Positions 1 through 54,877 of a stretch of DNA of 54,877 nucleotides are shown piece by piece. The notes under the pieces were generated by a model. That model made no database searches. It saw only the letters and a list, made by a program, of their open reading frames with translations, and was not told the DNA's origin. The stretch's first letter is position 1. Each line of letters begins with the position of its first letter. This stretch comes from Candidatus Absconditabacterales bacterium (GTDB lineage: Bacteria; Patescibacteriota; Gracilibacteria; Absconditabacterales; Absconditicoccaceae), in assembly GCA_937930555.1 (NCBI GenBank), contig CALHCH010000001.1, forward strand, positions 1 through 54,877, written 5' to 3'. The position numbers were made by a program, and so were the translations under genes.

Positions 1-1764
1 AACGACTCTCTCCTCACCTCAGAGCTGAGGAAATATATCCTAGATTTTGAAAAAGAATATGTGACCACACTCAGTGACTACAAAGAACACATCGCCCCAT
101 CCTACCGAGAGGTCAGAGGTGGAGACTTCAATATCTCATGAGTACTAGGCAAGACCTACTATACGCATAGCTATCCATCATATATAGATTTCTTGTGGAC
201 CAGGGATATGATGTGATTATATGCCAAACGAGACATGAGCCGATATATCTACCCAGCAGATGATAGCTCTATCAAATCAGTACTCAAAAGAAGATCTACT
301 ATGCTCAAGGCAGAGATCTCCTCAGCAGCTGAAAAAGGTATCACTATGGATACCGATGTCTCTGTAGAATACCAAGACGTAGAAAACATCAGACAAAAAC
401 TAGCCACCAGAGAAGAAAGATACTTCCAAACCAGTATGTACACGACCATATACGAACACGATACAGAAAAACTCAGAGAAGAAGCAAAAAAGTTTGAGCA
501 AAAAATCGCGGGATACGGTATCAGAGTCAAGCCTGCATCCCAAAGAATGGATGAGTGACTCACGGTCACACTACCGCTATGTATCGATGATCTAGATATA
601 CCTAGAAGCACAGTCACTACCTCACTCGCTGGGAGTTTTCCATTTATCTCCAATGATCTCATCGAAAATCAAGGAATCCTATACGGGATCAATCTCCATT
701 CGTGATCCTTGGTTATTTTTGATAGATTTGCCAAAAGACTACCAAATGCAAATGCACTCATACTCGCTACCTCTGGTGCTGGTAAATCATTTGCGGTCAA
801 GCTAGAGATACTGAGATACCTCCTGCTATGAGTAGATGTGATCGTGATAGATCCAGAAAACGAATACAGATCTCTCGCTGAAAAAGTGTGAGGCACCTAT
901 GTAAATATCTCGGTAAACTCTGCACAGTATATCAATCCATTTGATCTGCCGCCCAAGATACAAGACATAGACTACAAGCCTGGAGATCTCCTAAGAGGAC
1001 AGATCATGAATCTCATCTCACTGATATGAGTGCTCATCTGAGGACTCTCACCAGCAGAAGAAGCGCTGCTAGACAATGCTCTCCAAGCCACCTATGCACT
1101 CAAAGAAATCACTCTCACCGATGATGATCTCACCGATAGGACTGTCCCGATGATGGAAGACCTCCTGCATGTCCTGGATGGGATGAAGTGATGAGACCTG
1201 ATGTGACTCAAGCTCAGCAAGTATGTGACTGGTACTTTTGGCAAATTGTTTAATAACAAGACAAATGTAGATCTCAACAATCAACTCACGGTGTTTTCTA
1301 TCAGAGATCTAGAAGACGCACTCAAAACCCCAGCAATGTTTAATATATTGAACTATATCTGGACCAAAGTAAGATCACAAAAGAAAAAGAGACTCCTAGT
1401 GATAGATGAAGCCTGGATCATGATGCAGCAAGAAGTATCTGCACAATTTCTCTACCAATTGATCAAGAGAGCAAGAAAATATGGTCTATGAGTGACCACA
1501 ATCACGCAGGATGTAGAAGATTTTATCTCATCCAAATACGGTAAACCAATCGTATCCAACTCCTCACTCCAGCTACTCCTCAAACAATCCACCTCTTCGA
1601 TCAAATCCCTAGAAGACGCGTTTGGGCTCTCAGAAGCAGAAAAACAACAACTCGTGGCTTCTAACATATGAGAGGGACTTTTGTTTGCTGGCAATCAGCA
1701 CGTAGCAGTCAAGATACTCGCCTCTCCCGAAGAAGCAGAGTTTATCACCACAGACGTAACATAG
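1..1764 (+). CDS. VirB4/TraC-like conjugation/secretion ATPase (5' truncated by window edge)
   Basis: Frame 1 read with TGA=Gly is open from base 1 to TAG 1762-1764. Walker A ATSGAGKS, Walker B-like KKRLLVIDEAWIMM, ARKYGLGVTTITQDVEDF. Confidence 0.85.
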
Positions 1765-1817
1765 AGAGCAGAAAATATAAAGAGATAGTAGCTATAATTT
1801 TAATCACTATCGTTTCA

Positions 1818-2846
1818 ATGAAAAAAATATGTCTTGCATTAGTTGCTATGTTTCTGGGACTTACTTGTGTGAGTAGTGTTGTGCATGCTGGGAGATTTCA
1901 GTGAGTATTGGAGGATTCGCTCAGTGGCGGTGAGTGAGAGCTGCCAGGTGGCAATACCCTCCTAGACTACCAAGAGACATCACTCGTGAGTGAGGTATGA
2001 TGAGCAGAAGGTATTAGAGATTTATTGATCACCATAGCAGTGACCATCTTGATACCTGTATTTGTGTTTGCTGGGATTATCATAGCGATATTATGATTTT
2101 ATAAGTTGATGACGTCTGAGGCAGAAGACGAGACATCCAAAGCCTGGAACTATATCATCTATGGGGTCATATGAGTGATGATCATGATCTCAGCCTGATA
2201 CATCACCAACCTCCTGGTGGGTGCAGATGGGAGCGGATCAGCTAGCAGTGTGTTTGATTTTGAGGGACGATCGGAGCTGGATGGACCTGCTCTAGCAGCA
2301 CAGATCTATGAGATGATAGCCTACCCGCTTCTCAAGATATTTTTAAATCTTGCTATGGGGATACTATTTATCATCGTGATGGTCAATGCATTTAAGATGA
2401 TATTTAGTCCTGATGACAATATCGTGAGCAAAGCATGATCTATACTGGTATACTCTATCATATGAGTCCTAGCAATACTGCTCTCCAAAAACATCGTAGA
2501 ACTCGTGTACGGAAATTATGAACAAGTCATCGTCAAACTCAACCCAGGTGAAGAATGAGAATTAGGAGAAGTATGATTGTTGTTTGGTGGATTGGGTGGA
2601 GACTGATGAGTGACGATCAGAGCTAGCGCACTAGAGAGGATCCGATGAGTCATCAATCGAGTCCTGTGATTGGCGACGTTTATAGTGACGGTGATCATCA
2701 TCTATCTAGGATATATGATGCTCATCAAGCCCAACGACGAAGACAGCACCAAAAAAATCAAAAGCTATTTGATCTATATGATTATTGGGATATTTATCAT
2801 AGGGTTTAGTTATCTCCTGAGTAGGATGCTGATTGTGACGTGATAA
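1818..2846 (+). CDS. Multi-TM membrane protein with signal peptide, possibly T4SS/TrbC-associated
   Basis: MKKICLALVAMFLGLTCVSSVVHAG signal; several hydrophobic segments (LLITIAVTILIPVFVFAGIIIAILGFY, IIYGVIGVMIMISAGYITNLL); many in-frame TGA; ends TGA TAA. Directly downstream of the VirB4-like gene. Confidence 0.65.
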
Positions 2847-2926
2847 GTTGGATGAATGAGATTAGAGTTGGAGATAAGAATAAGAATCAGTATCTTATTT
2901 CTATTTTCTATTTTCTATTTTCTATT

Positions 2927-4474
2927 TTGAATAATATCGTCCTAGTTTGAGTCTGATGAGCTGGTGTCTCTGCCCTTGCGAGACTGTTTTTGCAGTTGTG
3001 ATGTACGGATATTGTAGGTATAGACAGCGTAGAGTCAGAGATTACGCAAAATCTAAAATCTCAAGGTATTGCGATCACTATCTGAACTGGTATATACGAA
3101 GTCCAGCCAGATGATTTTGTGATATACTCTAGCGCAGCCATTGACTCTATCGAAGTACAAACATCACTCTCCTATATAGGTCAAAATCACAAAAAAGTCT
3201 TCCCTCCACTAAGTTATTTTCAATTTTTGGGAGAGATATCCAAGTATCTCGAGACGATTGCGATCGCTGGGACGCACGGCAAGAGTACCACCACTGCCCT
3301 CACAGCACATACCCTCTCACAGCACTATCCGATGTTTGGGATCGGGATAGTGTGAGCTGGAGTAGCTGATCGATGATGAGACAATGTCAGAGTCAGCACG
3401 ACCCATATATCAGACATCAAAGACATCATCCATCATATCATAGATCCCAAATGACCAAGCATAGAACACCTGATGAAAAAATATCTGTTTGTGATCGAAG
3501 CATGTGAGTACAACTACCAGTTTCTCTCACTAGATGTAGACTACGCTGCCCTGACCAATATAGAACTAGATCACGCTGATGTATACGGTACGTTTGCAAA
3601 TTATTTGGATACCTTCGTACAGTTTTGTAATAAGGTAAAAAAATGAATCTTTAGTTTTGGTGATACGCAGTGACTTGAGACTATACAGGACCATAGTGAT
3701 GCACCGCTACATATGGTACAGCAACAGCATTTTGAATTTGCTCATATGCTATGAGCGCACAATCATCTCAATGCGAGTCTTGCACTAGATGTGTGTAAAC
3801 ACCTCACACAGCAGGCGCAAAAAGACAAACAATCTGAGTTACCCCTTGATAAGGGGGTCGAGCTGGGTGAAGCCAGCGAGGGGGGTTTGAAAACTACTAT
3901 ACAATGATTTACCTCTCTACGAAGAAGATGAGAACTCCTATGACACAATACTCACTGAGTACCAGTCATCACAGACTACGCACATCATCCTACAGAGCTT
4001 GCTAGCATCCTCCAAGCCATATCAGAAAAATATTCTCCCTCTCCTAGCGAAGCGGTTGGGACAAGGTGAATGACGGAGTCAGAGATGGTGCCCTGGGGTG
4101 GAGGGTCGGAGTGAGGGAAAATTCACCTCATCTTCCAGCCTCACCAAGCACGTCGTGTGGTGGAGTTTTGGGATGAGTTTGTGGATACGCTCCAGACAGT
4201 AAATGACCCAATAATATATAACATATATACCGCTAGAGAAAACATAGCAGATCTCGCAGACTACACTATCTCCTCATCGCAGCTCCAGTCTGAGGTCTGA
4301 GGTCTGAGGTCTTTTGATGAGCTAGGAGAGTTGTTTGTAGATCAGTGTAGTGGGACATATATCACCGACTATACACAGATACAACACATCATCTCACAGC
4401 AGACTGAGTGAGTGATACTTGTATGCACAGCAGGAGATTTGGATTGGGAAGTGAGGAAGTTTATTGCAAGCTAA
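2927..4474 (+). CDS. murC: UDP-N-acetylmuramate--L-alanine ligase (MurC), TTG start inferred
   Basis: NNIVLVGVGGAGVSALARLF, IAIAGTHGKSTTTAL, EACEYNYQFL, DYAHHPTEL, FQPHQARRV; two in-frame low-complexity insertions; ends TAA. Confidence 0.9.
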
Positions 4475-4563
4475 TATCCTTTATCTATAAAAAAATCAAG
4501 GCATCTCAAATGCTACATTCCGCATTATCTGACAGTTCACGCTGGATCCTTTGGTCGTGCCCC

Positions 4564-5799
4564 CTAATGACTCCTCAATACCTCAAAAAACCTCTCCACA
4601 TCCCTCATCTCCGTATATGCCCAGAGCGATATCCTACACGTCACTCATAGATCACACTGCTGGTGATAGATATGTGTACAATGCGTCCCTGTCCTAAGCG
4701 CTATACCGGCACGATCCATCTGCTGCTCTAGCTCATGCACAGATCATCTACTAAGGACAAAAGAAAACACCCCCACTCTCCCCTCATCGGTCTGGAGTCA
4801 CAACAACTGTATCACTCCCTCCTGCTCCAAGAGCACAAACTGCTCCAAACAATACTGCATCAACGGTCTTTCCAACTGATCTATGGTATCATATCAGATA
4901 CTATCTATATAGCGTATCGCCTCCGCCAGACTCAGTGCTCATACGATATTGGGCGTGCCTGGCTCGAGACTATCTGGAGCTCATATATAGGTCATCCCAT
5001 CCTGCGTCACACGCTCCACAGCTCCACCTCACACTCTGCCTGGGGTGAGTTTTTTTAGATGTTGTTTTTTTCACCATAGTACACCGATACCTGTCAGCGC
5101 ACCGAGTTTGTGTCCAGTAAAAAAACAAAAATCACATCCCAAATCGGACACATCCACAGCAAAGTGAGCGATAGCCTGACTCGCATCTACCACGATATAT
5201 GGAGACACTCCCCCCTCATAGAGGGGGGCTAGGGGGGAGTCTACATACGTAGAGAGAGTCTTGATCTCCTGCTCCCATATACTCCCCGTGACATTACTAC
5301 ACAGCGAGAGGGCTATGATTTTTGTGTTTGTATCTACAAGTGAAATCACTTCATCAGTATCTAGCACTCCATCTACTCAGATATGTACTCGGCGTAGCTG
5401 GGCACCAGTATGCTCAGCCAGCATCTGTCGTGGGAGGAGATTGGCGTGATGCTCGAGGTCGCTGAGGATGATATTGTGCTCGGGTCCGATCTGTCCTGAT
5501 CTGATCAGAGATCGCACGAGGAGATTGGCACTATCGGTGCTACTTGAGGTCCATACCACCTCCGACTCATCATATGCTCAGACAAACTCTGCTACCGTAC
5601 TCCTAGCTTGCTCGTATAGTGCTTCAGATCTGCGTGATAGATCGTATTTGCCTCTATGGATATTGGCATAGTCAGTGCTGAGATATGACGATACCGCATC
5701 TATGACCACCTGTGGCTTGTGGAGCGTAGACGCACTATCCAGATAGATCATCTCTGGATGTGAGGCGAAGATTGGGAAATCGTTTTTGATTGAATTCAT
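4564..5799 (-). CDS. sufS: Cysteine desulfurase, SufS/CsdA-like
   Basis: IYLDSASTLHKPQ, NIHRGKYDLSRRSEALYEQAR, EHHANLLPRQ, VVDASQAIAHFAVDVSDLGCDFCFFTGHKLGALTGIGVLW; C-terminal RAGIALRTGTH; stop TAG. Confidence 0.9.
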
Positions 5800-5956
5800 G
5801 AGCCATATAATACAAAATATAATCTACAAAACTATAGTATATCATATAAAAAAATGGTAATAACATATCTCTACTAATTGTTACTACCATCTATAACTCG
5901 TAAAAATCGTGATACACTAAGCAACAAATAGTAAATTCCAAAAAATAATTTGCTGT

Positions 5957-5994
5957 ACCAAAAAATCGACCAGTCCGTTGGTCGATTTTTTGGT
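5957..5994. terminator. Rho-independent terminator, bidirectional
   Basis: accaaaaaatcgaccagtccgttggtcgattttttggt: long perfect hairpin with A/T tracts. Confidence 0.85.
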
Positions 5995-6018
5995 AGTAGT
6001 ATCATATATCAATTGTGT

Positions 6019-6645
6019 CTATGCGTCTATCGTTGCTTGGATAGTCTCTCTGATACCTTCAAGAAGATCCAATACTGTCTCATCCTCTACTCTATCGATT
6101 CTTGCATTTATTTTTTCTATTGCTCTTTCTAGTCTATCTACATCTACAGTTTCGATGATCTTTTTTACCATAGTTGCGTGATCTGCTTTGAAATGTTTTC
6201 CAGGACCTCTTTTTTTGTATGATTTCTTCATCTTTACTTCACCGTTTTCTACATAGTATGCACGAGCTTTATCAAAACTTTCTTGCACTTTTTCTAGCAT
6301 GTCTTCACTATCATGACTATCGTCACATTTTTTTGCATCTGAATTGTTTGCACAGTACTCAGCTTTTGCAGCTTCTTTTTCTGCTGTTTGTGCTTGTATC
6401 TCAGCACTATATGCAGCAAAATCATTGTTCATCACTGCTGCACTGAGAGCTTCTTGGCGAGCTGCGTACGCTGCCACATCCTTGTCGCTTTTTTTAGCTC
6501 TATGTGACATATTGTATCTCATCTCTCATCTGTCTCCTCTCTCTCCATGATCTCATCATCTAGGATGATCTGCACTTGCGATACCTCATGTGAGCATCAT
6601 AGCGAGTACACCATATAGCATTACTTTGTTGATAGTTGTTTTCAT
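6019..6645 (-). CDS. Predicted secreted, charged helical protein
   Basis: MKTTINKVMLYGVLAMMLTGGIASADH signal sequence, then K/E/A-rich coiled region; TAG stop. The 5' part needs TGA=Gly. Confidence 0.7.
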
Positions 6646-6767
6646 AGTTGTGATATCAAAAGAATAAAACACACCAAAAGTGTATGATCATATAATACAA
6701 ATCAACCTTAAAGTATTCTTAAGCATCTTATATGGTAGAGATAAGGTTAGAATAGTATGTTGGTATA

Positions 6768-6806
6768 CAAAAAGCCCAACCATATAACGGGGTTGGGCTT
6801 TTTAGA
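6768..6806 (-). terminator. Rho-independent terminator downstream of the 6824-7177 ORF
   Basis: acaaaaagcccaaccatataacggggttgggcttttta: strong hairpin with U-tract on the minus transcript. Confidence 0.85.
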
Positions 6807-6823
6807 AACTTAGAACGAGGAAA

Positions 6824-7177
6824 TCACTCGAGCTCATGATTGTAATTACCTTTCATATGTCCATAAAGAAATCTCATAGTGGTATGTTGTGGATTACCAT
6901 CCCAAACCTCTACATAAATCTGAGTTGCCTTAGTATCAGCTGTAGCATCAATAGGCACCTCAACTGCAAGTGAAGCTCTATATCCATCAGTAGTCTGGCA
7001 GATAGGAAATCTTTCAAACTTTCCTGGTATTTCTGTATATGTCCTATTGCGATCTTCATAAAGAATGTCCTCGTAGGGGCCGTTGAAATCTTTTAGAAAT
7101 CGTGCCTCATCAGATCTAGATGAATCGGTAACTTGTAAAACAATAGCAATGTAATTATCAATATCTGCTTTTCTCAT
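6824..7177 (-). CDS. Hypothetical protein; C-terminal boundary uncertain (TGA at 6824; next true stop TAA at 6728)
   Basis: 117-codon ORF without internal TGA, ending in TGA about 20 nt before a terminator. Strict table 25 would extend it to 6728 through the terminator. Confidence 0.6.
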   Translation of the reverse strand: MRKADIDNYIAIVLQVTDSSRSDEARFLKDFNGPYEDILYEDRNRTYTEIPGKFERFPICQTTDGYRASLAVEVPIDATADTKATQIYVEVWDGNPQHTTMRFLYGHMKGNYNHELE

Positions 7178-7211
7178 TTCTATATTTTATTGGTTAATAA
7201 TTAATTTCAAT

Positions 7212-7898
7212 TTATACTCTACCAGCAAGCTTTATTACTGTTTTTAGTACATCTTTCATAATCTCTTGATTCTTCTTAGTATGAGTTATTTCATACCAAG
7301 ATTTTAGTCTACTCTCTGATTCAGCAGTGATATCTATAGCGTCCCAACTACCAGTGAATAGCTCAAGAGAGCCTCCTTTTTGCAAGAAGTTATCTCTATA
7401 TGCAAGAATCTTTCTAGGGCCAGTATTTGTTTTAACTTTAGGTAAATCTACAGTTTTTTGTCGAAACAATAAAGTAAACTCTTTGCCATTAGAGCCAATA
7501 TCTGTTACTCTATTTACTATCCCTAATAATGTGTAGCCAGCTCCAATAACTGTTCTGATATTCTTTCTAGGATCAAACTGAACTCTCTTAGTTGTCTTTG
7601 ATCTTTTCCTATAGATTTTAGAAATCTCTTTCAAAAAATTATTTAATTCTTTGCCAGTAATCTCTCCTAAATTGTCAGGGTGAATATATTCTTGGTGAGC
7701 CAATGGTGCAAGCATAGATCTATTATTCCCGCCAGGATCTCTCTTGTGTAAAATCACCTGTAATGGGTTAGATCTTTTTCTACTAGCACTCAATCCCTGA
7801 TCTGCTCTATCTTTGTATTGGATAGCAGAAAAACCCAATGGATCAATCAGGTGATTATAAATACTACCACCTGATAACTTATTTAATTTACTACTCAT
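7212..7898 (-). CDS. Hypothetical protein (228 aa)
   Basis: Continuous ORF, 18 Gly, no internal TGA, TAA stop; preceded by a sigma70-like promoter. Confidence 0.7.
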   Translation of the reverse strand: MSSKLNKLSGGSIYNHLIDPLGFSAIQYKDRADQGLSASRKRSNPLQVILHKRDPGGNNRSMLAPLAHQEYIHPDNLGEITGKELNNFLKEISKIYRKRSKTTKRVQFDPRKNIRTVIGAGYTLLGIVNRVTDIGSNGKEFTLLFRQKTVDLPKVKTNTGPRKILAYRDNFLQKGGSLELFTGSWDAIDITAESESRLKSWYEITHTKKNQEIMKDVLKTVIKLAGRV

Positions 7899-7995
7899 TT
7901 TTATCTTTTATTAAATTAGTGAATCAATATTAAAATCTACATTGTCATTGCGACATCATCTCTTGTTCCGTACTTTTAAAGAACTCAAGCAATCT

Positions 7996-8023
7996 ACTAT
8001 ATCAATATAATATATAAAGTCAA
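7996..8023 (-). promoter_or_regulatory. sigma70-like promoter for 7212-7898
   Basis: Minus strand TTGACT - 16 nt - TATAGT. Confidence 0.5.
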
Positions 8024-8091
8024 TAAAAAATCGCCCCTCCCGAGACGATCCCAACTTGTCTAATTCACCTAATTTCATCAACTCGTTTAAA

Positions 8092-9093
8092 CTACTCCAC
8101 TTCTACCTTCTTGCTACCCCCACTCAGCAGATATGCCAGCGGCGCAGCTACAAATATCGAACTATAGGTACCAGCGATCACACCCATACCTAGCGTAAAC
8201 GCAAACATCTTGAGTATACCTGTACCAAATACATACATCGCAGCGATCACAAGCAGTGTAGAGATCGATGTGGCCAATGATCTCCTCATGGTCTGTCGCA
8301 AGCTCCTATCAAAAACTTCCGCACGGTCAAAAGCCGCTTTTGCGACTTTTTTGTCCTTCTTCTTTTTCTTTTTGCCGTCTTCTTGTTCATCCTCCTTGAG
8401 ATAGTCTAGCGTGTTTTCACGTATTCTATCAAAAATCACAATCGTATCATTGATACTATATCACATCACCGTGAGCAGCGCAATGATAAAGATCGTATCT
8501 ACCTGGATGGTTTCATTCATCGACATTATCAGCCCATATACCCCACTAGCAAAACTCACATCAAAAATCATCGTAAAAATCGTCACGATAGCCAACAAGA
8601 GTGGTGAGATCACCTTACGCATCCCCGCAAATGAAAACAGGATATAGATCGCCATCAGTATAGTACCCCATATCAGCGCTTGTCTAGCAGACTTGGTGAT
8701 ATAGTCACCGATACTTGGTCAGATCACGGACTGCTCGAGGATATTGTCTCTAGATGCTATGATACCATTGTCTACCATAGTACTCTGGATGAGCTCAGTG
8801 ATAGCTGATACCTCGTCATTTCAACTAAATCTCTGTTGTAGCAATACACTACCGTACCCATCCTTATTGCCTTTGGTGATCGCAAAGTCAGTGTATCACG
8901 CATCAGTCATCGATGTCTCCAGGATTCAGATCTGCTCATCACTGATGCTTTGATCAGTCACCACCTCCATACCACCAGTAAACTGGATACTCGGACGCAA
9001 ATTGGAAAAGAATAGTCGCAATGCTGTAGCTATTACGACTCCAGCGATACCGAGTCGTAGCATTGTCTTATTGATGATTGAGAATTGTTTCAT
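8092..9093 (-). CDS. secF: Protein translocase subunit SecF
   Basis: SIQFTGGMEV, SYSINDTIVIFDRIREN-like segment (GYSINDTIVIFDRIRENT), MRRSLATSISTLL; TAG stop; several TGA=Gly. Confidence 0.9.
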
Positions 9094-9152
9094 ATATGGT
9101 AGATAATAAATCAAAAATAATATCACTCTCGATACGATCACGTAGAAGCACG

Positions 9153-9187
9153 GTCATTGCGAGGAGCGTAGCGAGGTGGCAATCTCG
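9153..9187 (+). repeat. REP-like palindromic repeat, left flank of GIY-YIG gene
   Basis: gtcattgcgaggagcgtagcgaggtggcaatctcg; inverted relative to 9500-9528. Confidence 0.8.
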
Positions 9188-9191
9188 TTTT

Positions 9192-9476
9192 TTACAGCTG
9201 ATCTGCTAGGTCAATCCATTCAGGATTTGCTTCCTCTATCAATCTCACTTTTCTAGCTCTATTTCATTTTTTCAATTGTTTTTCTCTTTGTATAGCATCT
9301 GCTGTATGGTCATATTGTTCGTAGTATACAAGCATATCTAGATTGTATCTACTCGAAAAAGAGTTGTTTGCTTTATCTTTGTGTTCTTGTATTCTTCTCG
9401 TCAAGTTATTTGTGACTCATATATACAAGGTTCAGTTTTTCTTATTACTTAAGATGTATATTCGTCAATTGTTCAT
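9192..9476 (-). CDS. GIY-YIG nuclease superfamily protein (YhbQ/UvrC-N-like)
   Basis: MNNGRIYILSNKKNGTLYIGVTNNLTRRIQEHKDKANNSFSSRYNLDMLVYYEQYDHTADAIQREKQLKKGNRARKVRLIEEANPEWIDLADQL*; all four glycines are TGA. Confidence 0.9.
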
Positions 9477-9499
9477 CTTAGGTTGGTTGGTAAATTCAT

Positions 9500-9528
9500 G
9501 AGATTGCCACGCTACGCTCGCAATGACG
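9500..9528 (-). repeat. REP-like palindromic repeat, right flank of GIY-YIG gene
   Basis: gagattgccacgctacgctcgcaatgacg, reverse complement of the 9153 family. Confidence 0.8.
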
Positions 9529-9599
9529 AATTGCTACCACTCTACGACTCTCTCATCCAAAATCAATAAGAGCAAAAATGATTTTCTTGGAAGTTTAGC

Positions 9600-9628
9600 T
9601 TGACATTCACTGATATATATATATAAGA
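9600..9628 (+). promoter_or_regulatory. sigma70-like promoter for 9671-9952
   Basis: TTGACA - 17 nt - ATAAGA. Confidence 0.5.
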
Positions 9629-9670
9629 TGTTTTCGCTCCTGGGTTCCAGGAAATACAAAAAATATAATC

Positions 9671-9952
9671 ATGGAAATTATTGAATATACTCTTGTTTTT
9701 TCAGCTTCAGCGTTCGGTATCGGCTATGTTATGAATAGGTGGAAATTAATTGCGTTAACTTGGTTTGTGGTCTTCATTATTATCCCATTTTTCAAAAAAG
9801 ATTTACACCTACTAGAAGCAATAAAGAAAACTTCTAGTATATCGCAACAGGGCAATACGCCACTGATATTAACATCTATTCTTGTCCTAATTGCAGCAAT
9901 GTTCTTTGGTATGTACACGGCAGACCAACACAAGAAACTCCTAAACAAGTAA
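9671..9952 (+). CDS. Small predicted membrane protein (93 aa)
   Basis: Three hydrophobic segments, TAA stop, upstream promoter, downstream hairpin; no TGA. Confidence 0.6.
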   Translation: MEIIEYTLVFSASAFGIGYVMNRWKLIALTWFVVFIIIPFFKKDLHLLEAIKKTSSISQQGNTPLILTSILVLIAAMFFGMYTADQHKKLLNK

Positions 9953-9974
9953 GATGAAATCATTCCATTTCTCC

Positions 9975-10004
9975 AAAGTCAATCCATATGGGTTGGCTTT
10001 TTTC
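9975..10004 (+). terminator. Rho-independent terminator
   Basis: aaagtcaatccatatgggttggcttttttc. Confidence 0.65.
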
Positions 10005-10024
10005 TTACCTCTATTTTCTACCTA

Positions 10025-10747
10025 CTATCCTCTAACTCTCACCTCACCATTCACCACTGTCAGCTTCTCCATCGCCTGCTCCGCCCCATCCTCTTGGGCT
10101 TTCTTTTTGTTGGTGCCTGTACCGCGACAGACTAGCTGATCCAGCACATATACATCCGCACCAAACAAGGTCACATCTCCACTCGAGGCAAACTCCAATT
10201 CTACCATATCGTATCTGGGCGTTTCGTTATGATATTTTTGTATCAGCTCTTGGAGGAGATTTTTTCGACTTTTGGTCGGCATAGCTGGCTCGTCTCATAG
10301 GAGCGTATATATATACCTGGTGATAAACTGCTCTACCTCGTCCCATCCATACTGCATATAGATATATGCTATCAGCGCCTCCAATCCATCACTCAATACC
10401 GAATCCTTGTCTGCTCATCCACTCCTCGTCTCTCCCACACCTATCCTGATCACCTCTCCTAGGCCGATATTTCTCGCAACCTTGGCCAGCGTGGACTCCT
10501 TGACTAGGAAGATCTTGGACAAGGTCAGCTGCGACTCTGTGATATCGGGAAAGTGATCATATAGCAATCTCGCCACCACAGCACCCAACACAGAATCACC
10601 CAAAAATTCTAACCTCTCGTTGTGAGCTACTGTCCCGATCGGATAGTCCATCGCGTATGACTTGTGTGTCAACGCCTGTCACAAAAGCTCCTCATCTAGT
10701 GATGAGGTAGGCAGTCAGAGTGAGTTGAGAAAGTCGATGTTGTTCAT
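10025..10747 (-). CDS. rnc: Ribonuclease III
   Basis: ALTHKSYA, HNERLEFLGDSVLGAVVA, SDGLEALIAYIY; dsRBD FGADVYVLDQLVCRGTGTNKKKAQEDGAEQAME; TAG stop. Confidence 0.93.
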
Positions 10748-10752
10748 AAGTT

Positions 10753-11337
10753 TTACTTAGTATTGCTAATATAAAACAGATAATTTAAAATACAGAAGTT
10801 AATCAAAATCAAAGCATATATCAACATAATAACAAATCACATACTATCTCATCAATACTGAATAACCTCAACTGATATTGTTATAAATTGAAATAAGCTC
10901 AACAATATCGAAAAGAATACAAAAAGAATAAATCAGAGCCATTGATTATTTTTCCTTAGTTTTCTATAGAATCATAATCACACTATTCCAAATAAGATGC
11001 ATATAGATTTTACTACATCCACAATAGGGAAAGGACATCTATTTCGCTCCGTTCAAATTAGATTTATTTCTTCAGTTCATCAACTTGATAGTAATGCAGA
11101 TCATGTTCCAATACCAAGCTGAGCGTTTGCTGTATTGAAATAAGTATATATTCAAATAAGCGTCAAAAGAATAAATAGAATATTTAATCGTATATATATC
11201 TTTCTTGGTAATGATTTTGGTAAGTTATTGGCAACAACAAAGAATGAATACAGAAAAAGTGTGCCCAAAAGAATCACATATAGCAATTCAAGTCAAAGAT
11301 CTAAAGGACAATTCCAAGCAAGAAAAAGAAAAGACAT
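10753..11337 (-). CDS. Predicted multi-TM membrane protein (194 aa), absent from the ORF track
   Basis: MSFLFLAWNCPLDLGLELLYVILLGTLFLYSFFVVANNLPK...GFILFVFFSILLSLFQFITISVEVIQYGGDSMGFVIMLIYALILINFCILNYLFYISNTK*; open only with TGA=Gly. Confidence 0.65.
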
Positions 11338-11383
11338 GGTAGTGCATAAATTAAAGATCTTGTTTGTGCATAAGAAGACACAC

Positions 11384-11452
11384 TCGTCAATTGTTCATCA
11401 TAGGTTGGTTAGTGATTTTACGAGATTGCCACGCTACGCTCGCAATGACGAT
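11384..11452 (-). repeat. Truncated copy of the GIY-YIG unit's 5' end plus its REP-like repeat
   Basis: cgtcaattgttcatcataggttggttagtgattttacgagattgccacgctacgctcgcaatgacg closely matches 9465-9528. Confidence 0.8.
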
Positions 11453-11498
11453 TGTTTATCAAATTCTTTTGCATTAAAGCAAACAGCAGTACCTACTA

Positions 11499-12044
11499 CT
11501 ATTTTTCAAGTCCCTCAAATATTTTATGTCCTATACCATTCAGTAGTTTTGGACTACTCTCATCTCCATATCTCTTGGCCAGCTCTACCATTTCATTGAG
11601 CACTACCTCCTTGGGGGTGTCGAGATGGGTATATTCTACATATCATAAGATAAACAATACTCTATCCATTAGATCCATACTATCATAGCCAAATGTAGCA
11701 GCATATATATCTACCAACTTACGTACAGGATCTATACTTTCACTAAATCTTGGACCTAGCTCTTTGATATATTCAAAATCTATCTCGCTCGTCTCAAATT
11801 TTTCAAAATAGTTTTCTATAATATATACTATCTCTCTATCAAAATCACCATAGTATCCATCTTTGAATACTTGAGCAAGATCAACATTTTCTTCTAGATC
11901 ATCACCAGGATTGGCTACGATCTTCCTGATCTTGTCGATATCCGTGATAGCGGCCTGATTTTTTCCTGCCATCAAGAAAAAATACTGTTCGTAATAATAT
12001 ACGAGCAGTATTTTTCTAGCATTTATTCTAGCTTTGATATTCAT
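11499..12044 (-). CDS. nusB: Transcription antitermination protein NusB
   Basis: ARINARKILLVYYYEQYFF, SMDLMDRVLFILGYVEYTHLDTPKEVVLNEMVELAKRYGDESSPKLLNGIGHKI; TAG stop. Confidence 0.8.
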
Positions 12045-12149
12045 AATCAGCGAAGCGATAAAATGTTGAACTGTTGAAACGTACTATATGCAGTTCACAT
12101 TCCAACATTTTCTACTTTTAGCTTTTTACTTTTTACTTTCGCGTAGCGC

Positions 12150-12374
12150 TTATGCTTCTATCACATCAGCACCCTTTGATTTTACAGAAACCACCTGCTG
12201 ACCTTTGTAGAATCCAGATTCAGGACATACTCTATGATTGAGTTTTCGACATTGACCCTCATCGGACCATCTGGTCTGGATCTTGTCATTCCAAAACTTC
12301 ATCTTCACTCTTTTCCAAGCGCTATGTCTCTGTTTTTTCTTGGATATAGGTCTTTTCTTTCTTGGTCAGATCAT
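12150..12374 (-). CDS. rpmF: Ribosomal protein bL32 (zinc motif partly lost)
   Basis: MIGPRKKRPISKKKQRHSAWKRVKMKFWNDKIQTRWSDEGQCRKLNHRVCPESGFYKGQQVVSVKSKGADVIEA*. Confidence 0.8.
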
Positions 12375-12463
12375 TTTTTTTAAATTAAGAATTAAGAATT
12401 AAGAATTAAGAATACACATTACAAGAGTCTTGTTTCTTGTTTCTGTATTCTTGTTTCTTTATA

Positions 12464-13108
12464 TTATTTACCTCCGTCTAGCTCGTCTTGAAGTGTTTTG
12501 AGTTCATCCCACTTATCGTTTTTTGCAAGTGTTGCTTGTTTTTTCCAGGTTTTTGGGTCATGTTGTGAGAGACCATTGTCTGCTAGGATGGTTCTGAGAT
12601 TAGCTACTTTACTAGCACTTAGATCTTCAAAACTCTTGATACCGTTGTCTGCAAATACAGATGCGATCTTAGGACCAATACCTTCGATCTTAGTCAGATC
12701 GTCAGCACCAGTATCTTTCGCAGCTGTTTTAGTGGTTTTAGCATCCTTAGATGCTGTTTTAGCTTCCTTTTTCGCTGCTTTTGGCGCAGCTTTCTTTTCA
12801 GCTTTTGGTTTTGGAGTTGCAGCTATATCGCCAGCTGGCAATACTTCTACCACTGTTCTCTCGTATTTTCTCCCATCAAATCTCACAAACGCTTTTTTGC
12901 GGAAAGAAACGATACCATCGATGCGAGCATGGATAGTGAAGTCCTTGGATGTGTATGCTCCAGCACCTGCTTTGTATTTTCATCATTGTTGTCTGATGAT
13001 GATATTACCAGCACGCGCAGCCTGTCCACCATTGAGCTTAAGCCCATGATAATTTGCATTGGAGTCTCTGAGGTTCTTTGCCGATCCGGCAGCTTTCTTA
13101 TGAGCCAT
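12464..13108 (-). CDS. rpmA: Ribosomal protein bL27 with Ala/Lys linker and C-terminal helix-hairpin-helix domain
   Basis: [57 protein letters not shown]..., then [22 protein letters not shown]...[16 protein letters not shown]. Confidence 0.93.
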
Positions 13109-13205
13109 TTTTTTTAGTAAACTAAATTTGGTGTTTTCCGCAGAAAACGGTTATCAAGATACTGTTTTTGTCAATCATTGCAAGCTTGAATTGTGATCAA
13201 ATTCT

Positions 13206-17105
<3,900 letters not shown>

Positions 17106-17189
17106 GAGACGAAGAAGTTAGTAGTAAATGACAGATAGTGATTGGCTTTTAGTCATTAGTTATTGGTATATGATTGGTAGGTATGTTGT

Positions 17190-17400
17190 ATGGTAACAAA
17201 TTCTTGATATATGGTAGCTGCTCACACTGTCATCTCGACTGTAGCGAAGAACGCAGTAATGAGCGAAGTGGAGAGATCTAGCAGTAGTTGGTATATGGTA
17301 CAAGCTCACGCTATATGGTCAGCAATATGATAGATCGTCATTCTGAATTTCATATGTCATCCTGAGCTTGTCGAAGGATAGACGTATGTAATGAAGAATG
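17190..17400. repeat. Cluster of REP-like intergenic repeats in the rpoB-rpoC gap
   Basis: tgtcatctcgactgtagcgaagaacgcagtaatgagcgaagtggagagatct and tgtcatcctgagcttgtcgaaggatag. Confidence 0.65.
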
Positions 17401-17468
17401 TCATGAATCTACAATCGGGACTCACTCTCTATCAAATATCAGCATAATGACTATATGTAATAAAAGAT

Positions 17469-17496
17469 TTGACAAATTGATATATATATGTAGTAT
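17469..17496 (+). promoter_or_regulatory. sigma70-like promoter for 17543-17743
   Basis: TTGACA - 16 nt - TAGTAT. Confidence 0.45.
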
Positions 17497-17542
17497 GTTA
17501 GTGTCTGAGCTACTTAGACTAAATAGTTAAAATACAAAGATT

Positions 17543-17743
17543 ATGAATTCATTATTATCACGATTTTTATCATGCTTTGCTGGAGGGGTTGTTGCGTACT
17601 TCATACCCATTCCACCACCTGAATGTCTGAATATTGATAATCACACTTACAGTCTTGGTGTATCAGCTATATCTGCAATAAGTGTATTTATTTACTTCAC
17701 ATTAAAGAGTGATCCAGACAAATTAGGAGATGATCAAAGTTAG
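17543..17743 (+). CDS. Small predicted membrane protein (66 aa)
   Basis: Two hydrophobic stretches, TAG stop, upstream promoter-like boxes; opposite strand within the rpoB-rpoC gap. Confidence 0.5.
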   Translation: MNSLLSRFLSCFAGGVVAYFIPIPPPECLNIDNHTYSLGVSAISAISVFIYFTLKSDPDKLGDDQS

Positions 17744-17790
17744 TCTATTTTGCCAATATTCCCAATGGGTGAGGCTTTTTTTTATTCTCA

Positions 17791-17824
17791 AGAGATTGCC
17801 GCGTCGTACCTCCTCGCAATGACA
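17791..17824 (-). repeat. REP-like repeat copy (gtcattgcgagg family)
   Basis: agagattgccgcgtcgtacctcctcgcaatgac. Confidence 0.6.
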
Positions 17825-17976
17825 CTACTATGTGCGATAGCCACTGCTGTTCCTCCCTTGATAAAGGGAGCTAGGGGGATTTGCACTAGCCACTCCCCAC
17901 GTCTCATCTGACTCTTCTGACTCTCATCTGATTCTTCTGCTTATTCCTCTGACCCTCATCTGATTCATCTGTCATA

Positions 17977-21531
<3,555 letters not shown>

Positions 21532-21675
21532 AAGTAGTGTCAGAAAAGAAACAAAAAATCTTCTCGAGTTCTCGAGACTGTTTTAGTACGTATATAATGA
21601 GACCTGTATGAACATCTTAGATAAGAAGCGAAATAAATCTGCTTAGTGATGAATATCTATCCATCAATAACAAAA

Positions 21676-21837
21676 TTATTTCTTGCTTCTGGTGGGTGTA
21701 AGACTATGTCTTCCCTTTGCTCTTCTTCTAGCAAGCACATTTCTTCATGCTTTGGTCTGCATTCTTTTCATAAACCCATGTTTTCTTGTTCTTTTTCTCC
21801 ATTGATATTTTCTGATTCTATTTAGTTTTCCTGGCAT
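21676..21837 (-). CDS. rpmH: Ribosomal protein bL34
   Basis: [53 protein letters not shown]; TGA supplies the Gly of the GRxVLxRRR motif. Confidence 0.95.
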
Positions 21838-21897
21838 GTGAATTAAAGTAAAAAATAAAAATTGGAAAGTAGAAATAATATGTAGATTGAAAAAGTA

Positions 21898-22139
<242 letters not shown>

Positions 22140-22205
22140 CTGAATGATATAAAGTGATAAATGAAGGCATAGTTGGTATATGGTAGCTAGATGGCTAACA
22201 AATAC

Positions 22206-22607
22206 TTATTCTTGAGATTCTTCCTCTTCGCTTTCTTCCTGCTCCTCTTCTTGTTCTTCCTCTACTTTTGGTGAGAGTTCTTCTCGTCTTTTGGTCAATT
22301 CTCACATTTTCAAGAATGATTCGTTGGTACCCATACCAAAAATGGTAAATTTAGCAATTCATTTGATCAATCTCAATTCGGATTTGAGTTCGTCGATCTG
22401 ATCTCCATCCATCTCTGTATGGTATGAGACATAGTATGCCTGGTCCTGACCAGCTATAGGATATGCTGTAGGCATCAATCCTATCTCATCAGTATCCAAG
22501 ATCTTTCCATACTTGTTTAGCAACTGCTGTGCTGATTCGCTTGCAGCTTTGATGTCTGGACCTGATAGATTGGTATCTATCACTGTCACGAGTTCATAAG
22601 TTTTCAT
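22206..22607 (-). CDS. rpsF: Ribosomal protein bS6 with acidic C-terminal tail
   Basis: MKTYELVTVIDTNLSG...GQDQAYYVSYHTEMDGDQIDELKSELRLIKG..., tail EEEQEEEQEESEEEESQE*. Confidence 0.88.
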
Positions 22608-22777
22608 AAGAATATAAGTTGAAAAATAAAGTATCTGGCTTCCCAAATTGGTCGGGAAAGACGAGTCAGGTCTCTCACTGTCGTCCCTACTTCTGGTATG
22701 GTATTTTTGTATTTAATATTTTGTTGCTTCCGCCGCTAAGTTACATCTGTATTGCAAACTCTCTATTCTGTATTCTG

Positions 22778-23566
22778 CTATATAGCATATCTCACATATC
22801 CACTCACTGTCGTGTCTCCTAGTGCGTCTTTTACTTTTTTGCTATCGTCAAATATGGATACCTGCTCTAATAGCACAAACTCGCTATATCTCTTATTCAT
22901 CTTTCCTTTGATGATGTTTTCTAGGATGTCTGCTGGCTTACCGCTATCTTTCATCTCTTCTTCAAACTCAGTTTTCATATCTGCTGTCTCCTGAGCTGGC
23001 ACATCGTCTACACTGAGGTAGCTAGGATTCATAGCTGCTATCTGGAGAGCCACTTGTTTTGCTGCTTCTGCATCACCGTCATAATATACTACTGCAGCTA
23101 CCTTGTCACCTGGATGAGTATAGATATATCCAGTATCTGATGAGGTAAACACATCAGCTATCTGCATATTTTCACCAATAGTCACAAAGTTGTCTTGTAG
23201 CACTTTATTTAGCTCGTCTTTTTTGTCTTGATCGAGTGATTCAAAACTCTCTACCGCACCGTATCCAGCCACAAGATCTACTATCTGACTAGCAAGATCT
23301 TTAAATGTATCATTTTTGGCTACAAAGTCGGTTTCACACGCTAGCTTGAGTCCTACGATGAGATCTCATACCTGCTTGATCATCACGATACCTTCGTGAG
23401 TCTCTCTATCAGCGTTTTTTGCTGCTTTGAGTGCTCCTCTCTCTCTGAGCCAGTCCTGAGCACCATTCATATCTCATTCTGATGCTTCGAGTGCTCTTTT
23501 GCAGTCATTTAGTGGAGCGTGAGTCAATGCTCTAAGCTCTTTGAGTAGTTTCATATCTACAGCCAT
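22778..23566 (-). CDS. tsf: Elongation factor Ts
   Basis: MKLLKELRALTHAPLNDCKRALEASEGDMNGAQDWLRERG...HEGIVMIKQ...LKLACETDFVAKN; AAMNPSYLSVDDVP. Confidence 0.93.
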
Positions 23567-23590
23567 AGTGTTTGGTAATGGTTAAAAAAA

Positions 23591-24040
23591 TTAATTTACA
23601 AATATCTTATTCTGAGTAATTTGAATAAATCACGCTGCGATGACATAAGTCAATCCAATTATTAATTTTAAATGATCATATCAAGTCTCTGCAATAAACA
23701 TAAATTGATTGATTGCTAAAATGAAAATTAAAATCACTGCAAATTTATATCAGAATTGATAATATTTCGAAGTAAAATAAAGATGAATTAGTCATACAAT
23801 TATCTTAACAGATTCGAAGATGTATGCTATACTTGAAGCCTCATTTGAAATTCAAGACTTAACAAGCATATATAGAAGAGGAGCAATAACCAATGTTCGA
23901 TATAAAAATATCAAAAGCAATGATATTATATGCATCCATTTATATGAAATTAGCGATTCTTTTAATGTTATTCATTTCAGCTTCTCTTTTGAAAAAAGTT
24001 TGAGCATAAATAATCATCAAAAAGATAAAAATGAAATCAT
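23591..24040 (-). CDS. Predicted membrane protein (149 aa), absent from the ORF track
   Basis: MISFLSFGGLFMLKLFSKEKLKGITLKESLISYKWMHIISLLLIFLYRTLVIAPLLYMLVKSG...GFIQITQNKIFVN*; open only with TGA=Gly. Confidence 0.6.
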
Positions 24041-24046
24041 TGATCA

Positions 24047-24463
24047 CTATTCCTCATCCTCTGCATCCACATCCAACTCAAATATACTCACCATCCATCC
24101 TCACAATCCTGCAAATATCGGCATCAGTATCTTATCTTCATTGATGACATATCTTCACTCTCGAGCTTGTTTGGCAAATATCACTCGTATGACCAAAAAA
24201 CACAAGAACACAAACACAGGCAGTATCCACAAATATGGGATAAAGATAAACACCACTCACAATACCAATACGATAAAGAATGACATCCATCGACCCATAG
24301 CTTGTTTGAGGTGAAACATCTCATAGATACTGACTTCGTCCTGAGACAATGCAGCCACTATACCCACAAAAAAGTACATCAACAATGCTTTTTTTCTTTC
24401 GATACTGCTAGGCACATAACGATCATCTATCAATCCGTCTAATTCTCTGGTTTCTTTGACCAT
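24047..24463 (-). CDS. Predicted integral membrane protein, possibly Tic20/DUF4870-like
   Basis: ALLMYFFVGIVAALSQDEVSIYEMFHLKQAMGRWMSFFIVLVLGVVFIFIPYLWILPVFVFLCFLVIRVIFAKQAREG; TAG stop. Confidence 0.65.
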
Positions 24464-24715
24464 CAGAACAAAAATGATAAAAAAGTCGCTTGTGATTGCT
24501 GTCTCATCTCGCTTATATCTTCACGGGATTCCACGTCGCAATCGACCTTTATTCGCTATGCTCATAAGGTCTCATCCGACTCTGAATGACATTATCTATT
24601 GCTTTAGCCGACCTGCCTCCCCCTTGATTATCATCCTCTCACTGTTGAGGAAAAGGGGGATTTGCACTAGCTACTCATTCTCCCCTTACTCTTTTTTCCT
24701 CACTCCTTCTTCCGT

Positions 24716-25369
24716 TTATCCAAATATATACTTCAAGATATAATCTATACTACTAAAGCTGTTGGTATTGCACATGATCACCTGCTGAGTCAAGAATTTG
24801 TCAAAATCCGATGAAGCAAGTACTACCGCTTCTGCGTTCAATTTTTGTATCTCTTTAACAAATTTGCCCATATACTGACCATCTACGATCACTACGAGAT
24901 CTGGCTTTTTTCTGAGGTTTACAACACCTTTGTATACTTGTTCTACCTTTTTGAGCTCTCTCTTTTTCATAGATTGCTCTTTTTTGGTCAATGTATCAAA
25001 AGACGGTCCGTCTACAAACGATCTAAGATCCTTGAGACTTCTAATCCTACTCAAAAGCGTATCAAAATTGGTGAGGACACCAGATGGTACCTTATGATTG
25101 AGAAAATGGAAATTTGCCTTATCAGCAAGTGCTTCCAATTCTTCTTTGTAAAGTGTTTTTTCACACAATACAAGTATTTCTTTTTTGGATTTTTTTGCAT
25201 CCGCAATCAATTCTTTTGCAGCCTTGAGCTGCTCCTCAATGATCGCTGGATCAAAAATCACCAACCCGTTGTGTACTCACATCCAAGCATCGCTTGTCTT
25301 TGGGTTTGATTTATTTTTGGGTTGTCATATGTAGGCCTTTGCCTTGACGATATCTGTTGCTACAGTCAT
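24716..25369 (-). CDS. rpsB: Ribosomal protein uS2
   Basis: MTVATDIVKAKAYMGQPKNKSNPKTSDAWMGVHNGLVIFDPAIIEEQLKAAKELI...HKVPSGVLTNF...KKPDLVVIVDGQYMGKFVKEIQKLNAEAVVLASSDFDK. Confidence 0.85.
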
Positions 25370-25423
25370 ATGTAATATATCAAAATAAAATTGTTAGTAA
25401 TTAGTTTCTAATCACTAATGACT

Positions 25424-25867
25424 TTATTTGAGTGAGATTGTAGCCCCTTCTGCTTCTAGTTTTTCTTTCAATGCAGCCGCTTCATCAGCAGGGATCTTTT
25501 CTTTGATCATTACTGGAGCCTGTCCTACCATATCTTTAGCCTCCTTGAGACCTAGTCCTAGGACTTCTTTCACAGCCTTGATCACAGCGATCTTAGATTG
25601 ACCTACTTCTGTAAGCTCTACAGATACTGAGTCATCTCCTCCATCGTCTCCTCCAGCTCATCCTCATCCTCCTCACATCATTACTGGAGCTGCTGCAGAT
25701 ACACCAAACTCTTCTTCGAGAGCTTTTACAAGATCATTTAGCTCGATAGCTGATAGACCTTTTACCATACCCATGATCTTTTTTGCGTCACCCTTTAGTT
25801 CGATAGTAGGTGCTGCGTTTTCTGTTGTTTCTGTAGTTGCTTCTGTTGTTGTAGCTTCATCAGTCAT
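25424..25867 (-). CDS. rplL: Ribosomal protein bL12 (L7/L12)
   Basis: [77 protein letters not shown]...[15 protein letters not shown]. Confidence 0.95.
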
Positions 25868-25928
25868 TGTAATAATTGTATATAATATAAAAGAATAATT
25901 GTACAAAAATAATTTCAAATCGTTTTGG

Positions 25929-26612
25929 TTACTCTGCTGCTGGCTCAGCTGGAGCCTCAGGAGCTACTTCTTCTGTCGCTGGCGCTTCCTCTGCTGGAGC
26001 ATCAGATCACTCTGATGCCTCAGGAGCTGGAGCTTCATCGCTTGCTGCTTCGCTCGTCTCTTCTGCTACAGGAGCTGCTGGAGTCTCCTCCTCTGGAGCT
26101 GCCTGATCATCAGCGATAGCCTTGAGCACTCTAGCAAATGATGATACAGGGTGATTCAACATAAACAAGAACTTCCCGATCAATTCTTCCTTGCTTGGAA
26201 GATTTGCCAATGAAGTCACATATTCACCGTCTTTCCACTCTGCTCACTCATACCATCATCCTATATAGGAGATACTATATTCTGCTTTTTCTTTCTTTCG
26301 TTTTTTGAGTTCTTTTTGGAGTGATTTGAGTGGTGCGTGTTCATCTTCTTCGTTGCTAGAGAGCAACAATGCCACACTACCGTCTAGATCATCCAATGAT
26401 ACTCAGTCATACTTTCACTCAAGTCATTTGAGCAATACTCTTTTTTTGACCACTTGGAGAGATCACTGCTGATCAGCGAGTCACATCCTGAGTGCGTTGA
26501 TCTCATTTACTGGTATACCCTCGTGCTGGAGCAGCACAATGTTTTTTGCTCCCTCCATCGTCTGGATATACTCCTGAGCCAACTTCTTTTTGTCTTTTTT
26601 CAACAATGGCAT
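25929..26612 (-). CDS. rplJ: Ribosomal protein uL10 with acidic Ala/Pro/Glu tail
   Basis: [43 protein letters not shown]...; tail [31 protein letters not shown]...; sits upstream of rplL. Confidence 0.87.
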
Positions 26613-26967
26613 CAATACTGAGTATGAAATAAAAAGTCGTACTATATAAGATTGTATTTTTCCAAAAAAAAATCTTCTCACAAAGAAGAAGTATCTACCA
26701 TATATGGTAGATGAGCACTGTCTTCCTCGGTAGGTGTTATGATAACTACATCAGATGAGGATATACATGATATAGATATACTACCGAGATACACAACAAT
26801 ACGATAAAGTAATTGTTATCATATCATCCCGACACTTCGGGACCTCCCAGTCCACATACCATAGTACACATACACTCACATCGTGAAGTTATTGCCCTAC
26901 TTTCTTTGGATAGCGAGTATATAGGGAAGTTGTGAGTAGAGTCAAGGGATTGTGATACGGAAAATGA

Positions 26968-27005
26968 GATGAAAAAAAGCTATGCTGGATAAACAACATA
27001 GCTTT
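26968..27005 (-). terminator. Rho-independent terminator downstream of 27033-28118
   Basis: Minus transcript AAGCTATGTTGTTTATCCAGCATAGCTTTTTTT. Confidence 0.8.
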
Positions 27006-27032
27006 AAGAATTGCAATAAATTTTGTCTGAAA

Positions 27033-28118
27033 TCAAAAGAACTTAGGAAATATGCCTTCTTGACCCTCGAATAATTCGAGCCAATTTTCACTATAAAACC
27101 AATCTGGTACATATGCCTTATCAAGCTCATCTTCTTTGGTAAGTACATCATATGTCCACATACAGTGCTTTTCACTACCTCTAGGCTCTTTTTTTGGCAA
27201 TTTTCTTCCTGTACGACCCGCTATATTTTGAGGGAAATCATATGTAGGATAAAATCCTCCACTAACTCCAACATAACAACCCTTAGGATGATTGCCAAGC
27301 GCAGCAAGTATTAGCTCAACAGCATCATCAACCAGCTCTTTTGTAGAATGATAGAATCCGCGAAGAGTGAACTGAAAAGACTTACCAATAGCTTTGTAAG
27401 GATGTTTCATGTAATTCCAGCTTGAACCTGAATGGCCTTCTTTTTCTTGGCGAGCCTCGATAGGAGCATAGACAGAAGATATTGCAGTTGATCTTATAAG
27501 TGCATCAGTAGCACCATTGATAAGAGGTCCAAAAGAATTACCTCCCTGTGACGGACTTGAAGGATGATAGTCAGGAACAATATGCAGATCAAGTCCTTGA
27601 CCTCTTCTTTCTGGCCAATTGTTACTGTTTCAAAAACTAAAATTGTTCTCTGATTCTTCCTTAAATGATACGGTGTAGATACTTCTTTCAAGAATATTGC
27701 CACCATCAGACACGTCTATGGAAATCAAGACTTTGGAAGAGTCCTCTACCTTCTTCACAATATCAGCGATTGCTTGATCTGAAGAAGCATAAGTATTCTG
27801 AATAAATCGTCCATGAGAGTTATTAAAATAAAACTCATTTACCAATTCTTTTTCAGAGTCTACTTGGTATTCATCAAATGATTCTTGAAAAATACTCAGT
27901 ATGTGATCTCGAGTATCTGTCGAGCCTCTTTTATCAACTTTCTCGGCATAAGAATAAGCGATTTTTTTTAACAGATCAGCTTCATTGGTAGTGGCAATAT
28001 CACTAACCAATACAGTATTTATAGTACCATTCCAGGAATTAAATAGAAGCACAGCGATTGAAACCTCTGATGTTCTACCAATAACTATACTCTCTGAATT
28101 TTTTTGTATAATAATCAT
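27033..28118 (-). CDS. Hypothetical protein; C-terminal boundary uncertain (TGA at 27033; next true stop TAA at 26889)
   Basis: One frame from 28118 to 27033 with a single internal TGA (27630). A TGA about 27 nt upstream of a terminator ends the apparent ORF; strict table 25 extends it to 26889 through the hairpin. Confidence 0.6.
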
Positions 28119-28193
28119 CGTATATGTTTTTTGTTTTAACGAAAAATGTATTCATATTTAGTGTGTTCCCTACTTTTAAGGATCCGCAACAAA

Positions 28194-28221
28194 TATATAC
28201 TTATTATAAATATAAAGTCAA
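28194..28221 (-). promoter_or_regulatory. sigma70-like promoter for 27033-28118
   Basis: Minus strand TTGACT - 16 nt - TATATA. Confidence 0.5.
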
Positions 28222-28393
28222 TAGCAATCCATCCGATTCTCCCCTTATCTTTTGTTTTGTCTTTTTTTGCCCCTAGATAATTGCGAAAGATATCTAGACT
28301 CTCCAAACAAAATCACACCCAAAGTAGATTGAATTTTGGGGCGCAAAAAATATACTGATAAAAATACTTATTAGACATATATCACCTTACTAT

Positions 28394-29554
28394 ATGCTCC
28401 TCTCAATCACAAAAAAGATATTATTGATATTCTTGCTGGTCGTGATGCCAGTCGTTTTTTTGTTTGGTGTATTGGGCAATGTACTAGAGGTGCAAGCCCA
28501 AAAACAGCTCGTAGACATACAAAACTGAGATATCTGGATAGACAAACATCTCGTAGAGCACATCATAGCTACAGACACATCTCCACGTCGCACACTCAGA
28601 AAGATCGTGATGCAACAACTTATGGATAGTTGATTTGATAGATTTGTGACTCAGCCATACACAAACAATGATACAGACAAGTACATCACAACCAGTGATG
28701 GAACCATGTCGGGTGATCTTGTAGTAGAAGATCTAGGTGATGTGTCAGATGCGTTGGATGACTATATCAGTATGATCATATCTAGATCAGATGCCGAGCA
28801 AACACTCAAAGACATCAACAAAACTTCAGTACACATCACGAGTGCTGTGTATGATCAGCGATCTGCATTATACTTGTTTCAGGATGCGCAAGACCTGGTA
28901 GAGCAATGATACACTATCGTCTCTCATAGAGCGAGAACCAATACCGACCCAGGATACAGAAGACATAATATCTCTACCGCATTTGCTGAGTTTGGCCATG
29001 TAAGAGTATTGGCTCCTGGAGAAAAGGTTAAGTTTTTGGACGAGATCGGTTATGATCCAGTAGAATGAGAGAAATATATGGAATGATATGTCATCGTGCA
29101 AGACGAAGAACAGCCTGAGTATGGAGGCGGACTATGTGGTGCTAGCACGGCATTGTACCAATGAGTCCTCACCAATACCGCCCTCGCACCTACCGAGTGG
29201 AGAGCTCACACCAAACGATATGGAGACCTATACAATGCAAAAATAAATGACGAGTACGTCAGTGTCCCAGGCATCGATAGTACTATATACGACGGACATA
29301 TTGATTTTGAACTCACCAACACCGCACCTTACCCTATCGTACTAGTACTAAACTATGACTGATCATACGGTGGTATAGAAGAAGTGTTTTCGTTGGCTAA
29401 ATCACAAGACATCTGATCATACAATCTCAAGACCCAACGAAAAAACTCCAGTACCATATACGTAGACGGCAAACCAAAAAACGTAAAATGAGGATGCTAT
29501 GTCTGGGAAGTGAATGGAGAAGAGAGGCAGAGCTGTTACAAGGAGGTGCATTAG
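28394..29554 (+). CDS. VanW-like family protein with N-terminal TM/signal anchor
   Basis: MLLSITKKILLIFLLVVMPVVFLFG...HNISTAFAEFGHVRVLAPGEKVKFLDEIGYDP...YGGGLCGASTALYQGVLTN...VPGIDSTIYDGHIDFELTNTAPYPIVLVLNY; TAG stop. Confidence 0.8.
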
Positions 29555-29560
29555 AAAATA

Positions 29561-30034
29561 CTATTCGTCAATAGTATCATCTGATAAAACTTTGAAGATA
29601 TCATATCTTTGATTCACAATATTGTACTCATAATCATATCATTGCTTTTTTGCTAACGCTAATCATAACTCATTTCAAAAACGAATAATAGATTGCACAA
29701 TCCTACATCATTGATCTCTAGCAATAGACTCTTGGTGCTTTTTCAACTCTGTTCAATATCCTCTCTCTCTAAGATGTGGAACAATATATGCACCAGACGA
29801 CCAATATGTTGCTTCTCTATCAGGACGTTTTTCTCATCTATGAAGTCAGATAATAGTACCTTTGCTATCCACCATCACATATACATCTCATCAACGATTT
29901 AGAAGTCCTGAAAGGTCTTCGTGTGAATCATAACCGCGTTCAATAACTCTTTTGTCTCATTCCAAAAAATACTGCTCCATCATTGGAGCAACAATTTCTT
30001 CGTCTAAAGTCGGGTCATATTTTCTTATTTCCAT
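29561..30034 (-). CDS. GNAT-family N-acetyltransferase, absent from the ORF track
   Basis: MEIRKYDPTLDEEIVAPMMEQYFLEGDKRV...GLHRGEKRPDREATYWSSGAYIVPHLRERGYGTELKKHQESIARDQGCRIVQSIIRFGNELGLALAKKQGYDYEYNIVNQRYDIFKVL*; open only with TGA=Gly. Confidence 0.8.
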
Positions 30035-30075
30035 ACATAAATTGTAATCATAATGAGAAGAAAAATCAATTAACC

Positions 30076-30108
30076 AAAAAACCCTCTCAACGAGAGGGTC
30101 AGTATTTT
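30076..30108 (-). terminator. Rho-independent terminator downstream of secY
   Basis: aaaaaaccctctcaacgagagggtcagtatttt. Confidence 0.7.
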
Positions 30109-30125
30109 GAGATTATTATATGGTC

Positions 30126-31445
30126 TTATATTCTATCATATCTTTCCATCAGTAGCTCTGAGTTGATTTTATTGACGAGTTCTTGTACTACTCACACGAT
30201 AATAATCACTCACGCACCCTGTACTACCACTGGGATAGATCAGATACTCTGCGCTGCCTGCTGGACAAATGGTATATAGCTCAATACATAGGTATATACT
30301 CAGATAAATGCAAGTCACAATCCTCATCGAAATGAAAGATGCATCAATACGCTATTGAGATATTTAGCTGTTTCCTCACCAGGTCTGATACCTGGGACAA
30401 ATCATCCTCTTTTTTGGATAGTGTCGGCCATCTTCTCAGGATTGAAGGTGATCATCGCGTAGAAGAACGTAAATAATACAATCAAGATGAAATATGCTAT
30501 AATCACAAACCATCCAGGCTGTTGGGTATAGATGTTGAAGTTGAGTTCTATCCACTGCCCTACAGATTGCATAGTAGGATTTTGTGATCCTAGATTGTTT
30601 ACGAGTTGGGATATGAGATATGGAAATGTCACAAACGCTACAGCAAAGATGATCGGGATCATCCCTACAGGATTGAGTGGTATAGGCAAGCTTGCTGTCT
30701 CTTGCATCGCTCACTGTCTAGCATAGACCACTGGTATATCCTTGATGGTCTTGATCAGCAATACAGACAATACCACCAATACCAATATAATCAAAAACAT
30801 AAACAAAACTACATTGAGCAAATCGCTACCCGATGCTCCCAAGAATGAGTATGTCTGAGACGTGATACCTGCTACGATAGAAGCAAAGATCAAGATGGAG
30901 ATACCGTTGGAGATACCTTTTTCTGTGATCATCTCACCTATCCATACAAGCAGGATTGATCATACACTCAAGGTAAATGCCGTGAGAAGTATCGTCCCTA
31001 TATCAGTAGCTATCACACTACCTCACAAGAGATAATTGATAAAAAATACCATACCTATAGACTGCAAAAATGCGAGTGGGAACGTCAATCGTCTTGTATA
31101 TTGTTGTATTTTTTGTGTTCCTTGTTGTCCTTGTTCTTGGAGCTCTTCGAGTTTTGGTACTACTGCAGTGAGTAGCTGAAGTATAATAGATGCATTGATA
31201 TATGGTATCAGACCTACAGCAATCAGAGAAAACTGTTCCAATGTACCTCACAGCAACATCGCAAAGTACTCGAGTCCACCACCAGCTCATACAGTAGCGT
31301 TTCTCATCGCATCTATATTTACAAATGGTACCGGGATATATACCAGAAATCTATACAACGCCAGAAAAGCAAGTGTTCGTAAGAGCTTTTGTCTCACGTT
31401 TTTGTTGCCCAACATATCCTTGATGTACTGAAAGAATTTTTCCAT
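30126..31445 (-). CDS. secY: Protein translocase subunit SecY
   Basis: [95 protein letters not shown]. Confidence 0.96.
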
Positions 31446-31488
31446 AATGAACAATGTGTATATAAATAATTCTTAGTGAAAAATTATA

Positions 31489-31995
31489 TTATGCCTCTCC
31501 TTGTCGCTCTTTTTTGGTATGTACTTCTACCACTACTTGATTGTCAAAAGATCCACCAGCTGCCTCTACCTGTGCGAGTGCACTAGCAGAGATTGCATCC
31601 ATAGCATCAAAGGTTAGTTTCTTTTTGAGTTCTCACTTTCCAAGAATTTTTACAAAAGATGATGGTTTGCGGATATATCCGTGCTGAGCGAGAAGTTCTT
31701 TGGTGATCGTAGTGCCACTTGCGATTCTGTCATCAGCTTCTAGAAGACCTACATTTACCGGTTCGTGATTTTTGAGTAACTTAAAATATCTCTTAAAACC
31801 TCTGAGTTTTGGGAGTCTTCTATACAATGGAGTCTGCCCTCATTCAAACCAAGGCGCAACACCTCCTCCAGATCTAGATTTTTGACCTTTCATACCTTTA
31901 CCTGAGTAGTTACCTGCCCCAGATCCATCTCATCTACCTTTTCTTTTTCCTGGTTTGCTACGACCTGGTGATTTTGTAAGTTCGTGTAATTGCAT
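31489..31995 (-). CDS. rplO: Ribosomal protein uL15
   Basis: [70 protein letters not shown]; TGA at conserved Gly in GRG and FEGGQ. Confidence 0.96.
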
Positions 31996-32053
31996 AAGTA
32001 AGAATTATGAAGTAGAAGTATCGATTTTTTCTAATAGTTCGTTGTCTGACATA

Positions 32054-32872
32054 TTACGCTGCAGCAACTTCTTTTGTTGCTTCTTCTTTTTTGTCAGTCT
32101 TTTTATCATTTTTTTTCTCAGCTTTATCTTCACTTGGCTTGGAGTCTTTGATGTCCTTTGTCTTTTGCTTTGGTGGAGTTTTTCCTACCTTGTATTTTGC
32201 AAGTGCTTGGATAGCAGCTATAGCATTGTTTAGTTTGTTGTTGGTACCGATGATCTTGGAGAGGATATTGTTGTATCCTGCAAGCTCCAATACCGTACGC
32301 ACACTAGAACCAGCCTTCATACCGGTACCCACTGTAGCAGGCATCAATTTGATAATCGCTGATTTGTACTTGTGTGTCATACCATATGGCACGGTAAGTT
32401 CATCAGTGATTGGTGCTGTGACGATATTTTTGTATGCTTCGTGAGTTGCTTTTCTTACAGCTATCTGCACATCATTACCTTTCGCTACTCATAGACCGAT
32501 CTTACCTTTTCCGTTTCCTATCACGATGATAGCACGAAACGCAAGCTGTCTACCACCAGTAGTCACTCTCGTCACCCTTCTTACTTCAAGCAGGATTTCT
32601 TGAAACTCTTTTTGTGGTTTACCTCCTCTCCCTCATTTTCCTCATTTACCACCTCTTCTTTTTCTTTCTAGTGGTTTGTCTGAGAGAGGATTTTCGTTAG
32701 AGATTGATCTTGCATTATTCCCGCCTCTACCTCTTCCGCCACCTTGTTTTTCTGCTGTAGCTTGAGCTGCAGTGTCCGCAGCAGTATCGGTAGTCTCAGC
32801 TGCAGGAGTAGGAGTTGTATCTGGAGTTGCAGTCTCTACTGCTTCCTCTGGAGTCTTGTTTTCGTCTGACAT
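32054..32872 (-). CDS. rpsE: Ribosomal protein uS5 with disordered N- and C-terminal extensions
   Basis: FQEILLEVRRVTRVTTGGRQLAFRAIIVIGNGKGKIGLGVAKGNDVQIAVRKATHEA...PATVGTGMKAGSSVRTVLELAGYNNILSKIIGTNNKLN. Confidence 0.95.
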
Positions 32873-32902
32873 AATGAATAATTAATTCTAAAATTTAGAA
32901 TG

Positions 32903-32991
32903 CTGTCATCCTGAATGGAACAAAGGATCTCGAGAAGTTATAATCGATAGATCTATAAACTCTCGAGATGCTTCACTGCGTTCAGAATGAC
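32903..32991. repeat. Imperfect inverted repeat in the rplR-rpsE gap
   Basis: tgtcatcctgaatggaacaaaggatctcgagaagttata ... tataaactctcgagatgcttcactgcgttcagaatgac. Confidence 0.75.
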
Positions 32992-33001
32992 TGTTGCATG
33001 A

Positions 33002-33370
33002 CTAGAAATCTAATCCTCAAGCTCTTGCTCACTCTGCAAGCTGTTTTACTCTACCGTGATAGAGATTTCCATTTCTATCAAACACTACTTGCGTCACACC
33101 ATTTTTGGTAGCTACTTTTGCTACTTCTTCACCTACAGCAAAGGCTTTTTCACTACCAGTTCATTTTGTGATCTTAAATGAATTGGCAAAAGCTAACACC
33201 TTACCATCTGTATCCACAATCTGTGCTTGCATATGAGCATTTGATTTGTTGATGATCAGTCTAGGTCTTGCAGGATCTGCAGTATTTTTGATCGTCACAT
33301 TAGTTCTATGCTTTCTTCTAGCATATCTATTGAGTTTATCTTGTGACTTCTTGATAAGTTTCTTTGACAT
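33002..33370 (-). CDS. rplR: Ribosomal protein uL18
   Basis: [41 protein letters not shown]...[19 protein letters not shown]. Confidence 0.95.
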
Positions 33371-33412
33371 GGTTGTCAGGTATGAAGAGTAAATAATATT
33401 GTAATAGGTATA

Positions 33413-33955
33413 CTACACTGCTGTCTTACCAGCTTTCATCTGGATAAATTCTCCAAGATATCTCACTCATTTTCCTTTGTATGGTTCTGGTTTTCTATAT
33501 GATCTGATTTTTGCTGCTTGTTCTCCTACAAGTTGCTTGTCTATACCACTTATCACTACCACTGTTTCACCTTTTGGATCTTGTTCGATCTCAGCAGTGA
33601 TACCATCTGGGAGTGGATGATTGATAGGATGTGAGTATCCTAGCTTGAGTTCAAGGTTTTTGCCTTGTACCTTAGCAGCATATCACACTCATAGTACAAG
33701 TAGTTTTTTCACAAATCCATTCGTTACTCACTCTATCATATTTGATATAAGGGTTCTCGTGAGTCATCGAAAATTTTTGTGACTATCTGAGTCGACAGTA
33801 ACCACTATCTCAGTACCTTCTACCGCTACATGCACACCATCCACATGTGTATACGAAAGCTCACCCTTTGGTCATTTGACCGTGATTAGTGCATCCTTGA
33901 TATCCACAGTGACACCATCTATGATAGGTACTGGTAGTTTTCATATTCTAGACAT
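33413..33955 (-). CDS. rplF: Ribosomal protein uL6
   Basis: [14 protein letters not shown]...; C-terminal [25 protein letters not shown]. Confidence 0.95.
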
Positions 33956-33995
33956 TTGATAATGTTTAAGTTTTAAAGTGTATATATTCTATGCT

Positions 33996-34394
33996 TTAGT
34001 ATATCTCAGCTATAAGTTCTCCTCAGATTTTTTTCTTTTTTGCTTCGTGACTTGCCATCAGTCCTTGGCTTGTAGAAAGTATACCTATACCTCTACCACC
34101 AGCTACTGGTCTGATATCCTGTCGTCCGATATACCATCTTCTACTTGGCTTGGAGTACATCTTCACTACTGGTACGTCTTCTACCATATTGCCAGTCACA
34201 TGGAGCTGGATAGTAAATGTCTTTTTTGCTCACTCACCTATTACATCAAAACCATCGATGAATTTGAATTTTTTGAGCAATTCCAAAACTTGATGCTTGA
34301 ATTTTGAGTACTGCACTCATTCTACAAGTTTTTTTCTAGCCATATATGCATTTTTTAGTCTGATCAATAGATCGTGTATAGGAGCGTTTACCAT
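33996..34394 (-). CDS. rpsH: Ribosomal protein uS8
   Basis: MVNAPIHDLLIRLKNAYMARKKLVEGVQYSK...GILSTSQGLMASHEAKKKKIGGELIAEIY*. Confidence 0.95.
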
Positions 34395-34479
34395 TGTGTA
34401 TAGATTAAATAAATTATTAGATTTTAGATTTTTAGATATACTCTCAAAATCTTATCATCCATATTTCAAAATTCTATTC

Positions 34480-34740
34480 TTACCAAGATGCTTTTTTGAG
34501 ACCCATAATGATACCTTCTCTCGCATACCTTCTAAAAGCCTGTCTACTGACACCAAAATCTCTCATGTATGCTCTGGTTTTACCAGTTGCCTGACATCTA
34601 TTATAAAATTTGGTTGGTTGTCGGCTTTTTGGTGGAGTGTATTCTCTCCCCTCTGCTTTTGCTTTTTTCATCTCTTCGTAGATACGTTGTCTACGTCTCA
34701 TGAGTTTGTTATGTTTTGCAATAAGTGCTTTTCTAGCCAT
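34480..34740 (-). CDS. rpsN: Ribosomal protein uS14 (long form lacking the zinc Cys motif)
   Basis: RQPTKFYNRCQATGKTRAYMRDFGVSRQAFRRYAREGIIMGLKKASW*. Confidence 0.96.
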   Translation of the reverse strand: MARKALIAKHNKLMRRRQRIYEEMKKAKAEGREYTPPKSRQPTKFYNRCQATGKTRAYMRDFGVSRQAFRRYAREGIIMGLKKASW

Positions 34741-34778
34741 TGTTGGTATATAATAAGTAAAGTAACATCTAGTCTAAT

Positions 34779-35324
34779 TTAAGCCTTTTTTTGAAAGATA
34801 ATGCCAAGTGATTCCAATAGTGCCTTACTGTCTGCATCATTATCTGCAGTAGTACATATATTGATCTGTAGTCACATAGCAGTTTTTACATCTTCAGGTG
34901 TGAGTTCTGCAAATACCGCTTGAGATGGAAGTCAAAGATTGTAGTTACCTCTTCCATCAAATTTTCTATCTGAAAGACCGTTGAAGTCTCTCACTCTAGG
35001 AAGCACAAATCACACCAATCTTTCTATAAAATCATATGCTCTTTGACCTCTCAGGGTCACTCTTAGCATAGATGGCATATCCTCTCTTAGCTTAAAATTG
35101 GAAATAGATTGCTTGGATAGGATCATCTGAGGATGCTGTCCAGTGATTGTTCTCAAGTTTTCCTCAAGATCAGAAAAATCTTTTACTCATTTTCTGGTAG
35201 CTAGTGAACCAACTCACATAGCAACAATTACCTTATCAAGTACAGGTACTTGATTGATATTTTTCTTACCAAGTTTTTCTTGGAGTGCTGATTTATTCTT
35301 AATTGCTGTTTCGTACAATGACAT
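34779..35324 (-). CDS. rplE: Ribosomal protein uL5
   Basis: Position in spc operon; MSLYETAIKNKSALQEKLGKKNINQVPVLDKVIVAMGVGS..., ends GIIFQKKA*. Confidence 0.93.
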
Positions 35325-35372
35325 TGTATGATATAAGGTGTAAAGTTTGGAGGCATATAATTACTTATTGTA

Positions 35373-35684
35373 TTATGCTGCAACTGCTTTTCAGCTTTTT
35401 TTATAAAATCTTTCTTTTCCATTTTTTCATTCTCTGATACCAATTCTAGATCCAGCATTGGATGCTTCATCCCAGAGCATAATATTTGAACTATGAATTG
35501 GTGCTTCAAATTCTTTGTATCATTCTCATTTCTTAGCGCTTTTTACAATATTCACTCATTTGACGATCACTCGAAGTCACCTTCTCGCATCTTTCTTTTC
35601 TACCAATCACAAAACCGTTGATGTGGTTCATTTCCACTTTCCAGCTGTAACTATAACCGTATCTCCTATGTGTATTTTTTTCAT
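35373..35684 (-). CDS. rplX: Ribosomal protein uL24
   Basis: MKKIHIGDTVIVTAGKWKGTTSTVLGLVEKKDARRGLRVIVKGVNI...; KOW-type start; TAA stop. Confidence 0.92.
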
Positions 35685-35723
35685 AATATAACTAATTAAT
35701 AAGTAAGAAAACAATATCCTATA

Positions 35724-36092
35724 TTACACAACCTCTTCTGCCATAGTTGCCAATTTCTTAAATCAGACTTCTCTAAGCTCTCCAGCCACAGGACCAAAAA
35801 TTCTTTTGCCCAATGGGGTGAGAGATTTGTCTATCAAGGCAACAGCATTGTCAGCAAAACGGACATATGTACCATCCTTTCTACCTACCTCTTTCCTTAC
35901 TCTCACAACGACTCATCGTTGTACTGATCATTTTTCGATAGCACCATTTGGCATAGCAGTTTTTACTGCCAATACCACCTTGTCTCACACACTAGCAGTT
36001 TTTGATTTAGTACCCTTGAGTACTCTGATCACCTTACCTGTCTTTGCTCAGGAATTATCTGCTATGATGACTCTAGATTCTTGTTGTATCAT
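35724..36092 (-). CDS. rplN: Ribosomal protein uL14
   Basis: [55 protein letters not shown]...AEEVV*. Confidence 0.96.
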
Positions 36093-36145
36093 TGGAATAT
36101 GTAAACGAAATAATAAGCACTTATATGTGGCACAAAATGGATGAT

Positions 36146-36412
36146 TTATACAGCTGCAACTTGTGTGATATCTACTAGTATCCATCTCTTGAGCTTACTT
36201 CTAGGTCTATCTGCTCTGATTTTTACCATATCACCTTCTTTTGCAGATTCTGCCTCATCGTGGACATAGTACTTCTTGTGTCTCGTGTATCTTTTGTTGT
36301 ACAAAGGATGCACCTTCACTGTTGGTACACTTACCACGATAGTTTGCGTCATTTTATCGCTAACCACCTTGCCGATAAGCTCTTTAATATTTTTTTCTCC
36401 GATTACTGTCAT
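36146..36412 (-). CDS. rpsQ: Ribosomal protein uS17
   Basis: GKVVSDKMTQTIVVSVPTVKVHPLYNKRYTRHKKYYVHDE. Confidence 0.95.
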   Translation of the reverse strand: MTVIGEKNIKELIGKVVSDKMTQTIVVSVPTVKVHPLYNKRYTRHKKYYVHDEAESAKEGDMVKIRADRPRSKLKRWILVDITQVAAV

Positions 36413-36463
36413 TTGCTAATGGGTATATAAATGAAATATTTGAAGTACTATGAAAAACAAAAA

Positions 36464-36673
36464 TTATGCTGCGATTTCTTTGGACTTGATAGTCATGGCT
36501 GTATTGATCCTTGCGATATTTCTCTTGCCCAATGAGATAGAGTGAGTTCATTTCAAAGCTCTCATTTTGTTTTTGAGCTTATCATCAAACACCTCTCTTC
36601 TGATTTTGTTTCTTAGAGCAGCAAGATCTTTCAATGATTTTTTTGTTAGATCTTTTACAAATAACTTTTTCAT
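36464..36673 (-). CDS. rpmC: Ribosomal protein uL29
   Basis: MKKLFVKDLTKKSLKDLAALRNKIRREVFDDKLKNKMRALKGTHSISLGKRNIARINTAMTIKSKEIAA*. Confidence 0.93.
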
Positions 36674-36703
36674 TATAATGTAGATGAGGTAGTTAAAAAA
36701 ATA

Positions 36704-37126
36704 TTATCTAATTTCATTTCTTCAAATCATTGTAGTTTTGAGCGGGAGCTTGTAGGTTGCTTGCTTAAATACTTCTTGAGCAGTTTCTCTATCAATACCT
36801 GATACTTCAAATATCACTTTGCCAGGCTTGATTCTTACTCTATACATATCTACGTCACCCTTACCCTTACCCATCGGCATTTCCAATCACTTTTTGGTAT
36901 ATGGTAGATCGGTAAATACTCTAAACCAAATTTTACCTACCTTTCTCGTTTTTCTTACGATTACCTTTCTGGCAGCTTCTAGCTGTCTGTTGGTCAGATA
37001 TCCATGAGTGGTAGCCTTGAGGCCTCGATCACCAAATGCTACTTTGGTTCATCTACCAGCTTTTCATTTAGTTCTTCATCTAAATTGCTTTCTATGTTTC
37101 CATCTATTTGGTGAGAGTAGGGACAT
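36704..37126 (-). CDS. rplP: Ribosomal protein uL16
   Basis: [75 protein letters not shown]; multiple TGA at conserved Gly. Confidence 0.96.
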
Positions 37127-37232
37127 TATTTGATAATTAAGAAGTAAGAGATATCTAACGGAAAGAAGAAGTGTATTCTAACCTAGTAAATTGATAGCAA
37201 CGATTTGCTAATATTTTTGATGGTACAATAAT

Positions 37233-37907
37233 CTATAGTTTTGCCATAGCATCAGCTTTTTTGGTCTTTTTTTCTGCTAGGATATTTTCTGCGACACAGA
37301 TCCAGACCTTGACTCACAATATTCCATATTTGGTCTTTGCAGTTGTATAATGATAGTCGATATCTGCTCTAAGCGTCTGAAGTGGTATTCTACCTTCTGT
37401 GAATTTTTCGTTTCTAGACATATCAGCACCATTGAGTCTACCAGCGATCTGAACCTTGACTCCGATAGCTCCTTTTTCCATAGTTTTTTGGAGTACGGAC
37501 TTAGCTACTCTTCTATACGACATACGGTTTTCCATCTGGATAGCAGCAAACTCGGCCATTATTTTAGCTGACAATTCTGGCACTTTCACCTCTTTGATGG
37601 ATGCCTTGTAAGGTCTAAGTGTAAGCTTGTTGAGTTTTGCCTCAAATTTCTTGAGCTTTTCACCATCCTTACCAAGTACAGATGCAGGTTTTGCGGTAAA
37701 TATCATTACCTCACCTTCTGATTCGGTTTTTCTGATAACCACTTTTGCTATCGCTGTACGATAATAAAAATCTTCAATCAACTCTCTAATCTTGATATCC
37801 TCCACAAAAAACGTAGCTGATTGATTAGTATTGTCAGAAAACCATTCACAAGGTCGATTCTTCATCACACCTACTCTATGTCCTCTTGGATCTATTTTTG
37901 ATCACAT
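37233..37907 (-). CDS. rpsC: Ribosomal protein uS3
   Basis: MGSKIDPRGHRVGVMKNRPCEWFSDN..., IQMENRMSYRRVAKSVLQKTMEKGAIGVKVQIAGRLNGADMSRNEKFTEGRIPLQTLRADIDY. Confidence 0.96.
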
Positions 37908-37951
37908 ATCTAAAATTTAAAATTTAAAGTGTAAACAATGTATGTTCTGAT

Positions 37952-38290
37952 TTATTTTGCACCCAATGTTACTTTGCAGTATGATCTGTGATGCTCATAT
38001 TTGTGCATTCTACCTCTACCTACCGCTCTCACTCTCTTGAGCTTAGGACCCTTACCTACATCTATTGATTGGATATAGAGATTCTCTACCTTGAGATCGA
38101 GATTATTTTCTGCATTTGCTGTAGCAGAGTTTACTACCTTGAGCAATGTATGTCCCGCCTTCTTTGGCAAAAACTGCAAAAATCTTCTCGCCTCTAGTAC
38201 AGATTTGCCTCTGATCATAGATGCTACCAAGTTCAGCTTTTTGCTAGACATGAGTGCATATTTGAGTGTTGCTGTCATACTTCTATTCAT
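37952..38290 (-). CDS. rplV: Ribosomal protein uL22
   Basis: ALMSSKKLNLVASMIRGKSVLEARRFLQFLPKKAGHTLLKVVNSATANAENN...GRGRMHKYEHHRSYCKVTLGAK. Confidence 0.96.
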   Translation of the reverse strand: MNRSMTATLKYALMSSKKLNLVASMIRGKSVLEARRFLQFLPKKAGHTLLKVVNSATANAENNLDLKVENLYIQSIDVGKGPKLKRVRAVGRGRMHKYEHHRSYCKVTLGAK

Positions 38291-38379
38291 CTTTTTTGAT
38301 TAATAATTAATAAATAATAAGTGAGAATTAATGATGAAGATAATTAAATTATTAATTATTCTCCATTCATTATTACTTA

Positions 38380-38637
38380 TTAAAATGGATGCCCTCTAAA
38401 TGTCCTAGTAGGAGCAAATTCTCCGAGTCTATGACCAATCATTTCTTCATTGATATACACTGAGACAAACTGTCTACCATTGTGTACAGCGATAGTAAAT
38501 CCTACCATCTCTGGGAGGATCTGAGATGCTCTATCCCATACCTTGATTACTTTCTTCTCTCCTGACTCTGTCATCTTCTTGATCTTTTTCATCAATTTAG
38601 GATGAACTCGAAATCATTTTTTCAGTGATCTTGCCAT
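38380..38637 (-). CDS. rpsS: Ribosomal protein uS19
   Basis: [88 protein letters not shown]=Gly of RSLKKG. Confidence 0.97.
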
Positions 38638-38692
38638 ACTTTCGTATAATTATTTAAAAGCTAACAGCTAGTAGCTAAAGGCTAGTAGCTTT

Positions 38693-39541
38693 TTATTTAA
38701 ATCTCGTCTTTCTCTTCTGCACAATAAACCTATCTGACCATTTCTTTTTCTTTCTTGTTTTGCGTCCTGGAGCTACAGATCTTCAAGTAAATGATTTTGG
38801 ATTCATAGCCAAGTCAGTCGCTCACTCTCATCATCCGTGTGGATGATCCACTGGATTCATCACCTTACCTCTTACTTCTGGTCTTTTTCACATCCATCTT
38901 GCTCTTCATGCTTTTCCTATCACGATATTTTTATGTTCGTCATTACCTACGATACCGATAGTTGCTCGACATTTTTCGTTAAACAATCTAATCTCTCCAG
39001 ACTGTAGCTTGATATATACGAGACCGTTTTCCTCGTCTTTACCTGTTACGGTAGCATATGATCCAGCGCTTCTTACGAGCTTGCCTTTGGTCTGAGGTGT
39101 TACCTCTAGATTGTAAACCGTAAAACCGTCTGGTATATCCTTGAGTTGTTTTCTGTTTCCTGGCTTGAGCAATGCCTCATCACCCGTTTTGATTTCATCT
39201 CCTACTGAGATGTTTTTCCAAGCGAGTGTGTATCTTTTTTCTCCATCCGCATAGTTGAGCAATGCGATTCTACAAGTTCTGTATGGATCATACTCGATAG
39301 TAGCTACTTTTGCTGGTATATTGAGTTTGTCATATCTACGAAAATCAATTATTCTGTATAACCTCTTGTGACCTCATCATCTATGTCTGGTAGTAATTCT
39401 ACCTCTATTGTTTCTACCAGCCTTTGATTTGATAAACTTGGTAAGTGGCTTGTGTGGACTATCTGTGGTTAGATCAGAAAAGTCATATCAGGTCATATAC
39501 CTTCTAGATGGTGTAAACGGCTTGTATGTCTTGATTGCCAT
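38693..39541 (-). CDS. rplB: Ribosomal protein uL2
   Basis: [26 protein letters not shown]...; [66 protein letters not shown]. Confidence 0.96.
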
Positions 39542-39650
39542 AGGTAAAGTGTAAGTTTTAAATATGTGTAGGGTGTAAAGTCTAAGGTATAAAGCCAGTA
39601 ACTTATTGATATCAACTTTATACTTTAGACCTTAGACCTCTTGCTCTAAA

Positions 39651-39995
39651 TTATGCTGCTAGCTCAATACTATCTCCTTCGTGCAATGCTACCATTGCTT
39701 TTTTAAATGCTCTTCTTACCAGTTTCCTTTGCATTCTTCCTTTGTATGGCACATTCATGATGCGGATAGATTTTGGTGTGACATCGTACATCTTCTGTAT
39801 CGATAGCTTCACATCATTCTTATTTGCATTTTTATGCACCTTAAATGTATATGTATTGTGATCGTTTGCAGTTTTGTATACCTTCTCTGTCATCATCGGC
39901 TCTCCTATGATCTGAAAAGGAGTCAACTTACCAAACATCTTTGGAGATATTGCAGTGAGTGCTCTTTTTTTCTTGATGATATCTCGTCTTTTCAT
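39651..39995 (-). CDS. rplW: Ribosomal protein uL23
   Basis: IIGEPMMTEKVYKTANDHNTYTFKVHKNANKNDVKLSIQKMYDVTPKSIRIMNVPYKGRMQRKLVRRAFKKAMVAL. Confidence 0.95.
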   Translation of the reverse strand: MKRRDIIKKKRALTAISPKMFGKLTPFQIIGEPMMTEKVYKTANDHNTYTFKVHKNANKNDVKLSIQKMYDVTPKSIRIMNVPYKGRMQRKLVRRAFKKAMVALHEGDSIELAA

Positions 39996-40043
39996 TTGTT
40001 GTGAGTAATAGAACAAAAATAACTAATGCGATCTATGATGATA

Positions 40044-40679
40044 CTATCAAAGTCTGGTCTCTACCTTTTCAAAAGCGTCTCATACAAACAAGATATTTTT
40101 GTGAGACATAAGATCATATGGGTTGAGCTTAGCACTTGTAGTAAATGTTGCTTTTTCTATGTTTCTGATTGATTTAGTTGCGGTTTCTGATGTTTCTGGG
40201 AGCACAAACAATGTTTTTTTCTCATGGAGATTGAGATTTTTCAATCCATCTGCCACTGTCTTCGTTTTGATCTCAGATAGAGCAAGATCACTAAGTCCAA
40301 ACAGAGTTTCTGATTTTGCCTTGAGACTCAATGCGCTTCTAAGAGCTTTATGCTTCATCTTGCTATTCATATTTTTGGTCCAGTTTCTCGTATTTCTTGG
40401 TCCTCGTACTACTCATCATTTTCTTCTGATTGGAGATCCTGCATCACCTACTCTGGCACTACCAGTACCTTTTTGTCTGTAGAGTTTTCTACCTGATCTT
40501 TGGATTTCTCCTCTTGTCTTTGTATGTGCAGTAGATTGACGTTGATTGGAGAGATACATTACTACGTATTCGTGTACCAGTCCTTCATTGATCGCTTCAT
40601 CAGAAAATAGGTCTTTGGACATCTTTTGATCTCCTACCTTTTTTCCTGACATATCTAGTATTTTGTATGAGTAGCTCAT
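40044..40679 (-). CDS. rplD: Ribosomal protein uL4
   Basis: [60 protein letters not shown]...; ends TGA TAG. Confidence 0.96.
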
Positions 40680-40760
40680 TGAGTATAATAATGATTTAAA
40701 GAGTTAGAGGTGAGAATTAGAGTCAAGATGTCTCGTCTCTAATTCTAAATTCTAATTCTA

Positions 40761-41345
40761 TTAGTCTGTAATAATAATTTCCAAGTATGTATGATATGCG
40801 CCAGGCACAGAGCCCTTGAGCATCAAGATATTATCTCCATCTAGATTAGCTACTTCTACCACAGGGACAGTCTTGAGTGTGATTCTTGCATCACCCATAT
40901 GTCCTGCCATCTTTTGACCTCTGATTGTTCTTCTTGGTTTTCTGTTACCAGTAGATCACAATGCTCTATGAAACTTAGAACCATGTGTAGCAGGTCATCC
41001 ACCAAAATTATGTCTCTTCATACCTCACTGAAATCCCTTACCTTTGCTGATACCTACTACTCTCACAGTAGCTACATCGGTGAGTATATCACCTGTAAGC
41101 TCTGTCCCTACTGGATATGTAGCAAGCAGATCTTCTGATACCTTAAATTCTATTTTCTTAGCATATTTTCCTTTTTTCTCATCTGCTCATATCACAAGTG
41201 CGGTATATCCGTCTTTTTCTTGTGTCTTATGCTGGAGCACTTTTTGTGGTGAGATTTTTAGGAGTGTTACTGGGATCATCTTGTCTCCATCCCATATTCT
41301 TGTCATTTCTTGTTTTTTGACGAGTAGTCATCATTTAGTGATCAT
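40761..41345 (-). CDS. rplC: Ribosomal protein uL3
   Basis: MTRIWDGDKMIPVTLLKI...[56 protein letters not shown]. Confidence 0.96.
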
Positions 41346-41504
41346 TGCTTCTTTGGGTTTAGATATAAAGATTTTTAGATTTTTAGATTTTTAGATAGAG
41401 ATATACGACATTGAGTCTTATGATCTACTGTTCTATCCATCTAATAATCTAACTATACAGAGCCTCAAAGCGAAGGGTGTATGATTATACTATAATATGG
41501 TCAA

Positions 41505-42230
41505 TTATTTAACCTTTCCTCCATCCAATTCGTCTTGTCGAGCTTTGAGTTCATCCCATTTGTCATCTGCAGCCATTGCTGACTGATCAGCTCGAGTAGA
41601 TGGATCATGACTTGCGTATCTACTACCTGCGTCTGACAATATTCACTTGAGTGTGTCTATATCAGCTTTTGCTAGATCAGCATATGTAGTCATACCAGCA
41701 TCATGCAATAAACCATTAATTTTTGGACCTATTCCCTCGATTTTGGTAAAATCATCTCATGCTGCGTCTTTTTTGGCTGGTTTTTTCTTTTCAGACTTAG
41801 TCTCTTTTTTATCGTCTTTCTTTTTGGTATCGACTATATCAGCCTTTATTGAAGCTTTTGCAGCAGTAGCTGTCGATTTTTTAGCTGCTTTTGCTGCTTC
41901 GTCTTTTTCTGTAAAGATTCTCACCTCTACTGATACACCTGCAGGCAAAGTCATATTTTGTAGGTATTCAACCGTCTTTGCTCATGTTTCTACTACATCC
42001 AACAATCTGGTATAAGTAATTCTCTCATACTGATCTCTGGAGTCTTTGTATACAAAGTGAGATTTGATGACCGTATACTTCTTGTTTTTTCTAGGAAGTG
42101 GGATTGGTCATTTTACATCTGCACCTGATTTGATCAACAATCCAAGTACTTTGGTTACAGAACTCTCGAGCATCTTGAGATCAAAACTCTTGAGTTTGAT
42201 TCTAAGTTTTGGAGTAGCTTTTGATGACAT
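41505..42230 (-). CDS. rpsJ: Ribosomal protein uS10 with Lys/Ala linker and C-terminal helix-hairpin-helix domain
   Basis: [105 protein letters not shown]..., then [17 protein letters not shown]...[18 protein letters not shown]. Confidence 0.95.
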
Positions 42231-42368
42231 AATACAAACATGAAAAAAGATAAATCTTGTGAATACTACTATTCTTTGTTGCTATTAATGATCTAGAGTC
42301 ACTATAGTATACAGAACAAAAGAGACAGCCGATATCGACCGTCACTTTTGTGTATACGATATAGTTGA

Positions 42369-43544
42369 TTACTCAATAATCTTAGTAATTACACCAGCAC
42401 CTACTGTTCTACCACCCTCACGGATAGCAAATCTTAGACCTTCGTCCATAGCGACCTTGTAGATAAGTTCTACTTCGATCTGTGCGTTGTCTCCAGGCAT
42501 AATCATTTCTGTACCTGCAGGTAGGTTTACTGTACCTGTTACGTCAGTTGTTCTAATAAAGAACTGTGGTTTGTAACCAGACATAAATGGTGTATGTCTA
42601 CCTCCTTCTTCTTTTTTCAATACATAGATCTCAGCACCAAACTTTTTGTGAGGAGTAGTTGTACCAGGAGCAGCCAATACTTGACCTCTCTGGATATCAT
42701 CTTTGTCGATACCTCTTAGGAGAAGTCCACAGTTCATACCTGCTTCACCTTGATCAAACTGTTTGTGGAACATTTCCACACCTGTTACTGTAGTAGGTAC
42801 AGCTTCATCAGCCAATCCTACGATCTCGATGTCATCATTTACTTTAATGATACCTGATTCGATTCTACCTGTTACTACAGTACCTCTACCCTTGATAGAG
42901 AATACATCTTCTACTGGCATCAAGAATGGTTTACTTGTTTCTCTTTCTGGAATTGGTACGTATGTATCCAATTGTTCCATAAGATCCCAAATACATTTTG
43001 CGTGACCTTCTTTGTCTGCTGGGTTTTCTCCAGCCTTGAGAGCAGATCCTCTAATAATAGGAGTATCATCTCCTGGGAATTCGTATTGGTTGAGAAGATC
43101 TCTTATTTCTTCTTCTACCAATTCTAGCATATCTTCATCATCTACCATATCACATTTGTTCAAGAATACGACCAATTTTGGTACGTTTACTTGTTTTGCA
43201 AGAAGGATATGTTCTCTGGTCTGAGGCATAGGTCCATCTGCAGCAGATACTACCAAAATACCACCGTCCATCTGAGCAGCACCTACGATCATGTTTTTTA
43301 CATAATCAGCATGTCCAGGACAATCGATATGAGCGTAATGTCTGTCAGCTGTTTCATACTCTACGTGAGCAGTATTGATCGTAATACCTCTTTCTCTCTC
43401 TTCTGGAGCCTTATCGATATTACCAAATCCAAGATCCTTAGCGAATCCTTCTGTAGCTAGTACTGCACAAATTGCAGCTGTAGTAGTTGTTTTACCATGA
43501 TCTACGTGACCAATAGTACCTACATTAACGTGTGGTTTAGACAT
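42369..43544 (-). CDS. tuf: Elongation factor Tu
   Basis: [34 protein letters not shown]...; complete, no in-frame TGA. Confidence 0.99.
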
Positions 43545-43797
43545 AATAATATATGAATAATAAATTAAAGACAAATATAATGTAGCTCTCATTCATTTTT
43601 TCTAAAAAAAAGAATGTTGTTTTGCTTCTCGCAAATCAACTAGAGAGACTATAGGTTAGTGCAGTATCTCACTGGAGTTTTGGGCTATAACTAGATCAAA
43701 AAGAGCCAGACTTTTGGGTTGAGACTTTCACCAAACAGAGTCTGTTATAACATTTTTAGAAATGATTGCAAGTGTTTTTAGAGTTTTTTTGAGCACA

Positions 43798-43826
43798 AAA
43801 AAACAACTCTTGCGAGTTGTTTTTTA
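43798..43826 (-). terminator. Hairpin with T-tract between tRNA-Phe and tuf
   Basis: aaaaaacaactcttgcgagttgttttttatt. Confidence 0.7.
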
Positions 43827-43853
43827 TTATGTGTATTATCAATGATAGTTTTA

Positions 43854-43928
43854 TGGTGCCGGTGGGCGGATTTGAACCACCGACACAAGGATTTTCAATC
43901 CTCTGCTCTACCCCTGAGCTACACCGGC
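43854..43928 (-). tRNA. tRNA-Phe(GAA)
   Basis: GCCGGTGTAGCTCAGGGGTAGAGCAGAGGATTGAAAATCCTTGTGTCGGTGGTTCAAATCCGCCCACCGGCACCA; loop TTGAAAA; CCA encoded. Confidence 0.95.
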
Positions 43929-44026
43929 ATATATTAGGCACCTATTACATTGATTTATCTGTTTGTATTATATATAAGATTAATTTCTACTTTCTATTTT
44001 TTACTTCAACTTTACTTTAAGTGGTA

Positions 44027-44103
44027 TGGTAGGCACGGGTGGACTCGAACCACCGACCTCATCCTTATCAGAGATGCGCTCTAACCGCCTGAGCTACGCG
44101 CCT
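44027..44103 (-). tRNA. tRNA-Ile(GAT)
   Basis: AGGCGCGTAGCTCAGGCGGTTAGAGCGCATCTCTGATAAGGATGAGGTCGGTGGTTCGAGTCCACCCGTGCCTACCA; loop CTGATAA; CCA encoded. Confidence 0.95.
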
Positions 44104-44145
44104 ATACAAATTACACAAATACGGTTACTTCAAAAAAATTTAATC

Positions 44146-44219
44146 TCGGGAACGCGGGACTCGAACTCGCGACCTCCTGGTCCCAAACCAGGCGCTCTAG
44201 CCATCTGAGCTAGTTCCCG
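44146..44219 (-). tRNA. tRNA-Pro(TGG), CCA not encoded
   Basis: CGGGAACTAGCTCAGATGGCTAGAGCGCCTGGTTTGGGACCAGGAGGTCGCGAGTTCGAGTCCCGCGTTCCCGA; loop TTTGGGA. Confidence 0.95.
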
Positions 44220-44324
44220 AAATATCACTCTCTTGCGAGAAGTACACGGATGTATATGCATCTAGGTCCTGATTGCAAGAGGATGTAAAGAGAAATATCT
44301 GTATATGCTTTGTAATTAAAATTT

Positions 44325-44353
44325 TTGACAGATGATATATGTATAGATATACT
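44325..44353 (+). promoter_or_regulatory. sigma70-like promoter for 44387-45403
   Basis: TTGACA - 17 nt - TATACT. Confidence 0.6.
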
Positions 44354-44386
44354 TACATATAGTAATTTTATTTACATATAAACAAA

Positions 44387-45403
44387 ATGAATAACAAAAA
44401 TATACTGTATATTATACCAATATGAATCATTGTTTTGATATGAATACTTATTTTTAGATCAGAATTTAAAACTACATCTCATACCAATACTGCTCAAGTA
44501 CAAAGCGTCCAAGAAGATGGGCGTAGATTTGATGATCGTGAATGGGAGGTGCCTGCGTTTCGTGTGATGTCTGATCTAGATACCACTGAGGTAGACAAAC
44601 GTATCGCCAAATACTATACCAATATACTAGAAAATTCAAGCACCTATACCAGGCTTACAGATCGTGAGTTTTGATTTAGACTAAAAAATATGTGCAAATA
44701 CTATGACGATATATGTGACAAGATGAAACTTGAATCAACATTTAGTCTCAAAGAGGTTTATAACTTTACGGTATTTACTATCTATCTCACTACGCAGATA
44801 GACAACAATACCATACTGGAATGAATATGAACTCTCCGTGACACGCTAGCCTCTATCACATTTGTCAAAGATGGTGTGGATATCACCAGAGGCAAAGCTG
44901 GGCATAGAAATGTATTGATCAATACATACGATATGAGAGATTCGGTAGAGTTGTTTGAGATTATCACCCATGAGATCGGACATATTATGTGACTCTGAGT
45001 TATCCATGATGACGACAATCCCGTCAAAAACACAAAATTTTTGGAGTTTGATGAGCCTGCATTTGGGGCTGACGATCGGTCACTCAAGTTTTATAACATC
45101 TCTTGGGAGACTGATCAACAAAAAAGGAATTCTGCAACAAACAAAGAGTTTATAAGTGGGTATGGTCACACAAACACCTATGAAGAGTTTGCTGAGTTTT
45201 TTAATGCCTGGATCAATCATCAGACGCCGCTTCTGCAATTGGCAAAAACCGATGACAATACTCGTGCCAAATACTTTTTGTTTAAGGAGCTGTTTGGGCG
45301 GCGATACCTCAATGCAGATATCGAGACCTATAGATCGCTAGATACATCCACCAGACCATATGATACCACCAGGCGACACGATGCAGCTATACATGTAGAC
45401 TAG
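44387..45403 (+). CDS. Predicted membrane-anchored zinc metallopeptidase (HExxH)
   Basis: N-terminal TM segment; LFEIITHEIGHIMGLGVIHDDDNPVKN...NTYEEFAEFFNAWINH. Confidence 0.7.
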
Positions 45404-45424
45404 TTTTTATCAAGTGCCACATCT

Positions 45425-46471
45425 ATGTATACATATACAAAAATACTATCTCTCTCGCTTGCCTTGCTTATCACAGGGTGAGTGTTTTTGGCGATGAGGA
45501 CTTATATGCACGATACACAACATAGGCATGATCATCCGTGAGAGCATTGACACATATTTGATGATACGGATATGCCAGTCCCAGAGTTTCAGGTGATGAG
45601 CGATATCGATACGAGCAAGATCGACCCTGTGATACACAAGATATTTTTGTTGAGTATGGATGATGCTGTGGTGAGTCAGATCAGCGAGGCTATGTCTGCT
45701 AAGATCTCAGATCTACTATGCGACTACTATCCAGACATCTGCTACAGGATACATCACGAGCTACCTGTTACGCAAAATCAAAAATTTATACATATTCTAT
45801 ACAGCATCTATCTCATTTCACAGATAGATGATCATTCTTTGTTGGATCAGTTTGCTGGACTGCGTAGTAGTGTACACTCGATTAGATTTTATGACAATCC
45901 TGATGAGTGAAGATGAAAAGCAGGAAAACACAATGTCTATATCAATCTCCCCAAAATCAAAACAAATAAGATACTGCGAGAAGTGATGACACATGAGATA
46001 GCTGGGCATATGTATGATCTATGAGTGATGCAAGACACAGAATCTCCACCAGACAAAAATTTTACAGAATTTGGTCAAGGAAATTTTGGAGTCCAAGACC
46101 CATCATTGGAGTATTATAGGATCTCACGAGCATCCGAACAAAAAAAACTGTCTGGACAGTGATCGTCAGAGTTTACTACGATATATTCCCAAGTAAATGC
46201 TTTTGAGGATATAGCAGAGGTCATCAATCTCTGGATAAATCACAATGCCGCACTAAAAAAACTATGAGAGCTCGATCCCGCTATCCAGCAAAGAGTAGAT
46301 TTTATGCAAAATATATTTGGTGATCGATATGTGTTTGATGATATCCAGGCTAGCGAGGAGCTGCAAGATGATCTTAGATTTTGTGACTCAACCACCACCA
46401 ATCAAAACATCATCTCCATCCAAAATCTCAATAATCTAGATGAGGCATATGTAAGATGTAGATTTGAGTAA
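45425..46471 (+). CDS. Paralog of the preceding metallopeptidase with altered motif (HExxxH)
   Basis: TM N-terminus; REVMTHEIAGHMYDLGVMQDTESPPDKN...NAFEDIAEVINLWINH; co-linear similarity to 44387-45403. Confidence 0.7.
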
Positions 46472-46527
46472 AACCTAATGATTGACCTAATGATTGATTT
46501 GCGATCTCACAATCATACAACATATCT

Positions 46528-47412
46528 ATGCACTCGACGCACGCCACACATATCCACTCCCATCACTCCCCAAATCACCAGGTCGCACTGGTTACTTTTC
46601 AGGTGGAGGAAGTATTTGATTTTGCAGAGTGACAGTTTGTGATGATAGAAGCTGAGATGCCTGTACAACGCTCTTCTGATTCTTTGCACATCAGTCAGCA
46701 GACTTCTTCTGATGCTGACAGCAATGCAATACATCTCGAAGGTGGTCAAAACACCCGTAGAACAATAAAAAAACCATACAGCATCGCGAGCACCTCTCGC
46801 CAGATGCAAGAATCCAAGCAGATCAGCTTCGTGGTAAAAAAAGCATCCGAAGATGGTATGTCTCACTATCTGACACAGATTATACAACCAGGCAATCAAA
46901 TAACTGTAAAATGACCAGTCTGACACTATACAGATAGTCTAACACATCCCAACTATCTCCTCATCTCCACAGGGAGTGGGTTATCACCCAATGTAGGATT
47001 ATTTGATCATCTGGTATATGGATGATGAACATACAACCATATCATAAATATCTATGGCGAAAGAACGCACGCAGATATCGTACCAGAAATATTTGACCTA
47101 TTTACCCAACATGGACAGGACAATATAGACAACTTTTTTCACCTCTCTCGTGAACAAGACGCAACGATTTTTTCAAACAATTCTGTTGTCCCCTGACAAG
47201 GGGAAGGGGTCCCCTTTGGGGTAGGGGTTTGAGCAACATGAGCAGTATTTCTCCCCTGACGCATCCAATCCTCCATCCCAGCAGCTATACAAAAACTCGG
47301 CACCAACACCTCATGTTTCTTGTGCGGAAAACCTGAGATGGTAGATGAAGTGAGACAGATATTGATGGAATTATGATTAGAGTGAGAGGATATTACTTTT
47401 GAGAAGTATTAA
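46528..47412 (+). CDS. Ferredoxin-NADP reductase-type flavin oxidoreductase
   Basis: EGQFVMIEAEMP...KKPYSIASTSRQ...QPGNQITVKGPVGHYT...YLLISTGSGLSPNVGLFDHLV...CFLCGKPEMVDEV; TAA stop. Confidence 0.8.
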
Positions 47413-48109
47413 ATTTCTTATTACATACAGTTCCACATACTTGATCCCAAAACTTAAAGTACAATGCATAATTTCAAGCATTATGCTCGTGGTGATTGTC
47501 ATGCCACTCACTCCAGGCTATATGTTTTCATCGCCAACTTTTTCTCATGGCTTCAGAATTTACGTGGCTTCAAGAATGAATATAGGTATTCCAAAAGTTA
47601 AAGATCAAAATATATATAGACACTGAAATAAAGTGTATATCTCAAGTAAGCATAATCATTAATAAACTATACCATACCAAGAATGAAAAATTAACAATTA
47701 CTTCCCAAACATCAAAACTAAGACTCGTATGAGCAGTAGGCGTTAAGCTTGCATGATGCACAGCATGTATCTTTCCGTATACAGCTTTTCCATGCATGGC
47801 TCTGTGAGTTCGGTAAAAATAAGTATCCGATAAAACAATTAGAAAGAGTATATTTAAAACTATACGAACAACATCAAAACTACTGTTTACCTCATACAAT
47901 CAGTACTTATACAACAAATAGATAACTGGTGCACTCACCAGAGGTATGAGTAAAAGATTTCTCCATATATATTTTCTTTCAAATTTATGTTGTCTTTCTG
48001 GGGCTTCCTTATCTTGAATCTTCTTTTGTTCAAGATATTCAGAAAATGATGGATATATAGATCCTGTAAAAATAAATATAAAAAAGAGAATTTGGAGAAC
48101 GGATTTCAT
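47393..48109 (-). CDS. Fatty acid hydroxylase / sterol desaturase superfamily protein
   Basis: SDTYFYRTHRAMHGKAVYGKIHAVHHASLTPTAHTSLSFDVWE... and C-terminal WHDNHHEHNAGNYALYFKFWDQVCGTV: His clusters recovered only with TGA=Gly. 20 bp convergent overlap with 46528-47412. Confidence 0.85.
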
Positions 48110-48202
48110 CTCAAAAAATAAAACAAACTCTCGAAGTGAATTTCACATCAACCAATCAATGAAAGTTTCCATATTACATATTTGAAAAATAAAAGAACAG
48201 TT

Positions 48203-48886
48203 CTAATTCTCCCTCCACTTCCTAATCTCCTCATGATGCCCACTCAATAACACCTCTGGTACATCAAATCACTCCACCTGCTGAGGTCTAGTATATTGGG
48301 GGTATTCGATATTGGTCATATTATGTTCTGGTCTATAGCTCTCGTCTTGTCGGGAGATCTCTTCCTTGATCACGCCCGGGACGAGTCTGGCTGTGGACTC
48401 TATCATCACCATAGCTGGCGTCTCTCCACCCAGCGTCACATATGGTCACAACGATACTACCGCAAAATCATCTCCATACTCCTGCTCACATCGGAGCTTG
48501 ACCCTCTCATCTATCCCCTCATATCTCCCACAGATCAGTACGATATCCGCATACTCATCTACCAGCGTATGAGCCATCTGCTGATCATATATCACCTCAC
48601 TCGGATTGAGTAGCACAACCTTTGTTTTCTTGTTTCTAGATTCTGGATTCTGGATTCTATTGACGACATCTTTGATGGAGTCAATAACTGGCTGCGCTTT
48701 CATCAGCATCCCAGCACCTCCACCATATGGCTCGTCGTCGATCTGTCTATTTTTGTCTGTACAATACTCTCTAGGATTGATAAGATCTACAAAAATCTTC
48801 TCGTCTTCTCTCGCTCTAGCTATCAGCGATGTGGACAAAAAAGAATCGAATATCTCAGGAAAAATAGTTATGATATGATAATGCAT
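48203..48886 (-). CDS. trmD: tRNA (guanine-N1)-methyltransferase TrmD
   Basis: MHYHIITIFPEIFDSFLSTSLIARA...DDEPYGGGAGMLMKAQPV...LICGRYEGIDERV...GPYVTLGGETPAMVMIESTARLVPGV. Confidence 0.95.
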
Positions 48887-48928
48887 AGCGATAATATAAA
48901 ATGAATAATTGATAATTGATGATGCGTA

Positions 48929-49567
48929 TTATCCATTTTCACTCATCAATCATCAATTTTGTATAACACTCAAGACATTGCTAAACACCTCCTCCACACT
49001 CCCACTCGCATCTACTCTCCTTATCAGATCTGCCGTAGGTCAGAACCCAAACAACATCTCATATCACTCATATATCTTGTGACTAAATGCCGCCTTTCTT
49101 TTTTCAAACTTATCGCCATCTCCATCAAAAGTCCTCGCAAGTCACTCATCTACATCCAGATCCATAAACAAGATCACATCCGGCATAGTATCTCTCACGG
49201 CTTGTTGATTGATCTCTCGGACTCTATCCATACCCATACCCTGGGCTACTCACTGTATAGCCAGCGAACTACAAAAACACCTATCAGATATCACGATCGC
49301 TCATCTCTCTAGAGCTGGTCTCACCAGCGACTCGAGGAGCTGTGCTCTGGCACTAGCATACAGGTATATATCAGTCAGCGGACTCATCTCTTCTCAGAAT
49401 TCCGTCCCCTGCACCAATACCCTAATCGCCTCAGCGATCTCTGTCCCACCTGGTTCTCTGATCTCTATCACCTCCCTCTCAGGATACTGATCACGAAACC
49501 ACTCCGCAAGCTTCTTGCTCTGAGTAGATTTTCATGTTCAGACGACTCATTCTAGGACGATGTACAT
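48929..49567 (-). CDS. tmk: Thymidylate kinase
   Basis: MYIVLEGVVGTGKSTQSKKLAEWF...EIREPGGTEIAEAIR...VISDRCFCSSLAIQGVAQGM...; P-loop glycines are TGA. Confidence 0.93.
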
Positions 49568-49605
49568 AGGGTGTTTTTATGGATATGTGATTTTTTAGCA
49601 AAAGA

Positions 49606-49636
49606 AAAAGGGGATTGAAAATTCAATCCCCTTTTA
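49606..49636 (-). terminator. Rho-independent terminator downstream of 49662-50228
   Basis: aaaaggggattgaaaattcaatccccttttaa. Confidence 0.8.
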
Positions 49637-49661
49637 AGCTGTTTCTAAATAGCATTACTAC

Positions 49662-50228
49662 CTAGATTATTGACAATACGATGACGCAAACCACCTCTTC
49701 GTCATTAATGAAATATTGATTTCCAATTGTTTCAAGATTCTTAAGATCAAAGTAATCTAGACGATTCTCCCTATATTTTACATGATCAAGATTTATCCAT
49801 TCATAATCAATAAAAGATTTCTCAGTTATGATAATAAAAGACAGCCTCTCAAAATCATTCTCAAGGTAATTTAAAATAACCTTACCGTTTTCATCAAAAG
49901 TGAGATTAGATATCTGCATAGACTCAAAGACTATCGGTTTGGATGTTAGATTTTTAATGTCTAAAGATTCTTTAGTTAATATAACATCAGAATTTTTAAT
50001 AGGCTTATCATCTCCACTCATGACAACACGAACAGGGGTATGTCCGGTATTCCAAGATTTGTTATTAGGAAGCTTATTCGCCTCTACTGATGCTTTATTT
50101 AAGATAAGATCAACCCTCTGACCTACCAAATGATCTCCATTATAATTAGCTGAGATTAGCACCTCAAAAGATTGAGCTGAAGAGAAAAGCACAAAAAGGG
50201 AAAAAACAATTACAAGCATTTTTTTCAT
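49662..50228 (-). CDS. Hypothetical secreted protein (188 aa)
   Basis: Signal peptide MKKMLVIVFSLFVLFSSAQSF; TAG stop; promoter TTGACA-16-TATAAA and terminator bracket the gene; no TGA. Confidence 0.75.
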   Translation of the reverse strand: MKKMLVIVFSLFVLFSSAQSFEVLISANYNGDHLVGQRVDLILNKASVEANKLPNNKSWNTGHTPVRVVMSGDDKPIKNSDVILTKESLDIKNLTSKPIVFESMQISNLTFDENGKVILNYLENDFERLSFIIITEKSFIDYEWINLDHVKYRENRLDYFDLKNLETIGNQYFINDEEVVCVIVLSII

Positions 50229-50272
50229 TTTTATTGATTTAGATTAATAATGTAGGAATTTAACTCATAAAG

Positions 50273-50300
50273 TTTATATGAATATAAAGTTATTTGTCAA
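50273..50300 (-). promoter_or_regulatory. sigma70-like promoter for 49662-50228
   Basis: Minus strand TTGACA - 16 nt - TATAAA. Confidence 0.6.
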
Positions 50301-50381
50301 TACTAACCTCTCCATTGAAAATCCTGCGCACATACCTACCATACAACCAATAACTATTTACTAATAACTAATCACCATACT

Positions 50382-51677
50382 ATGAACCTACAAGAAGAAA
50401 TAACAGCCCGTGGACTACTAAAACAAGCCACGGATGAAAAACTTTTTGAGCTCTACGACAAGGGTGGACAGACGCTATATGTCGGGATGGATCCAACCGC
50501 TGACTCACTTCATCTTTGAAATTTTGTCTGATTTATGCACGCCTTGCAGTATATGAAGAGGTGAAATAAATTGATATTTATCGTGTGAGGAGCGACAGGG
50601 ATGATCGGTGATCCAGGAGGTAAAAATAGTGAAAGAAATTTTTTGGATGAAGACATCCTCGCACATAATGTGGGTAGGATATACAAACAGGTGGAGGCAA
50701 TTCTAGCAAACATCACAGAGATCTCTGGTGAGACCTTTGAGTTTGAGATCAAAAATAATCTGGACTTTTTCAAAGACATGAACTATCTAGAATTTCTCAG
50801 AAAAGTAGGAAAATACATCACAGTAAACAATATGATGCACAAAGAAACCGTGAAAAGAAGATTGGAGACGGATGATCAGTCGATTTCGTATACGGAGTTT
50901 AGTTATATGCTAATCCAGGGATATGATTTTGTGAGATTGCACGATGATCACGACTGCAAGCTCCAGATAGCTGGGTCCGATCAGCGAGGCAATGTCGTAA
51001 CAGGTATAGAACTCATCAATAAAATAAGCGAAAAAGAAAATAAAGACGCCTATGGTGCGACTACTCCTCTCATCTTGGATAGTACGGGCAAGAAGTTTGG
51101 GAAATCTGAGGGCAATGCGCTCTGGCTCTCTCCAGAAAAAAACAGCCCATATACGGTATATAATTATTTTATGAATGTGAGTGACGAGGATGTGGAGAGA
51201 TATCTCAAGATATTCTCAGTCAAGTCACTGAGTGAGATACAGGATATAGTGACACAACACAACACATCTCCAGAACTCAGACAATGACAAAAATCACTGG
51301 CACATCTCGTGACACAGATAATCTTCGGGACGCAGGCTGCGGACAATTGTGTATTGGTCCAGGAGACGCTATATGGTGGATGAGATATGATCAGCAAGAT
51401 AGCATGACTAGATAGTGATCAAATCATATCACTAAATAATTCTACCTGATGAACCAATTGAGACTGATGAAGACTTGTAGAGGTACTCGTCCAGACATGA
51501 TTGTGTGAGTCCAACGGTGAAGCAAAAAAAGCTATCAAAAATAATGCTATCTCACTCAACGAAAACAAGATCACGGACATCTGATACGAAATATCAGATC
51601 AAGATCGAATAAATGACAAAATTATCTTGCTCAAAAAGGGAAAGAAAACATACAAGACACTACTCAAAGCATCCTAA
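50382..51677 (+). CDS. tyrS: Tyrosyl-tRNA synthetase
   Basis: LYVGMDPTADSLHLGNFVGFMHALQYMKRGNKLIFIVGGATGMIGDPGGKNSERN...LQIAGSDQRGNVVTGIELI...KKFGKSEGNALWL; C-terminal S4-like domain. Confidence 0.97.
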
Positions 51678-51705
51678 GTGCGAAAATTGAAAATAACTCT
51701 AGAGA

Positions 51706-51731
51706 GATAAGCCAATTTGGCTTATTTTTTG
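51706..51731 (+). terminator. Rho-independent terminator downstream of tyrS
   Basis: gataagccaatttggcttattttttg. Confidence 0.8.
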
Positions 51732-51734
51732 TAT

Positions 51735-51767
51735 AAAAAAAGAGCAGACTGGATCAGCCTGCTCTTC
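51735..51767 (-). terminator. Rho-independent terminator downstream of 51785-52240
   Basis: aaaaaaagagcagactggatcagcctgctcttc. Confidence 0.75.
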
Positions 51768-51784
51768 AAAAGATCATGTTCGAT

Positions 51785-52240
51785 TTAATCATGCATAAAT
51801 TTCAATCTCTCCCAGAATATCAAAAATATTGCAAATATGAGAGATAGAACAAATACAGCCTTCATCCAGCTATGATTGGTTGGTGCTATATTTGAAAATA
51901 GTAGCATTCCCATAACTATGGCTGTCATTGTATATGCTAAACCAGCAAAATAATAATAAGCAGATAGTTTATACGCAGTTCGCTCAATAAGCACAAGCAG
52001 TATGCTTGCAGAAAATAAACCACTAAGTGCTGATACTAGAATGCCCAAACACATTTCGCCATCATATCCTTTCTGTCCTATACTATTGAATGCAATAACA
52101 ATCAATGCTAAAAATACAAAAAGATATGTAATTGATAATGAAAAAGAAAGTGCAAATAATTGTTGATCTTTTCTTTCTGTTAAAATACTAGATACATCAG
52201 TGTTCATAATTTTGATTTTAGTTTGTATATAAGATAGCAA
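51785..52240 (-). CDS. Predicted membrane protein (four hydrophobic segments)
   Basis: LSFSLSITYLFVFLALIVIAF..., LFSASILLVLIERTAY, YYFAGLAYTMTAIVMGMLLF, AVFVLSLIFAIFLIFW; TAA stop; no TGA. Confidence 0.65.
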   Translation of the reverse strand: MLSYIQTKIKIMNTDVSSILTERKDQQLFALSFSLSITYLFVFLALIVIAFNSIGQKGYDGEMCLGILVSALSGLFSASILLVLIERTAYKLSAYYYFAGLAYTMTAIVMGMLLFSNIAPTNHSWMKAVFVLSLIFAIFLIFWERLKFMHD

Positions 52241-52268
52241 AGAAACATCTAAAGTAAAGTAAATACCA

Positions 52269-53099
52269 TTACCTGTTAAGTATCATTCTCATTTCCTCTC
52301 GAGTAAGCTCCTGCACTCTCTTCATCTCCAGCTCATCTGGCAACACAAAACTCTCCAGATCATCTTTTCTCATCTTTCGGATTTTTCTCATCGTCTTCCT
52401 CGTATACTGAGATACGATGTCTAGAAACTCCACCATACGATCAAAATCTATATTCGAACACTCTCCCTCTCCTTTTGGGAGAGGGCCGGGGTGAGGGTTT
52501 TTCTTTTTGCGAAACGAGACGACCGCACTTTGTACTTTGGGTGGTGGATCAAATGCAGTAGCTGAGACCAAGAAATTATATTCTATATCATATCCATAAT
52601 TCAACAGCCATCGGAGATAGGATTTTTGTTTAGTATCGGTTGCTATTTTTTGTGCCACTTCTTTTTGGATCAAAAACACTCCTCCAGGCACATCAGAATC
52701 CACAAAGAATTTTCTAAAAATAGGGCTCGTGATATAGTATGGGAGATTGCCTACTACCAACGTCTCGCTGTATTCCAAACTTTCTCCCTCTCCTAGCGGA
52801 GCGGTTGGGAGAGGGCTGGGGTGAGGGTGGTTTTGCTGCAACACATCTCACCATACGATCTGCAGATCTGGATGAGATACCTCAAAAGGTGTAAGGTATG
52901 ATTCTAGCGTAGTATCTATCTCCATCAATCTCACTGTACGGAAACTATCCACTATCAGTCTAGTCAGCACTCACTGCCCTGGTCCTATCTCTACCAGCTG
53001 ATCACATCACAGCTCCTGGCCCAATCACAAAACAGTATCAGCTATACGAGCCAATACCGTCTGGTCAGACAAAAAATGTTGTCAAAATTTCCTTCACAT
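52269..53099 (-). CDS. rsmA: 16S rRNA (adenine1518/1519-N6)-dimethyltransferase RsmA/KsgA
   Basis: MGRKFGQHFLSDQTVLARIADTV...VEIGPGQGVLTRLI...VVGNLPYYITSPIFRKFF...ATAFDPPPKVQSAVVSF; two in-frame insertions. Confidence 0.95.
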
Positions 53100-53120
53100 A
53101 ATGCACTATATCTAAACAAT

Positions 53121-53150
53121 CGTCATTGCGAGCGAAGCGTGGCAATCTCA
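53121..53150 (+). repeat. REP-like repeat copy (gtcattgcgag family)
   Basis: cgtcattgcgagcgaagcgtggcaatctca. Confidence 0.75.
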
Positions 53151-53154
53151 TGAT

Positions 53155-53802
53155 CTACAAACTTAATCCCGGTATCTTATCCAACAAATCCTGCGCTCAT
53201 TGCTTAAACTCATTGTATGTTACATTCACTTCTTTTAGTTTATCGAGATATTGCAGTAGATCTAGATCTTTGAGCTTGTTTCGCTCTAGTCACAATTTTT
53301 GTAAATCCTTGAGATATTGCAATCACTCAAGATTTTCTAGATAGTTTTCTCACAACTGGAGCTCAATCACACCTACCAGCAACTCCACACCCGATAGATC
53401 TTTGAGGTTATTGCGAGCTAGATTGAGCCTCTCTAGATTTGCCATCAGTGGAAATCACACCAGAGAATCTATATCATTATTTGAGAGATCAAGATCTTTG
53501 AGATTTGGCAAGCAATCCAATCATTGTGGTGAAGAGATACGATTATTGCTTAGATCTAGAGAAGTAATTTTGCTGAGATCAGCTTGATTGAGAAGACTAC
53601 AAATATCAGGCACAGCTGGCAAATCCAGACCTGACAAATCAAGATGTCAGGTAGTAGAAATCCTGCTAGCAAGCGCATAGGTATCATCAGCCTGCTCTAG
53701 GCTATGCTGTTTATCTCATTCTACTACTTTATGTATGCCACTTTGGATGGTAGATGCACAACCACTAAGGATTAACAAAACTCACAATAGCAATAACTTC
53801 AT
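53155..53802 (-). CDS. Leucine-rich-repeat lipoprotein
   Basis: MKLLLLGVLLILSGCAST lipobox; LRRs ITSLDLSNNRISSPQGLDCLPNLKDLDLSNNDIDSLVGFPLMANLERLNLARNNLKDL...; TAG stop. Confidence 0.85.
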
Positions 53803-53820
53803 CGTAGTATAAATGTAAAA

Positions 53821-54579
53821 TTAGTTGGCTTGTTTAGTAGTTATGTAAGACTTGGTTTTTTCTTCCCAAGCGACGAGAGTATCAGGATCTATATTATTGT
53901 ATTTTGCAGTCACAAATCAAAGATTTGGAAGTGAGTCCAAAAGACTCAATGAAGTGAGTTGATTAAACTCCAATTTAATTTTTTCGAGATCTTGTAACTG
54001 CTCCACTCATTCTAGGGAAACTAAATTATTACGGTACACTTCAAGATTAACTAGTTGTGGGTATGCTCAGATTCACTGTAAGGTGGTCAACTGATTGTGG
54101 GGAATCACCAAAGACTCCATCTGTGATGTATCAATAGCGATGTCTTTGAGAGAACTGATATTATTGTTGTTCAAGAATATTTTTTTTAGTGGTGTGCCTA
54201 CACGCTCCACACTAGTTACCTTGTTGAATGATAAATCAATCTCTGTAAGAAGTGGTAAACATGAAAGATCTACATCAACTATCTCTACATCATTACCTTG
54301 GAGATCTAGACTCTTTACTTGGCTTTTTTGCTCTTCGGTTAGGAGTCAGCACACATCAGGCATCTCGGTAAGTCATAGATTTGCCAATGAAAGAATTTGA
54401 TTTTCTCTAGCAAATATACCTCAAAACTCCTCAATTGGAGACTGGGCAGTACTTGGCTCGGCATCCAAAACAACTCAAGATCACACTCACTCTACCGATG
54501 CGTGAGGCACCAATACCTCATCTCTAGAACACCCAATCAAGACACATCCTATTAACAATAAAGATAGTATACTTTTCAT
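53821..54579 (-). CDS. Leucine-rich-repeat lipoprotein (second copy)
   Basis: MKSILSLLLIGCVLIGCSRDE; LRRs VKSLDLQGNDVEIVDVDLSCLPLLTEIDLSFNKVTSVERV...LVNLEVYRNNLVSLEGVEQLQDLEKIKLEFNQLTSL; TAA stop. Confidence 0.85.
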
Positions 54580-54636
54580 TCCCGTAGATTACAAAAAAAC
54601 AAAAATAGATGATACTCACTCTGTATTTGTTTGCAA

Positions 54637-54671
54637 CAAAAAAACCAGACTCACGAGGAGTCTGGTTTTTG
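54637..54671 (-). terminator. Rho-independent terminator
   Basis: aaaaaaaccagactcacgaggagtctggttttt. Confidence 0.85.
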
Positions 54672-54714
54672 GACTTAATTCACTAAGTAGGTAACTTTGT
54701 GTGATTGACTATGA

Positions 54715-54877
54715 TTAGTCTACTACAGCAGAGTTACTTACTACAGTGTATCCAAGATTAGGATCCGTAATTGGAGCAAATCCAGGAATAGCAGAATCAT
54801 CAGCTTCAAATGTGATAGCTCCGATTGAGAGATCATCTATCTGAAGTCTAACTGAATCATCACCAGAGTTTACTCAG
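54715..54877 (-). CDS. C-terminus of an unidentified protein (truncated by window edge)
   Basis: GVNSGDDSVRLQIDDLSIGAITFEADDSAIPGFAPITDPNLGYTVVSNSAVVD*; terminator downstream. Confidence 0.55.

Follow-up and report, generated by a model that had tools for sequence, protein, structure and literature searches.

Gene pair and locus

The window is the whole stretch of DNA analyzed in this study, with a length of 54,877 nucleotides, and its features are listed in Table 1. Positions outside the window are given as contig:start-end. Two adjacent orphan genes, P3 and P2, are located between secF and a gene for a class-V aminotransferase. The TGA at 6824-6826 is the sole TGA of ORF 6824-7177, as the original prediction had stated. 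When it is read as Gly, the frame extends 32 codons to the TAA at 6728-6730, and the predicted addition of about 33 amino acids through the hairpin was thus confirmed. A TGA-rich gene with an apparent signal peptide lies beyond the terminator (about 6019-6672). Searches of P2 and P3 against Pfam, NCBIfam, PADLOC, PHROGs, and PDB gave nothing significant. The AlphaFold models of the pair, built on two-row alignments, had pLDDT of 41 and 49 and were too poor for use.

Table 1. Coordinates of the features in the window
Feature	Position	Strand	Description
P2	6824..7177	(-)	117 codons; orphan; no internal TGA; last codons GAG-TGA
TGA in stop position	6824..6826	(-)	presumed donor stop; Gly in the host code
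Hypothetical readthrough tail	6728..6823	(-)	with TGA as Gly; crosses the hairpin and reaches TAA 6728-6730
Intrinsic terminator	6769..6803	(-)	AAAAAGCCCAACC-CCGTTATAT-GGTTGGGCTTTTT; core stem 6774-6798, A/T pairs on flanks
P3	7212..7898	(-)	228 codons; orphan; partner upstream of P2; TGA-free (18 Gly codons); TAA end
CGA codon, P3 residue 146	7461..7463	(-)	opposite Arg (CGC) in sister species G003; CGA = Trp in host genes
secF	8092..9219	(-)	left flank of the pair, conserved
Class-V aminotransferase	4564..5799	(-)	right flank of the pair, conserved
Second TGA-poor orphan gene	26889..28118	(-)	TGA 27033-27035, 30 nt before terminator 26979-27002; internal TGA 27630-27632

Genetic code and release factors of the host

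The whole host assembly (1,206,404 bases in 89 contigs, completeness 85.5%) was tiled, and calling genes with TGA as sense yielded 989 genes. TGA accounted for 37.5% of the Gly codons genome-wide, with 8,359 in-frame sense TGAs. In alignments with related genomes, TGA in host genes was matched by TGA or Gly, and RpoC translated with TGA as sense matched solved RNA polymerases along most of its length. For host CGA and CGG, 389 columns were compared with related genomes: Trp stood opposite in 104, an Arg codon other than CGA or CGG in only 1, and CGA or CGG themselves also occurred. As read from these alignments, the host code is UGA = Gly and CGA/CGG = Trp, and the genome is absconditabacterium-like. 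In Absconditabacteria and Gracilibacteria, UGA encodes Gly (NCBI table 25), and in Absconditabacteria CGA and CGG encode Trp (PMC8629427). The earlier choice of code was correct for TGA but incomplete, since CGA and CGG are read as Trp too and table 25 alone therefore mistranslates the window.

A PF00472 search identified one release factor in the host, an RF1 with GGQ and a PxT-type motif (PDT). No full-length RF2 was found in the host assembly (85.5% complete) or in any relative in its family. Every relative of this family with a full-length PF00472 match has one, and two are present in most members of the class from other families. Besides RF1, the sister species G003 carries two short, low-scoring PF00472 matches (C32:8134-8520 and C8:32228-32494), which may be ArfB-like rescue factors; similar short matches occur in further genomes of the family. 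For this lineage, a tRNA-Gly(UCA) would be expected (PMC8629427). Neither this tRNA nor a tmRNA above the cut-off was found in the host assembly, at its completeness of 85.5%.

Terminator and position of the TGA

The terminator behind P2 has a folding energy of -19.9 kcal/mol (z = -5.5 against shuffles), and U5 follows the hairpin. The distance from the TGA to the core stem is 25 nt, near the 20 nt or so first predicted. Genome-wide, 125 of the 189 strong terminators come after genes ended by TAA or TAG, with a median spacing of 35 nt and a mode of 25-30 nt. The P2 spacing therefore falls at the commonest stop-terminator distance in the host. The neighboring genes at 49662 and 51785, which had been cited for a similar spacing, indeed have terminators at 30 nt and 20 nt, respectively. 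Strong terminators inside a same-strand ORF were rare (7/189), and those toward the 3' end of an ORF numbered 2/189, namely the P2 terminator and the one at 26979-27002, both in TGA-poor orphan genes. The internal TGA 27630 of the latter gene is apparently sense, with no start codon close after it. A third case is C7:29943-30254, where a TGA is followed after 20 nt by a hairpin overlapping the ORF end.

The codon score of the P2 tail ranked in the bottom 3% among the ends of host genes, and the tail is non-coding-like in composition. Single TGAs as the last Gly of genes were counted 8 times against 4.8 expected, which is a weak test of enrichment. An Rfam sRNA match on the P2 hairpin was dropped, as it was far under its cut-off.

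Two further sites were recorded on contig C7. Next to C7:63436-65091, a gene without TGA, lies a terminator (C7:63359-63390, AAAAAGCCCAACC...GGGCTTTTT) that is very similar to the one behind P2, and the pattern of these two terminators matched just these two sites genome-wide. On the plus strand, C7:51501-52100 is a TGA-free orphan ORF of 198 codons, and its TGATAA end lies 29 nt before a terminator.

Homologous pair in a sister species

In G003, the gene order is secF, a 62-codon ORF, P3, P2, a terminator, and the aminotransferase, which is the same locus as that of the host pair. P3 of G003 shared 28% identity with the host protein (E = 4e-16), and P2 shared 33% in a two-row alignment. Before the terminal TGA, none of the 13 Gly codons of the G003 pair is TGA, against a G003 background of 40%. 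The end of the G003 P2 reads EIE-TGA-LYIS-TAA; the distance to the stem is 26 nt from the TGA and 11 nt from the TAA. Because this P2 stops 4 codons past its own TGA, the 32-aa tail is not conserved, as judged from one homologue. The original prediction had named a readthrough tail shared by table-25 homologues as the observation that would speak against it, and the G003 protein has no such tail. We do not treat the TGA of G003 as a stop conserved at the same column, since an equally possible alignment pairs it with a GGT Gly codon of P2. This TGA was counted as supportive only, because the C-terminal alignment is ambiguous.

Beyond G003, no homologue of P2 or P3 was found by protein, profile, or pattern searches that covered phages, plasmids, IMG/VR, and GTDB contigs, together with 380 genomes from the phylum. 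The same collections gave no standard-code homologue, whether ending at the last residue of P2 or elsewhere. Plasmid matches annotated as 'MurR/RpiR' were examined to annotation level and treated as chance.

Codon composition of the pair and other TGA-free genes

P2 and P3 together contain 24 Gly codons and no TGA, compared with 37.5% genome-wide (p about 1e-5, simple binomial). EF-Tu also has no TGA in 40 Gly codons, so that high expression can also give TGA avoidance. GGC is unused in EF-Tu but is used in the pair. The CGA at P3 residue 146 stands opposite a CGC Arg of G003; this is one alignment column, and the corresponding rate in host genes is 1/389. When 937 genes were ranked by codon usage toward a TGA-free, putatively foreign set, leaving out Gly, Arg, Trp, and Met, P3 came 1st and P2 33rd, a weak ranking because the reference set itself separates poorly. 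In whole-gene codon usage, the pair was no outlier among the window genes.

Type IX secretion (T9SS) is a Bacteroidota system. Two genes without TGA, C7:46762-49533 and C30:1880-4714, have T9SS sorting domains that score above the cut-off, and the rest of C7 is TGA-rich host sequence. C7:63436-68699 is also a large TGA-free gene region inside this TGA-rich contig. These large TGA-free genes (C7:63436-68699, C7:46762-49533, and C30:1880-4714) are likely Bacteroidota imports. The entry of such foreign-looking genes into the host genome is well supported by the two with T9SS domains.

Origin of the pair and fate of the TGA

In this study, we believe, with a probability of about 0.72, that P2 and P3 were imported laterally from a standard-code source and that the TGA at 6824-6826 was the donor stop, which would now be read through as Gly. 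The composition of the pair, the terminator spacing, the single column that pairs CGA with Arg, and the lack of conservation of the tail point to this reading. The pair (7898-6824) would have been transferred into a genome with UGA = Gly and CGA/CGG = Trp, and the donor stop would have been kept together with the terminator 25 nt downstream. In a host that lacks RF2, UGA should be decoded as Gly. The transcript should end at the T-tract before the TAA at 6728, which would make it a nonstop mRNA; the ribosome would run to the 3' end of the terminated transcript and need rescue. Only transcripts passing the terminator would reach this TAA and yield a 149-aa protein, and the others would contain no in-frame stop. 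From established translation biology, this nonstop or readthrough step probably takes place.

The main difficulty for an import is the shared position of the pair in both species, with 28% identity between the copies. This would call for an old acquisition without uptake of TGA as Gly, two arrivals, or selection against TGA. Also counted against it are the lack of a donor homologue in the collections searched, the avoidance of TGA in the native, highly expressed EF-Tu, the single column behind the CGA/Arg match, the ambiguous C-terminal alignment with G003, and the apparently sense internal TGA of gene 26889.

The same conserved place between secF and the aminotransferase would suit a native host gene, in which the TGA is an ordinary Gly codon of a 149-aa protein and the hairpin falls within the coding sequence either fortuitously or as an attenuator. 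UGA means Gly in thousands of host codons, RF2 is absent, and tRNA-Gly(UCA) is expected in the lineage (PMC8629427), though none was found in the incomplete assembly. We consider this explanation unlikely, as the P2 body is TGA-free, the tail is unconserved and scores among the lowest gene ends, the hairpin lies at a normal stop-terminator distance, and just 2/189 terminators fall toward the 3' end of an ORF. Absence of TGA in two diverged species could also mark a mobile pair that is indifferent to the code: selection in both standard-code and recoded hosts would purge in-frame TGA, and a terminal TGA would be tolerated through a backup stop, as is reported for standard-code phages (PMC10746230). 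The TAA 4 codons past the TGA in G003 and the TGATAA end of C7:51501-52100 agree with this, but the pair in the window lacks a backup stop ahead of the hairpin, no relative was found in phages, plasmids, or viral contigs, and no mobile gene was identified beside the pair, which makes such a history improbable. Slightly less credible still is a class of standard-code genes kept over long divergence in these genera and carrying UGA terminally but not internally, either because the genes must work in another code or because the terminal UGA functions, by release or deliberate nonstop, without RF2.

The original prediction took the TGA for a true stop. This appears to be right for its stop position and its origin, in view of the spacing and the unconserved tail, but termination in this cell is unsupported. 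Residual or special activity at UGA would explain the stop-like placement at the P2 TGA and at 27033; RF1 is, however, the sole release factor found, 8,359 TGAs are sense, and the family shows no second full-length release factor, so that termination at UGA here is very improbable. The donor-stop reading is preferred.

Comparison with known systems

The host code and the presence of RF1 only agree with the recoding described in Absconditabacteria and Gracilibacteria (PMC8629427), whereas the pair, though resident in a recoded genome, seems to obey the standard code. In-frame TGA is lacking in the standard-code phages whose predicted hosts are these bacteria, and such phages carry backup stops nearby (Liu et al. 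2023, PMC10746230). The pair resembles them in having TGA at a gene end only. Unlike these phages, the pair is chromosomal and has no phage relative, and its next stop lies past the hairpin, with no nearby backup. The predicted message without an in-frame stop, deduced here from the hairpin position, would be similar to the nonstop mRNA of the arfA type. In contrast to arfA, it would arise from the loss of UGA termination, with no sign of regulation, and no tmRNA stood above the cut-off in the incomplete assembly.

Codon reassignment is often regarded as an obstacle to gene transfer. Genes not yet adapted to the host code, with an old stop, no TGA for Gly, and CGA at Arg, would show which foreign genes enter recoded bacteria. 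Gene calling with one code per genome would give such genes false C-terminal tails. Overall, unadapted imports may also show what becomes of a stop codon once it has lost this meaning.

Follow-up and report, generated by a model that had tools for sequence, protein, structure and literature searches.

A boxA-like leader behind the promoters of UGA-poor gene cassettes in a UGA-recoded Absconditabacterales genome

Cassettes between core genes

The window (the whole stretch of DNA analysed, 54,877 nucleotides) belongs to a genome that uses code 25, in which TGA is read as Gly; the native ORFs are dense in in-frame TGA, which makes up 37% of the Gly codons in a 251-kb sample of the genome, and TGA is therefore not a normal stop there. 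Two cassettes lie on the minus strand of the window, each with a promoter called from sequence. Cassette 1 (8023-6768) is located between secF and the native gene preceding sufS. Its sigma70-type promoter TTGACT-N16-TATAGT (7996-8023, with the -35 TTGACT at 8018-8023 and the -10 TATAGT at 7996-8001) is of the same type as that of the native rplJ gene and abuts the terminator behind secF (stem at ~8027-8052). The first gene (7212-7898) encodes P0001, a 228-aa ORFan without TGA among its 18 Gly codons, seven of which are GGC, and stops at TAA. The second gene (6824-7177) encodes P0003, 117 aa followed by a TGA, with no internal TGA and no in-frame stop between the terminal TGA and the intrinsic terminator (6768-6804, 14-bp stem, -19.9 kcal/mol). 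Cassette 2 (28221-26976) consists of one ORFan between vanW and rplJ. Its promoter TTGACT-N16-TATATA spans 28194-28221 (-35 TTGACT at 28216-28221, -10 TATATA at 28194-28199), and its gene (27033-28118) encodes P0002, a 361-aa ORFan with one internal TGA among 27 Gly codons, which ends at the TGA at 27033-27035; the intrinsic terminator (26976-27005, 12-bp stem, -14.7 kcal/mol) is met ahead of any in-frame TAA or TAG. The TGA-terminator ending that an earlier note had described as common to both cassettes is indeed present; in cassette 1, however, it is the second gene that carries it, 7212-7898 ending in TAA. In the sister genomes, cassette 1 is absent beside secF in G018 and G021, and cassette 2 is absent between vanW and rplJ in G021.

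A third cassette (contig C29, L074) was found by a scan for TGA-poor genes in the 251-kb sample. Between a promoter of the same type and a terminator, it contains an ORFan of 313 aa free of TGA and a second, small ORF; it ends in TAA. A fourth is present at the secF/sufS locus of the sister species G020, with homologues of both cassette-1 proteins at 28% (P0001) and about 33% identity, to be compared with the 75% identity of SecF between the two genomes; the match of the second-gene products is weak and depends partly on position. Outside the genus, no recognisable homologue was found for P0001, P0002, P0003 or the cassette 3 protein, and nothing significant was returned for the cassette proteins by protein family and PDB sequence searches. 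The predicted structures of P0001 and P0002 (pLDDT 41 and 36) were too poor for structure searching.

The leader motif and its boxA core

The 18-nt motif described in the earlier note is TGTTCCGTACTTTTAAAG in cassette 1, exactly at 7964-7981 as had been given, and TGTTCCCTACTTTTAAGG in cassette 2, where the sequence was correct and the position, given as 28163-28180, is shifted by one base (28164-28181). The two copies are identical at 16 of 18 positions, as claimed, and both are located downstream of the promoter on the coding strand, in the 5' leader of the gene, which bears out their proposed place at the 5' end of the transcripts. The interval of 14-15 nt to the -10 box holds for cassette 1 (14 nt from TATAGT) but not for cassette 2 (12 nt from TATATA). 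When the 1.2-Mb, 89-contig assembly was searched, just these two sites were found at 0-2 mismatches, and allowing three mismatches added two more, one within a coding sequence and one beside a tRNA. A chance likeness of two AT-rich leaders would fit such a low copy number, and 0.75% of random 18-mers of the window do have another match there of at least 16/18. However, this low rate combined with the common position relative to the promoter makes coincidence unlikely, and with the third and fourth cassettes and the class-wide enrichment reported below it is largely refuted.

The promoter that the two cassettes share, put forward in the earlier note, is present but trivial: native rplJ has TTGACT-N16-TATAnn both here and in sister genomes (TTGACT or TTGACC, N16, TATA box), and a shared promoter was therefore ruled out as the main finding. 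The distinctive part of the cassettes is the leader, the promoter itself being ordinary. On the coding strand the motif overlaps what looks like an rRNA-type boxA, a candidate NusB/S10 site. In cassette 1 this element, GTTCTTTAAAA (7974-7984, minus strand), matches the published consensus GYTCTTTAANA exactly (PMC5725501) and overlaps 7964-7981; the leader of cassette 3, GCTCTTTAACA, is likewise an exact match, and the boxA-like element of cassette 2, GATCCTTAAAA (28174-28184, minus strand), which overlaps 28164-28181, deviates at two positions. As far as sequence comparison can tell, the functional core would be this 11-nt boxA, the exact 18-mer having only two copies. A conserved RNA hairpin was considered and rejected, the folds of three leaders being unexceptional (z 0.3 to -1.6).

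Over the two strands of the 55-kb window together there are exactly two instances of the boxA core GNTCNTTAAMA (N not G), each in a cassette leader, and none is found there ahead of rplJ or EF-Tu. Over 251 kb of the genome, a perfect core follows 3 of 43 promoter-like sites, all three of them cassettes, against none in reversed leaders. Among 359 genomes of the class, the promoter followed by GNTCNTTAAMA gave 39 matches in 30 genomes versus five for the reversed pattern, so that the association with promoters, checked with the boxA core, is upheld. Thirty of the 39 loci were read: two precede rRNA, one is located at the end of a contig, and almost all of the remainder precede protein genes. 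In 31 aligned cases the boxA starts 7-24 nt past the -10 box. Relatives also carry elements resembling boxA (GTTCATTAACA, GTTCATTAAAA, GTTCTTTACCA) in their rRNA leaders and spacers, read in G001, G002, G020 and G042 (other genera and one 16S spacer), the rRNA operon of the window's genome being unassembled. In G002 and G020 (L053, L055) the rRNA genes are arranged 23S-5S-16S, not in the usual order 16S-23S-5S. Five promoter-boxA units, two of them ~1 kb apart, were found on contigs C14, C19, C33 and C41 of G017, a member of the family (L113-L116), one of them ahead of a pair of genes, one for an RRM-type RNA-binding protein.

The earlier note had proposed either one regulon or one family of mobile cassettes. 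The third cassette of the genome, the fourth in the sister species and the class-wide enrichment of promoter plus boxA support the former, and one regulon for the motif-bearing cassettes is plausible. A family of mobile units, each equipped with promoter, leader and terminator in the manner of phage morons or integron cassettes, would be in agreement with the stand-alone promoter-ORF-terminator units between core genes and with related cassettes at one locus (secF/sufS) in two species. Against this, the cassettes have no common coding sequence; neither direct nor inverted repeats of at least 9 bp flank cassettes 1 and 2, which have no 3' end in common, no attC site (RYYYAAC/GTTRRRY core pair) is found inside them or within 100 bp, and searches of phages, plasmids and viral contigs gave no match to P0001 or P0002. 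In G017, the spacers of the five promoters also look unrelated by eye. We consider a mobile family very improbable, and the motif is not the end of a mobile cassette; nor is it a promoter of a new kind.

Another explanation is that the leader is a DNA operator for a dedicated repressor that governs a small regulon of the genus. In cassette 1, the boxA and a downstream GGAAC form a 20-bp dyad, GTTC-N12-GAAC, which recurs at the same place in the G020 leader and nearly so in cassette 2, at the same distance from the -10 box. In G020 the dyad is better kept than the boxA, which has two deviations from the consensus, and TTGAC-N17-TATANT followed by the dyad matches only the cassette 1 and G020 loci in the 359 genomes. 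In contrast, cassette 3 and most of the class-wide matches keep the boxA and not the dyad. In rRNA leaders, too, a GAAC-like arm can be found downstream of a boxA. An operator thus appears improbable to us, though less so than a mobile family. A promoter-dyad arrangement was also observed on a viral contig (IMGVR_UViG_3300034375_009655, 7359-7961, L049), which has a tRNA array and a tmRNA; the promoter of the tmRNA precedes a GTTC-N12-GAAC with ATTGAAATGACG inside, similar to the cassette leader. As a phage link for the cassettes it was rejected, the two viral-contig matches of the pattern not exceeding a rough chance estimate.

UGA use and the origin of the cassette genes

The genes behind promoter and boxA are poor in in-frame TGA. 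TGA accounts for 15 of their 515 Gly codons (3%) versus 260 of 528 (49%) in their upstream neighbours, and its share is lower in the boxA gene than in the neighbour in 18 of 19 pairs (p = 7.6e-6), the percentages being approximate as the ORFs were script-called and uncurated, with a few doubtful ones (e.g. L087, L103, L108). In the window's genome, TGA makes up 40% of Gly codons in 17 genes that have the same promoter without boxA, compared with 3% in the three boxA genes. At the other end of the cassettes, the last gene finishes with TGA in four of the five cassettes of the genus (the second gene of cassette 1, the cassette 2 gene, the G020 homologue and the G018 boxA gene). This TGA is followed at once by TAG in G018 and by TAA four codons on in G020, and in cassettes 1 and 2 by no stop before the terminator. 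These terminal TGAs look like donor-style stops in a code-25 host, in which case read-through or non-stop mRNAs are predicted; where UGA directly precedes the terminator, the host ribosome should read to the end of the mRNA. Read-through at UGA has been raised as a barrier to foreign genes for Vampirococcus (PMC8080830).

Taken together, these data lead us to propose, with a probability of about 0.6, that an rRNA-type boxA behind a strong sigma70 promoter serves as an expression leader for stand-alone, mostly horizontally acquired standard-code genes. As the proteins of the window's own two cassettes and of cassette 3 have no recognisable homologues outside the genus, it is their TGA use that suggests a putative foreign origin of these three. 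Elsewhere, some boxA genes look imported by sequence: one, free of TGA, encodes a T9SS sorting domain (TIGR04183, 3.8e-12) and finds plasmid matches only in Bacteroidota, others encode DapD, and a large FGAR-AT gene is possibly also an import. A G018 boxA protein that is T9SS-like by eye was left uncounted, as no family model confirmed it. For some boxA genes, such as those encoding S-layer and small surface proteins, a native origin with high expression is possible.

The latter genes bear on a competing explanation, that promoter plus boxA marks the most highly expressed genes and that UGA avoidance reflects codon optimisation and not foreign origin. The window's EF-Tu gene has no TGA among 40 Gly codons, and some boxA genes encode S-layer or secreted proteins using GGT and GGA only. 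The cassette genes, however, fall outside the codon-usage distribution of ribosomal proteins and EF-Tu, being ordinary apart from Gly, and use GGC (the seven codons of P0001); their TGA share (1/65) is below that of the ribosomal protein and EF-Tu set (19%). Furthermore, no boxA core precedes rplJ or EF-Tu in the window, and metabolic and Bacteroidota-type genes are among those with boxA. Acquisition is thus favoured, and high expression, although unlikely, stays a live rival.

Two TGA-poor genes without boxA were also observed. One (49662-50228, minus strand) is a TGA-free (0/6 Gly) 188-aa ORF of the window with a signal-peptide-like start, a promoter at ~50300-50273 and a terminator, and may likewise have been acquired or encode a surface protein. 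The other (L065, 859-2367, on contig C10 of G000) encodes a 502-aa membrane protein, Na+/H+ antiporter-like by eye, with one TGA among 36 Gly codons, and is probably a separate acquisition.

A putative Nus role and comparison with known systems

Two components that the proposed leader would require are encoded in the window, both on the minus strand: nusB (11499-12044; PF01029, 2.1e-13; TIGR01951, 5.7e-18, below the curated cut-off) and rpsJ, for ribosomal protein S10, which is NusE (41505-42230; PF00338, 4.2e-27). The boxA of the emerging transcript would be bound by NusB-S10 and would associate with NusG and NusA on RNA polymerase. The outcome could be (i) an rRNA-like elongation complex, with gains in processivity and less pausing or intrinsic termination, or (ii) a Nus-dependent control of translation. 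Both the binding of Nus factors to the cassette leaders and the direction of the effect are presumed from sequence resemblance. In E. coli, boxA can also repress, as for suhB, and likewise for a toxin gene of C. koseri (PMC5725501), so that either direction is possible in the cassettes. Full-length Rho was not detected in 12 relatives including G000, in which only weak TIGR00767 matches were obtained and the controls were detected; the three best of these matches are AtpD (F1-ATPase beta). This suggests a loss of Rho in Absconditabacteria and Gracilibacteria, and with Rho undetected the boxA is probably not acting against it. A wider idea, that Nus/boxA was recruited as a general expression module for acquired standard-code genes in the UGA-recoded, apparently Rho-less Absconditabacteria and Gracilibacteria, is tentative, and we would give it somewhat less than an even chance.

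The boxA/Nus system is usually viewed as a regulator of rRNA. If our reading is true, boxA leaders on foreign-looking genes in apparently Rho-less bacteria would represent a Nus role unrelated to Rho, and promoter, boxA and UGA-poor ORF together would be a sequence signature by which recent acquisitions could be recognised in recoded bacteria. The UGA ends are directly relevant to the proposal that UGA recoding leads to read-through in foreign genes (PMC8080830), and UGA-ending genes would be natural tests of whether recoding hinders foreign gene expression. In a limited search of the literature on boxA with CPR terms, no paper combining the two was found, and the novelty is provisional.

The phages of Absconditabacteria and Gracilibacteria are code-11-compatible and avoid TGA (PMC10746230), and the cassettes resemble them in that their genes, too, avoid in-frame TGA in a code-25 host. 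The phages use mostly non-TGA stops, whereas the last genes of four cassettes of the genus end in TGA (one in TGA-TAG), and the neighbourhood of the cassettes showed no phage genes. Phage morons and integron cassettes are likewise autonomous accessory genes between core genes, and morons also bring a promoter and a terminator; the present cassettes differ in having the leader alone in common, with no attC-like sites, repeats or phage context. In the nut sites of phage lambda (boxA-boxB), a boxA in the early leader recruits Nus factors, as is predicted here, but no common boxB hairpin is evident in the aligned cassette leaders. The closest likeness is to the rRNA boxA, the NusB-NusE site, in the GYTCTTTAANA core placed in the leader just behind the promoter and in the presence of nusB and rpsJ. 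Leaders with boxA are already known on protein genes, namely E. coli suhB and the ParE-like toxin gene of Citrobacter koseri (PMC5725501). In contrast to the rRNA system, the boxA described here is found in a lineage that reads UGA as Gly and is apparently without Rho, its core is more degenerate (GNTCNTTAAMA, often GATC), and it precedes genes that are poor in UGA, often look foreign and have a promoter and a terminator of their own.
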